From assembly GCA_949358305.1 (NCBI GenBank), contig OX442316.1, positions 14,072,001 through 14,136,000 on the forward strand: 64,000 bases of DNA, in the 5' to 3' direction. A program made the position numbers and the translations under genes. This DNA is from Strigamia acuminata. Taxonomy: Eukaryota; Arthropoda; Chilopoda; Geophilomorpha; Linotaeniidae. Numbering within the stretch: the stretch's first letter is position 1; each line of letters begins with the position of its first letter. The notes below the pieces were generated by a model. It was not told the DNA's origin. It did no database searches and saw only the letters and a program-made list of their open reading frames with translations. Positions 1 to 64,000 of the stretch are shown one piece after another.

Positions 1-967
1 ACACAAACAAACACACACAAGTACATTCTTAACACTCATTGAAACACGTTTTCGATCACAATCGATAAAACCTTGACATTTCTCAACTAAAAAAGCAAAC
101 TATTTTATCATTTAAAAATCAACCAATATTTAGACCTATAAATAAATAATCACGAAAAATGTGAAAAACATTGTTTGTTACATATGATAATCGTGGTTGC
201 CGTAATTCAAACAAAACCGCCATTATATCTGGTAATAAAAATACTTTGTGTTTAACTGACCGTAACTGGCGTGTGCCAAGTATTTCTGGTCGATGTTTTG
301 AGTATATCTAATCGACAAATGGAAATATTTTAAGATTCTTGACTTACTTGGTTGAATCTGAGCTGAATGAAGAAACTTGTGATGAGAATGAATATGTGGT
401 CGTACGAGAAGAGGTTTTGGAGGAATAAAATCATGGCCTGACCAAGCCATGCATTCGTTTGACTTGGACGAAGGTTCGGTTCGAGTAATGTGCTTGTTAT
501 GTGTGGTCACAGCCGTTGCTTAGGGACGGGACACACTTTCGTGTACAGACAGCTAAAGTCTTTCTGTATAGCGCCATCTATACATGGTCTATAAATGGGT
601 GGAAACGCCTTTCAACCCAACTAGGAAATAAAAAAATTTTTTTTTTATAAAAATATATTCGTGTTATTTATAATTTAATTTTGCAACTTTGATCGATTTT
701 TTTTTTTTTATGGTAAAAATTTTAATTTATTTCGACGTTTTTCGGGAATATTGGATTTATATCATTTATAAGAAAGAAATATTTTGGTATAATATTTTTA
801 TTCAATTCTGTGTCCTTGTATACATTTGTTTAAATTTTACATTAATTTAGGTCACTCTATACATTTAACTATATTAGGCCAAATATGAGGTCGAGTTAAT
901 TAATTTTTTTTTTTTTACAATAATTTACAATAATTATAATTAATTTGACATAATATTTGTGTAATTA
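1..967. other. AT-rich left edge with one exon-like segment
   Basis: Mostly low-complexity AT-rich DNA. On the minus strand the open segment from about 519 down to 348 ends in a perfect donor (GTAAGT, plus positions 342-347). Its translation is His/Ser/Pro-rich and has no recognised family. It could be an internal exon of a minus-strand gene continuing off the left edge, but no matching acceptor or partner exon can be confirmed. Nothing else is seen in this stretch. Confidence 0.25.
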
Positions 968-2483
968 TTAATATCTGGATGAACTGTAATACGATGGTTT
1001 GTAACTCGAAGGAGTGGAAGATGACCAAGGACGATAACTGCTTGCACTTGAACTGCTCAATCCGTAATCTCGGCTCGTAGTCGTTCTGGAAAAAGAAAAT
1101 GATGGTTTTGTTTGATGTAAAAAGACAGAAAAATCAACATTTGACAAGAAAATTAAGCACTAAAAGCATGAAAAGTAATGAAAAGAATAAATAAAAGTAT
1201 AAATGTAACAAAGTAAAGCATGCACCATGCAAAATGGGCACTGCAAGAGCTCTGACCGGCTTAAAATGGTTCCTTTAGACAAAGCTGAGGAGTGAGAAGA
1301 ATAGAAAAGCATTGAAGAAATGAGCAAAGTTTATCATGCAAACCCACTGGGGATAAAATGACAATTTTTTTTTTTTTTTTTTTTTTTGAGAAATATACTT
1401 TATTTAATTTTTGGTTTTGATTTGGTTTACATTGGTTTAGTAATTTCTTTTCTATACATAAAAAAAATTACACATTTTTAAATTAAAATTTTTTTTTTCA
1501 TCACTAACCAGTGGAAATGCAACTTGTGTTGGTCAATAAAGCCGATTTGTGTTAGTGACGAAAATGTGACGTCATCAGATTTAAAACAAAACAGATTTTT
1601 TTGTAAATTATGTACATTTAAACAGTATATACAGTACACAAAATGAAAACTTGTTTTGTCACTCATTCATGCATCTCAGTTACGAAAAAGAATGAAAGAA
1701 AATTAAACTTATTGTAATTTTAACATTAAAATTTTAATTTTTTTGTTTTTTAATGAAAATTGTTAGTGATGCATGAAGAAATGAGCAAAATAAAAATAAA
1801 AATACAAAACTGAAACAAACGAAAATAGAAATCGAAATTTAAGCACAATTTTCGTCTCCTTTTCCCCTTTTTTAAGTTTTACGAAAGTTTTACGAAAAGT
1901 TTTACGAAAAGTTTTACGAAAAAGTTTAATTTAATTTAGCATTCACACATGCCATTTTGTAAATAAAAAAAAAACAGAATTGTAAAAGGGGAATAAAGCT
2001 TACACTAGTATACAGGTTAAAGGGCGTTGTTGATTGTACGCATATGCGAACGCCACCAAGCGACAAGAGCCTGAGCGCATGCGCTGCTTTGCTCGGCGGG
2101 TCACGATGATGATGAGGGCGTAGAGGAGGGGGGTGCCCGAACGACATCGCAACACGAGCGCTTTCGAAGCCATCACTGCAAAAACAACCATCAGTTAATA
2201 TCCATTAAAAAAAAAATTTAAAAATTAAAAAAAAAAATTTTAAAATTAAAAAAAAAATTTTAAAATTAAAAAAAAAAATTTAAAATTTAAAAAAAAAATT
2301 TAAAATTTAAAAAAAAATTAAAAAAAAAAACAAAAAAATTTAAAATTAAATTTACTGATTAAAATTTATTGATAAAAATGAATCGATTAAAAGTTTTGGA
2401 AAATTAAAAGAGAATTCAAAATAGATAGAAATGGGGAACTCACCATTTCTACATGACGGACATGCGTATAGATTTTTTTTCAT
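968..2483 (-). CDS. candidate three-exon small gene, unknown function
   Basis: Three minus-strand segments join with matching splice phases. Exon 1 is 2483-2444 (ATG at 2483, donor GTGAGT), exon 2 is 2175-2004 (acceptor TTTTTGCAG, donor GTAAGC) and exon 3 is 1085-968 (acceptor TTTTTCCAG, stop TAA at 970-968). The lengths 40, 172 and 118 sum to 330, giving 109 residues. The product has a short hydrophobic stretch in exon 2 and a Ser/Tyr/Pro-rich tail ending SSSRY. I recognise no family. Exon 2 has a second open frame beginning MSFGHPP, which joins exon 3 less well. In-frame stops lie upstream of the chosen ATG. The introns hold poly-T and poly-A tracts. It lies downstream of thin on the same strand and could instead be noncoding or an alternative 3' part of another transcript. 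Confidence 0.35.
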
Positions 2484-3829
2484 GCTCGCGATCCGAACGC
2501 CTGTTTTGCTACGGAGTTAAAAATGACGTTGTTAAGCCTTTTATATGTTCTTGCAACAACTGTAACCTGTGGAAAGTCTTGTTAAGGTGCGTGTGTAACG
2601 ACAAAATTATATTTCCGAAAACATTTGATCCCAATAACTTCACGTAAATAAATCCAGTCAATTTTAAAACCTCAAAAAGTGCGTTTTATTAAATAAATAT
2701 ATAAATAAATAACTTCATCTCCTCAAGCACCTTCGCAATCTCTCCCTCATTTCATACAAAAACACACCAATATTGATTTCCATTTTGACATATCTCTACG
2801 AGATTCACTTTACCAGCCCCTTTTTTACGGTATTTTTTATTTCCATACTTTGAAATGGATAAACAAACGTGCACACAGTTCTATATACGTAGCATGCTAT
2901 ATAGAACAAACACAAAATTCACATTTGACGGAACTGGCTCATTTGTTGTTCTCATGCTGCCCTCACTCACAATAATCAGCAATAAAAGCGTAGCCATATT
3001 TTGCCATACTCTCAGTTCAACGACCGGCTGTAATTTCCTAATTTGTATGATATTTTTAGACTCTGTGCCCTTCTTTTTACGTTCGACCCTTCACTGTATG
3101 TGCAATAAAAACCAATACAACATCAACATCGATTTTCTTTGTTGATTTTTGGAACATTTCAGGAGGTTTGCTTCCCATCATGTCACGAAGGCCAAGATTC
3201 TAAATCCATCGTTTTCTTTTTTTCTTTTTTTTTTGAAGATAATTTTTTTTTTGAAGATAATTTTACTTTTTTGATGGAATTTGACCTCATTAAACAAGGT
3301 TAAATTTTTGTTCTAAAATTATTATATTTTTTTTTTTTTTTTAGAAAAAAAATTTGTTTGTTGAAGTTGAAAAACATTTTTTGTTTTTGAAAATTCAGAC
3401 AAGTGTGATAGTTTTAAAATGCACTAAAAAAAATTTATTATCCGGTATAAAAAAAAGTGTAACCATACAAAGATTATAATTAACACTTAAAAAAAATTTG
3501 CCTGAATCACCATCATTATCACACCAATAATCAAATATAAAAAAGAAAATCATAGAAATCCAGAAAAAAACAAAAAAACAAAATCACATGCTTATAATTA
3601 CAAAACAGACATTTAAATTAATATAATTAGTTAAATAAATAACAAATTTATAAAATAAAAAAATATCAATCAATTAATAAACTACATATAATGTGGGGAA
3701 AGTGGCATTTCTGGTGTTAATGTATCAATCAATAAATTGACAAAAAAGCTGGACATGCATTTCTGACACCTGTTGACAGATTTTCCAGTTAAAAGGACAA
3801 ATTAATCACTTTAAATGTAAAAAAAAAAA
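2484..3829. other. AT-rich spacer and probable thin 3' UTR
   Basis: No supported coding sequence. The part next to 3830 is directly downstream of the thin stop codon on the minus strand and probably holds its 3' untranslated region. It is rich in A and T runs. Short open frames on the plus strand have no recognisable content. Confidence 0.4.
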
Positions 3830-6800
3830 TTAAAAAATCTGCACTCTGTGATTCTCTCTGTCGCACACCAGAATATTGCCGTTGCAAGTGGCAGCCACAC
3901 CCTCCAACCCCTTAAACTCCCCGTCCCCGCTTCCCCACGAGCCAAACGCGCGCAAGAAAACTCCCTCCGACGTAAAAATCTGAATCCGATTATTGCCGCT
4001 GTCGGCGACGATCACATAACCCTGGTCATCGACAGCGACCCCTCGCGGATACTTGAATTGCCCCTCTTGAGTGCCCTCGCTGCCGAATGACGTAAGAATG
4101 CGTCCATTGACGTCAAACACCTGTATGCGATGGTTGTTGCCGTCACTGACATAAACCTTATTCGTGTTGCTCATCGCGATGTAATGCGGGTGCTCGAGCT
4201 GACCGAGCTTGTCGCCCAGGGAACCGAACTTGCCCACAAAAGTGCCGTCAGATTGGAACACCTGAACGCGGTGGTTCTCCTTATCGCACACGTAGATGAA
4301 GCCCAGACTGTCCGTGCCGATCCCCCACGGGTAGCTGAGGCGGCCGTCGGTCGCTCCTTGAGTGCCGAAAGCGCGCAGAAAACGACCCGACGGGTCGAAC
4401 ACCTGGATGCGATGGTTATACCTGTCTGAAATAATGAACTGACCGATCCGATTGACCGTCACTCCGGCCAGACAATCGAACTCGCCCTCAGCGTTGCCAT
4501 AGGAACCAAACTCTTTAAGGAAACGGCCGCAGCTGTCGAACACCTGGACGCGATGGTTGCTGCTGTCGGCGATGACAACGCAGTTGTCCGGGCCGACGGC
4601 TACGTCGCGCGGCCACGTGAAATTGCCGGGCTCGCCTCCGCGCTTGCCGAGCGTCATGACGACGCGGCGTTTCTGCAAGTAGGCCGTCCGCGGGTTCTCG
4701 AAAGTGGACGTGTTGAGGTTAAAACTCTTGGCGCTTTCGTCGTCCGAGGCGTCGGACTCGACGTCCGCGCCCCGTTCGAAGCTGCGGCCGTAGGGACGGG
4801 TGGCGTTAGCATTAGCAACAACAGCGCCCTCGCGCGTGCTCTCCTCGCGGGCCCCAGTTCGACTTCCGTACTTGTTTTTTAAATATTTAGCCCAGGAGCT
4901 GATGGCCGAAGCGCTCGTGCCATCGTCGGGACTCAGGTCTCGCGAGAGCGCGTGGTGGCTGCGACTACGTGCAATTTCTGGCAGGGGGTCAAACCTGGGG
5001 CTTCGGTAGGTTGATGCAGGGGTGTAGACGGACGTCGACGACGGCGTGACTTCGTCCTCGTCGTCCTCATCGTCTCTCAGCGCGATGTCGTGCGAGCTGC
5101 GTGAACGGCCTAAGCGGTTGCGTCTGAGCGCACTGAATCGCGACTCCTTGCGGTAGCGATCGGCGCCCGCCGATGTCGACGTGCTGGTGCTGCGCCCACT
5201 GCGCTCCACCTCCGGACTCGGGTCTCGCTCGGAACCCACTGCGGCCGAGCTCTTGCTGCGTGACAGGTAGCGACTCGCGTACGAAGAGCCGTACCTGGAA
5301 CTAGTATTGTCGTCTTTGTCGTCGTCAGCTAAGTTCGAAGACGAACGTCGGCTTTGCGAATACCTACTCGCTAAAGAACTGTACCTGTCTGCCGTGGTGT
5401 CTGTGTCTTTGTCTCTCAGGTAGGAGGAGGAGGTCGACTTGCGCGCCAACGCGTCGTCGTTGGCGCGGCTGCCATACAGCGAGCGCGTGCCCGTGCCCGT
5501 GCTGGAACCCGTGCCCGTGCCGGATCCGGTCGCACTCTCCCGGCGAGCGAGTGCACTGCGAGCCAGTAGGGCGTGGATGGACGCGTCGCGCGCCGCTTCT
5601 TTGGCCTCCTTCTCGTCGGAACTGTCCGAATCACTGTCGCTGCTCGATTTGTTGCTTTCGGTCGTCGCTTGTCGCGGCAGGAAGCGACTCACGAATTTCG
5701 GCTTCTCCACACTGACCGACGGGCTTCGCACTTCCGGTTTCGTGCTGCGGAAGGATGAGGTCCGTGCACGAGGGGCATCCTCCTCGCTTTTGGTCGAAAT
5801 TGCACTCCGAGCGGGTGAGCCGTCCGTGGACGAGGACGCGTTTGATGCGGCGTCGACGGCGCGCTTGGCCGGCATGCTGGTCTTGAGTCGCGCCTTGGAA
5901 GCCGCCTCGTCCTGGTTTTCCTGAGAATGTGAATGGAGCGCTTTACGAAATCTGTTATAATTTGGATATTGCACACTCCTCACCTCGTCAACCGTCGGCG
6001 TCACCACGGGCGTCGCCACGGGCGTGGCACTGGTGCTGGTCTGTTTGTCCGTGTCCGTGTCGCTGCCGCTGCCGCTGCTGTTGCTCGTTTGGCTCTGGCT
6101 TTTGCTCGATTCGCTGATGGATGGCGTTTTGGACGTGACCACTTTGGGCCCGTCGCTCGTCTGGCGCGAGAAAAATCGTTTTCGAGCCGCCACACTTCCC
6201 TCCGATTCGGTCGCGTCGCTTTTCGTGCTGTCGACCGACAACTTCCTCGGAGTCGACGGCGGGGTTTTGAAATCGCCGTCGCGCGACGTCTGTCTGCTCG
6301 TTCCCGGGTGCGAGGACTCGCTGTCGCGCGAAGTCTGTCTGGACGTCGCTTTGGAAGCTGCGTCTGTGTTCGCGTCGTCGTGTCGTGACCCAGTTTTTCG
6401 TTTTGGCGTTTGTTGTTGTTGTTGACTGCTCTCGCTCTTGTCTTCGTCCTTTTGCTGCGCGGTCACGCGTTTTGTGACCGGTCGCACGTCGGCCGTGGTT
6501 GGTGTTGACGGTGTTTGCGACGCTGTTGTTGCCGTTGATGGCGTGGTCGCGCCTTTATTTTGCGCTTTAATTCGATCGATTTCGTCCTCGCTTAATTGCC
6601 GCTGCGTTTTTCGTGCCGCTGTCGTCTGAGTCGTCGGTTGGACCGGTGCGGGGACGGGAACGGCGACGGGAACGGGTGGCGGAGGCGGATTTAATTTAGC
6701 GTCCAACTTTTTCTGCGCTCTTTGTTCGTTCTGTTGAATTCTTCGCACGACGACGGGCGAATCCAAAAATCGTGCGATGCCACTCATCGGGCCGCGAACC

Positions 6801-8224
6801 GTGTCCTCGATGTCGAAAAGTCGCTCCCGAGGTGGCGGCGCATCGGTCTGCTCCGTGCGGGCGAATCGCACCGAACGTCCACTCACAGCTTCCGGGTCAC
6901 TTCCTTCTCTCAACGCGTCGTCGCGGCCGAAACGCGATCGATACGACGACGACGAAGTCCCGTCGTCCTCCCGTCTCCAGGAGCCGTCAGCATCCCGTCC
7001 GTAGCGACGCGTTCCGTACCGTTCCCCGTCTTCGGCCCTCCGATAGCCGCTGCTGTTGTCCTGTCTCGACTCCGTGTCGCTGCTGTGACCACTCCCGTAG
7101 CGATGACCGACCCCCAAGTAGCCGCGCTGCTGCTCCTCCTGTCGGTGCATCTGCGTGGCGAGTCGATGGTCACTCTTGCTGCGCATCAAATTCTGGTTGT
7201 TGGCGGGCGAGTTGGACGTCGGGACGTGCGGGCAGTTGACGGTGAGGTCGCCCAAATGCGCGATGTTTTGGAGCAAAAGTTCGGGTTCGGTGCCCGTGTG
7301 CAGTTTGAGGCGAGCGTTGAACTCGGCCTGGTCGGGGTCGAAGTTGCGCACAAATTCCAACGTCTTGAGGAAAGTCTCTTTGTAGTCGACCAGTTCTACG
7401 TCTTCCCATTCCTCGCTGTCGTTGACGTGTTTTTCGGTCAAGTCGCAGTTGCTCTGGATGTTGTTCACTTCGATCTCCAAGTTCTCCTTCAACTGCGTCA
7501 GGTTTCGCAGTTCGGATTGCAGCAGCGTCTGCACCTCGGTCTTGATCGTCTCTTCGCGATCGTTGAGTGCTTTGTGTAGACGGCGGAAAATGTCTTCCGC
7601 TTCCTGCGTCACGTTGGCGCAATTCAGCTGCAGTTGGCCGACACTTTTGTCCGCTTGGCCCAACGCGTCTTGCAAGCGATGCAATCCTCGGCGCACCTAA
7701 AAATGAATTTTAATTAAATTAAAATTAATTTTGTATTTTTATTCTACTTGGTTATTTATGCGTGAAATTTCTCGTTTTAGGATGTCCACGTGTGCATCTT
7801 TGCAGTCGGGGCAGACTTTCTTGTCGCAGTGACCACATTGGGACAGATATGCCTTTTCGCTGCACACCCCGCACCGTTCTTTGACGGTTGGTGTGAGATC
7901 TGGCGTTTCTCCCGTCACCTCGAAGTGTAGTTCGAGGAACCTCATCAGCGTGACATTGGTGGGATATCCCTGGATGCCCTGGTAAGGAATTCTGTGCTCG
8001 GCCCTGCACTCGGGGCATTTGATTTGGCGTCTTATGTAGTCGATTAATCCTTCTAGACACGGGTCCATGCAGAATGTGTGTTGACATGGGAGTAGTTTCG
8101 GATTGCGAAATCTATCCAGACAAATGGCGCAGGTCAGCAGTTGGTCGAGTTGACCCCAAGCGCTCTGGCCGGTTATGCCTGCGGTGTTTAGTTGAGGGTT
8201 CACGGTGCCGACTTGTCCTGCCAT
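3830..8224 (-). CDS. tn: thin / TRIM32-like RING-coiled-coil-NHL ubiquitin ligase
   Basis: The product is a probable E3 ubiquitin ligase of the TRIM-NHL group, orthologous to Drosophila thin and vertebrate TRIM32, which act in muscle sarcomere maintenance. Exon 1 (8224-7748, 159 codons) encodes a RING finger with C32, C35, C47, H49, C52, C56, C70 and C73. A B-box-like zinc finger follows (C118, C121, C130, C133, C138, C141, H145). Exon 2 (7696-3830) gives a coiled coil near residues 160-260, then about 900 residues of Ser/Arg/Asp-rich low-complexity linker. It ends in six NHL blades (about 1174-1447), each closing with an NHRxQxF-type motif, with the stop right after the last. The intron is 51 bp. 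The total is 1447 aa, or 1426 if a 63-bp in-frame GT..AG segment (5983-5921) is removed. The start is the ATG at 8224, seven residues before the family-like N-terminus; a probable 5'UTR acceptor lies near 8276. The coding region is far more GC-rich than its surroundings. Family assignment is firm; the muscle role is carried over from known orthologues. Confidence 0.93.
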
Positions 8225-11200
8225 ATTTAGCACCTTTTTACTTGAAATGTCGCTTGATTTGCTGTAATAATTGGACCTAGGGAGAAAAAAGAAAAAGAGA
8301 AATGACGAATTTGCTCTTGGGGGATTAAGCAATCGACTTATTTCTAAGTTAAGCAACCTATAAGTGCTTATTTCTCAACTTTTCGTTGCTTAAACATCTA
8401 TTTTTACCTTTGAACGCAACAAAAACAGTTTTTATTTATTTTTTTAAAATTAATTTTAATTTTTTTTTGTAAAAATCTCGTTTTGTATTAATTTTTGTTG
8501 TGGTTTTTTTTTTTTTTAGTTTGACGTTAAAGGGTTAAGTCGAATACCTTGTGGCTTTGGACGACATAAGAGACGAAACGCGATCCATTTGATCAGTTTG
8601 CAGCTTCGACTGAAGCCGTGCGGAATGCCAAGGCCAAATATAACGCGTAAAACTCGCCCACTCACGAACGAGCGAGTTAGAGCGGCCAAGAAATAAAATA
8701 ACGGTTAGACGGTGATGCTGGATGATGATGATGATGCGCAGGTGGATTCGGTTCTGTTAGTCACTACTGCAAATGTGCAATTTCAATGTGTGGGAATCGA
8801 ATCATGTGCTTCGTCAACAAAAACTCTCCTCACAGATCTTTCTTTAGGTCCATCACATGCCTTTTGAGACTAAATTTAGCTTTTATTCAACGCTATGTAT
8901 AGAAAATCTCACCAAGACTTAACTTGCTTGGAAAGTTCCATAACCCTTAGGGTGAGTGGTCACAAAATGAAATGTAGTAATTAATAAATTTAGATTGTTT
9001 ACCCGGACCCCCAACCACACTTTCCCCGACGTGAATTTATTGCTCGGATTCGTACGACGCTCCAAACTGGTGCCAGAAATTTTGAGTTTGGCAATTTGTG
9101 TGTAAATAACACGGAGGGAGGAAAAAGAGTTGACAAGTTTGCGGTGTGGATTGATTTTGGTAGGAAATAAAACTTTTACAAGACTTAAAAGCGGTTTAAT
9201 GGGGATGTGTTCGAAAATAGTTGAACACGTGCAACGTTTGTTGGTTATTTCATTTTATTTATGTCGGATGAACGGTGAAAGGGTTAAAATGGTAGCCAAG
9301 GTAAACAGAAAAATCCTTTTGGGAGTTTTTAGCTGTTTTTGATTAGTTTCGGTTCCTTCGGCGCCTGTTTTACCAAAACATTGGCTGTACGACGTGCCAA
9401 GATGGCTGAAAATCGAATTTTATTTGCTTTAGTGGCTTAATGCTTCCTGTTTTTGTGTCGCCAACATTGACCCGTTTTTGTCTCGTGCCAATTCACCTAA
9501 AATATCTGCAACAGGTGACGTTGGATTCTTATTTAGGCGTAATTAGGGTTTTGGGATTTGAATTTTAAAAAGGGAAGAGGGCAAAAGCGTGTCTAAGTGC
9601 AGTTGATTCTCATTTGAGAGTCTGCCAGACGGAGTGGGAAAATTAATAGATTTTGGCAAGTCAAGTTTGGTTTCGTCCATGTTCTCTTTCTTGAACATTC
9701 CTCTGATACGTCGATTTAACGTCACTCGGGACAAACTTAGCAGTGAGATTGGGCACAAGAATGTGTCTCCAAATCCAATGAAACCCAATCATGGCTAGCC
9801 TTCTATCAGGTTTGTCTGTGGGATTGCCTCGTGCCATCTATTGGAGTACAATCACACTAAAAGAGGATTCGTTGGCATTGCTAAATGGTTCAATACCTTT
9901 TTCGATTTTTTTTAAAACCCAGTTCAACTTTTTTTTGTCGATTTTTGAAATAAGAAAAACAATAAAAATAAAAAACGAGATTTTTTTTTATGTAAATAAA
10001 TTGGTAATTTGATGGAACTAAATTTAGAAATGTTTAACACGAAAAATTATTTATAGATTTAAAACCATCTTTTGTTTGTTCGAAAACTCAACTTTTAAAA
10101 GTTGAATTAAATACTTTAAAAGATAAACAAAAATCAATAGTACACTTTTACAACAATTAATTGACAATTTTACGATTTATCTTTTTTTTTCTTTGTTGTG
10201 ATTAATTGATATCTAATAAATATTAATTATTATTTTTTTTTACCTATAAACAGGACGATGTATCAAAATCGAGTGGTTTTTGACGAATAGATAGACGAGA
10301 TCCTATTTCGCATCTTCGTCCAATGTAAGTGTGGAGATGTCGGGTTAATTCACCGCGGGCACAACCAACTCGAACGGCTGGTCGAAAAAGTGGAACCCGT
10401 GCGGCGTCTGAGCTGCAGTTGTGTTACAATAATAGACTGCTCACTTGTTGGTGCTGCAGAGCCTTGAGATATTTCCAGTTGTCACCAACTGCGGATTTGC
10501 GTGTCACTTGAAGAAGATCCACCAGTAGGTGCGCTGAATGAAGGCGCCAGTACCGCCTTTTCTTCCTATTTTGGGCAACTCGAGCTTCTGCATCTTCGCT
10601 CATCTTCATCCTGGATGATGTTCTCTCAGCTGGTATTTCAGGCCGATTTGTCTTCACTTTGAAAAACTCATAAACAATGCAAATGTATTGGTTTTGTATC
10701 AATTTTTCGCGTATTTTTATGTTTTTAATTTTTTTTTTTCAGTGTTTGGAAATTAAAATTAATTTAATTAATTTTAAATTTTAAGAAATAATTAATTTTC
10801 CACATCAAATGTATTTTAAGTGATGAAATAAAAATGAATTTCAATTATTATCAATGTTTTTGGTCATTTATTTAAGGCTAAATAAATATTAGATAATTCA
10901 GTATGTGTTGTCATAGACGCGATTGAACCCGTGTTATTTATCACGATTTAAAATATAACAGATTATATAGTTAATCAAGAAAAATCACAAAAAAAATCGA
11001 GTTTAATAAATCAAATCATTTTGATTGACGGAGTATTTACAATTTTTATTGTTTATATTTTCTTAATTTGTGAAATCGTTAGCAGTTGGCGCCACGTTCC
11101 AGTAGCGGTTAATCGATTCACAGTTTCGTACAAGTCTGAGATATTCGTGGAAAGCCCGCTACAATTTGTGACGTCATAGCACCTGATCCGGAAACTCCAA

Positions 11201-11644
11201 CACAGCGGTTTCCACGCAAGTTCGTCGTGTGGCCCTTGGCATTCCCGGTTCCGTGAATCAACTCGATCCAGAATTATTGCACGAGCCGCCGTTGTTCATG
11301 CTCCGTACATCACATGTTATTCGGGTGATGCAACAGCTATGTTTGCAAATTAACGCAATTTGTCACGTTTTGCAGCACACAATTACCTCGCGTACGTGTT
11401 TATTTACCTGTTGTCATTGGTTAATTTGTTTGCATCAATCGGTTTAGGCTTAGCTCAATTACTGTAAATGATGATAAAACTTTAGCGTGACTCATCGACC
11501 ATGTTTTTGACGTTTTTCTTTGTCAATTTTGCCAAACCGAGCCATCATTTGCGTTTTTTAAAATTTATATCCACTTTTCTGGACATGTGGAATTAATTAA
11601 TTGCACGTTTGATTTTATATTTTGCAGGTGCGATTGTAAATATT
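8225..11644. other. divergent intergenic region between thin and ZAK
   Basis: This holds the 5' flanks of two divergent genes. On the minus strand a likely noncoding thin exon ends at a donor near 8548 (CAAG before GTATTC) and an acceptor near 8276 precedes the RING exon. On the plus strand a 5'UTR intron of ZAK ends at the acceptor TTTTGCAG just before 11629. The rest is AT-rich. A 61-codon minus-strand frame (10609-10424) is noted but not supported as a gene. Confidence 0.4.
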
Positions 11645-11657
11645 ATGATTTTCCGAA

Positions 11658-15180
<3,523 letters not shown>

Positions 15181-15884
15181 TTAGGGATTTGACGGTTTAT
15201 TGCCAGTATTTTTAGATTTGTATATCACCTTTTTTTTTTTTTTTAATTGAATGATTAGTGTGTGAATGGGATATTTGTTTACGTATTGTATATATATATA
15301 TTTGAAACTTTTTAAATTTTTTTTTTTTTTATGATTGGTTTTATTTACTTGTTGTGAATGAATATTGCACTAGAAATATTGTTTTTGTTAATATTTTTCT
15401 GTTTAAGTTTCATATACAGTGAATTCCTTCTAGACTCTGGGCCCGGATCCCTTTTAATGTCTGATAGTACAAAAAGCTCTTTTTAGTCCAGGCAGCGGAC
15501 ACTGGCCCACGATTCGAAGCCCATAATTCACCGGGGAAACCGAAACATCCCTCGACGTTCTTTGGTGCAGTCTCCAATGGCCGGTCTAGAGAGAGTTCAC
15601 TGTAATTGATTTGCACAGGTTGTAAAGAAATTATGTTTTTGAGCGGTGAGGAGATAGTAATTACAGATGTTTTTAATGAACCGTTAATATTAATAATAAC
15701 GTACACGTTTTAAAATTGCATGGTAATGATGTAGAGGATGTTTGTTAATTATTAGTCCCCGTTTATTGTTACTATAAAGTTGAAATTTGTGTACAATAAG
15801 AGCTCACATGCAAAAGAATTGTTTTTTACAAATAAAATCAAAATAAATGAAAGCCAGTTGTTTGGGACTTTAATTCCAGTCTTA
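15181..15884. other. ZAK 3' flank and gene-X upstream region (copy 1)
   Basis: AT-rich sequence with a TATATA run and T tracts, then a small transposon at 15417-15602. From about 15313 it is closely repeated at 33390 onward. An acceptor-like CCAG (15876-15879) sits just before the gene-X start codon. Confidence 0.5.
15417..15602. mobile_element. pogo-like MITE, copy 1
   Basis: A 186-bp element flanked by TA on both sides (15415-15416 and 15603-15604). The ends are near-identical inverted repeats: CAGTGAATTCCTTCTAGAC on the left and, on the complement, CAGTGAACTCTCTCTAGAC on the right. CAGTG ends with a TA target duplication are typical of pogo/Tigger-type elements. It has no coding capacity. 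The same insertion lies at the equivalent place in the second copy of the segment, so it predates that duplication. Confidence 0.8.
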
Positions 15885-16034
15885 ATGGCTGGATTATCAA
15901 CGTTTGATATGTGCTGGGCATTCACTTCTAATCTAGAAGGAGTGAAAACCCTATTTTTCAATCTCTGTTTAGTGGATGACAAAAAGGAGAAGGAAATGCA
16001 ATTGAAGCTCGTTGATAATCCAACGATTAAATAA
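15885..16034 (+). pseudogene. truncated first copy of gene X
   Basis: Nearly identical to the start of gene X at 33957. The ATG is at 15885, preceded by the same acceptor-like sequence. Identity stops after 16028; the frame meets a TAA two codons later, giving only 49 residues instead of 208. The break is the left boundary of the 15.8-kb stretch that separates the two halves of the duplicated ZAK-X block. Probably a fragment left by that duplication. Confidence 0.6.
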
Positions 16035-16490
16035 AAATTATTTCTTGCTTTTAATTTTGTAGTTATTGTTTGTTTTCCTTTTATTCTTTACCAACTCGTT
16101 ATGCCAACTGTTTATACCAAACTTTTTATGCCAACTCTTTATGCCAACTCTTCATGCCAACTCTTAATAGACCGTGACATTTTTCTAGAAGCCTCTATTT
16201 ATCTTAATTTGAATTTTTTGTTCAATTTTCACTGTCTACACTTACTTGTTAGTACCATAACTTTACGACCACTGAAAACTGAGACCTGAAGCATTGTAAA
16301 AACTTTGATTTTGAGTGTTTGCAAATGAATTTGGAAAAATATAAACCATTTTCTCTGAAACTACACATGTACATAAAAAATTAAAATGTATATTTTAAAG
16401 TTTTAAAAATCTGGATTTTTAACTATTTAAAAAAATAAAAACATGTTGATTTTATTCATTATCAACATGTTTTTAATATTTGTGCACAAA
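16029..16490. other. unique AT-rich sequence after the duplication break
   Basis: Begins exactly where the gene-X copy breaks. It contains several short direct repeats of a TTTATGCCAACTC motif (about 16100-16165). No coding signal is seen. Confidence 0.35.
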
Positions 16491-17560
16491 TACAAGCTGA
16501 TACTGCTCTGTAGATGTAAAAACTCATCCGAATTTATCGTCCACGCACAAATACAACCTGATATTGCACTGTAAAAAGTCATCCGAATTTATCGCCCACG
16601 CACAAATACAAGCTGAAACTGCTCTGTAAAAAGTCATCCGAATTTATAGCCCACGCACAAATACAAGCTGAAACTGCTCTGTAAAATGCATCCGAATTTA
16701 TCGCCCACGCACCCATGCCACAAACATATACAGGCTGAAACTGCACTATAGACGTGTAAACTCATCTGAATTTATCGCCCACGAACAAATACCAAGCTGA
16801 AATTGTACAGAATATCTAAAAAAAACTCATCCGAATATATCCCCTACACACAAGCCGACACTGCTGTGTAGATGTGAAAACATATCCAAATTTATTGCCC
16901 ATGCACAAAACATGTTGAAACTGATCTGCGAGTCAAATAAACGTACCGGTATCCGAATTTATAACCCACTGTGCAAAGCTTGTTGAAACTAAACTGTAAA
17001 ATATATCGCACATGATCAAAACTGGCTTTAATCTGCACAATAAATCTAAAAAACGTATTCGAACGTATCGCAGGCGTGCCAAACCTGTTGAAACTGAACT
17101 GTGTGTAAATATAACAATACCGTACTGCATTCCTTCCATGGGCGATAAATCGGGTTTTTTCCAAAGTATAATCACCACTCACTTATCAGAGGAGTTTTAA
17201 CTCCTGATTCATTAAAACTTAGAAACATAGATGGCGCCACTGTTTTTCACTCACAAACTGTCTCTGGTCACTGCTGCCATCTAGAGACGACTGAATAAAA
17301 CAATACCGTATTGAATGTCTGCTTCGATGAATCCGAATTTATCGCCTACACACAAAATCTGTTTGAAACTGACATGTGAGTCAAATAAACGTGCATGAAA
17401 CAATACTGTATTGCATTGCTTCCATGAGTAATAAATCGGTCCTTTCCAAAGGATAATCAGTAATCACCATCAAGAGGGATTTTAACTCCTGATTCATTTC
17501 AACCTAGAAACATAGATGGCGCCACCGTTTCCAATTTCAAACTACCTCTGGTCGCTGTCG
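16490..17560. repeat. degenerate tandem repeat with ATCCGAATTTATCGCCCACG core
   Basis: About eight to ten diverged units of roughly 55-65 bp, each with ATCCGAATTTAT, then CGCCCACGCACAAATAC, then AAGCTGAAACTGC. The best units are between 16520 and 16760 and they decay toward 17000. A related pair, 17190-17260 and 17480-17550, shares TTTAACTCCTGATTCATT followed by AACATAGATGGCGCCAC. No coding content. Confidence 0.7.
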
Positions 17561-19490
17561 CCTTCTTCTAGACAAACCGTATTGAATACCACCCAGATCG
17601 CTTCATCATCTAACTCGGGCGATCTAACGTCAAATTATCCATATTTCCAACGTAATAAAATTTAAAATGGAATTAAAACAAATGGAACAATAAATATGCT
17701 TTATTAACAACAATTTCAATCTTTTTAATATCGCACAGAATAATATAATATATCTCGCAATCCCAAGCGATGGCTTCACTGCACGGCAACCAAATCCTCC
17801 GTCTTTAGTTTCCACACGACGACCGCCGCACATAATGCAGAATTTGTGTGCTGCACTTTTTATATCAACCCATAGTGTGACCAATTCAAATTTTCTCATA
17901 AATCTTCTAATGCTTGTTTTCAAAATTCAAATTTTCTAATAAAAATAGCACAAATAAACAAAGTGCCACTCACAATTTGCCACAAATTTTTGTCAAACAT
18001 TTTAAATTTAAACTCAACTTACCATTCAAAACAAATCCATCTCCAAGTGTTAACACACTGAAAAATTAAAAAAAGAAAAGAAAACAACTATACCGTGCCC
18101 TCCTCGACCCCCTGCGAACTTCATCGTATCAGCTGCCCCAAAGATTAGAAATGTACATACTCCAAAAGTCTCAACACAGTAACATATTGAAACAGAATTT
18201 TTAAAATTTTAATATACTTTTTAATATTTTTACTGTAAAATTAAACTGATGCATTAAGCAATGAATTAATTCAACTCAACGAGTTTCTGTTTTCCAATGC
18301 TTTTATTAATTTTGACACTACCATCATCACAAGTAATTCCACTATTGCAAGTCTGCGGGAATAAACATCAGTTCACTTATTGTAAAGAATTTGGTCTGAA
18401 AAAGGGAGTGAATCGAGAATTAGATATTTTTAACTTTATCCTCTACATTTTTTTTAAAAATACGAAATAATTTGGTACATTTTCAGCTAATTGGGCTTTA
18501 CGTACGGTAAATTCCGAGTGTGATATTTTCATTTATCTAGAATGCACTGTGAATATCCATTACGTGCCCACAATTTTTTTCTTCAAACATTCCTAATGAA
18601 TGTAGTCTAACATTAAGCCAGAAGGGTAAAATAGGTTCATTTTTTAAATTTTAATACTTAATGAGCAGGTCTGTGCACGGGAGATCTTACGTAGTCAATC
18701 TATCCACATTTCATCGTTTTAAAATTTACAACATAACAAAAAAAATGTCATAATTTTCTGTTTGTTAGCACCGATTTTGCAATCGTGACGCTCGTCGACT
18801 GATAACCAGTTCCATGTTTCAATCTGGTGGACCTGCAACCTGCAACTAACCAATATGATTCTTCTTTCTGTTTGTACTTCCGATGAAATTCCAACAATTT
18901 GATGATTATTTTCAAACACATTATCTACTAATCATTTCAATATTTCACAGAATAATACATTGAAATACATACCTTGTAATTCTCCCAAACTATGGATACA
19001 ATACAGCAACCTAATCCTCCTTTAGTTGATAACGGATGAAAGCAAATTTTATCGAAAATATGATTATATAACATGTAAATCTGTTTTTATTCTTCATTCA
19101 TTTTTCTTGTTTTTATTCTTTATTTTTTTGTTGTTTTTATTCTTAGTTTGACCATATTGCCTCTTTTTTGCAATCTGTGGGAATAATTTTAACGAGGATC
19201 CAACCTTGCATTCACATAACCGACTGGGAAAACATAAAAAATACCCAGCTGAGGTTGGTGGCAATTTATCTAGCCATATCAAACAGAAACAGTTTAAAAC
19301 GAAAATTACACAATGAATTTAAATACAATAAACAAAAAGTAAATGCTTCACTGACGACCAACATTTTCGCTGCTCAATGTAGGCTGACGACCAACATCCA
19401 TTGTCCAAAATCCCTTGCAAATCCAAACAAACGATCCAACTTGAATGACATCTTGATCCACGTATTGAAGGTTTATTCAGGTACACCATT
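17561..19490. repeat. gene-free region with dispersed repeat copy
   Basis: No supported gene. The part from about 18170 to 18720 is one copy of a dispersed repeat also found at 28600-28800 (opposite orientation), 29280-30060 and 30200-30720. It contains AGTTTCTGTTTTCCAATGC and the phrase CATTTATCTAGAATGCA. That last phrase is the uninterrupted form of the site that carries a palindromic insertion at 30470. Confidence 0.55.
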
Positions 19491-20918
19491 CCCCACGAAC
19501 TCCTCGCAGCGCAACGCAACAAAGCTGTACAAACTCTCCAGCAGAGAACAACCAAAGGATGCATCGCGTCCAAAGCACCCTGTAGCACTGTAGCGAGCCT
19601 TCAACTGGACACACTGCTAAAAGAGCCTGCACTACCCTAACCATGACTCCCCGTAAACATGAACAGAGACCAGATGAAACATGTTTACTTCCTAAGAGAG
19701 CCTTGATGAATCTGCGCAGCGCACTGACAAATCAATATTATAATCCGTTCTCTTTCCTCGGCATAATGGTCACTCTGGGCTTCATAACCTATGCGTGATT
19801 GTCACCTTTCTTTGAACCACTTTGCCCATTGGTCAAATGATAGCAGAGAAACAGGGTTCTCCAGCTATGCAAGCGCCAATTCATGAAAATCACTCACCAG
19901 TTGGCTGTCGATAGCAGTAGTGCTACAGATATAAGAGGTACCCTGGTAGGACCTCGTCTATTTTTGCCTTGTACATTGTGTGTGGTCACTTTTACCCGGT
20001 GGGCCATTGAAACGGGATTAACCAGTTGCCAACTGAGAAAAAGGATTATTCCTTGCTTTGCCAGTAACTATTCCTAGCCTTAAATTCGGAGTTCTGCAGA
20101 TTCATTCATGCAGATTACATTCAATTGCTGTCTGGAAAGAAAGAAAAAATAATTAATAACCAACAAATAAAACATTAATTAACACAAATTACCTGATGAA
20201 TAAACCTGCAATTCGCCACGAACTCCTCCCATCCAACGCAACAAAGCTGTACAAACTCTCCAGCAGAGAACAACCAAAGAATGCATCGCGTCCAAAGCAC
20301 CCTGTAGCACTGTAGCGAGCCTTCAACTGGACACACTGCTAAAAGAGCCTGCACTACCCTAACCATGACTCCCCGTAAACATGAACAGAGACCAGATGAA
20401 ACATGTTTACTTCCTAAGAGAGCCTTGATGAATCCGCGCAGCGCACTGACAAATCAATATTATAATCCGTTCTCTTTCCTCGGCATAATGGTCACTCTGG
20501 GCTTCATAACCTATGCGTGATTGTCACCTTTCTTTGAACCACTTTGCCCATTGGTCAAATGATAGCAGAGAAACAGGGTTCTCCAGCTATGCAAGCGCCA
20601 ATTCATGAAAATCACTCACCAGTTGGCTGTCGATAGCAGTAGTGCTACAGATATAAGAGGTACCCTGGTAGGACCTCGTCTATTTTTGCCTTGTACATTG
20701 TGTGTGGTCACTTTTACCCGGTGGGCCATTGAAACGGGATTAACCAGTTGCCAACTGAGAAAAAGGATTATTCCTTGCTTTGCCAGTAACTATTCCTAGC
20801 CTTAAATTCGGAGTTCCCCCATTCATGCAGATTCCATTCAATTGCTGTCTGGAAAGAAAGAAAAAATAATTAATAACCAACAAATAAAACAATAATTAAC
20901 ACAAATTACCTGAATAAA
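19491..20918. repeat. two-copy direct tandem duplication, 722-bp period
   Basis: About 700 bp (19491-20196) is repeated almost unchanged at 20213-20918 with an offset of 722 bp. Shared landmarks include ACAAAGCTGTACAAACTCTC, TGGCTGTCGATAGCAG and ACCCGGTGGGCCATTG. Only a few substitutions and a small insertion or deletion near 20100 separate them, so the duplication is recent. Open frames of 64 codons inside are not recognisable. Confidence 0.85.
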
Positions 20919-21084
20919 CCTTCAATTTCAAACATCTCTCGTACGTTTTCTGCCAGCGCCACTCTCAAACAGGGTACAGCTCATTTTCCATCCTAACTGT
21001 ATCCACGTCACGTCTATTTCTTCCGGTTATACGCAATCCAACTAAAGTTCGCGAACCACTATTTTCAATGATCCTTGCAGCGAT

Positions 21085-21200
21085 AAAAATGAATTATTTT
21101 TGGGAGGAAAAATGAATTATTTTTGGGAGGAAAAATGAATTATTTTTGGGAGGAAAAATGAATTATTTTTGGGAGGAAAAATGAATTATTTTTGGGAGGA
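21085..21200. repeat. 23-bp minisatellite, left part
   Basis: Five head-to-tail copies of a 23-bp unit, AAAAATGAATTATTTTTGGG plus AGG. The array is cut by the retrotransposon at 21201 and resumes at 25995 with three more copies before grading into diverged units. Confidence 0.9.
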
Positions 21201-21456
21201 TGTGAGGCCATGCGATGACCTCACGTCTCGGCGACGACCTTGCGCCTGGGGCGAACACCTGCCACGCGGCGCACCTGTCGGTGCTATTGATGACATCATA
21301 CCAGGCCGACCAATTACAGAAGCTGTTACACTTTTATTTCGTGATTTCGTTTTGTTTACCTTTGATTTGTAAAAGCTAGATTAAAGCAGTTTTGTGCACA
21401 ATTTCCAACTCGAAAGGTTGTTTATTATTTTGTCAGCAGCTTTCTCATGACTAACA
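21201..21456 (+). repeat. 5' LTR
   Basis: 256 bp with TG..CA ends, matching the right LTR base for base as far as I can read. Confidence 0.95.
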
Positions 21457-21467
21457 TGGCGCAGTCG
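21457..21467 (+). other. primer binding site
   Basis: TGGCGCAGTCG directly abuts the 5' LTR. It is complementary to a tRNA 3' end reading CGACTGCGCCA, as in eukaryotic tRNA-Ser. Position and TGG start fit a retrotransposon primer site; the tRNA identity is from general knowledge. Confidence 0.65.
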
Positions 21468-21621
21468 AGAGCTTAGGACTTGGCGGACGTTTGAACGTCG
21501 TCGCTGCGTGAGAGAGCTCGTCGGATTTCGTTCGTTTGGCGGTCGGGAGGAAACCCGTATCGCTGCCGAAGAGGAGAACGTTGTGTGTGCGTGCGTGACG
21601 AAGGAAAATTCGGGACATAAA

Positions 21622-24600
21622 ATGGCGGACATGAAGGATGTTTATACCTCAACTAGCGAGCCGGTTTTGGACCTTTTAACGTGCGACAATATTCGTGACG
21701 AATGCTTGCTGCGCGGAATCGATGTAAGCATTTGTAAAAAGAAAAATGATTTTTTGGCCACTCTTTTGGCAGATAACGTGGCAACGGAGGCGGCCAAGGT
21801 CAAGCCTGGGTCAACCCAGACGGCCATCGTGTCAACCGCAACGGGACTCGCGGGACAGATCAAAGTGCAGCACGAGGTAGACACGACGAAGGGAGTGCCC
21901 GTGTTCAAGGGGAAACGCGACGAGAACGTCGAACATTTTATCGAGTGCGTCGAGCGTGCGGCCACATTGGGAAAATGGACGGAGCATGCAAAAATTGCGG
22001 TGGCAAATGGACAATTGAAGGAGGAAGCTTTATATTGGTATGACATTTTCGGAAAAAAATTCGTTCTGTGGTCGGAGTGGGCGGCGTCGATTAGAGACTA
22101 TTTCTTGGACGTCGACACCTACGACAGGTGGAGGCAGCGAATTGCCGCAAGAAAGCAGCTGGAGAACGAGTCCCTCGCCACATATTTCGCTGCGAAAATC
22201 GCATTGATTGAAACAACAAAGAAGGCGTTCAGCTTCTCGAAGGATGACACGATAAATGTCACAATAGAGGGAGTTCGCGATTTACATACGCGTGATTTGT
22301 TTCGCATGTCAAAATTCGATTCTTTTATTGAATTAATTAGGAAGGGACGCGAGATTGACCGGAATAGAGAGGCCAGCGGATCACCGCCAAGGACAACACC
22401 AAAAGAGATTGCGAAGCCAAAGACTGAGGCAAGGACAAGGACACCACGCGATGAGACGTCATACAAGAAAGGCATGGACATGTCAAAAATGCAATGTTGG
22501 CGTTGCAATGAGATGGGTCATTGCTCATTTGATTGTCCGAAGGCAAAGAAACCCGAACAGACGGAGGGAGACGCAAAGCAACAACCGAGGGAGGCCGAGA
22601 AAAAGAAGATCAACATTTGTATGGTCAAAACGAAGTGCCCGGAGTCGAATCTCGTGGTGGTCGACTGCCAGTCGGCGGAACTCGGTGGGCAGGTGGAGGC
22701 CCTGATCGATTGTGGGGCAAATTGCTCAACCGTGGACCAAGTTTTCGTCGACGACAGTGTCGAAATCCGACCCAACTTGGAAAAAGAGTATTTTAAAACG
22801 GCAAACGGCGACAAGCAGGTTCTAGGACACGTGGATTTAAACGTACAGATCGGGAAGATGAGGACCAGGATCAGCGACGTCGCCGTGGTCCAGGATTCCC
22901 CTTTCCCGTTGGTCATAGGGATGGACTGGCGCAAGCAGGCCGGTCTAGCGTGGATGATTACCGGCGACGGGGATGTGACATTTTTTAAGGAGATCACGGG
23001 GTTAACATCGACTGTCAGCTGTGTCGTGCGGGCCTCACACCAGGTTTCGGCGGAGGATCGCGCGTTCGGGGAGGAAGTCGACGCGCTCGTGGGCGCGGTG
23101 GACGACGATGTGGCGGCAACGGAAAGAGAGCGGCTTCGACGCGTTTTATGGACGAATAGGGAGGCTTTCAGCGAACAGGACGAGTTGGGGGAGTGCGTGG
23201 GCGAGGAGTGTGAAATCCGCCTGCGACACGACAACCCAATTAAGACCAAGCCGAGGAAATTTTCACCGGCAGACGAGAAGGCGTGCAACGAGACAATTGC
23301 GCTTTGGCTAAGGCTGGGTATTTGTCGACCTTCAACGTCGCAGTACAACTTCCCACTGTGGTTCGTGAAGCAGGGCGAGAACAAGCAGAAGTTGCGACCG
23401 GTGCTTGACTTGAGGCGACTAAATGAGATCGTGGACGTGTCGATGTATCGTATGCCGACCATCGACGAGACAATTGAATTTCTGTTGGCCGACCAGCCGA
23501 TTTATTTCAACGTGGGAGACGTCGCGATGGCTTTTTACCATGTGCGACTGCGCAGCGGTGATTGCCACAAAATAGCATTTTTGACACCGGACGGACTAAT
23601 GGAATTGACAAGGATGCCGATGGGACTGAAGATCTCACCTTTTAAGATGCAGGAAATCATGGACAAGCTGTGTAAACGAGTGGAACGTACGGCCGCATAT
23701 GTCGACGACGTCGGCCAAGCTAGTCGAATCGTGAACGAATTAATTTCGAGATGGGAGAAGTTTTTGGAGGAACTAATAAGAAAGGGCCTTCGCGTTCGTC
23801 TATCAAAGTGTCAGCTGTTACGAAAGGAGGTGAGTTTCCTCGGATATATTGTGTCGAGGCAGGGGAAGAAGCCGGACCCGGCGCGCATGCAAGCCATCGA
23901 TCGGTTTCAGCGTTTTCGTAACGCAAGAGACGTCCGGGCGTTTTTGGGGTTTGCGGGCTATCATCGCCGGTTCGTGAGGGGATTTGCCGCGAAGGTGAAG
24001 ATATTACAGGCGTTGACTAAGAAGGATGCACGCTTCGTATGGACGGAGGCGCACCAGGAGGCCGTCGAGGCGATAAAGAAGGAATTAAAGGCGTGCGAGT
24101 GGCTGGCCCATTTTCGGAGCGACGCCGAGACGTGCGTGAGCGTGGACGCCAGTTACGACGGCTTAGGCGCTACTCTACAACAGCGGCAGGAGGGCGAGTG
24201 GGTGACCATCGCCTATGCTTCCAGGGGAATACCGGAGTCGTATAGGACGGCACACTCCAACGAGCTCGAATGCTTGGCGGTCCACTGGGCTATCACAGAA
24301 AAATTCCGGACGTATTTGCTGGGGACCAAGTTCATCTTGTTTACCGACAATTGGGCGGTGGCCCATATGCTGGCAAAGACAGACCTGAATAGGAAATACG
24401 CACGATGGATACTTGACCTGCAGGAGTTTGATTTTAATATGAAGCATAAAAAGGGGAAGGAGAACGAAATTCCTGACGCACTTTCACGCGCAATCGAGTC
24501 GGGAGCGGCGGTTGCTTTGGCGACGATTAAGTTACGCGACGGGACATTGAGGGAGGAGCAGATGGGCGACGCCTTTTGCAGAGATAAAATGGATCATCTC

Positions 24601-25743
24601 CCGACGGAGTTCGAGGTGGTCGATGGACTCCTCCTCCATGTGGAGACACGAAGGGGCAAGAAACATTCACAGATCGTAGTACCAAAGAACATGACAGACA
24701 GACTAACGAAGGCAGTGCACGAGTCGTGCGGACACGCCGACGCGTTTAGGACGCTCTCGAGGTTAAGGAGACGACATTGGTGGAAGGGGATGCGAGGAGG
24801 CGTGGAGGGCTTTGTGCGCGGATGTCAGAAGTGCCAGCGCCAGAATCATCGGACGGCAAAGCCATTTGGGCTCCTGACTAATCGACCCATCCCCCCCAGG
24901 CCGTTCCATACGATTGCGATTGATCATGGGGGTCCGTACCCGTGCAGCGGGGGAAACTTGTTCGTGTTGGCGGCGATCGATTTGTTTTCGAGATTTGTCG
25001 TGGCGGTGCCGGTCCGCAATACGAAGGCAGCTACATCGGTAGAAAAGGTTAAAACCGATATCTTCGGGCGTTTTGGGCCCGCAAGGAAGATCATTACCGA
25101 CGCCGGCACCTCATTTATTGCTAAAGAGTTCGTGGAGTTCGCGGAGGGCGAGGGAGCGGAGGTGGAGGTCTGCCCACCATACCACCACGCCTCTAACGGA
25201 CTAATTGAGCGGACAATCCAAACTATCGTCCAGAAGTTGCGTAAGGCCGAGGGTGGTTTGGAGAGGTGGGCGAAGAATTTGTCCGACCAGGTCTGGGCGA
25301 TAAATAATACAGTGCAGTCGTCGTCACGGATCTCGCCGTTCGAAATGGTGCACGGATATGTGCCTGACTTTAAAGAGGAGTTGGTGGTGATCGAGGATGA
25401 GGATTTGACCGAGGGATTGGAGAGACTCTGGGGAGATAGGGAAGAGGCGGTCAGAAACTTGGAGGAGGCGGGTAGGACGCAGAAGGACCGTTTCGACCGA
25501 AATCGGGCACCATCCAGTATGCGGGTGGGAGACAGAGTGCTGTTTACCAAGGGCCACCGAAAAAGGAAGTTTGACGCCCTGTATGAGGGCCCATACACCA
25601 TCGTGGAACGTTTGGCGACCGAGGTCTTTTTGCTGGCAGGGGACGACGGACGCACTTGGAAAGCGCACGGGGCACAACTCAAGAGGTTCCAACGGGAAGA
25701 GGCCGTGATGGGGACCATCACTACCCCCGGGGTGGACGTGTGA
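21622..25743 (+). CDS. gag-pol polyprotein of the retrotransposon
   Basis: 1373 aa in one frame from the first ATG (21622). Order: gag-like region; CCHC zinc knuckle C292-x2-C295-x4-H300-x4-C305; protease with ALIDCGANCS near residue 363; reverse transcriptase with a first Asp in FNVGDVAMAFYHV (about 632) and YVDD (about 692); RNase H from about 839 (VDAS, ELE, FTDN); integrase with a HHCC zinc finger from about 1032 and D, D, E near 1100, 1158 and 1196 (last in NGLIERT). Two oddities: the protease has Cys after the catalytic Asp (DCGA, where DSGA or DTGA is usual), and the stop codon (25741-25743) lies three bases inside the 3' LTR. Gag and Pol are not separated by a frameshift. Apparently competent to transpose. 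Confidence 0.95.
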   Translation: MADMKDVYTSTSEPVLDLLTCDNIRDECLLRGIDVSICKKKNDFLATLLADNVATEAAKVKPGSTQTAIVSTATGLAGQIKVQHEVDTTKGVPVFKGKRDENVEHFIECVERAATLGKWTEHAKIAVANGQLKEEALYWYDIFGKKFVLWSEWAASIRDYFLDVDTYDRWRQRIAARKQLENESLATYFAAKIALIETTKKAFSFSKDDTINVTIEGVRDLHTRDLFRMSKFDSFIELIRKGREIDRNREASGSPPRTTPKEIAKPKTEARTRTPRDETSYKKGMDMSKMQCWRCNEMGHCSFDCPKAKKPEQTEGDAKQQPREAEKKKINICMVKTKCPESNLVVVDCQSAELGGQVEALIDCGANCSTVDQVFVDDSVEIRPNLEKEYFKTANGDKQVLGHVDLNVQIGKMRTRISDVAVVQDSPFPLVIGMDWRKQAGLAWMITGDGDVTFFKEITGLTSTVSCVVRASHQVSAEDRAFGEEVDALVGAVDDDVAATERERLRRVLWTNREAFSEQDELGECVGEECEIRLRHDNPIKTKPRKFSPADEKACNETIALWLRLGICRPSTSQYNFPLWFVKQGENKQKLRPVLDLRRLNEIVDVSMYRMPTIDETIEFLLADQPIYFNVGDVAMAFYHVRLRSGDCHKIAFLTPDGLMELTRMPMGLKISPFKMQEIMDKLCKRVERTAAYVDDVGQASRIVNELISRWEKFLEELIRKGLRVRLSKCQLLRKEVSFLGYIVSRQGKKPDPARMQAIDRFQRFRNARDVRAFLGFAGYHRRFVRGFAAKVKILQALTKKDARFVWTEAHQEAVEAIKKELKACEWLAHFRSDAETCVSVDASYDGLGATLQQRQEGEWVTIAYASRGIPESYRTAHSNELECLAVHWAITEKFRTYLLGTKFILFTDNWAVAHMLAKTDLNRKYARWILDLQEFDFNMKHKKGKENEIPDALSRAIESGAAVALATIKLRDGTLREEQMGDAFCRDKMDHLPTEFEVVDGLLLHVETRRGKKHSQIVVPKNMTDRLTKAVHESCGHADAFRTLSRLRRRHWWKGMRGGVEGFVRGCQKCQRQNHRTAKPFGLLTNRPIPPRPFHTIAIDHGGPYPCSGGNLFVLAAIDLFSRFVVAVPVRNTKAATSVEKVKTDIFGRFGPARKIITDAGTSFIAKEFVEFAEGEGAEVEVCPPYHHASNGLIERTIQTIVQKLRKAEGGLERWAKNLSDQVWAINNTVQSSSRISPFEMVHGYVPDFKEELVVIEDEDLTEGLERLWGDREEAVRNLEEAGRTQKDRFDRNRAPSSMRVGDRVLFTKGHRKRKFDALYEGPYTIVERLATEVFLLAGDDGRTWKAHGAQLKRFQREEAVMGTITTPGVDV

Positions 25744-25994
25744 GGCCATGCGATGACCTCACGTCTCGGCGACGACCTTGCGCCTGGGGCGAACACCTGC
25801 CACGCGGCGCACCTGTCGGTGCTATTGATGACATCATACCAGGCCGACCAATTACAGAAGCTGTTACACTTTTATTTCGTGATTTCGTTTTGTTTACCTT
25901 TGATTTGTAAAAGCTAGATTAAAGCAGTTTTGTGCACAATTTCCAACTCGAAAGGTTGTTTATTATTTTGTCAGCAGCTTTCTCATGACTAACA
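25739..25994 (+). repeat. 3' LTR
   Basis: 256 bp, identical to the left LTR. The first bases, TGTGA, also carry the last codon and stop of gag-pol. Confidence 0.95.
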
Positions 25995-26275
25995 GAGGAA
26001 AAATGAATTATTTTTGGGAGGAAAAATGAATTATTTTTGGGAGGAAAAATGAATTATTTTTGGGAGAAAAAATGCAATTTTGGGAAGGAAAATTGCATTC
26101 TTGGAAAGGAAAATGCATTTAAGGGAGGGAAACATGCTTTTTTGGGTAAGAAACATGCATTCTTGGAAAAAATAATGCATTTTTGGAAAGGAAAATGCAG
26201 TTACGGGAAGAAAACATGCATTTTATGTGAGAAAAAAAATGCATTTTATGTGAGAAAAAAAATGCATTTTTTGTG
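25995..26275. repeat. minisatellite, right part and degenerate units
   Basis: Three more 23-bp units continue the array interrupted by the retrotransposon. They are followed by a ladder of related but diverged G-rich and A-rich units (GGGAAGGAAAATGCATT-like) up to about 26270. Confidence 0.8.
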
Positions 26276-27452
26276 CTGTACCGGTATTCGAAGTTTTTTT
26301 GCGTGTACCGGTATTCGATGTTTTTTTGCGTGTACCGGTATTCGATGCTTTTTTGCGTGTACCGGTATTCGATGTTTTAGTATTCGAAGTTTTTTGTGTT
26401 TACCGCTATTCGAAGTTTTTGTATTCGAAATGTTTGTATTCGAAGTTTTTTTGTATGTACCGGTATTCGAAGTTTTTTTGTATGTACCGGTATTCGAAGT
26501 TTTTTTGTATGTACCGATATTCGAAGTTTTTTTGTATGTACCGGTATTCGAAGTTTTTTTGTATGTACCGGTATTCGAAGTTTTTTTGTATGTACCGGTA
26601 TTCGAAGGTTTTTGCGTGTACCGGTATTCGAAGTTTTTTTGCGTGTACCGGTATTCGAAGTTTTTTTTGCGTGTACCGGTATTCGAAGTTTTTTTGCGTG
26701 TACCGGTATTCGAAGTTTTTTTGCGTGTACCGGTATTCAAAGTTTTTTTGCGTGTAACGGTATTCGATGTTTTTGTATTCGAAGTTTTTTGTGTTTACCG
26801 CTATTCGAAGTTTTTGTATTCGAAATGTTTGTATTCGAAGTTTTTTTTGCATGTACCGGTATTCGAAGTTTTTTTGCGTGTACCGGTATTCGAAGTTTTT
26901 TTGCGTGTACCGGTATTCGAAGTTTTTTTTGCATGTACCGGTATTCGAAGTTTTTTTGCGTGTACCGGTATTCGAAGTTTTTTTTGCGTGTACCGGTATT
27001 CGAAGTTTTTTTGCGTGTACCAGTATTCGAAGTTTTTTGCGTGTACCGGTATTCCAAGTTTTTTTGCGTGTACCGGTATTCCAAGTTTTTTTGCGTGTAC
27101 CGGTATTCCAAGTTTTTTTGCGTGTACTGGTATTCCAAGTTTTTTTGCGTGTACCGGTATTCGAAGTTTTTTGCGTGTACCGGTATTCGAAGTTTTTTTG
27201 CGTGTACCGGTATTCGAAGTTTTTTGCGTGTACCGGTATTCGAAGTTTTTTTGCGTGTACCGGTATTCCAAGTTTTTTTGCGTGTACCGGTATTCGAAGT
27301 TTCTTTGCGGGTACCGGTATTCGAAGTTTTTTGCGTGTACCGGTATTCGAAGTTTTTTGTGCTTACCGCTATTCGAAGTTTTTTGCGTGTACCGGTATTC
27401 GAAGTTTTTTGTGCTTACCGCTATTCGAAGTTTTTGTATTCGAAGTTTTTGG
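26276..27452. repeat. about 27-bp minisatellite with ACCGGT and TTCGAA in each unit
   Basis: Roughly 44 tandem units of 25-28 bp built on GTGTACCGGTATTCGAAG followed by 6-8 T and GC. Two six-base palindromes, ACCGGT and TTCGAA, sit 1 bp apart in almost every unit. Blocks of variants occur: GTATGTACC units at 26450-26590, ATTCCAAG units at 27045-27140, and a composite block with GTTTACCGCTATTC that appears at about 26395 and again at about 26790, a higher-order repeat. Unit lengths keep frames open on both strands for hundreds of codons, a by-product of the repeat rather than evidence of protein. Confidence 0.92.
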
Positions 27453-28257
27453 TGTGTTTAAAAAATATGTTAGGTGTTTTTAAAGTTTTCTATGTTTGTA
27501 AAATAAGCTTTTTTAAGGTTTTCATTCGCGCGCTCTTCTTTACCGGGTTCCAGACACAAATCGGTATGCAAACGACTGGAATTTCACTGAAAAGAGAAAA
27601 AAAAAATGAAATTAATTTATAATGCAATCTGCCCAAGTTTTAAAAAAGAAATTATTAATGATATATAACATAATAAATTTATTTTCAAATTTTAGTATTC
27701 AGTAAGCACATCTTAATTCATGTTTAATTTTAAAACCGAATTTACCTTCATTTTCTAAGATTTACTTACAAGTGTGACGATCAACAGACTCATCCAACCC
27801 CAACCCGCTATTTGTTCGAATTCAGCCATTTGACCATTTGCAATCAGGATTTGTGGTCGCATGGTTTTCGTTTGTCCTACAAACTCTTCATCTTAACGAC
27901 TTTTATCTGGAACTACAATATTTATAGTCATTCTTCCAAACTAAACAATTACTTAGCCACGGTATAGAAAACCTTTTAATTAATCGCTACTTTACTTTAT
28001 TATCTGTTCCCCGGAACTGGCTTCGCCTTTTCCAAATAACTAATTGCGATCGAGGCTTATTGTCGAGCGTCGTCTGCTAATTACTCACTTTTTACAAGTG
28101 CATTCCTTTTTTAAAAAAATTAAATTAAATTAAATAATTTAGCACAAAATTATAATTTTGGACATTAGTCCAGTTCTAAAATTAGCTACCACTGTTGCTG
28201 CTGTTGTCCATGTCGTCGTGTCTATCTTCTTTCGGAACCAAGGTTTATAGCTTCATT
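27453..28257. other. gene-free AT-rich sequence
   Basis: No coding region, RNA gene or clear repeat recognised, apart from the run-out of the minisatellite. Confidence 0.4.
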
Positions 28258-28383
28258 GATCCACGATGTAGCTCCAATGATCCATGATGTAGCTCCAATG
28301 ATCCATGATGTAGCTCCAATGATCCATGATGTAGCTCCAATGATCCATGATGTAGCTCCAATGATCCATGATGTAGCTTCATT
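28258..28383. repeat. 21-bp tandem repeat, six copies
   Basis: Six nearly identical copies of GATCCATGATGTAGCTCCAA plus T, with one base changed in the first copy and two near the end of the last. Confidence 0.92.
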
Positions 28384-29370
28384 TCATTAGCATGCTGTCT
28401 GCAAAGAGAAAAAAATAAAACTAATCAACAAAAACTTTATTAATGATGAAAATATTTGACAAAAATAGTGACTAGCACTGAAAATGTTTTCATACTCCAA
28501 TCAACTATTACAATTTAATATTAAACAATTCTGCACTTTTTCGAATCAAGTATGGCTGTGCAGGATTCACCACAAAACAAGGAGCATCTCAAATCATTCG
28601 TTGCAAGTAGTTTTACTATAATAAATTTGTTCAATCAAAATTTTTATTTATTATAAGTGAAATGATGTCTATTCCCAGACTTGCAATAGTGAAATTACTT
28701 GTGATGATTGTGAATGTCAAAATTAATAAAAGCATTGTAAAACAGAAACTCTGTGAGTTGAATCAGTCCACTACTTACAAGTTAATGAATCCGTTTGATT
28801 TTACAGTAAAAAAAAAAATTAAGAGATATTGCTAAAATTTAAAAACTGTGATAATACGTTACTGTTTTGAGATTTTTGAAAAAAAGTATTTTTGTTTTGT
28901 TCAATTTTTTATCCAAAAAACATTTATACTGGCATAAATTGACACACTTGTAAATAGCTCTAGGTGCAGTAAATATCTTGAATATTTTTGCAGGGTTTAG
29001 CAAATACGTGGTTTTCTAGCTACAGGCTGCACAAAAATGAGAATTTTTTTTAACCTTTTTATTATCTAGAAAACCACACATTTTCAAAACCCTTCTAAAA
29101 CATTAAAGATTACTGAACCTAGAACAGTTTAAAAGCGCGTCAACTTATGCAGTAGCAATGTTTATTGCATAAAAAACGAGCAATAAATAAAAGACACTTT
29201 TTAAAAATAGATTATGCTCATATTAAAATATGAGCACAATGTATACGTAATCTTGCTGTACTGGATATATACGAACCAAACTCCTAAAATCTTAACACAA
29301 TAACGTGTTTTTTAAAATTTTAATTTATGTGTATATATTTTAATACTTTTACTGTAAAATCAAACTGATT
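28384..29370. repeat. gene-free region with inverted copy of a dispersed repeat
   Basis: The segment about 28600-28800 is a reverse-complement relative of the dispersed repeat at 18170-18720 and 30200-30720 (shares TTACTTGTGATGAT and AGCATTGTAAAACAGAAAC). No gene seen. Confidence 0.5.
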
Positions 29371-29378
29371 CATTAGAC

Positions 29379-29612
29379 CAGGGGTCGGCAAGTAATTTTA
29401 AGTGGGGTCCAGAAAAATTAAAAATTTTTATCAAGGTCCAGAAAAAGACAACAAAATAAAACACAAAAAACACCAAAAAAAACTCAAAAAACCCAAAAAA
29501 CACCAAAAATCACCAAAAAAATATATATAAAATAATAAAAAATATCTGGCGGTCCAAGTTTCGACCGTCCGCGGTCCGTATCCGAACCGCGGTCCGCCGT
29601 TGCCGACCGCTG
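29379..29612. mobile_element. hAT-like nonautonomous element (234 bp)
   Basis: The ends are inverted repeats beginning CAGGGGTCGGCAA and, on the complement of the right end, CAGCGGTCGGCAA. The flanks are 8-bp near-duplicates, CATTAGAC (29371-29378) and CATTAGGC (29613-29620). The related sequence near 18250 reads through without an insertion (GCATTAAGCAATG). CAG..CTG ends with 8-bp duplications fit hAT. The inside is A-rich and noncoding. Confidence 0.82.
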
Positions 29613-30469
29613 CATTAGGCAGTGGATTGATTCAACTCATTGAATTTCTGTTTTACAAAGCTTTTATTAATTTTGACATTCACCGTCATCACAAGTAATT
29701 TCAAGTGTGTGGGAGCGGGAATAAGAATTTGGCCTAAAAATAGAAAATCGAGATAATTACTGTAGATGTTTTTTAACTCTATCCTTTTGTTTGATATACG
29801 CTTCCAGCCAGCTAATTGGTTTGCATACGGTGTTTTTTTGTTCCATTTGCCTTGGTTCACATATTTACAACTTTTCCCTGGCGTAAATTAATTCCTTATG
29901 TCATATTTTCGTTATATCTAGAATGCAATGTGAATGCGGTAGCCACGACGTGTCCAAAATTTTTTTCTTCATTATTTCCTAATGAATATAGCATTAAGCC
30001 AGATAGGTGAAATAAATGTCTTTTTAAATTTTAAAATTTTATTTTAATATTTAATTTGAGACGGAATGTTTGGCAAATGCATTTGCACTTTAGGCTTAAC
30101 TGCCGTGTTTGAATTCAGCCAGTTTTCACATCACTTTCATTAAACATTGAAAATGCCGCTATTCATTAAAACATACCCTAAAATATACCCTTTTAATATT
30201 TTTACTGACAAGTGAGTTTCTGTTTTCCAATGCTTTTATTAATTTTGACACTCACCATCATCTCAAGTAATTCCACTACTGCAAGTCTGCGGGAATAAAC
30301 ATCAGTTCACTTATTGTAAAGAATTTGGTCTGAAAAAAGAGTGAATCGAGAATTAGATATTTTTAACTTTACCCGCTAGATTGAAAATACGAAATAATTT
30401 GGTACATTTCCTGCTAATTGGGGGCTTTACATACGGTAAATTCCGAATGTGATATTTTCATTTATCTAT
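29613..30469. repeat. dispersed repeat copies
   Basis: Two successive diverged copies of the repeat described at 18170-18720, the second from about 30200. No gene seen. Confidence 0.5.
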
Positions 30470-30612
30470 ACTCTTTCCACACTCAAGGTTGACCCTGGAA
30501 GCTGGGCTCCCATTGGCCTACTTAGAACTGCAATCCAACTATATTGCATTGCATTTCTAAGTAGGCCAATGGGAGCCCAGCTTCCAGGGTCAACCTTGAG
30601 TGTGGAAAGAGT
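30470..30612. mobile_element. perfect 58-bp inverted repeat (foldback MITE)
   Basis: The arms 30470-30527 and 30555-30612 are exact reverse complements over 58 bp, with a 27-base spacer. They begin ACTCTTTCCACACTC. Paralogous sequences at about 18535 and 29920 read TATCTAGAATGCA with no insertion, so this is a TA-targeted insertion. Lack of any mismatch between the arms implies a young insertion or ongoing arm correction. Confidence 0.88.
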
Positions 30613-31845
30613 TTTTTTTTATAGAATGCAATGTAAATATCCATTACGTGCCCACAATTTTTTTCTTTAAAAATTCCTAATGAATCTAGTCTAACATTAA
30701 GCCAGAAAGGTAAAATAGGTTTATTTTTTACATTTTAACATTTAATGAGCATGTCGTGATTCATATTTAATTGAGACGGAATTTATGCCAAATGTATTTT
30801 CACTTTAGCCCTAACTGCCATCTTTTCACAAAACTTTTATTAAAAATTAAAAATACCGCGGTTCATTAAATCATACTCTAATAAAATATTATTAAATTAT
30901 AAAAAATTTACTTACTAATATGTATTTCGAACATCAGGAAGCTTCATTACCTATAGTTGGATGAGGTGGATGGCTGAGCATTAAATTGCTACAAATGTTG
31001 TTGAGATTTGTTTTCAATGCGGTCTGCTCGCTAAAAAAAAAAAAAAATACCTGAATTGCTTAACTTATTCACCCGTAAATAATCAATTTTGAAACATCCA
31101 TAATCTTAAGTACAGTTCAAAATAAGCAAATTGAATCTCCCACCTCGAAATGATTGGATGGCTGCGGCTGCACCGTTCTTCTTCCCACAATGCAATCTGA
31201 TTTTTACTTTCCGTCGTACTTCTGGTAGCTGTGATTGGCCCAGAACCGAGCCATTTACTGCGCATGTGCGGTGACGATATTTTTCTTGATATTTATCTTG
31301 ATATTTATCTTGCTATTATTACACAAATATAACGATGAAGCCCAAGCCCAACTACCAATTATTTTATTTCAGCCATTTTTAACAGCGTATGTCTTAAAAA
31401 TTAAAAATACTGCTGATTCAATCTTTCATAAAATATTGTTACATTTGAAAAATGTACTTACCAATGTATATTTTGAAGAAAATTCATTTCCCATCTGGAT
31501 GTGGTGTAACTGTTGAGTTGACTGAGGACTAAATTGCTGATAATGGCGCCTGCTTTCTGTTCCAAATAAGAATAAAAATAAAAATATTCACCTGTAAATA
31601 TCAGTTTTGGAAAATTTATTAGAGTATAAATACTTCAAAATGAGTAAATTGTATTTCCCACCTCGAAATTATTGGATGGCTGAAGATTAATTCCAAATGT
31701 ACCGACCAATGGTTGCTGCTATCGTTGCCCTCACGTCAGCTCACGTCGCAATCTTCTTCTTCCCACAATCCAATCTGATTCTTACTTCCGGTAGAAAGAA
31801 TAAATTTGTACTCGTACTTTACACGTGAATAATGGAATAATTCAA
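30613..31845. repeat. gene-free region with local repeats
   Basis: Contains paired segments (about 31130-31210 and 31660-31795) sharing CCCACCTCGAAAT, then ATTGGATGGCTG, then TTCTTCTTCCCACAAT. No gene recognised. Ends at the right boundary of the material between the two duplicated ZAK-X blocks. Confidence 0.5.
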
Positions 31846-33368
31846 ACGAGGTATCGGCATTTATTGTAATTATTGAGTCATTTAGCATTGCTAACTCGCA
31901 TAGTTTGTAGAGATTAGTCATTCCTAGCACGTGTTCAGCTCCGTTGGGCAATTTGATGAAAATATCGTGGCAAAAGGAACCTCGGAAACGACCGTCGTTC
32001 GTGTGCATAATAGAACAATTACAGGCTTTTCAAAGAGACGGTAAACACTCATTATTTTAATTCAATTAATTAGTCAATTAATTTGTGTTGATTAATTTTT
32101 TTTTTTTTAGATACTAAAGAAGCGTCTTATCTTAAAGAAAGAAGTTTATGAAAGTAGGTTATGGAATTGCGCTTTATATCGATTTATTTTGTTTTAATTT
32201 AATTTTGTTGCAGATTTGAAATTGAAGAAACTTTTGGTCGTATTCAAAACATGGAACGGGATTTGGATATTCGGCAGAAAGAGTTACAAGAATGGGAACG
32301 TCGTTTGGAAGAAAAGGAACAAAGTCTAGAACGTCAGCAGTATTTACAGAAGTTGAATTCTCACGATGTTAATATGTGGACGGAGGACGATGTTGTGAGT
32401 TTAAACTTTTCTCTCTAATTTTTCTTCATTTAACAACGATTTATTTCTCTTAATTTTATAGAATTTTTGGTTCCAACAAGTGGTCACGCAAGGTAAACAT
32501 AAAAAAAAATTAATCATCGCTTTAATTTATAAAAATTATAATTAAACTATCAAAAAAATAATATATTTTTCAGAGCACAAGAAGGATTTAGCGCGCTACG
32601 TTCCATTGGTTCCCGAAACGCAACATCTCAGGACGAAGTTTACTTCGATTGAATCAGGACGATTTTCGCCAAATGGGCATCATTTCGATCGGCCATATTA
32701 AAGCGCTCAATGTAATCCATCAATAAAATCTCAAATTTCTCCAATTTCAATAAATCAAAAATTTATTTTCAGGATGAAATCGAGCAGTTAAATGTACAGT
32801 ACATAATGCCCGAATGTTGGATTTTCCACCTTTAGAAAACGTAACACGATACGAATTATTCGTTTAACATTAAATCACTTCAATTATTTTTCAATTTTCA
32901 GACGATAATCGAACCTCTACACGGCACTGTCCACATTAGACGAGGCGCTCACGAATCGGTACTTCAAAATCACTTAAAATAAACAATTTGTTTGATCAAA
33001 AATCAATTTTAGTTGCATAAATGGAAAATGTACGCCGAAGTGGACGAAAACGACAACCCCGCAGCCATAGGGTGCATCAAAAAAGTGGCATTTCGATTCC
33101 AAGAAAAGAAACCGAACAAATTATCCAACAAGCTCCATTTGTTATGGAGCGATGGTACACGGGCATTCGCGACGACACCATCGTAGATTGCACCGTTTTC
33201 TACCAGGTATAAACACAATCAAACACCAAAACCATCAAATTTAACTAAGAACTTAACTCTCAATTCATTCGTTCTTGAAAAAACCAAAGCATTCTCGATA
33301 CCGACACAAAATCCGACTCGATAACTGCAAAGTGCCTCAACGAGAAGTCACCTTGCTTCTCAAACCAA
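31846..33368 (+). pseudogene. ZAK 3'-half pseudogene
   Basis: A copy of ZAK from the last bases of exon 5 (ACGAG, equivalent to 12634) into exon 14, introns included. It has no kinase N-lobe and no final exon. Lesions against the intact gene include an extra base in the SAM exon near 32608, a 5-bp insertion in the exon near 32797, a loss of about 48 bp in the exon near 32925, and a 5-bp insertion near 33106. Identity stops at 33368 and resumes at about 33390 with sequence from beyond the ZAK stop, so about 1.1 kb holding the last exon is deleted. It cannot encode a kinase. Confidence 0.9.
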
Positions 33369-33494
33369 TTGAATTTTGAATTTTGAATTTTCTTAAATTT
33401 TTTTTTTATGATTGGTTTTATTAGCTTGTTGTGAATGAATATTGCAGTTAAAATAATTTTTTTTGTTAATATTTTTCTGTTTAAGTTTCATATA

Positions 33495-33671
33495 CAGTGA
33501 ATTCCTTCTAGACGGATCCCTTTTAATGTCTGGTAGTACAAAAAACTCTTTTTAGTCCAGGCACCGGACACTGGCCCACGATTCGAAGCCCATAATTGAC
33601 CGGAGAAACCGAAATATTCCTTGTCACTCTTTGGTGCAGTCTCCAATGGCCGGTCTAGAGAGAGTTCACTG
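33495..33671. mobile_element. pogo-like MITE, copy 2
   Basis: 177 bp, flanked by TA, same ends as the element at 15417. It differs by a short internal deletion near the left end and scattered substitutions. It was carried along in the ZAK-X duplication. Confidence 0.8.
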
Positions 33672-33956
33672 TAATTGATTTGCACAGGTTGTAAAGAAAT
33701 TATGTTTTTGAGCGGTGAGGAGATAGTAATTACAGATGTTTTTAATGAACCGTTAATATTAATGATAATGTACACGTTTTAAAATTGCATGGTAATGATG
33801 TAGAGGATGTTTGTTAATTATTAGTCCCCGTTTATTGTTACTATAAAGTTGAAATTTGTGTACAATAAGAGCTCACATGCAAAGGAATTGTTTTTTACAA
33901 ATAAAATCAAAATAAATGAAAGCCAGCAGCTGTTTGGAACTTTAATTCCAGTCGTA

Positions 33957-34677
33957 ATGGCTGGATTATCAACGTTTGATATGTGCTGGGCATTCACTTC
34001 TAATCTAGAAGGAGTGAAAACCCTATTTTTCAATCTCGGTTTAGTGGACGACAAAAAGGAGAAGGAAATGCAATTGAAGATCGTTGATAATCCAACGATT
34101 CCAGCCAAACACGAAGCGATTCCAACACCTAGGATTCGGAATGTTGTCAATGTTTCTCGCACACTCCCGGCGTACGGTAGTAAGAGAGTAGAGGAACTCG
34201 CACTCGTTAGACGGACAAGTAGATTACCGTTCAGAAGAAACTGTTTCAGAAAGGAGAAACCCAAAAAGGAAAACGCCGGCAAAAGCAAAACGTTGCCGAG
34301 AAATTTAGGCGCCGAAGCAAAGGTTTTTTTTTTTTTAAATTTTTTAAATTTTTGTTTTCTTTTGAGAAAATTGTTTTATTTAGTTTAATTAATTATTATT
34401 TTTATTTTTATTTTAGAAAATTTTTAGTGTGCCTAAAAGTATTCTTAAAAAACCGTCTACATCCGGGGATCACGCCTTTGCGGCGGAACCTAGTTGGAGC
34501 GTCGTGGAGAAAAGCGAGAAGACGACGGAAGAGGAAAGTAACAGAAATGCAAATGCCGAAGGAGTTGCAATTTCAATGCCTAACAAAATGGTTTTTTTGA
34601 GAATTGACGATCTTCATATTTTTCGGTCGGGCGAAACCAGGGAGTTGGTTTCTAATCCTAGCAATATTAGTTTGTGA
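33957..34677 (+). CDS. gene X, unknown protein of 208 aa
   Basis: Two exons join in phase: 33957-34322 and 34417-34677, with stop TGA. The ATG at 33957 follows an acceptor-like CCAG by a few bases, so a 5' noncoding exon is likely. The intron is 94 bp with a weak donor GTTTTT. The product starts MAGLSTFDMCWAF, has an acidic-basic middle (DDKKEKE), a long basic stretch and a second half with PKSILKKPSTSG. I recognise no domain and see no signal peptide or membrane segment. The first half is also present as the truncated copy at 15885. It sits tail-to-tail with parcas. An alternative start is possible because the frame is open upstream to about 33849 without ATG. Confidence 0.55.
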
Positions 34678-35030
34678 TTGTTTTTCCTTTTTGTTAAAAT
34701 TTCTGTTTTATATATTCCCTGTATATCTTATTTTCCTTTAGTTGAATGGCTTTTAAACAATTTTTCGAGTTATTCCAACTGAAAATTTATTAAAATATTG
34801 CTGGCACAAACATCTCACATTTATTTCAAATTTCAAACCCAATTTTTTTATATTTTTTATCACAAATTAAAAAAATAATTAATTTACAGGTGAAATACTT
34901 AAAAAATAAAAACAATTATTACTCGTACATTAATGTAATGTAGTGGAATGAGAATTCACGTCTTTTTAAGCCGGCAGTGACTCGTTTAAAATAAAATACT
35001 CGTATAATAAATTACTGCAATTTAAAATCC
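34678..35030. other. convergent intergenic spacer
   Basis: AT-rich 3' ends of gene X (plus) and parcas (minus). No further feature seen. Confidence 0.5.
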
Positions 35031-36213
35031 TTAACCAATCCATCCACGTGATCTGCCAAATAAAATAAAATAAATTATAAAAAGTCAACATTCGCACCTG
35101 GAATTTCCCGATATACCCATCATTTCCTGCGACAAAGTTTCTTTTTCCGCTCCCACACCCGGTTCCCTGGGATGCCGAACCAATCGGCAACTATGAATTT
35201 CCTCAGAAATTATTTCAAGATTCCTCAAAGACTCGGCGTAATTTCTTTTAGCCTCATTTATTGTCTTCTGCAACTGTTCGATCCGTTGCTTCAAATGCTC
35301 CAACTCCTTTAAATAAGTTCCTTTCAATGCAAAATAAGGCCTAAAAATAACAAATAAGTAAATAAATAAATAAAATATAATTAATTTAAAATGTAAATAT
35401 AATAAATGTAATAATTTACGCCGTTTTTGAAATAATCCCTTTAAATTCCTTCTCCATTTGATGAATTTTCAGCGTTTCGCGGACAAATTCGGCCGCTTTT
35501 CGCTCATGTTCCTTCTCGCACAACGTTTTCTTCCTCTCCGTTTCGCTAACCTGAAATAAAGCGATGAAAATGTGGTGAAGTGACTGCATAGATTCGATAT
35601 AACTAGGAAGTCTAACTTCAATCACGATGCGGTTGAGCATTTCCTGTAATGCAGAATTGAACTCGAGCTCCTTTTGTTTATTCAGGAAACGCTTTTCAGC
35701 CGTGGTGTATGCTTCCTTGGCTGATTCGTGAGCAGTGACTGACCGCTGGAACTTAACAGCTGCTTTTTGTGTTTCGATTTGCGCAAATTTCGCTGATTCT
35801 CTGGCGACATAATACGGTCTCGCCTTTTCAATACATGATTTGCTGATTTGTTTGTTTAGCCTTTTTAGTTTGTGCGAGTACAGAGTGAACGTCGTGTGGA
35901 ACAATGAGTTTGCATCCTGGAAAAGAAGAAGAATTTTGGATTAAATTATATCAATGTATTTAATTTAAGTAAAAAATTCAAAAATACTTCGAATTGTTTT
36001 TCAAGTTTGTTGATTTCATCCGCACATGTGTTTAATTTTTCGAGTTCAATCTGAAAAAAAAAATAACGGAATCAATCACAAAATTATAATAATTTTTATA
36101 TGTTTAGATGACAATTTTATATTTTTTATTTTGTTTATTTATTTATTTTTGTTTAATTACGATACCTGAATCCGAGGATCCAATGTTTCGTCTTCGTCTA
36201 TCGGTTCAGACAT
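35031..36213 (-). CDS. pcs: parcas / SH3BP5-family coiled-coil protein (Rab11 GEF family)
   Basis: 268 aa from six exons: 36213-36166, 36050-35988, 35916-35617, 35550-35420, 35340-35098 and 35052-35031, total 807 bp. The N-terminus reads DPRIQ then ELEKLN, the central part LQEMLNR, and the later part PYFALKGTYLKELE and LRNLEIISEEIH, all hallmarks of SH3BP5, SH3BP5L and Drosophila parcas. The family forms a long two-stranded coiled coil and acts as a guanine-exchange factor for Rab11. The conserved domain is complete. The long disordered tail of vertebrate SH3BP5 is missing; the last exon is only seven codons. The 66-bp intron 35616-35551 has no stop and keeps frame, but its translation would insert 22 residues absent from the family, so it is treated as an intron. 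The start ATG is followed by an acidic stretch as in relatives. Confidence 0.9.
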
Positions 36214-36714
36214 TAATAAATATTTGTAAAATATGTATATATTAAGCTGCCAGTCCTTAAACCGACTATTGTCCAATTCATAGTAAAATATAAGGCAGAT
36301 CGGGGCAAATTAAATGATCGCAACACCGAGCGAGATGTCCTGTTTGATTTTACCTTGCTTTTAACCACCTTCACCGCAAGAGCGCATTACAGTAGTTGTT
36401 TTCCCGGGAACCTTTGCAAAGAAGGCATCATAGAGTCACGTGACCCAGTGTTTTCCGCGTGAAACTGTGAAATAATCAAGTGGTCGTTGTGAGTAAAACG
36501 AAAAACATTCATATTTTTATTAACACTTTTCATAGAAACATTATACGTGATTTTTGAATTTATTTTTTCAGGTATCTTGCGAGTGGCAGCAGAGCGCAGA
36601 AACAATTCCCCATTTCACGATTCTACGACGAATTTGGTGCCTGGGACGCAAATCGTAAGTAGCGCCCTTCTTCTTTATTTTGCAAGGTTTAGTTTGATTG
36701 TAGCGTGTGGAATT
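36214..36714 (+). other. parcas upstream region with exon-like segments
   Basis: Divergent from parcas there are splice-like signals on the plus strand: a donor GTGAGT at 36490, an acceptor TTTTTTCAG ending at 36571, and a donor GTAAGT after 36654. The segment 36572-36654 is therefore exon-like. No ATG-initiated frame runs through it, so it may be noncoding or a 5'UTR. A palindromic E-box, GTCACGTGAC, lies near 36436. Confidence 0.3.
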
Positions 36715-39528
36715 TCAGTCGTGGGGCACACTTTTAAGATGAATCGATTTTGCTCGTTTCTGAGCTAGGTTTGAGTTTCCAGCGAACGAAGAGTTCAGAT
36801 AAATTGTTTCTCTTTTGGTTGGCGGGACACGAGTGTTTATTGTTCTGGGCATGGCTGCACGTAGTTTTGTCCAGAAGTACGGTTTCTTGGCTTCGACGTA
36901 TGTCGTCAATGTTATAAATGATCTGAATTCCTGATCGATTTTGGATAGATCTGGAACCTCGTTTGGCACAACTACGATCACTCGACTCACTTTATCTTTG
37001 AGTCCCTGTTGGTAGGCAAAGTCGAACTCCAAACGACTCCATTGGCTGTTTAAATAATGGTCTGTCAACACAATGATGGTCCGCCTGCTACTTTGAACCG
37101 ATCGGACTATTTGGTCGCTTATGAATTCGCCCGGGCACCAGTCTCTGTTGTGTAGACACAGTTTGTACGACGGAACGCCCGTTTCCAGATCCGGGACGAG
37201 GAAGTCCACGATCCATTGTTCGTCCTCATTACTGTACGAAACGAATGCGTCGTACACTTTGTCGGCATCGACGTCTTCTTCGGACACAAACTTCAAACAA
37301 ATTCCTTTGGAGAACATGTAGTACAAAATTTCTGATTTGTACTTGTTGAAGAGTATGACAATCACACTTAGTAAAATTACAAGTATTATAACGGGTAATA
37401 AGATGAATAACAAACTTAAACTACTACAGATTTGATCAATGTCAGTAAAATTGTACACAACATTATTTCTTAGACAAGACAACGTATTTTTATCCTCAAA
37501 AGGGTGAGATTTGAGCACGCGTTTACTCATTTCACAGTCGCATTCCCAAGGGTTATTAGATAGCTTGATTCGTCTCAAGTACAACAAACTCGCAACTTTA
37601 TCATCGAATTCGCTAAGGGAGTTGTCGTTTAAGTAAATGGTGAACAAGTTTAGAGACGTAGGCATGTTTTGTAGCGATTCTAACTGGTTATACGAGAGGT
37701 CTAACATTGTTATTTGCGACCAAATTGGATCATCTTTATGTGGTAGCGATGAGATTTTATTTTGGGTTAAATTTAAATGAACGGCAACTGATGAGCCGTA
37801 CGAATGTATTTTGGGAAAATTAGTCAAGTTGGAGTTATTGCATTTAATCGACACGTAGGGAAGGTTATCGAGATCATCAATACTACAGTGACAATTAGCT
37901 GGACAGTTTTTGGGATAATCACACAATAAATTATTATCTATTCTATTCAGAGATACACCGTTCATTTCGGGTGGGGATGAACAGAAATAGTTTTGTGTAT
38001 CAAAACGGAATTTTGCATTCGGATTGCGCAGATAATTGACGAATTTGTTTAATTTGCAATCACACACGAATGGATTGTGAGACAAATCAAAATTGACTAA
38101 TTTGGTCTTGTGTTGGTATGTAATTTCAAAAAGGGTTAAATTGACGTGATTAATTTGATTGTGACTCAAAATAACTTGGAAAACGTTTAGAAATGTTTTC
38201 AGATGAGTTTGTTCTAATTTTTTAATCTTATTAAATGAAATGTCAATGCTATTGGTTACGCCATCAAACATGCCGTATTGAATTTCATCTATACAACAAT
38301 TAGCACATTTATAGTTTTTTATGTATTCGAAAGGTTGTGGATCATAATCAACGAGATACATTTCGGGACAATTATTTGACATGTCCAGTGTGTCGGCGAT
38401 CTGAATGTATTTGGTAGGGGGTAGCCTTATTATTCTAAATTTATTATTTCTTAGATCATAATTAATGGCGGAATCATGATGTGTGACTCTTTGACTATAT
38501 CCACTTATCGAATTATTGGCTAATGTAAGCTCTTTCAAATTTTTACAACTTGACAGTTCTTGAAAATCAACGACAGTAATGACATTCGAATCGAGTCGTA
38601 GCACTTCCAGGCTCTCTGAGGACGCGACATTTAAATCTATTTGTTTAATTCTGTTGTGGCTGAAATTTATTTCCACAATTGTTCTGGAATTACGAAAAAA
38701 ATGTTTGTATATCTCTACGATTTTATTATTGCTCAAGTGAATTTTTTTTAAAAATTTGTTTTTAGACAACAATTTGTTGGGTATTGACGAGATAGAGTTG
38801 TGAGACAAATCTAATTCTTCTAAAAATTGCAAATCAAATAATAAATCTTCAGGTAATGAACTCAAATAATTATGCGATAAGTTGAGTTGCTTAATGCTTA
38901 ATGTTGGGATGAAATCATTTTTTGACACGTTCCCGATAATGTTGTTACTCAGGTCGTACTTATGGAGGGAAACGATGCCAGTTATGTCTTTGGGTATTTG
39001 AGTCAATTTATTAAAACTGAAATCTAATTCTCTCAAAAATAGGTGTTTTGTCATGTCGCTTGCAGTTATATACTCTAAGCAGTTGTTGGACATTTTTAGG
39101 AATGTTACAGATATGGTTTTAAAAAATAATATGTTTAAATTAATGTAATTATTTGTTTTTGAGGGATTGGTGCAAAAGTTAGATATCTCGATTGAATAGA
39201 TAGAGCGGGCCAAAACTATTGGGATAAACCACTCAAGAAATTCGAATGGCATTCCACCTTCGGGGCCATTTACAATTACTTTTGTAGAGCTGAGTTGGTC
39301 CGGTTTGACTTGTAAAGAAAATGAGTGAGGGGACCATTTGCTGCACACAATTAAGACCGTGTAAGGTTGGTTGCGAAGACATGTACACGATTTATCCAAT
39401 GAGTCACAAGAACCTTTTGGTTGACACGATATTAGACCAGAACAGTTGAACGAATGTACGGGAGTTGCTGACATCAGGGAAATCCAAATCCATAGTGCAG
39501 GAAAAATGTAATTGGTTGCACCAAACAT
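36715..39528 (-). CDS. Toll-like receptor A, intronless
   Basis: 937 aa type I receptor. A signal peptide covers about 1-26 (MFGATNYIF...), then a Cys-rich N-terminal cap and leucine-rich repeats to about 500. An LRR C-terminal cap (FVCDCKLNKF) is followed by an LRR N-terminal cap (CPANCHC, about 546) and a second short LRR block. A final cap (WECDCEMSK), a transmembrane segment (about 706-728) and a cytoplasmic TIR domain from 759 (YDAFVSYS) complete it. The TIR has LCLHNRDW and YFWTKLRA boxes. Two cysteine clusters with a CT-NT pair inside the ectodomain define the multiple-cysteine-cluster Toll type. The coding region is one exon; acceptor-like sites just upstream (near 39546 and 39600) imply a 5'UTR intron. 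It carries a longer C-terminal tail (AGNSNLAQKR...) than its neighbours. Its front half matches receptor C and its back half matches D. Likely role: pathogen sensing or Spatzle-like ligand signalling. Confidence 0.93.
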   Translation of the reverse strand: MFGATNYIFPALWIWISLMSATPVHSFNCSGLISCQPKGSCDSLDKSCTCLRNQPYTVLIVCSKWSPHSFSLQVKPDQLSSTKVIVNGPEGGMPFEFLEWFIPIVLARSIYSIEISNFCTNPSKTNNYINLNILFFKTISVTFLKMSNNCLEYITASDMTKHLFLRELDFSFNKLTQIPKDITGIVSLHKYDLSNNIIGNVSKNDFIPTLSIKQLNLSHNYLSSLPEDLLFDLQFLEELDLSHNSISSIPNKLLSKNKFLKKIHLSNNKIVEIYKHFFRNSRTIVEINFSHNRIKQIDLNVASSESLEVLRLDSNVITVVDFQELSSCKNLKELTLANNSISGYSQRVTHHDSAINYDLRNNKFRIIRLPPTKYIQIADTLDMSNNCPEMYLVDYDPQPFEYIKNYKCANCCIDEIQYGMFDGVTNSIDISFNKIKKLEQTHLKTFLNVFQVILSHNQINHVNLTLFEITYQHKTKLVNFDLSHNPFVCDCKLNKFVNYLRNPNAKFRFDTQNYFCSSPPEMNGVSLNRIDNNLLCDYPKNCPANCHCSIDDLDNLPYVSIKCNNSNLTNFPKIHSYGSSVAVHLNLTQNKISSLPHKDDPIWSQITMLDLSYNQLESLQNMPTSLNLFTIYLNDNSLSEFDDKVASLLYLRRIKLSNNPWECDCEMSKRVLKSHPFEDKNTLSCLRNNVVYNFTDIDQICSSLSLLFILLPVIILVILLSVIVILFNKYKSEILYYMFSKGICLKFVSEEDVDADKVYDAFVSYSNEDEQWIVDFLVPDLETGVPSYKLCLHNRDWCPGEFISDQIVRSVQSSRRTIIVLTDHYLNSQWSRLEFDFAYQQGLKDKVSRVIVVVPNEVPDLSKIDQEFRSFITLTTYVEAKKPYFWTKLRAAMPRTINTRVPPTKRETIYLNSSFAGNSNLAQKRAKSIHLKSVPHD

Positions 39529-41698
39529 GTTTGTATGCTTTCTGTAGATGGGAAACGGTGATAATCTTAATCAACTTAATCAACTTAATCAACTCCTTTC
39601 TGAAATGAAAAAGAAAAATGTACAGAAAATAGCAAAATCATTATGCCGTATTTTCGCGTTTAAGGGCTTCTCACAGATTACTTTTTAGCTTAATTAGTTC
39701 ATTTTGAACCATTTTACAACAGTATAGAAAAATCGGGTTGATAACTGCCTTCAATTCTTGGTTTTGCAGCTCTAAAGTTGGATGTTAGCTATTTTTAAAT
39801 AAGTTTCTAAACTTATGAAAAGGAGTCGTAGTTCACATGCATATGTTGTTGCATCAGCTTCAACGCTTCAAAGCGCAAGCATGAAGTTGAAATATTTCAA
39901 CTTCATGCGTCATGCGTTTTATAAGTCTATGTGAGAATCGTGAAAAGACACACTAAACATACTTCTGGCATTTTGTACTATTTACACCTGAGGTTAGGTA
40001 AAAAGTTTTCAGGTGAGAAGGGAACTGTAACTACAACTAGCTTGAGAAACCCTGGTTCAGCCTACCAGTTTTGAAGCGCTTAATAAATCGGTTTTCACCG
40101 ATGACAATTCTTGGCAGCTAGAATGACCCTGGAATTTTAATTTGTGAAAACTTTTTGTTGATTGTGGTGCCACCTCTTGCCGGTGTTTCAAACAAATCCT
40201 AATGATGTTTGTTTCAAATTGGAAGTTCTCATGACTGTATATGGTTGATTTTCCGATTTTTTGTCGGTAAATTCTCGTATTGAATATACCTTGGGCTTAA
40301 GTAATTGTCGCAATTAGGTCAGCATTCATCTTATTGCCACACACATGATCACTCCCATTTCTCCCATTGGTTAAATGTTTTTTTTCTATTTACACCCTCT
40401 TGATTCCAAAAAATTTTACATACCAGAGAAATGTCTTGACCAGGCTAACTCTAGCTCTTTACCGAAAAATAAATTGTGAATAATGTAATAAATTCATTCT
40501 GCTTAAAGCCGCCGGTTGGCATTTCTTCTAAGAATTAGTGAACTGGGGTTTTCCCGTTTCCATCAAGGCCAACTTCTGCTGCGCAAATAATTGTGCTTCC
40601 ATCGTTCTAACTTTAACAGGAGGTTAAAAAAGTTGTGGGAATAACTAAATAGGTAGGAAATATAGGAACACCTGGCAGTTCCATTTGTTTTGCTTACAGT
40701 AAATGTTGGCATTCAGATATTATTACGAAAAAAAAATACATTATTTGCATACATTTAGTTTTGTTTTGGAAATGTACAAATAATATTTTACTTAAAACAG
40801 TGAACGGAATCAGCAAGTTTTAGGATTGTGGATTTTAGATCATGCTGTATGCCATTAGATTTTGTGAAAGATTTTAACAGTAGCCCTTGTGCAAGTTAGT
40901 AATTTTGCATGTTTGCGTTTCTTCATTCTAATAGCCATTGGCTAACCATTTTGTTTCAGTTTACACCCTTTTGCTTCAAAATTTCTTACTTACTAGAGAG
41001 ATTTCTTGACCAGACCTAGTCCAGCTCTGTGTAAAAATAAAATAAGTATTTGAGTCTAGGAATGAATTTATTTTGCAAAAAGCCAAGAGCTACTCCACTG
41101 GAGTGTCTCTTAAATAAATAAATAAATAAACCTAGTGACAAGATAACCTGGGATAGGATGCAGGCTGACGTAAATAAAAATAAGGGACTCTAGATTTTTG
41201 GGTTTGGTGGTCTTTAATCTGTTGTTTAGGGGTTGGAAATTCTCAGTCTAACGCCACACAGCAACCAACCGGTTACACACACACAGGTAATCTTCAAGGG
41301 TGACGTGGTTGGTATGCTTTACTATTCTGTCGTACTTACTTTGGCCCATGTAGCTGCTCATGGAGGCTGTGGTTGATCCAACACACACCACTGAGCGTCA
41401 CAGTGGTGAATAGGGAGGAGGATAGAGCAGCGGCTGGCTTCCACAGACAACTCTTTTCACTGTCTCGACTCCATATACCACTCAGTTCTCTTCTTTCCCT
41501 CACTAGGTCAGTCCACATTCTACAAGCGTAAGGCTGACATCGGCGCCATTGGGCAGTGTGTGTCAGTGATGCTGGTCACTCTTGGGTGGCCAAGCAGTCA
41601 TAAAATATTAGGAATGTTTTGAATTTATGATTTTATTTTTGCAAACAAATTTTATTTTGATTGTCTCAATTAAGCATTGTACTGTGTCAACCGAGCTA
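39529..41698. repeat. inter-receptor spacer with duplicated flank sequences
   Basis: No gene recognised. It shares segments with other spacers: TTAGTGAACTGGGG with the following TTTCCATCAAGGCCAA (about 40543) recurs near 45728, 51347 and 61513. A run of TAAA repeats at 41115-41131 after CTCCACTGGAGTGTCTC resembles the 3' tail of a non-LTR retroelement. The block 41318-41620 is described separately. Confidence 0.5.
41318..41620. repeat. downstream flank block shared by receptors B and C, copy 1
   Basis: About 300 bp (landmarks TTTGGCCCATGTAGCTGCTC and GGTCACTCTTGGGTGGCCAA) recurs at 46655-46935 with few differences. In both places it lies just downstream of a Toll 3' end, so gene end and flank were copied together. 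Confidence 0.85.
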
Positions 41699-44512
41699 TT
41701 ATAGATCTGAGTTTTCAGTGAATGTAGCATTCAGATATATTGTTTGTCTTTCGGTGACTGGGACACGAGTGTTTTTTGTTCGGGGCATGGATGCACGTAG
41801 CTTTGTCCAGAAGTAAGGCTTCTTGGCTTCGACGTATGTTGTCAATGTTATGAATGTTTTGAATTCCTGATCAACTTTGGACAGGTCGGGAACGTCGTTT
41901 GGCACAACTGCAATCACTCGCCGCACTTTATCTTTGAGTCCCTGTTGGTAAGCGATGTCGAACTCCAACCGACTCCACTGGCTGTTTAAATAATTATCAG
42001 TCAACACGAGGATGGTTCGTCTGCTGCTTTCAACCGATCTGACTATTTGATCGGTTATGAATTCACCGGCGAGCCAGTCTCGGTTGTGAAGGCACAGTTT
42101 GTACGACGGAATGCTCTTTTCCAGACCCGGAACGAGAAAGTCCACGACCCAATCTTCGTCCTCACCACTGTACGAGACGAATGCGTCGTACGCTTTGTCG
42201 GCATCGACGTCTTCTTCGGACACAAACTTCAAACAAATTCCTTTGGAGAACATGTAGTACAAAATTTCTGATTTGTACTTGTTGAAGAGTATGACAATCA
42301 CACTTAGTAAAATTACAAGCGTTATAACCGGTAATAAAAGCCACAACAAATTGAAATTTTTACATATTTGATCAATATCTGTAAAATTATACATTCTGTT
42401 ACCTATTGCACACAACCCTTCGTATTTTTCATTAAAAAGACGTGATTTTACGACAAATTTACTAATTTCGCAGTCGCATTGCCACGGATTATTTGCTAAT
42501 CTGATTTCAGACAAATGAGACACACTCGCAATTGTCGCATCAAATTCAGAAAGGGAATTGTTGTTTAAGTAAAGAATGGACAAGCTTGGTGAAATAGTCA
42601 TGTTTGTTAGTGATTGTAACTGATTGTTAGAGAGGTCTAAGATTGTTAATTGTGACCAAATCGGATCATCTTTTCGTGGTAATGACGAGATTTTATTTTT
42701 AGTTAAATTCAAGCGAATAGCAACTGATGATCCGTACGAATTTATTGTGGGGAAACGAGTCAAGTTGGAATTACTGCAGACGATTGACACAAACGAAAAG
42801 TTTTCTGTATCTTCAACATAACATTGGCATGGATGAGGACATTTTTGTGGATACTCACAAAGTAAATTGTAATGTATTGTTTTCAGAGATACGCCATTCA
42901 TTTCAGGTGGGTGAGAACAGAAGTTATTTTGTGTTTGAAATGTGAATTTTTCGTTCTGATTGCGCAGATACTTAACGAATCTGTTTAATCTGCAGTCACA
43001 CACAAACGGATTGTAGGACAAGTCAAAATTGACTATTTCCACACTATGTTTATATGTATTTTCAAAATGGGTTAGATTTATACGTATAATTTTGTTGCGG
43101 CTCAAATTAACTTTGGGAATTTGTTGAAATTGTTTCAGAGTTTTTTCATCCAATTCTTTAATGTTATTGAATGAAATGTCAACTTTGTCTGTGACTCCAT
43201 CAAACAGTTCATGTGGTATTGTTTCTAAACAGCATTTAGAACATATAAAATTACTGATACGTTCATCATCAGTTATTATATATTTGCTAAGTTCATACAC
43301 CTCGTGACTTAGAAAACAGTTATTTGACATATCAAGTGTTTCGGCATGTTGTACGAAGAGTGTCAGAGGTATTTCAAGTGTTGCGATTTTATTATTACTT
43401 AAATCATAATTAATCCTAGCCTGATGGTGTGGGTAGAATTCGTTTACTTGCTTAAGTTCTTTTATCGAATTATTAGCCAATGAAATTTCTTTCATGTTTT
43501 CACTGTAGGAAAGCAGATCATTGAAGTCAAAGAAACTGATTTCATTCGATTCAAGCCGAATCACTTCCAGTTTATTTAAGTCGCTACGACCTAAACTGAA
43601 TTCTTTAAGTTTGTTATGGCCCATATTTATCTCCACAAGTGAAGGCGAACTTTCAAAAAGTTCATTGGGTACCTGGGTAATTTTATTTTTGCTTACGTCA
43701 AATTTTTTCAAACGCTTATTTTGCGACAACAATTTCTCGGGTAAAGACGAGATGGAGTTGTGAGATAAGTCTAGTACTTGTAAAAATTTCAAATCAAACA
43801 ATGAATCTTCCCGTAGTAAATTCAAATTATTATGCGATAAGTTGAGTTGCTGAATATTTAATGTATCGTTGAAATCAGATCTTGACATGGTACTGACACT
43901 GTTGTGACTGAGATCAAATTTAATCAATTTATCATCGCCATCGCGCCACTTGGGGATTTGATGGAATTTATTAAAACTGAAATCTAATTCTTTGAACGGA
44001 TAAGAAAAGTAAGGTGGCAGGTTTCCTGCAATCGATTGCAAACAATTGTGCGACATTTTTAAGCTACGGGTACGGGTACGGTCATTTAGGAAACGGGTTG
44101 GTGCAAGTACTTTAGTTATGCGTAAGTGGTTAGTTATATTTGAGGGATCACTACAAAAATTAGATATATCAAATGAAAAGCGGTCTAAATTACCGGGTGT
44201 CACTTTTGGGACAAACCATTCTATAAACTTGAATGGTGTTGAGCCATTCAGACCACTAATTTTCACTTTTAATAACATTGTTTTGTCCATTTTGTATGTG
44301 AAGGAAATTTGTTGAGGAGACCATTCAATACACACAACTGATATGGTTAAAGATCGATTGCTCGCATGACATGTACACGATTTATCCAATGCGGTACGGT
44401 CAAGCCGTGATGTACATGTTATTTGACTCGAACAGCTGTAAGTTGAATGAACAAGCCTTGCTGAAGTAATCAGGCACATCCAAATCCAAAGGTGGTTAGA
44501 AGTATCGCACAT
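41699..44512 (-). CDS. Toll-like receptor B, intronless
   Basis: 937 aa. The signal peptide MCDTSNHLWIWMCL... ends near residue 24. Leucine-rich repeats lead to an LRRCT (FVCDCRLNRF), an LRRNT (CPHPCQC), a second LRR block, an LRRCT (WQCDCEISK), a transmembrane segment (about 720-744) and a TIR from 775 (YDAFVSYSGEDEDW). The TIR keeps LCLHNRDWLAGEF and YFWTKLRASMP. The front half resembles receptor D (same leader), while the last third, including NRMYNFTDIDQIC and the transmembrane segment, is nearly that of C. The start is the ATG of the conserved MCDTSN leader. A conserved donor-bearing segment at 45330 is a candidate 5' noncoding exon, joined to an acceptor just upstream of the ATG. Confidence 0.93.
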   Translation of the reverse strand: MCDTSNHLWIWMCLITSARLVHSTYSCSSQITCTSRLDRTALDKSCTCHASNRSLTISVVCIEWSPQQISFTYKMDKTMLLKVKISGLNGSTPFKFIEWFVPKVTPGNLDRFSFDISNFCSDPSNITNHLRITKVLAPTRFLNDRTRTRSLKMSHNCLQSIAGNLPPYFSYPFKELDFSFNKFHQIPKWRDGDDKLIKFDLSHNSVSTMSRSDFNDTLNIQQLNLSHNNLNLLREDSLFDLKFLQVLDLSHNSISSLPEKLLSQNKRLKKFDVSKNKITQVPNELFESSPSLVEINMGHNKLKEFSLGRSDLNKLEVIRLESNEISFFDFNDLLSYSENMKEISLANNSIKELKQVNEFYPHHQARINYDLSNNKIATLEIPLTLFVQHAETLDMSNNCFLSHEVYELSKYIITDDERISNFICSKCCLETIPHELFDGVTDKVDISFNNIKELDEKTLKQFQQIPKVNLSRNKIIRINLTHFENTYKHSVEIVNFDLSYNPFVCDCRLNRFVKYLRNQNEKFTFQTQNNFCSHPPEMNGVSLKTIHYNLLCEYPQKCPHPCQCYVEDTENFSFVSIVCSNSNLTRFPTINSYGSSVAIRLNLTKNKISSLPRKDDPIWSQLTILDLSNNQLQSLTNMTISPSLSILYLNNNSLSEFDATIASVSHLSEIRLANNPWQCDCEISKFVVKSRLFNEKYEGLCAIGNRMYNFTDIDQICKNFNLLWLLLPVITLVILLSVIVILFNKYKSEILYYMFSKGICLKFVSEEDVDADKAYDAFVSYSGEDEDWVVDFLVPGLEKSIPSYKLCLHNRDWLAGEFITDQIVRSVESSRRTILVLTDNYLNSQWSRLEFDIAYQQGLKDKVRRVIAVVPNDVPDLSKVDQEFKTFITLTTYVEAKKPYFWTKLRASMPRTKNTRVPVTERQTIYLNATFTENSDL

Positions 44513-44827
44513 CTTGCTGTGTTTTCTCTAATTTGCAAACTGTATGAAGAATTCAGCGTTTTCACAAACAGAAACTGTAATCGACGACTTTTATCTGAAA
44601 TGATTGACTAGTGAGTTATTTGCATACAAAAGTGAACTTTATTGGGCTTCTTAAATTGTGGGTGGTGAGTGGTAAGTGAATATAGGGGTCGCGAAAAATT
44701 TGGCAACAGTAAAAGGTTTCTGGATGCTTACCCACAAACTAAATTAAAATTAAACGCATTATCAATCTGTGGTGTTGCCATGTTGCTTCATTGCATGATT
44801 TGTTATCTGTAAATGTTTGATTTATAC

Positions 44828-45272
44828 CAGCGTTTCTCAAACTGTGGGGCGCGAGCTGATTTTTGGTGGGGCGCAACGAGTGTTCAATCACTTTTTCACC
44901 CAAATTTTTCGATCTCAGATTTTTTTTCTTCAATTTTTGCCAATTCCAATTCTAACTTACTGACTATAATTGATTGCAATATATCACAGGTTGGCAAAAG
45001 CTACAAAACCCTCTGAAATCTTCACAAAAACTTCCCAAAAATCACTCAAAATTTACAAAAGCCATCCAAAATTCTCCCAAAACCAGCCAAAACTCTCAAA
45101 AATGGAGGTTTGTAGCTATTTCCCAAAGTGATGAATTTTGTAGCATGGGAAAATAGTAACAATCTGTCGTAGTTCGGTTTAAAAAAATTTAATGCACCGA
45201 TGATGAAGTGGGGCGCGAAAGATCGCCTGTCTTAAAAATGGGTCGCAATGCTAAAAAGTTTGTGAACCCCTG
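44828..45272. mobile_element. hAT-like nonautonomous element (445 bp)
   Basis: The left end is CAGCGTTTCTCAAACT; the right end on the complement is CAGGGGTTCACAAACT. Target duplications are ATTTATAC (44820-44827) and ATCTATAC (45273-45280), 8 bp with one mismatch. No transposase frame. It lies in the presumed 5'UTR intron of receptor B, at the same position where a different element sits upstream of receptor D. Confidence 0.85.
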
Positions 45273-45329
45273 ATCTATACGTCTATTTTAACTTATCTAC
45301 TCACTGTATATTGGATAGGAAGGACTCAC

Positions 45330-45400
45330 CGTGCTGATCATCTGTTCCCACAAAATCGAACTGCGGAATATTAATGCGACGGGTATTGATTAAATATTTC
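45330..45400 (-). other. candidate 5' noncoding exon of receptor B
   Basis: The minus-strand sequence ending GATCAGCACG at 45330 is followed by a strong donor, GTGAGTCC. The same segment with the same donor occurs upstream of receptor D (61103). Conservation at both paralogues suggests a spliced leader exon; its upstream limit is not visible. Confidence 0.35.
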
Positions 45401-46654
45401 GAGTTGTTTCGAGATCACAAAGGTTTATCTGGGCGCTGACACAGTCTCCATCAAACCACACGAGTAGTGTTATCCCTGTTTAATTAATTTTAATCTTTGA
45501 TATTAATATCACCATAGAAACAGTTTGCTGTGCTGATAACTTGTTTCTTTCCTTTCGTGGTTATTTATTTTCAGGGATGTCCTTGGGAATAGACGCAGAA
45601 ATTATTTTTACGTACTTACACGTTGACTCTCTTGACTGAGATCGCTTTCCAAAAAAACAAAATGAATCACGTAATAAATTCATTCTACGAAACGCCGTGG
45701 GTTAGCGTTTCTTCCAACTGTAATAATTAGTGAACAGGGGTTTTTCCTTTCCCATCAAGGCCAATTTTCGCTGCGCAAATAATTGTGCTTTCATTGTTGT
45801 AACTTGAAGAGAAGGTTAAAAGAGTTGTGGAAATAACTAAAAAAGTAGAAAGTAGAGTGTTATGTATTGATAATATCTAATTAAACCTAGGCTTAAGTGT
45901 TGCTACGGTAATATGCAGCAATACCATGTGAAATTATTAATTTTTGTTTAATTTAATTTATTTATTAACATCACCGAGTAACAATTGTGCAATTTGCTAG
46001 GCATTTGGTGCCTAGCAACTTCATTCAAGCTGCAATAAATATACAGCAAAAACACATCTCTTTTTTTGTCTCCTGAAACACAATAAATATACAGCAAAAA
46101 CACATTTTTTTTTTGTCTTCTGAAACACAATAAATATACAGCAAAAACACATTTTTGTATTTTTCTCTTGAAACACGGGCTTAGTTCAATGGAACTCAGG
46201 CTAAATCTCCAAGTACATAAACATAAACATGCCTGACTGTCAGACTCGCACTCTTCATCACAATACACTTCATAAATGAAATCAAAAGGGAAAAAAACAT
46301 TTTTTGTTTATGAGATGGCTTTTCGTGGCTAGTAAATAAGTATCACTGAAAAAAATTCAATGCGCCGGGTATGAAGTATTTATTTATTTTCCCGAAAACT
46401 AATTTTGCGCTTTTTATCTGGTTAAGTGCTGGGCCCGATTAAATGCCGGGTTTCAAATTACCGCCGGGTGGGTCGGATGAAAAAAACATATAAACGCCAG
46501 GGCGTTTAAACGAGGCGGTACGGTATACTCTGTTGCTTAAAACTTGTGATAAACTCCTATTGGATATTGAACTTGTCTGCAGCCATTCCAGTATGGATAC
46601 AAATGAACAATAGATAAGTAGTTTTATAAATGCATCAACCCACCACGAGTGGTA
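45401..46654. repeat. inter-receptor spacer, duplicated flanks
   Basis: Closely related sequence recurs at 50540-51590, 53220-53620 and 61170-61580. It has three short direct repeats of ATAAATATACAGCAAAAACAC (about 46035-46150). Around 46430-46530 an insertion with GGGCCCGATTAAATGCCGGG is absent from the related sequence at 53610. Minus-strand donors GTAAGTACG near 45615, 51190 and 61400 are conserved. No gene recognised. Confidence 0.5.
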
Positions 46655-46935
46655 TGCTTTACTATTCTGCCGTACTTACTTTGGCCCATGTAGCTGCTCA
46701 TGGAGGCTGTGGTTGATCCAAAACACACCACTGAGCGTCCCAGTGGTGAATAGGTAGGAGGATGGAGCAGCGGCTGGCTTCCACGGACAACTCTCTTCAC
46801 TCTCGACTCCCTATACCACTCAGCTCCTTTCTTTTCCTCACTAGGTCAGTGCACACTCTACAAGCGTAGGTCTGACATCGGGGTCATTGGGCAGTGTGTG
46901 TCAGTGATGCTGGTCACTCTTGGGTGGCCAAACAG
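46655..46935. repeat. downstream flank block shared by receptors B and C, copy 2
   Basis: Second copy of the block at 41318-41620, immediately downstream of receptor C. Confidence 0.85.
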
Positions 46936-47039
46936 TCATAAAATGTTAGGAATGTTTTGAATTCATGATTTTATTTTTGCAAACTTTAAATAATTTTATT
47001 TTGATTGTCTCAATTAAGCATTGTACTGTGTCGACTGAG

Positions 47040-49820
47040 CTATGATAGATCTGAGTTCTCAGTGAATGTAGCATTCAGATATATTGTTTGTCTTTCGGTG
47101 ACTGGGACACGAGTGTTTTTCGTTCGGGGCATGGATGCACGTAGCTTTGTCCAGAAGTAAGGTTTCTTGGCTTCGACGTATGTTGTCAATGTTATAAATG
47201 TTTTGAATTCCTGGTCGATCTTCGACAGGTCGGGAAGCTCGTTTGGCACAACTGCGATCACTCGCCGCACTTTATCTTTGAGTCCTTGCTGGTAAGCGAT
47301 GTCGAACTCAAAACGACTCCACTGGCTGTTTAAATAATTGTCAGTCAACACGAGGATGGTTCGTCTGCTGCTTTCAACCGATCTGACTATTTGATCGGTT
47401 ATGAATTCACCCGCAAGCCAGTCTCGGTTGTGAAGACACAGTTTGTACGACGGAACGCCCGTTTCCAGACTCGGGACGAGAAAGTCCACAACCCAGTCTT
47501 CGTCCTCACTACTGTACGAGACGAATGCGTCGTACGCTTTGTCGGCATCAACGTCTTCTTCGGACACAAACCTCAAACATATTCCTTTGGAAAACATGTA
47601 GTACAAAATTTCAGATTTGTACTTGATGAAGAGTATGACAATCACACTTAGTAAAATTACAAGCGTTATAACCGGTAATAAAAGCCACAACAAATTGAAA
47701 TTTTTACAAATCTGATCAAAATCGGTGAAATTATACATTCTGTTTTCTACTGTACACAACAATTCGTATTTTCCATCAAAATGAAGTGATTTTACGACAA
47801 ATTTACTCATTTCACAGTCACATTTCCACGGATTATTTGCTAATGTGATTTCAGATAAATTAGACGAACTTGTAAATATTGCATCAAATCCAGACAGGGA
47901 ATTATTGTTTAAGTAAAGCTTTGATAGGTTTGGTGAAATTGTCATGTGTTTAAGTGATTTTAATTGGTTGTAAGAGAGGTCTAAGATTGATAACTGTGAC
48001 CATATTGGATCATTGTTTTGTGGTAATGAAGAAATTTTATTGCGGGTTAAATTTAAGTGGACAGTAACCGATGAACCGTATGAATGTATTTTGGGGAAAC
48101 GAGTCAAGTTGGAATTACTGCATACAATGGATACATAGCGAACGTTATTAAGATCATCAACACTACAGTGACAACTAGCTGGACAGTTTTTGGGATACTC
48201 ACAAAATAAATTATTATCTATTCTATTCAGAGATACACCGTTCATTTCGGGTGGGAATGAACAGAAATTGTTTTTTGTATCAAAACGGAATTTTGCATTC
48301 GGATTGCGCAGATAATTGACGAATTTGTTTAATCTGCAATCACACACGAATGGATTGTGAGACAAGTCAAAATTGACTAATTTGGTCTTATATTTGTATG
48401 TAATTTCAAAGAGAGTTAAATTTATAAGAGCAATTTTGTTGTGGCTCAAAATAACTTGGGAAACGTTTTGAAATGTTTTCAGATCAGTTCCATTTAATTT
48501 GCTAATGTTATTGAATGAAATGTCAATGCTATTGGTTACGCCATCAAACATGCCGTATTGAATTTCATCTATACAACAATTAGAACATTTATAGTTTTTT
48601 ATGTATTCAAAAGGTTGTGGATCATAATCAACGAGATACATTTCGGGACAATTATTTGACATGTCCAGTGTGTCGGCAATCTGAATGTATTTGGTAGGAG
48701 GTAGCCTTATTATTTTAAATTTATTATTTCTTAGATCATAATTAATGGCGGAATCATGATGTGTGACTCTTTGACTATAACCACTTATCGAATTATTGGT
48801 TAATGTAAGTTCTTTCAAATTTTTGCAACTTGAAAGTTCTTGTAAATCAACGGTATTAATGTCATTCGAATCGAGTCGTAGCACTTCCAAGCTCTCTAAG
48901 TACGCGACATTTAAATCTATTTTTTTAATTGTGTTGTGGCTGAAATTTATTTCCACAATTGTTCTGGAATTATGAAAAAAATGTTTGTATATCTCTACGA
49001 GTTTATTATTGTTCAAGTAAATTTTTTTTAAAAATTTGTTTTTAGACAACAATGAGTTGGGTATTGACGAGATAGAGTTGTGAGATAAATCTAATTCTTC
49101 TAAAAATTGCAAATCAAATAATAAATCTTCTGGTAATGAACTCAAATTGTTATGCGATAAGTTGAGTTGCTTAATGCTTAATGTTTCGATTAAATCAATT
49201 TTTGACACGTTACTGATAATGTTGTTACTCAGGTCGTACTTATCGAGGGAACTTAAACCGGTTATGCCCCCGGGTATTTCAGTGAATTTATTAAAACTGA
49301 AATCTAATTCTCTCAAAAATGGGTGGTTCGTCATGTCTCCAACAATAGAGTGCAAACAGTTGTTGGACATTTTTATGTTTGTTATATGGAATGTTATAGA
49401 TAAGGTTCCATAAAATAATACGGATAGATTGATGTAATTATTTGTTTTTAAGGGATCGGTGCAAAAATTAGATATCTCGATTGAATAGCTATTAGAGGGG
49501 GACAAAATTGTGGGAATTAACGCGTCAAGAAATTCGAATGGCATTCCACCTTCGGGTCCATTTACAATCACTTTTGTAGAGCTGCTTTGGTCCGGTTTCA
49601 CTTCTAATGAAAAAGGGTGAGGGGACCATTCGCCGCACACGATTAAGACTGTGTAAGATTGGTTGCGAAGACATGTACACGATTTATCCAATGAGTCACA
49701 GGAATCTTTTGGTTGACACGATATTAGACCAGAACAGTTTAACGAATGTACGGGCGTTGTTGACATCAGGGAAATCCAAATCCATAGTGCAGGAAAATGG
49801 TAATTGGTTGCACCAAACAT
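47040..49820 (-). CDS. Toll-like receptor C, intronless
   Basis: 926 aa from the ATG at 49820 (MFGATNYHF...), chosen because it matches the leader of receptor A. The frame is open a further 37 codons upstream without matching receptor A, and that part spans a 3' acceptor and likely 5'UTR. Signal peptide, leucine-rich repeats, LRRCT (FVCDCRLNKF), LRRNT (CPASCHC), second LRR block, LRRCT (WKCDCEMSK), transmembrane segment (about 709-731) and TIR from 763 follow. The front two thirds is nearly identical to receptor A. From about the second LRR block onward it matches receptor B (SNSNLTRFP, FNLLWLLLPVITL, tail NATFTENSDL). It reads as a recombinant of the two subfamilies. No breaks seen. Confidence 0.93.
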   Translation of the reverse strand: MFGATNYHFPALWIWISLMSTTPVHSLNCSGLISCQPKDSCDSLDKSCTCLRNQSYTVLIVCGEWSPHPFSLEVKPDQSSSTKVIVNGPEGGMPFEFLDALIPTILSPSNSYSIEISNFCTDPLKTNNYINLSVLFYGTLSITFHITNIKMSNNCLHSIVGDMTNHPFLRELDFSFNKFTEIPGGITGLSSLDKYDLSNNIISNVSKIDLIETLSIKQLNLSHNNLSSLPEDLLFDLQFLEELDLSHNSISSIPNSLLSKNKFLKKIYLNNNKLVEIYKHFFHNSRTIVEINFSHNTIKKIDLNVAYLESLEVLRLDSNDINTVDLQELSSCKNLKELTLTNNSISGYSQRVTHHDSAINYDLRNNKFKIIRLPPTKYIQIADTLDMSNNCPEMYLVDYDPQPFEYIKNYKCSNCCIDEIQYGMFDGVTNSIDISFNNISKLNGTDLKTFQNVSQVILSHNKIALINLTLFEITYKYKTKLVNFDLSHNPFVCDCRLNKFVNYLRNPNAKFRFDTKNNFCSFPPEMNGVSLNRIDNNLFCEYPKNCPASCHCSVDDLNNVRYVSIVCSNSNLTRFPKIHSYGSSVTVHLNLTRNKISSLPQNNDPIWSQLSILDLSYNQLKSLKHMTISPNLSKLYLNNNSLSGFDAIFTSSSNLSEITLANNPWKCDCEMSKFVVKSLHFDGKYELLCTVENRMYNFTDFDQICKNFNLLWLLLPVITLVILLSVIVILFIKYKSEILYYMFSKGICLRFVSEEDVDADKAYDAFVSYSSEDEDWVVDFLVPSLETGVPSYKLCLHNRDWLAGEFITDQIVRSVESSRRTILVLTDNYLNSQWSRFEFDIAYQQGLKDKVRRVIAVVPNELPDLSKIDQEFKTFITLTTYVEAKKPYFWTKLRASMPRTKNTRVPVTERQTIYLNATFTENSDLS

Positions 49821-50591
49821 GTTGGTAAGCTTTCTGTTGATGGGAAACGGTTTGATAATTTCGGTGGTTGCAAAACACAACTTAATCAACTCTTTCCTGA
49901 AACGAAAAAGAAAAATGTGCAGAAGTAGCAAATCATTATACCGTTTTTCAGCGCTTAATTGTCACGCTTTAATTGTGGTTGCCCTCGATTTATCGTGATA
50001 AGTTTTCATTGAGAGCTTTTGTTGCTTGTGGTACTACCTGCTGCCGGTGTTTCAAACAAATCCTAATGGCGTTTGTGTCAAATTGGTATTCTTTACTACC
50101 CCACCACCCCGTTTAATTGCCCGGGCATTTAATTCTTTTATGAGCCGCCTCCCTCGGCGCCAATTTGAAGCTCGGCATTTATTCGGGCCCGGAGCATAAC
50201 GGAAAAATCGCCAATTTTTTGTGCAAAATGGTGATTTTTCCGTTAAAATTTTACCGGACCCAGCGCTTATTCAGGGCTAATTTCTGAAATCGCTGCTGAT
50301 CTCCCGGCGCTTAAACAGGATCGGTGATTAAATGAACCCCGGCTGTTATACGAAGTGCTACAGTATTTTGTATTGGTAAGTTCTGTATCAAATACACCTT
50401 GGTTTCGAATAATTGTTGAAATTAGGTCAGCACTCTTCTTTTGTCACACAAGATCACTCAAATTTCTTCCATTGGTTAAGCGTTTTGTCTCAATTTACGC
50501 CCACTTGATTCTAAAAAATTGTACTTATCGTACCCGATAAGTATCAGTAGTGTTATCTCTGTTTAATTAATTTTAATTTTTGATGTTATTA
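49821..50591. other. receptor C 5' flank
   Basis: A minus-strand acceptor (CGTTTCAG, near 49897) precedes the likely 5'UTR. From 50100 to 50345 is a GC-richer block with roughly inverted ends (CCCCGTTTAATTGCCC and, on the complement, CCGGGGTTCATTTAATCACC), possibly another small inserted element. Confidence 0.4.
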
Positions 50592-51077
50592 GAGTTTGTG
50601 GGATGCATTTTTTCCATATTTTTCTCTACGTTACACTATTTTAGTCCCATATCGTTAGGGAAAAATCTTTAGTGTATCGTTTTCAACACTAAATTAAAAT
50701 ATAGCGCAGCCAATCAGAATTGAGAACACTATATTGTTAGCTTCGCCATTGCAAATGGCGATTATTTTGTTGTCCCGATCAAACACATCACAGTCATAGG
50801 TACGTAGATTGAAAATAAGTGAGGCCCAAAATTGAATTTTAGGCCCAAAACCATACTTTATAGGCACAATAGTGGAATTTTATACAGAAATTTGCACATT
50901 TACGCCCCCAAAGTAAATTTTTAGGCCCAAAATTAGTAACTGTCAGTAGTTGGCTGAAATAGTGTAGTGATAAGGGAAAAGTGCAGCTCGCAAAAACTTA
51001 ATTTATCATTTTTCCCTTACACTATTTTTATACCTTATAGTGTTTAACTTAAAAGGAAAAATGCATCCCGCAAACTC
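50592..51077. mobile_element. inverted-repeat element (486 bp) with empty paralogous sites
   Basis: The left end GAGTTTGTGGGATGCATTTT mirrors the complement of the right end, GAGTTTGCGGGATGCATTTT. The paralogous spacers at about 45505 and 61290 read continuous TATTAATATCACC where this one is interrupted. No coding capacity. The superfamily is unclear because the target duplication is short or eroded. Confidence 0.75.
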
Positions 51078-51572
51078 TCTAATATCACCATCCGAGCGGT
51101 TTGCCGTGCTGATAACTTGTTTCTGTCCTTTCGTGGCTATGTTTTTTCAGGGATGTCCTTGGGAATAGACACAAATTATTTTTACGTACTTACACATTGA
51201 ATCACTTGGCTGAGATCGCTTCCCAAAAAAAAAACACTGAATCACGTAGTAAATTCATTTTTATGAAACGCCGTGGGTTAGCACTCTTCTTTTGTCACAC
51301 AAGATCACTCCAATTTCTTCCATTGGTCTCAATTTACACTCAGAATTAGTGAACTGGGGTTTCCTGTTTCCATCAAGGCCAATTTCCGCTGCGCAAATAA
51401 TTGTGCTTCCGTTGTTCTAACTTGTAGAGAAGGTTAAAAAAGTTGTGGAAATAACTAAAAAAGTAGGAAGTAGAGTGTTATGTATCGATAATACCTAAAT
51501 TAAACCTAGGCTTAAGTGTTGCTAATATGCAGCAATACCATGTAAACTTATTAACATTACCGAGTAACAATT

Positions 51573-53233
51573 TGTGACGGTTATAAAACCGTATTTTCCC
51601 AGATTTATCGCCAGACGGCGCTATTTGATTAAAAAGCGGGTAATTAGATTGAATTACCAGAATTGTATTTAATTGCTAATATGACGTGAATAAATATTTA
51701 GATATTTATTAAACCTTATAAAGTATTATTTACTTAAACAATTGATTCTACCGAATCAATATTATATTTTATATTTACTTGTTGAAGGGGACCAATCGGA
51801 CCCTTCTGGACCCAATTCCATATTAGGTCCGAACCCCAGTCTCTATTAGGTTCGGACTAGTGATCCACGAATCCGTCGATCCAGGCACCTGATTGGCTGT
51901 CGCCAATCTGATTGTTCTCAGGAACTATATAAGCTCTGGTTTTCTACCAGGCCCCTGGCTTGTTTTCTGTATGTTTGTATGTATTGTTGGTTATCGTTTG
52001 ATTTCTCTCTTTCTTACCGACACATCAGGCCCCCTCGACTCTCATCCGACTGGATATTGTCGTTGTAGCGTCATTTCGGGAAGACTAACTCCGGTTACCA
52101 AATGGTCCCGTAACGTTAGCCAGCTGCTCTAAGGGGCAGTAGGATTTCGTACGGTGGCTTAATATAACGGTCGTATACAGTACGACCTTGCTAAATGAAA
52201 GTAGGTCCCTCAGCTAACTGGCCTCAGTCCGCTGCAGGATGGCTGTTGTAAATAGCCCTCGCAGGTTCCTGTCTTTCTGCGATCGGTCCTTCCGCACGTT
52301 AAAAGTCGGTAAAGGCCTAATGCACAGGTAACACGCCGGGTTGGTAGCCCGTGAGCAATATCCGTGAAGATGTTGCGTTAAATAACTACCTGGATAATGG
52401 TAATCCAACAGCAGTGGCTGATTAATATTTTACCCGGTGCTCGGTCTAATGACCCCGTCATCGTAAGGCATGCTGGCGGATGGAGGAGTCAAATCCTCCC
52501 GCGATGGTTCCCTCAACCGTCGTGACGGTCCCCGCCCCATCGTACACTCCGGGTCGGTATCCCGTGAACGGTATTACAAATACTGTGCTAAATAAAATAC
52601 CCAGGTATTGGTAATCCTGTAATTGGCAAGTCCATAGGAATGTTTACTTGGTGGTTGGTACCACCGATAGCGACTAAAAGCGTACAAACAAATACTCGGC
52701 GCCTGATCACGAGATCTTGTCGTCGTAAGGCATGCTGGCGGATAGAGCCTCAACAACTCCCGCGACGGTCCTGTCGACTGTCGTGACTGTCCCCGCCCCA
52801 TTAATATTTATACAACAATTCATTTGTTGTATTCCACTAATCACTTTGTATTTATTTGACCTGGAATATTCTACAGAATATTCCTTTCCATACGAAGGAC
52901 TCTTCGTATTATTAGATATTCGAGCTGCGGACCAAATACGTCTCCGTAGCGTTATTTGTGACGATGCCGCAAAGTCAGCCGTACCCTTCGTGCATCGCCC
53001 GGATCCTCAACCAGTGTAGCCGCCGCTTACACGTATCCAGAACCCCGAACCATTTGTATTCGTAGAAACAAGCAAGTAAAACCGTAAGTTTGTATCATTT
53101 CGTTGTTTTATTCATTTAGCGCACATTTCGTAGCTTATCTCGGTTAGGTTGTTGTTAGTCTTAACAACGTCTTGTTCCGACCGATTTATCTCTTAAAATG
53201 GCTAATAAATCAGCCAAAAGTAGAATCGTCACA
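51573..53233 (+). mobile_element. probable solo LTR (1661 bp)
   Basis: It begins TGTGACGG and ends CGTCACA (TG..CA), flanked by AATT on both sides (51569-51572 and 53234-53237). The related spacer near 45975 is continuous across this point (TAACAATTGTGC...). A TATA-like ACTATATAAGC near 51925 suits an LTR promoter. Internal direct repeats (GTAAGGCATGCTGGCGGAT at about 52465 and 52725) are present. There is no gag or pol, so an LTR left by recombination is the best reading; a long DNA element is the alternative. Confidence 0.6.
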
Positions 53234-53759
53234 AATTGTACAATTGCTAGGCATTTAGTGCCTAGCAAATTCATTCAAATTGCAATAAATATACAGCAAA
53301 AACACATCTCTGTTTTTGTCTCCTGAAACACAATAAATATACAGCAAAAACACATCTTTGTATTTTTCTCTTGAAACACAGGCTTAGTTCAATAGAACTC
53401 GGCCAAATCTCCTAGCACATAAACATAAACATGCCTGGCTATCTGACTCGCACTCTTTATCACAATACACTTCATGAAGGAAATATGAGAATGAGATGGG
53501 TTTTCGTGACTAGTAAATAAGTATCACTGAAAAAATTCAATGCGCCGGGAATGAACTATTTATTTACTTTCCCGATAACTAATTTTGCGCTTTTTATCTG
53601 GTTAAGTGCATTCTAGTTTCTCAGTTTTTCTACTAATTAGTGAGCTGGGGGGGGGGGGGCTCCCCTCCTTTGCCCATTTCCAGTTGTCACAAAAATATGT
53701 TTTCAAGTAATAAGAAATAAAAGTAGTTTATTAATACAAATAATAAAGAGATCAGTTAC
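53234..53759. repeat. spacer duplicated downstream of both lectin-TIR genes
   Basis: The first part continues the spacer family of 45401-46654. From about 53635 (a run of G, then CTTTGCCCATTTCCAGTTG) it matches 62219-62340, the region downstream of the second lectin-TIR gene. Confidence 0.6.
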
Positions 53760-54314
53760 TAGGCTTGTGCGGTAAATTTTTGTGCGAATGTGGTACAGTG
53801 TGCATCAAATATCTCAATGAATGGGGTATACCGCATCAACACCGTGATACTGCATCCTCAGTCATCACAAATGTTTATAAGTTTTTAATGCGAAGCCTAT
53901 TAAAATCTTAAAAAGCTCTTTTTGGAAAAAATGTGTTCTTTTTGAATGCACACTTTTTTTTATTCACAATAATAACAATACAGTAAGTTGCCTAGCTGTG
54001 GTGTGTGGCACTTGGTAGTTGGTTATATGATATGACTAAACTAACAATATGATGTAACAAACCACATTGTACCAACTACCAAGTGCCACACACCCACAGC
54101 AAGACAACTTATTGTTATTACTGTAAATAAAAAAGTTCGTGACTCATATTGCGTTAACTGCAGTATCATGCAGTAATTGTGGTATCATGTGATTATTGCG
54201 GTATGATGCGCGGTATTGTGGTGTACCGTTTTGCGGTATTTTGGTGGATACCGCAGTGTAGCATCGTAAAAAAAAATACCGCGGTGCGGTATACCACTAC
54301 CGTACACAACACTA
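53760..54314. mobile_element. hAT-like nonautonomous element with nested hairpin (555 bp)
   Basis: The ends are TAGGCTTGTGCGGTA and, on the complement, TAGTGTTGTGTACGGTA. The target duplication TCAGTTAC is at 53752-53759 and 54315-54322. An inner inverted repeat (GGCACTTGGTAGTTGGT near 54010 against its complement near 54075) forms a hairpin. It is present at the same place downstream of the second lectin-TIR gene, so it predates that duplication. Confidence 0.75.
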
Positions 54315-54483
54315 TCAGTTACGTAGTGCAGTTTTGAAAAGTTACTTAAAATTAACATTTTTCAAGAGGTAGATAAGCAGTCGTTTTGCATGAGGTTTCA
54401 GTAAAAGCATCGTTCAGATTAATCGTTTGTCTTTTGGTTTAACAACGGTTAAGCAATGGTTTTGATTAGGCTGACTAAAGCAT

Positions 54484-56809
54484 TCAGATAAATTGATTGT
54501 CTCTTTGTTGATGGTACATGCTTAATGTTCTGGGCATGGATGCTCGTAACTTGGTCCAGAAGTAAGGTTTCTTGGCTTCGACGTATGTTGTCAACGTTAT
54601 GAATGATCTGAATTTCTGATTGATCTTGGAGAGGTCAGGAACGTCGTTTGGCACAACTACGATCACCCGACACACTTTATCTTTGAGTCCCTGTTGGTAA
54701 GCGATGTCGAACTCCAAACGACTCCAATGGCTATTTAAATAGTAGTCAGTCAACACAATGATGGTTCGCTTGCTGCTTTCAACCGAACTGACTATTTGAT
54801 CGGTTATGAATTCACCGGCGGGCCAGTCTCGGTTGTGTAGACACAGTTTATACGATGGAACGCCCGTTTCTAGACCCGGGACGAGGAAGTCCATGATCCA
54901 GTCTTCGTCCTCACCACTGTACGATACGAATGCGTCGTACTCTTTGTCGGCATCCACATCTTCCTCGGACACAAACTTTAAACATATTCCTTTGGAAAAC
55001 ATGTAATACGAAATTTCTGATTTGTAGTTGTTGCACACAATGACAATCACACTTAGTAAAATTACAAGTGCAATAACCGGTAACAAGATGAAATTAGAAC
55101 CGGTTGAATTATCTCCTGTAAATTAAAACAACCGCTGTTAATCAACAAACGTGCAAAACGCTGTTCGTTGGCAAATCTCATGTCATTAAATCTATAAATA
55201 AGCTTACCGGTAATTACGGTAACTTATGTATTGGCTGAGCAGGTGCAATGTAAATCTCAGATTATAGTAAAAAATAAACAAAACCTTTGCCCCTCCATGT
55301 TCAACGTTACTTACCTGCAGGTGTAACTGAGTCAGGAACATATTCAGGTATTTCTAAAAGTTAAAAATTGTACATTGAGTCATTAATTATTTATTAATTA
55401 ATGATAAACTGTCTTACTTTCACAATGAGAAGAATTTGTGGGTAGCCATTTTCCTTGGGCACAAGTACGGATTACTTTGCCCTTTCCTATTGAGTAGCCA
55501 GGTCTAGGGTAATAGATGACCCTCTGCACGTTTGGAATACTGGCATCGGTAGTCAAACAGTTTGGGTTGCGATCAGGTTCTCCACAGGTTAAATCTTATA
55601 ACATGTAATATATACTGTATTATATTGCAAGCAAGCAAAGAATACAAATGAATTGGGTCAAACCTATTTCTGAGTATACGGACACTTCACACAAATTTAG
55701 AGTTCGCATCCAATATGGTCTGTTGTCTTCAACAAGTAAGAAAAAACCCTGACCTTTGCACGGTACCGTTTTATTCAGGTTGTCTTCTGTCTAGGCCAAA
55801 GTTAAACAAAATAAAATCTCATTTTCTAATGCAAAACAATATTTTATTTATTTATTTATTTATTTTTCTTTTAATAGTAATTACCGTTTTTTCAGTTAAA
55901 ACAACATTATAACATTGATGTGTTTGATTGGCATCAACTCCTATTGAGAGAGTTAGATTATAGTGTGTATTATCGGATCTTGCTGCAAAGAAAACAAATG
56001 TCAAAAGTGGTACTGTTTTGCGCAACTTTAGTCTATTTTACCCAAAACGTGTACTTTTGACACATTAACTTTCCTCTGGAAATAAACGGTCCACTATCTG
56101 GCGTTTTTTGAACCACGTTTTATATTTGTGCAAGTTGTAGGGTTGCCATCAATCGCACTATCCCAAGCAAATTTCGTGTCATCAATCGCACTATCCGAAG
56201 CAAATTTCACGTTGCTTGCAGAGTCAATCGTTTTACAGCGGTACGCAAAATTCTGTCCTGAAAAATTAGAATTTAGTTTCAAATTGTTTAATCTATTTCT
56301 TCAATTTACTATATGTGCTTACTACATAAAGGAGGGTATTGAATATCCCAGACAGCATTCCAATTGCAGTCATTGTAAGATTTTCCCTCAAGATCGTAAC
56401 CATCGTGACATTTGTACAATATTCTCTCATTAATATCGTACTCATCTTTGTACGGGGTAATATTTCCCCGAAATGGAAGTCCAGGAAAACCACAACGTGG
56501 TCTAACTATATCACACGGAAAAAATAAATATTAAATAATAATTTTATTATTACTATTAATTTTTTTGAGTATTTCAACGAAGAAATTGATCAACAGGGGA
56601 ACATTTTTACTCTAATCTTGTTTTTAAAAAAAATGGAAAAAAAACTGATTGTATTAGCGAGCATTCTTTTTATCAAGTGAAATTCAATGAAACAAGAAAC
56701 AAGAAGTAAAATTTAAAAAAAAACAAAGCAATTTACCAGGTTGTGTTTGTCCTTTAAAACACAAAAAGTGTACACAAATGATGAAAGTAAAAAGTGCATT
56801 CATTTTCAT
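54484..56809 (-). CDS. CCP-lectin-CCP-TM-TIR receptor (lectin-Toll), one in-frame stop
   Basis: A type I receptor of about 514 aa from eight exons that join in phase: 56809-56737, 56505-56323, 56257-56042, 55982-55885, 55790-55664, 55594-55418, 55353-55315 and 55115-54484 (1545 bp). Exon 1 is a signal peptide (MKMNALFTFIICV...). Exon 2 is a CCP/sushi module (CGFPG, YKCHDGY, NDCNW, PPLC). Exons 3-5 form a fucolectin-like F5/8-type lectin domain (SAIDGNPTTC, WTVYFQRKVNVSKV, ending LNLCEVSVY). Exon 6 is a second CCP whose usual second Cys is displaced (CGEPDRNPNC). Exon 7 is a 13-residue linker. Exon 8 is the transmembrane segment (about 313-332) and TIR (YDAFVSYS at about 364, LCLHNRDW, YFWTKLRASMP). 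A TAG (56077-56075) replaces the first Trp expected in the lectin WW pair; everything else is open. A 33-bp tandem duplication lies just before it. The TIR is closest to Toll D. Probably a lectin/complement-type sensor feeding Toll signalling, possibly now a pseudogene. Confidence 0.78.
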
Positions 56810-57685
56810 CCACAATTAACATTAATGGCGTTTCTTCTGTGTGAGCTTCTGTCGTGTTTTTTTTATCGTGCGGTTGTCGACGCTATCTCAGAGTGCAAAC
56901 CGAACTAAAAGCTTCGTAAATGAGGTAAATAAAGTGATTTTAAATTTCTGATTAGCAGTGACTATACTTTTCTTATTTTCTACTTGCAATCTTGAGTCGT
57001 TCGAGGCATTTTTGAGTTGATTAGATTTAAGGCGTCTGATTAAAACTGCTAAAGTGTCTGTTTGAAAAATTAGGGGAAATGGCTGGTACATTTCACTTCT
57101 GGCTAACTTCCAAGAAATTATAAGGATGAAATAACACGTGATATAAAAATGAGATCATTTTTTGCAGTTTAATGCAGCAAAAAAGAACATTTGATTTTTT
57201 TTTTACTTAGATGGGATCACAAAAATCACTTGTCACGTTAAGAAATTAATTCTTAATTTTTTGTGAAATTTTTGATACTTTTGACTTCCATGAAAGTAGC
57301 CAGCGAAAGGGTTTTCTGCTTTATTAAACTTGTTTTGGTAATTGGTATTTTTTATGAGATGTTCTGTGATTTCCGTAGATTTTTTTTTTAATGTCAAATT
57401 AATACGCATTTTTACTTTTATTTATGTAACAAACAAACAAATTATTTCCAGATTTTTGTTCCCAATTAAATTTATTTATATGAGGTGTTACAATTATTTT
57501 AAATCTGACCTCTTAAGGGCCTTGTGGTATAAACGTTTATTTATTTAGATTAACTTAACAATGCACTTGTTTTTCAAGATAAAGTTTAATTATTTTATTA
57601 AACAATAGTATTTTTCTTCAGTTTGCAATAAAAACATCATTGAGATAAATTATTGTCATTTGGTTTCATCCGAGCTACTAGTAAG
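56810..57685. other. spacer between lectin-TIR 1 and Toll D
   Basis: AT-rich 5' flank of the lectin-TIR gene and 3' flank of Toll D. No gene or clear repeat seen. Confidence 0.45.
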
Positions 57686-60517
57686 TTAGTTCAGGTTTTC
57701 GGTGAAAGTGGAGTTTAGATAAATTGTTTCTCTTTTGGTTGCTGGGACACGAGTGTTTTTTGTTCTGGGCATGGATGCTCGTAGCTTTGTCCAGAAGTAA
57801 GGTTTCTTGGCTTCGACGTATGTCGTCAACGTTATGAATGATTTGAATTCCTGATCGATCTTTGACAGGTCGGGAACCTCGTTTGGCACAACTGCGATCA
57901 CACGACGCACTTTATCTTTGAGTCTCTGTTGGTAAGCGATGTCGAACTCCAAACGACTCCACTGGCTCTTTAAATAATTGTCAGTCAACACGAGGATGGT
58001 CCGTCTGCTGCTTTCAACCGACCTGACTATTTGATCGGTTATAAATTCACCGGCGAGCCAGTCTCGGTTGTGAAGACACAGCTTGTACGACGGAACGCCC
58101 GTTTCCAGGCCCGGAACGAGAAAGTCCACGACCCAATCTTCGTCCTCACCACTGTACGAGACGAATGCGTCGTATGTTTTGTCGGCATCGACGTCTTCTT
58201 CAGACACAAACTTTAAACACATTCCTTTGGAAAACACGTAATACGAAATTTCTGATTTGTAGTTGTTGCACACAATGGCAATCGCACTTAATAAAATTAC
58301 AAGTACAATAACCGGTAATAAGATGAACAACCAATTTAAACTGTTACAAATTCGATCAATGTCAGTAAAATTGAACGGTACATTATCTGTTACACATGTC
58401 AATGCATTTTTGTCTTTAAAAGGGTGAGATTTTAACACACGTTTACTCATTTCACAGTCACATTCCCAAGGATTATTAGATAGCTTGAGCTCTGCCAAAT
58501 GCAACAAACTCGTAACTTTATCATCGAATTCGCTAAGGGAGTTGTTGTTTAAGTAAATAGTGGTCAAGCTTGGTAGTACAGGCATATTTTGCAGGGATTC
58601 TAACTGGTTGTATGAGAGGTCTAACAGTGTTATTTGCGACCAAATTGGATCGTCTTTGTGTGGTAGTGAAGAAATTTTGTTACGGCTTAGGTTCAGGCTG
58701 ATAGCAACCGATGAACCGTGCGAATGTATTTTAGGGAAATGTGTCAGGCTTGATTTACTGCATTCAATCGACACATAGGAAACGTTATCGATATCATCGA
58801 CACTACAGTGACAACTAGCTGGACGGTTTTTGGGATAATCACAAAATAAATTGTAATTTATGTTATTCAGAGATAACCCATTCATTTCAGGTGGGGAAGA
58901 ACAGAAGTTATTCTGTGGATTGAAAGTGAATTTTGCACTTTGATTTCGCAGATACTTTATAAATCTGTTTAATCTGCAGTCACACACCAACGGATTGTAG
59001 GACAAGTCAAAATCCACTATTTCAACACGATGTTTAAATGTATTTTCAAAATGGGTTACATTTACACGAGCAATTTTGTTGTGGCTCAAATTAACTTTGG
59101 GAATTTGTTGAAATTGTTTCAGAGTATTTTCATCCAACTCCGTAATGTTATTAAATGTAATGTCAACTTTGTCTGTTACTCCATCAAACAGTTTATGTGG
59201 TATTGTTTCTAAACAGCATTTAGAACATACAAAATTGTTGATACGTTCATCGTCATCATTCATTTTTTGGTAATTTCATCCACCTCGTGACTTAGAAAAC
59301 AGTTATTTGACATATCAAATGTTTCAGCATGTCCTATGTAGTATGTCAGAGGTAGGTTAAGTGCTGCCATTTTATTATTACTAAGATCATAATTAATCCT
59401 AGCATTAGGGTGTGGGTATAATTTTATGAAATGATCCACTTTTGTTATTGAATTATTAGCCAATGAAATTTCTTTTATGTTTTCACTGTGCAAATGAAAA
59501 TCAGTGAACTCAAAGTAACTGATATCATTCGATTCAAGCCGTATCACTTGCAGTTTTTTTGAATAGCTAGGACCTAAACTGAAATTCTTAAGTTTGTTAT
59601 GGCTCATATTTATTTCTACAAGTGAAGGCGAACTTTCAAAAAATGTATGGGGTACCTGGGTAATTTTATTTTTGCTTACGTCAAATTTTTTCAAATGCTG
59701 ATTTTGCGTCAACAATTTCTCGGGTAAAGACGAGGTGGAGTTGTGAGATAGGTCTAGTACTTCTAAAAATTCTAAATCAAACAATGAATCTTCCGGTAGT
59801 AAATTTAAATGATTATGCGATAGATTGAGCTGCTGAATATTTAATATTTTGTTGAAATCAGATCTTGACAATGTACTGACACTGTTGTGACTGAGATCAA
59901 ATTTAATCAATTTATCAAAGCCTTGGGTATTACTTGGGTATTTGAGGGAATTTATTAAAACTGAAATCTAACTCATTGAAATGGTAGGAAATGTTAAGTG
60001 GCAGGTTTCCTGCAATCGATTGTAAACAATTGTGAGACATTTTTAAACTACGGATAGTGTTAGGGTTAGGGAATGAGAGATGTCGGTGAGTGGCTGGTTT
60101 AAATATTTTGCTTAAATTTAAGTGGTTATTTATATTTGAGGAATCACTACAAAAATTAGATATATCAAATGAATATTGGTCTGAATTACTCGCTGTAAGT
60201 TTAGGCTGAAACCATTCTATAAACTTGAATTGTGTTGCGCCGTTAAGTCCATTAATTGTCAGTTTTGAGAAGCTTTTTTCGTCCAATTTGTCTGTGAAGG
60301 AAATTTTTTGAAGAGACCATTCAAAACACACAACTGAGGTTGTGTAATATCTAATGCCCAAATTGTACATATGGCATCTACACGATTTATTCAATGCGGC
60401 ACAGTCAGGTGGTGATGCACATTTTATTTGACTCGAACAGTGGTATGTTGAGTGAACAAGCCTTGCTGAAATAATCAGGCACATCCAAATCCAAAGGTGG
60501 TTAGAAGTATCGCACAT
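57686..60517 (-). pseudogene. Toll-like receptor D, two frameshifts
   Basis: A Toll of the receptor-B subfamily (leader MCDTSNHLWIWMCL) split over two frames: 60517-59930, 59910-59260 in a shifted frame, and 59263-57686 back in the first frame. The first lesion, near 59925, is a local duplication around ACCCAAG that adds one base and brings a TAA. The second, near 59262, is a one-base loss against receptor B at the KYIITDD position. Domains otherwise run in order: leader, LRRs, LRRCT, LRRNT with one Cys changed (RPASCHC where relatives have CPASCHC), second LRR block, transmembrane segment, complete TIR (YDAFVSYSGEDEDW) and tail. Since the rest is open, the lesions are recent or sequence errors. 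The back half resembles receptor A; CNNYKSEISYY after the membrane segment is shared with the lectin-TIR genes. Confidence 0.85.
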
Positions 60518-60637
60518 GTTGCTGTATTTTCTCCAATCTGCAAACTGTATGAAGAATTCAGCGTTTTCACAAACAGAAACTGTATGAAGAAATTCAGCGT
60601 TTAATCACTTTTGTTATCAGTAAATGCTTGATCTATA

Positions 60638-61046
60638 CTCTTGTTTGACTCAAAATGGTGCCCTTCTCTCATTGGCCGAGCCGTATCACTGGTGTAGTGA
60701 TCCAAAAATGTAGACCCAAACACCAGAAATGCATTACAATGTACAGACATTGTAATCGATTGCCTAGGCAACGGCCAAAAATTCAAACTTGTTTTCTTTC
60801 CAGACAAAATAATCGATAAACAGAACAAACATGAGTTTTTCAGTTATATGTGCATTGAAATGTTATTTCCGAAAATAATCAAAATAATCAAAATAATCAA
60901 AATTATATCAACTTAAATGGTAATAGCAATCACAAAACGTAATAAAAATAAAAACTACTTCTCCTAGTGGTAGTAATACAAACTTGAGGTAGGAGTAATT
61001 CGGCTCGGCCAATGGGAGAAGGGCACCCTTTTGAGTCGAACAAGAG
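60638..61046. mobile_element. CTCTTG-ended inverted-repeat element (409 bp)
   Basis: The ends are CTCTTGTTTGACTCAAAA and, on the complement, CTCTTGTTCGACTCAAAA, continuing into CCCTTCTC and CATTGGCCGAGCCG on both sides. TATA flanks both ends (60634-60637 and 61047-61050), consistent with a TA target. No coding capacity. It sits in the presumed 5'UTR intron of receptor D. Confidence 0.85.
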
Positions 61047-61102
61047 TATATATTCCTATTTTAACTTATCCACCCACTGTATATTGGATAGGAAGGACTC
61101 AC

Positions 61103-61170
61103 CGTGCTGATCATCTGTTCCCACAAAATCGGACTGCAGAATAATTATTGTAATTCTATTTGTGCGACTG
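61103..61170 (-). other. candidate 5' noncoding exon of receptor D
   Basis: Same sequence and donor (GTGAGTCC after GATCAGCACG) as upstream of receptor B at 45330. Extent uncertain. Confidence 0.35.
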
Positions 61171-62344
61171 GTATTGAGTAAATATTTCGAGTTGTTTCGG
61201 GACCACAAAATATTATCTGGATACTGTTAGCGTTTCCTTCAAACCAGACGAGTAGTGTTATCTCTGTTTCAATAATTTTGGTCTTTAATATTAATATCAC
61301 CGTAGGAACGGTTTGCCGTGCTGATAACTTGTTTCTGTCCTTTCGTGGGTATGTATTTTCAGGGATGTCCTTGGGAATAGACGCAGAAATTATTTTTACG
61401 TACTTACACCTTGACTGTATTGGCTGAGATGGCTTCCCAAAAAAACAAAATGAATCACGTAATAAATTTATTCTACGAAACGCCGTGGGTTAGCGTTTCC
61501 TCTAACTCTAAGAATTAGTGAACTGGAATTTTTCCTTTCCCTTCCAGGCGAATTTCCTCTAGTCTGTGATCATGGATACAAATGAACAATAGATATGTAG
61601 TTTGAAAAATGCATCTACCCACCACAAGAGGACGTTGATTAAAAATAGTGGCTTAGTGGCTATTTTTAGAACCAGACTTAACCGATTAGAATGGTCTGGG
61701 TACAGTTTCGGATGAATTTCAATCTCAGTTTCTGTTCAAGTTTTCACCTCGTGTTCTCGCTACTTCAAATATGTTAAGCATTAAGTTTATTGTATATTTT
61801 AGGCCTTTGTTTGGGGGTTTCTATTTCCAGGAATGTTCACGGAAATCTTCACACTAATAATTTTGACAAGGCTGTCACAAATAAAGAAAATGGAGACATG
61901 AAATAAATTCATTCTGAAAAAACACGTGGGTAGGCTTTTCTTCTAAGAATTTCTGAACTGGAGTTTTTCCTTTCTCTTCCCCTTCCTTTTCCCCTTCCTC
62001 ATCCAGGTCAATTTTCGGTGCGAAAAATATTTTTAAAGAAATAATGATACTTTAGTTATAGACAACCCTAGGTGACATACAATGTCAAAAGTCAAAATAA
62101 AATCTTATTGTGGAACAGTCAATTTAAACCTTCCAATAAATGGGGAATCATTGAATAAATTCATTCTGCAAGATGGCATTTCTCTTTCTAGTTCCTCGGT
62201 GTTTCTACTAATTAGTGAGCTCGGGGGGGGGGGGGGGGGAGGGGTTCTCCTTCTTTGCCCATTTCCAGTTGTCACAAAAATATGTTTTCAAGTAATAATA
62301 AATAAAAGTAGTTTATTAATACAAATTATAAAGAGTTCGGTTAC
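61171..62344. repeat. receptor spacer with duplicated flank and poly-G
   Basis: The first 400 bp repeats the spacer family (CAGGGATGTCCTTGGGAATA near 61362, also near 45573 and 51149). A run of about 17 G at 62223-62239 sits where the parallel locus at 53648 has a shorter run. From there the sequence parallels 53635-53759. No gene recognised. Confidence 0.55.
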
Positions 62345-62995
62345 TATACTCTTGTTCGACTCAAGAGTATACCCTTCTCCCATTGGCCGATGGTGTAGTG
62401 ATCCAAAAAATGTAGTAATAATCATAATAAAAATAAGAACTACTTCTCCTAGTGGTAGTAATATCATAGATTCTTTACTCTATGGTAATACAGACTGGAG
62501 TTAGGAGTAATGCGGCTCGGCCAATGGGAGAAGGGTATACTCTTGAGTCGAACAAGAGTATAGGCTGGTGCGGTAAAATTTTTGTGCAAGTGTGGTACAG
62601 TATGCATCAAATACCTCAATGAATGTGGTATACCGCCATCAACACTACAATACTGCATCCTCAGCCATCACGTATGATAAGATATGACGAAACAAACAAT
62701 ATGATGTAACAAACCACATTTTACCAAGTGCCACACACCACAGCGAAGCAACTTATTGTTATTATTGTGACTCAAAAAAGTATGTGATTCAAAAAGAACA
62801 CATATTGCGTTAACTGCAGTGTCATGGAGTAATTGCAGTATCGTGTGGTTATTGCGGTATGGTGAGGTATTTGCGGTATGATGTGGTAATAGCGGTATTG
62901 TGGTATACCGTTTTGCGGTATTTTGGTGGATACTGCGGTGTTACATCGTAAAAAAAATACTGCGGTGCGATATACAGCTACCGCACACAAGACTA
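62345..62995. mobile_element. second copy of the hAT-like element, with nested insertion
   Basis: Equivalent of 53760-54314, with right end ACACAAGACTA and 8-bp flanks TCGGTTAC and TCAGTTAC. It has lost part of its interior and has a 210-bp CTCTTG-ended element inserted in its first bases. Confidence 0.7.
62349..62558. mobile_element. CTCTTG-ended inverted-repeat element (210 bp)
   Basis: The ends CTCTTGTTCGACTCAAGAG are the same on the complement of the right end, flanked by TATA on both sides. Same family as 60638-61046. The first lectin-TIR locus lacks it at the matching position (TTACTAGGCTTG at 53756), so it inserted after the two loci separated. Confidence 0.85.
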
Positions 62996-63132
62996 TCAGT
63001 TACATAGTGCAGTTTTGAAAAGAGGTAGTTAAGCAGTCGTTTTGCACGAGGTTTCAGTAAAAGCATCGTTCAGATTAATCGTTTGTCTTTTGGTTTAACA
63101 AGCAATGGTTTTGATTAGGCTGAATGAAGCAT

Positions 63133-63998
63133 TCATATAACTTGATTGTCTCTTTGTTGATGGTACATGCTTAATGTTCTGGGCATGGATGCTCGTAACT
63201 TGGTCCAGAAGTAAGGTTTTTTAGCTTCGACGTATGTCGTCAAGGTTATGAATGTTTTGAATTCCTGATCGATCTTGGACAGGTCGGGAACCTCGTTTGG
63301 CACAATTGCGATCACCCGACGCACTTTATCTTTGAGTCCCTGTTGGTAGGCGATATCGAACTCCAACCGACTCCACTGGCTGTTTAAATAATTATCAGTC
63401 AACACAAGAATGGTTCGTCTGCTGCTTTGAACAGATCTGACTATTTGATCGGTTATAAATTCACCGGCGAGCCAGTCTCGGTTGTGAAGACACAGTTTGT
63501 ACGATGGAATGCCTTGTTCCAGACCCGGAACGAGAAAGTCCACGACCCAATCTTCGTCCTCACCACTGTAAGATACGAATGCGTCGTACTCTTTGTCGGC
63601 ATCGACGTCTTCCTCGGACACAAACTTTAGACATATTCCTTTGGAAAACAGGTAATACGAAATTTCTGATTTGTAGTTGTTGCACACAATGGCAGTCACA
63701 CATAGTAAAATTACAAGTGCAATAACCGGTAACAAGGTGAAATTAGAACCGGTTGAATTATCTCCTGTAAATTAAATCAACCGTTGTTAATCAACAAACG
63801 TGCAAAACGCTGTTCATTGGCGAATCTCGTGTCATAAAATCTATAAATAAGCTTAATTACGGTAACTTTTGTATTAGCTGAGCAGGTGCAATGTAAATCT
63901 CAGATTTTAGTAAAACATATAAATAAAACTGTTGCCCCTTCGTGTTCAACGTTACTTACCTGCAGGTGTAACTGAATCAGGAGCATATTTAGGAATTT
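63133..63998 (-). CDS. second lectin-TIR receptor, partial at window edge
   Basis: The last two exons match the gene at 54484: linker exon 63998-63960 (donor GTAAGT) and transmembrane-TIR exon 63764-63133, both the same length (39 and 632 bp). The TIR is intact (YDAFVSYSGEDEDW, LCLHNRDWLAGEF, YFWTKLRASMP). It ends with the same out-of-frame tail (RTLSMYHQQRDNQ) as the first copy. The remaining exons, presumably CCP and lectin, lie beyond position 64000. About 10% of TIR residues differ from the first copy; here the LAGEF motif matches the Tolls. Confidence 0.8.
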
Positions 63999-64000
63999 TT

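Follow-up and report, generated by a model that had tools for sequence, protein, structure and literature searches.

A lectin-like CCP ectodomain joined to a Toll transmembrane-TIR segment in a duplicated gene of the centipede Strigamia acuminata

As usually described, a Toll receptor has a leucine-rich ectodomain. Can the TIR tail of a Toll also come to serve an ectodomain of a quite different kind? The question is raised by a gene at positions 54484-56809 of a 64,000-nucleotide stretch of Strigamia acuminata DNA (the window; C4:14072001-14136000, on chromosome 3 of a 237.5 Mb genome in 157 contigs), which the initial annotation read as eight in-phase exons for a receptor with two CCP modules, a fucolectin-like domain, a transmembrane (TM) segment and a TIR domain. 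We call this minus-strand gene copy 1, a sister gene at C4:14135133-14137554 copy 2, and a third gene at C4:12656639-12659011 copy 3 or the lectin parent. Our main reading, to which we give a probability of roughly 0.72, is that a copy of a transmembrane CCP-lectin-like-CCP gene was fused to the TM-TIR part of a Toll and the chimera was then tandemly duplicated, leaving copy 2 readable and copy 1 broken. What appears new is the different ectodomain on a Toll TM-TIR segment, in a window copy that is broken and judged against published lists of TIR architectures that were compared in part. The features discussed are collected in Table 1.

Table 1. Features of the two fusion genes, their junction and the nearest Toll. 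Positions are those of the window except where prefixed by C4.
Feature	Position	Strand	Remarks
Copy 1 exon 1	56737..56809	-	Signal-peptide-like N-terminus (MKMNALFTFIICVHFLCFKGQTQ), judged by eye; copies 2 and 3 resemble it
Copy 1 exon 2	56323..56505	-	CCP/Sushi domain 1; PF00084, 30.3 bits
Copy 1 exon 3	56042..56257	-	F-type-lectin-like (F5/8 C) domain, first part; in-frame TAG at 56096-56094
Copy 1 nonsense codon TAG	56094..56096	-	Trp in copies 2 and 3
Copy 1 exon 4	55885..55982	-	Middle of lectin-like domain
Copy 1 exon 5	55664..55790	-	End of lectin-like domain (NLCEVSVYSEI)
Copy 1 exon 6	55418..55594	-	Second CCP-like module, four cysteines; undetected by Pfam
Copy 1 exon 7	55315..55353	-	13-residue stalk, phase 1-1
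Copy 1 exon 8	54484..55115	-	Chimeric: lectin-gene acceptor and first codons, Toll TM and TIR
Fusion breakpoint interval	55087..55092	-	TTCATC; BLAST homology to both parents overlaps
Lectin-parent-homologous segment	55087..57191	-	78.5% identity to C4:12657335-12659402; about 390 bp upstream of start codon
Toll with TM-TIR nearest the fusion genes	57689..60604	-	Between both copies; split over changing frames
Copy 2 exon 8	63133..63764	-	Same chimeric exon, 88% identical protein
Copy 2 exon-7-like stretch	63960..63998	-	Acceptor AG lost (reads aa)
Copy 2 exons 1-6	C4:14136134-14137554		Beyond the window

The exon structure proposed for copy 1 held in outline. Eight exons run from 56809 to 54484 on the minus strand with GT-AG borders and compatible phases; what did not stand is that all of them are open with the lectin-like domain intact, since exon 3 contains a TAG. 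The TIR was confirmed in the conceptual protein (PF01582, 55.5 bits, cut-off 21.3), with a join to the ectodomain that lies inside exon 8 and is common to two copies. Pfam found one Sushi stretch (30.3 bits, cut-off 20.7), which bears out the first CCP module; the second had no Pfam match in copies 1, 2 and 3 and is assigned from four cysteines and similarity to the database protein P0014. The signal peptide and TM segment of copy 1 were judged by eye. Whereas Toll and Toll-like receptors have an LRR ectodomain, no LRR family matched copy 1 or copy 2 in Pfam at E<=1. No C-type lectin family matched copies 1-3 in Pfam.

Where does exon 3 end? A late donor at 56042 (TTTTGG/gtaaaa) includes the core WTVYF stretch and is conserved in copies 2 and 3. 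With this donor, and with the stop written as X, the fucolectin-like domain of the initial annotation is recovered as an F5_F8_type_C_2 match of 28.7 bits (Pfam cut-off 27.8), and the TAG falls in frame. An early donor at 56114 (AACGTG/gttcaa) is a weak-looking site, and the 490-residue protein that it yields had no F5/8 or lectin family in Pfam at E<=1. We rejected it as the true end of the exon because the lectin match is gone and the later donor is the conserved one. Since that later donor is conserved and the TAG stands where copies 2 and 3 have tryptophan, copy 1 is broken by a stop within its lectin exon. For 54484-56809 itself to hold an intact, fucose-sensing receptor of the Toll type, exon 3 would have to end at a site such as 56114, and the GT at 56113-56112 does yield an open frame. 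However, the resulting protein loses the WWTVYF core together with the lectin match, the donor that copies 2 and 3 conserve is the later one, and the fucose motif is missing, so that an intact copy 1 is very improbable.

A version of the gene that looks readable lies next door. The TIR exon has 58 matches in the genome, and one other spans all 212 residues, at 88% identity (window 63136-63771). It belongs to copy 2, a tandem sister that lies mostly beyond the window, where its upstream exons were found. Its lectin core is intact, and it is stop-free over 512 amino acids if exon 7 is skipped or 525 otherwise. The damage seen is in the acceptor of the 39-nt stalk exon, which reads ttttaa versus ttttag in copy 1 and the parent; because this exon has phase 1-1, skipping it preserves the frame and leaves an open protein of 512 residues. 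In Pfam, that protein matched Sushi at 31.9 bits and TIR at 60.2 bits, with an F5_F8_type_C_2 score of 22.9 bits that is below the cut-off of 27.8. TIR boxes 1-3 were found in both copies by sequence patterns. Judged by its predicted translation, copy 2 can still encode a signal peptide, a CCP module, an F-type-lectin-like domain, a CCP-like module, a TM segment and a TIR.

Are the two halves truly parts of one gene? The join lies within exon 8: its splice acceptor and opening codons align with the lectin gene, the rest of it with Tolls. In BLAST, the homology of copy 1 to the lectin parent reaches 55087, and that to a neighbouring Toll begins at 55092; the overlap reads TTCATC in copy 1 and two Tolls and TTTATC in the lectin parent. 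As aligned here, the fusion of a CCP/lectin-like ectodomain to a Toll TM-TIR is real. The Tolls of the C4 cluster in the same genome share with the fusion copies the TIR boxes, a similar TM-TIR and the location, but many of them are one open frame of 909-973 amino acids, whereas the fusion gene has eight exons. With the TIR in one long open frame, these Tolls need no splicing to reach it, which could be taken to favor two separate genes here, one a lectin whose exons are never spliced to the other, an orphan TIR exon. Such a pair is very unlikely, given that the junction lies inside a single exon that starts with the acceptor and codons of the lectin gene and that homology to the lectin parent stops at this junction. 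Because it stops there, the TM and tail exons of the parent were not carried along. At the other end, homology continues about 390 bp 5' of the start codon, so promoter-proximal DNA was carried along as well.

An assembly artefact is also an unlikely source of the join, because the identical junction occurs in two diverged copies whose alignment, introns included, is about 88% identical. Moreover, the published assembly is reported at QV 59.6 from HiFi reads (237.5 Mb, 158 scaffolds, chromosome 3 of 19.35 Mb; passages of PMC10556566). Elsewhere in the window, positions 26007-27619 hold overlapping long frames on both strands with a short repeated peptide pattern and look like a tandem repeat array, not genes.

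The TIR side of the fusion points to the surrounding cluster. In a TM-TIR tree of 23 sequences drawn from the 58 matches (the two fusion copies and 21 Tolls), the split that unites copies 1 and 2 received 98 UFBoot, and the split that unites both with the Toll at 57689-60604 received 100. The TM-TIR of copy 1 is 81.6-88.6% identical in protein to those of the 21 Tolls compared. These values agree with the earlier proposal that the TM-TIR exon is close to neighboring Tolls and that the receptor was made in the cluster; they support a probable origin among the Tolls of this cluster, with a cluster Toll nearest the one at 57689-60604 as TIR parent. The Toll at 57689-60604 matches an intact 942-amino-acid neighbor in three pieces with two frame changes and looks like a pseudogene.

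Where did the ectodomain come from? Searched against its own genome, the ectodomain of copy 2 yielded 23 exon matches (E<=0.1) and, besides copies 1 and 2, one complete exon set, the lectin parent, on the same chromosome 1.47 Mb away. This gene has 10 exons and 489 residues, includes counterparts of the first seven fusion-gene exons, and aligns with the fusion genes in exons and introns. After exon 7 come small exons of its own kind, first a juxtamembrane one (GVNNSTGNFIV), then one for the parent's own TM segment and one for a tyrosine-rich tail, and the genome-wide TIR exon search gave no match at this locus. In Pfam its F5_F8_type_C_2 match scores 31.4 bits against a cut-off of 27.8. The TM and tail exons led us to reject a soluble lectin as parent; the initial annotation describes fucolectin-CCP combinations as normally soluble or unlinked to TIR. 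Next to the lectin parent, at about C4:12651349-12654583, CCP and F5/8 C exons mark a further gene region, more distant in sequence; it too was rejected as parent, the similarity being weak.

A protein search with the lectin parent returned one match among 4,433 candidates, P0014 (517 residues, from a contig of 2,704 bases), which is 37% identical over 92% of the query and has the same layout. The two share 22 of 26 TM-exon residues and the tail motifs YYNRG... and NELEVDAYG. In Pfam, P0014 matched Sushi at 46.4 bits, with an F5_F8_type_C score of 13.0 that is below the cut-off of 28.2. Like the fusion genes, the parent and P0014 have a signal peptide, a CCP, a lectin-like domain, a CCP-like module, a stalk and a juxtamembrane exon; unlike them, they share their own TM exon and tail, and the parent has no TIR match. 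Because it has its own TM and tail exons in a layout common to P0014, the lectin parent is probably a membrane protein of some age.

What might the lectin-like domain bind? A profile of three domain sequences matched the F-type lectin FBP32 in the PDB with E 5.8e-8 summed over two domains, a value that is not to be over-read because many PCNA chains, which we treat as noise, also matched (best 1.6e-7, summed over three weak repeats). The best single FBP32 stretch covers positions 3-134 of 136 at E 0.0006, fucolectin-related proteins follow at about 0.002, and the parent domain alone had one PDB match, fucolectin-related, at E 0.6. A structure model of P0014 alone had a mean pLDDT of 35. By the definitions given in passages of PMC5712786, the fucose motif HX24RXDX4(R/K) is missing from copies 1-3 and from P0014 in its strict and in a loosened form, and the cation motif h2DGx is kept as AIDGN in copies 1-3. 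P0014 reads AIDGQ at this motif, with a Q outside the N, D or S published in the same passages, which also state that motif departures may mean another specificity or lost sugar recognition. The sugar recognition first proposed for the receptor is therefore not supported. Just before the cation motif, exon 3 (56257-56042) carries a 33-bp in-frame tandem repeat (11 residues, SDSAIDDTKFP), with no extra unit in the parent, where it is single, one extra in copy 1 and two in copy 2.

A close described likeness is to Drosophila furrowed and CG9095, which like the fusion combine an F-type lectin domain, CCP modules and a TM segment; in CG9095, too, two of the basic-triad residues are missing (passages of PMC5712786). 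However, both are described there with a C-type lectin domain, a family without a Pfam match in the fusion, and the tail of the fusion is a TIR. The words TIR and Toll are absent from the main text of that review.

Is the reading frame being maintained? Between copies 1 and 2 the introns differ at 0.083 per site. None of the 3 exon indels (1,539 nt) is off-triplet, whereas 6 of the 10 intron indels (757 nt) and all 13 indels of the two flanks (755 nt) are. Compared with the lectin parent, none of the exon indels is off-triplet in copy 1 (0/2) or copy 2 (0/4), versus 9/10 and 6/8 of their intron indels. Exons 1-7 carry no off-triplet indel in 907 nt versus 19 in 1,512 nt of introns and flanks, a difference with a probability of 1.3e-4 at equal rates.

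The substitutions of the ectodomain, by contrast, look neutral. Its dN/dS is 0.88 (0.54-1.53) between the copies and 0.85 and 0.96 against the parent. For copies 1 and 2, respectively, dN from the parent is 0.11 and 0.08 and dS 0.13 and 0.08, and intron divergence (0.22 and 0.19) is well above both. With the parent as outgroup, copy 1 has 39 nonsynonymous and 15 synonymous changes and one stop, and copy 2 has 20 and 6; the neutral expectation is about 2.96:1, and neither copy differs from it significantly. All 26 private ectodomain substitutions of copy 2 fall from alignment column 160 on, with none in columns 0-159. This stretch could reflect an exchange with the parent or strong constraint on the first half.

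In the TIR exon, dN/dS between the copies is 0.22 (0.119-0.405). Nonsynonymous and synonymous changes number 14 and 14 in copy 1, 8 and 12 in copy 2, and 6 and 14 in the neighboring Toll, and in each case the nonsynonymous changes fall short of the neutral ratio derived from the ectodomain (P 0.007, 0.001 and 3e-5, respectively). Residues absent from the 21 Tolls are reached by 5 of the 14 nonsynonymous changes in copy 1 and 4 of the 8 in copy 2, two of these in one codon. This signal of constraint is confounded, because dS between the copies is 0.24, about three times the intron divergence, and the copy 2 TIR shares more with the neighboring Toll (92.3%) than with copy 1 (90.8%), the outcome expected of gene conversion. 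The pattern suggests that the TM-TIR exons at 54484-55115 and 63133-63764 underwent gene conversion with cluster Tolls, and the low dN/dS may have been inherited in this way.

Could both copies be decaying relics of a fusion that never functioned or no longer does, with copy 2 open through youth and its TIR exon maintained by conversion with working Tolls? Copy 1 has its nonsense codon, copy 2 has lost its exon 7 acceptor, the Toll between them is also frame-broken, the ectodomain ratios of both copies look neutral, and the TIR exon bears signs of conversion. When copy 2 was simulated to decay neutrally at the rate of the introns, 5.7% of runs ended without a stop. However, copy 2 is open throughout, and the lack of off-triplet indels in exons 1-7 speaks against decay; we consider the relic explanation unlikely, although it deserves the most weight among the alternatives. 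We read the data as constraint on the frame with fast or relaxed change in the ectodomain, on which diversifying selection is possible. A more specific proposal makes copy 2 a functional receptor: its lectin-like CCP ectodomain, which formerly had a tyrosine-rich tail, would signal through a Toll TIR and diversify under host-microbe conflict while its frame is kept. We advance it tentatively, at a little less than even odds.

How widely does this receptor occur? A search with the full-length copy 2 protein returned 13 proteins of 6,088 candidates, none with a lectin or Sushi domain listed (one has no domain listed at all); the sequences of four of the 13 were examined directly. S. maritima accounts for seven of them, of which six have LRR domains listed and the other a TIR alone. 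The ectodomain alone had no protein match at E<=1 among 1,931 candidates. Since no S. maritima protein turned up even for the parent, the result is uninformative on the fusion there. Passages of PMC4833078 report 27 TLRs in that species, defined by TIR, TM and LRRs, and a receptor of the present kind could therefore have been passed over.

In our literature search, which covered mainly openly accessible main texts, we noticed no lectin/CCP-TIR receptor. Unusual TIR partners acquired by shuffling are described for hybrid TIR proteins of amphioxus and for Ig-TIR receptors of cnidarians, and in this respect they resemble the fusion; the partners named in the passages available are Ig, Laminin, NACHT, NB-ARC-WD40, SAM and death domains, and 20 of 28 amphioxus combinations are said there to be specific to amphioxus (PMC2575513, PMC5094078). 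CCP, lectin and sushi are absent from the main text of PMC2575513, whose full partner list is a supplement. PMC5094078 mentions 381 TIR architectures; the comparison made here is with the partners named in its passages.

The fusion reading, to which we return, suggests the following course of events. A copy of the CCP-lectin-like-CCP gene, comprising promoter-proximal DNA and every exon as far as the juxtamembrane one, would have been joined, inside this last exon, to the TM-TIR of a Toll in the Toll cluster. Tandem duplication of the chimeric gene would then have given copies 1 and 2. The product would be a type I receptor with a lectin-like/CCP ectodomain in place of a leucine-rich one. Its ectodomain would bind a ligand, not by the canonical fucose site, and cluster the receptor, and its TIR would recruit Toll adaptors; Tolls signal through MyD88, Tube and Pelle to Rel factors. 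A signal that the parent lectin would pass on through its tyrosine-rich tail would thereby now enter the Toll pathway. Architecture and origin are those written in the sequence; splicing, expression, ligand and signaling are predicted from it.

What would such a receptor mean for centipede immunity? Since both parents, the breakpoint and a duplicate are kept on one chromosome, how domain swapping gives rise to a receptor can be traced base by base, and the signaling of the domain-swapped receptor is testable. Expression of copy 2 would mean that, in an arthropod, a lectin-like module is coupled to the Toll pathway directly, with no reliance on a processed cytokine of the Spaetzle kind. Should copy 2 prove functional, the centipede's Toll cluster would be a site at which TM-TIR modules take on ectodomains of foreign origin.
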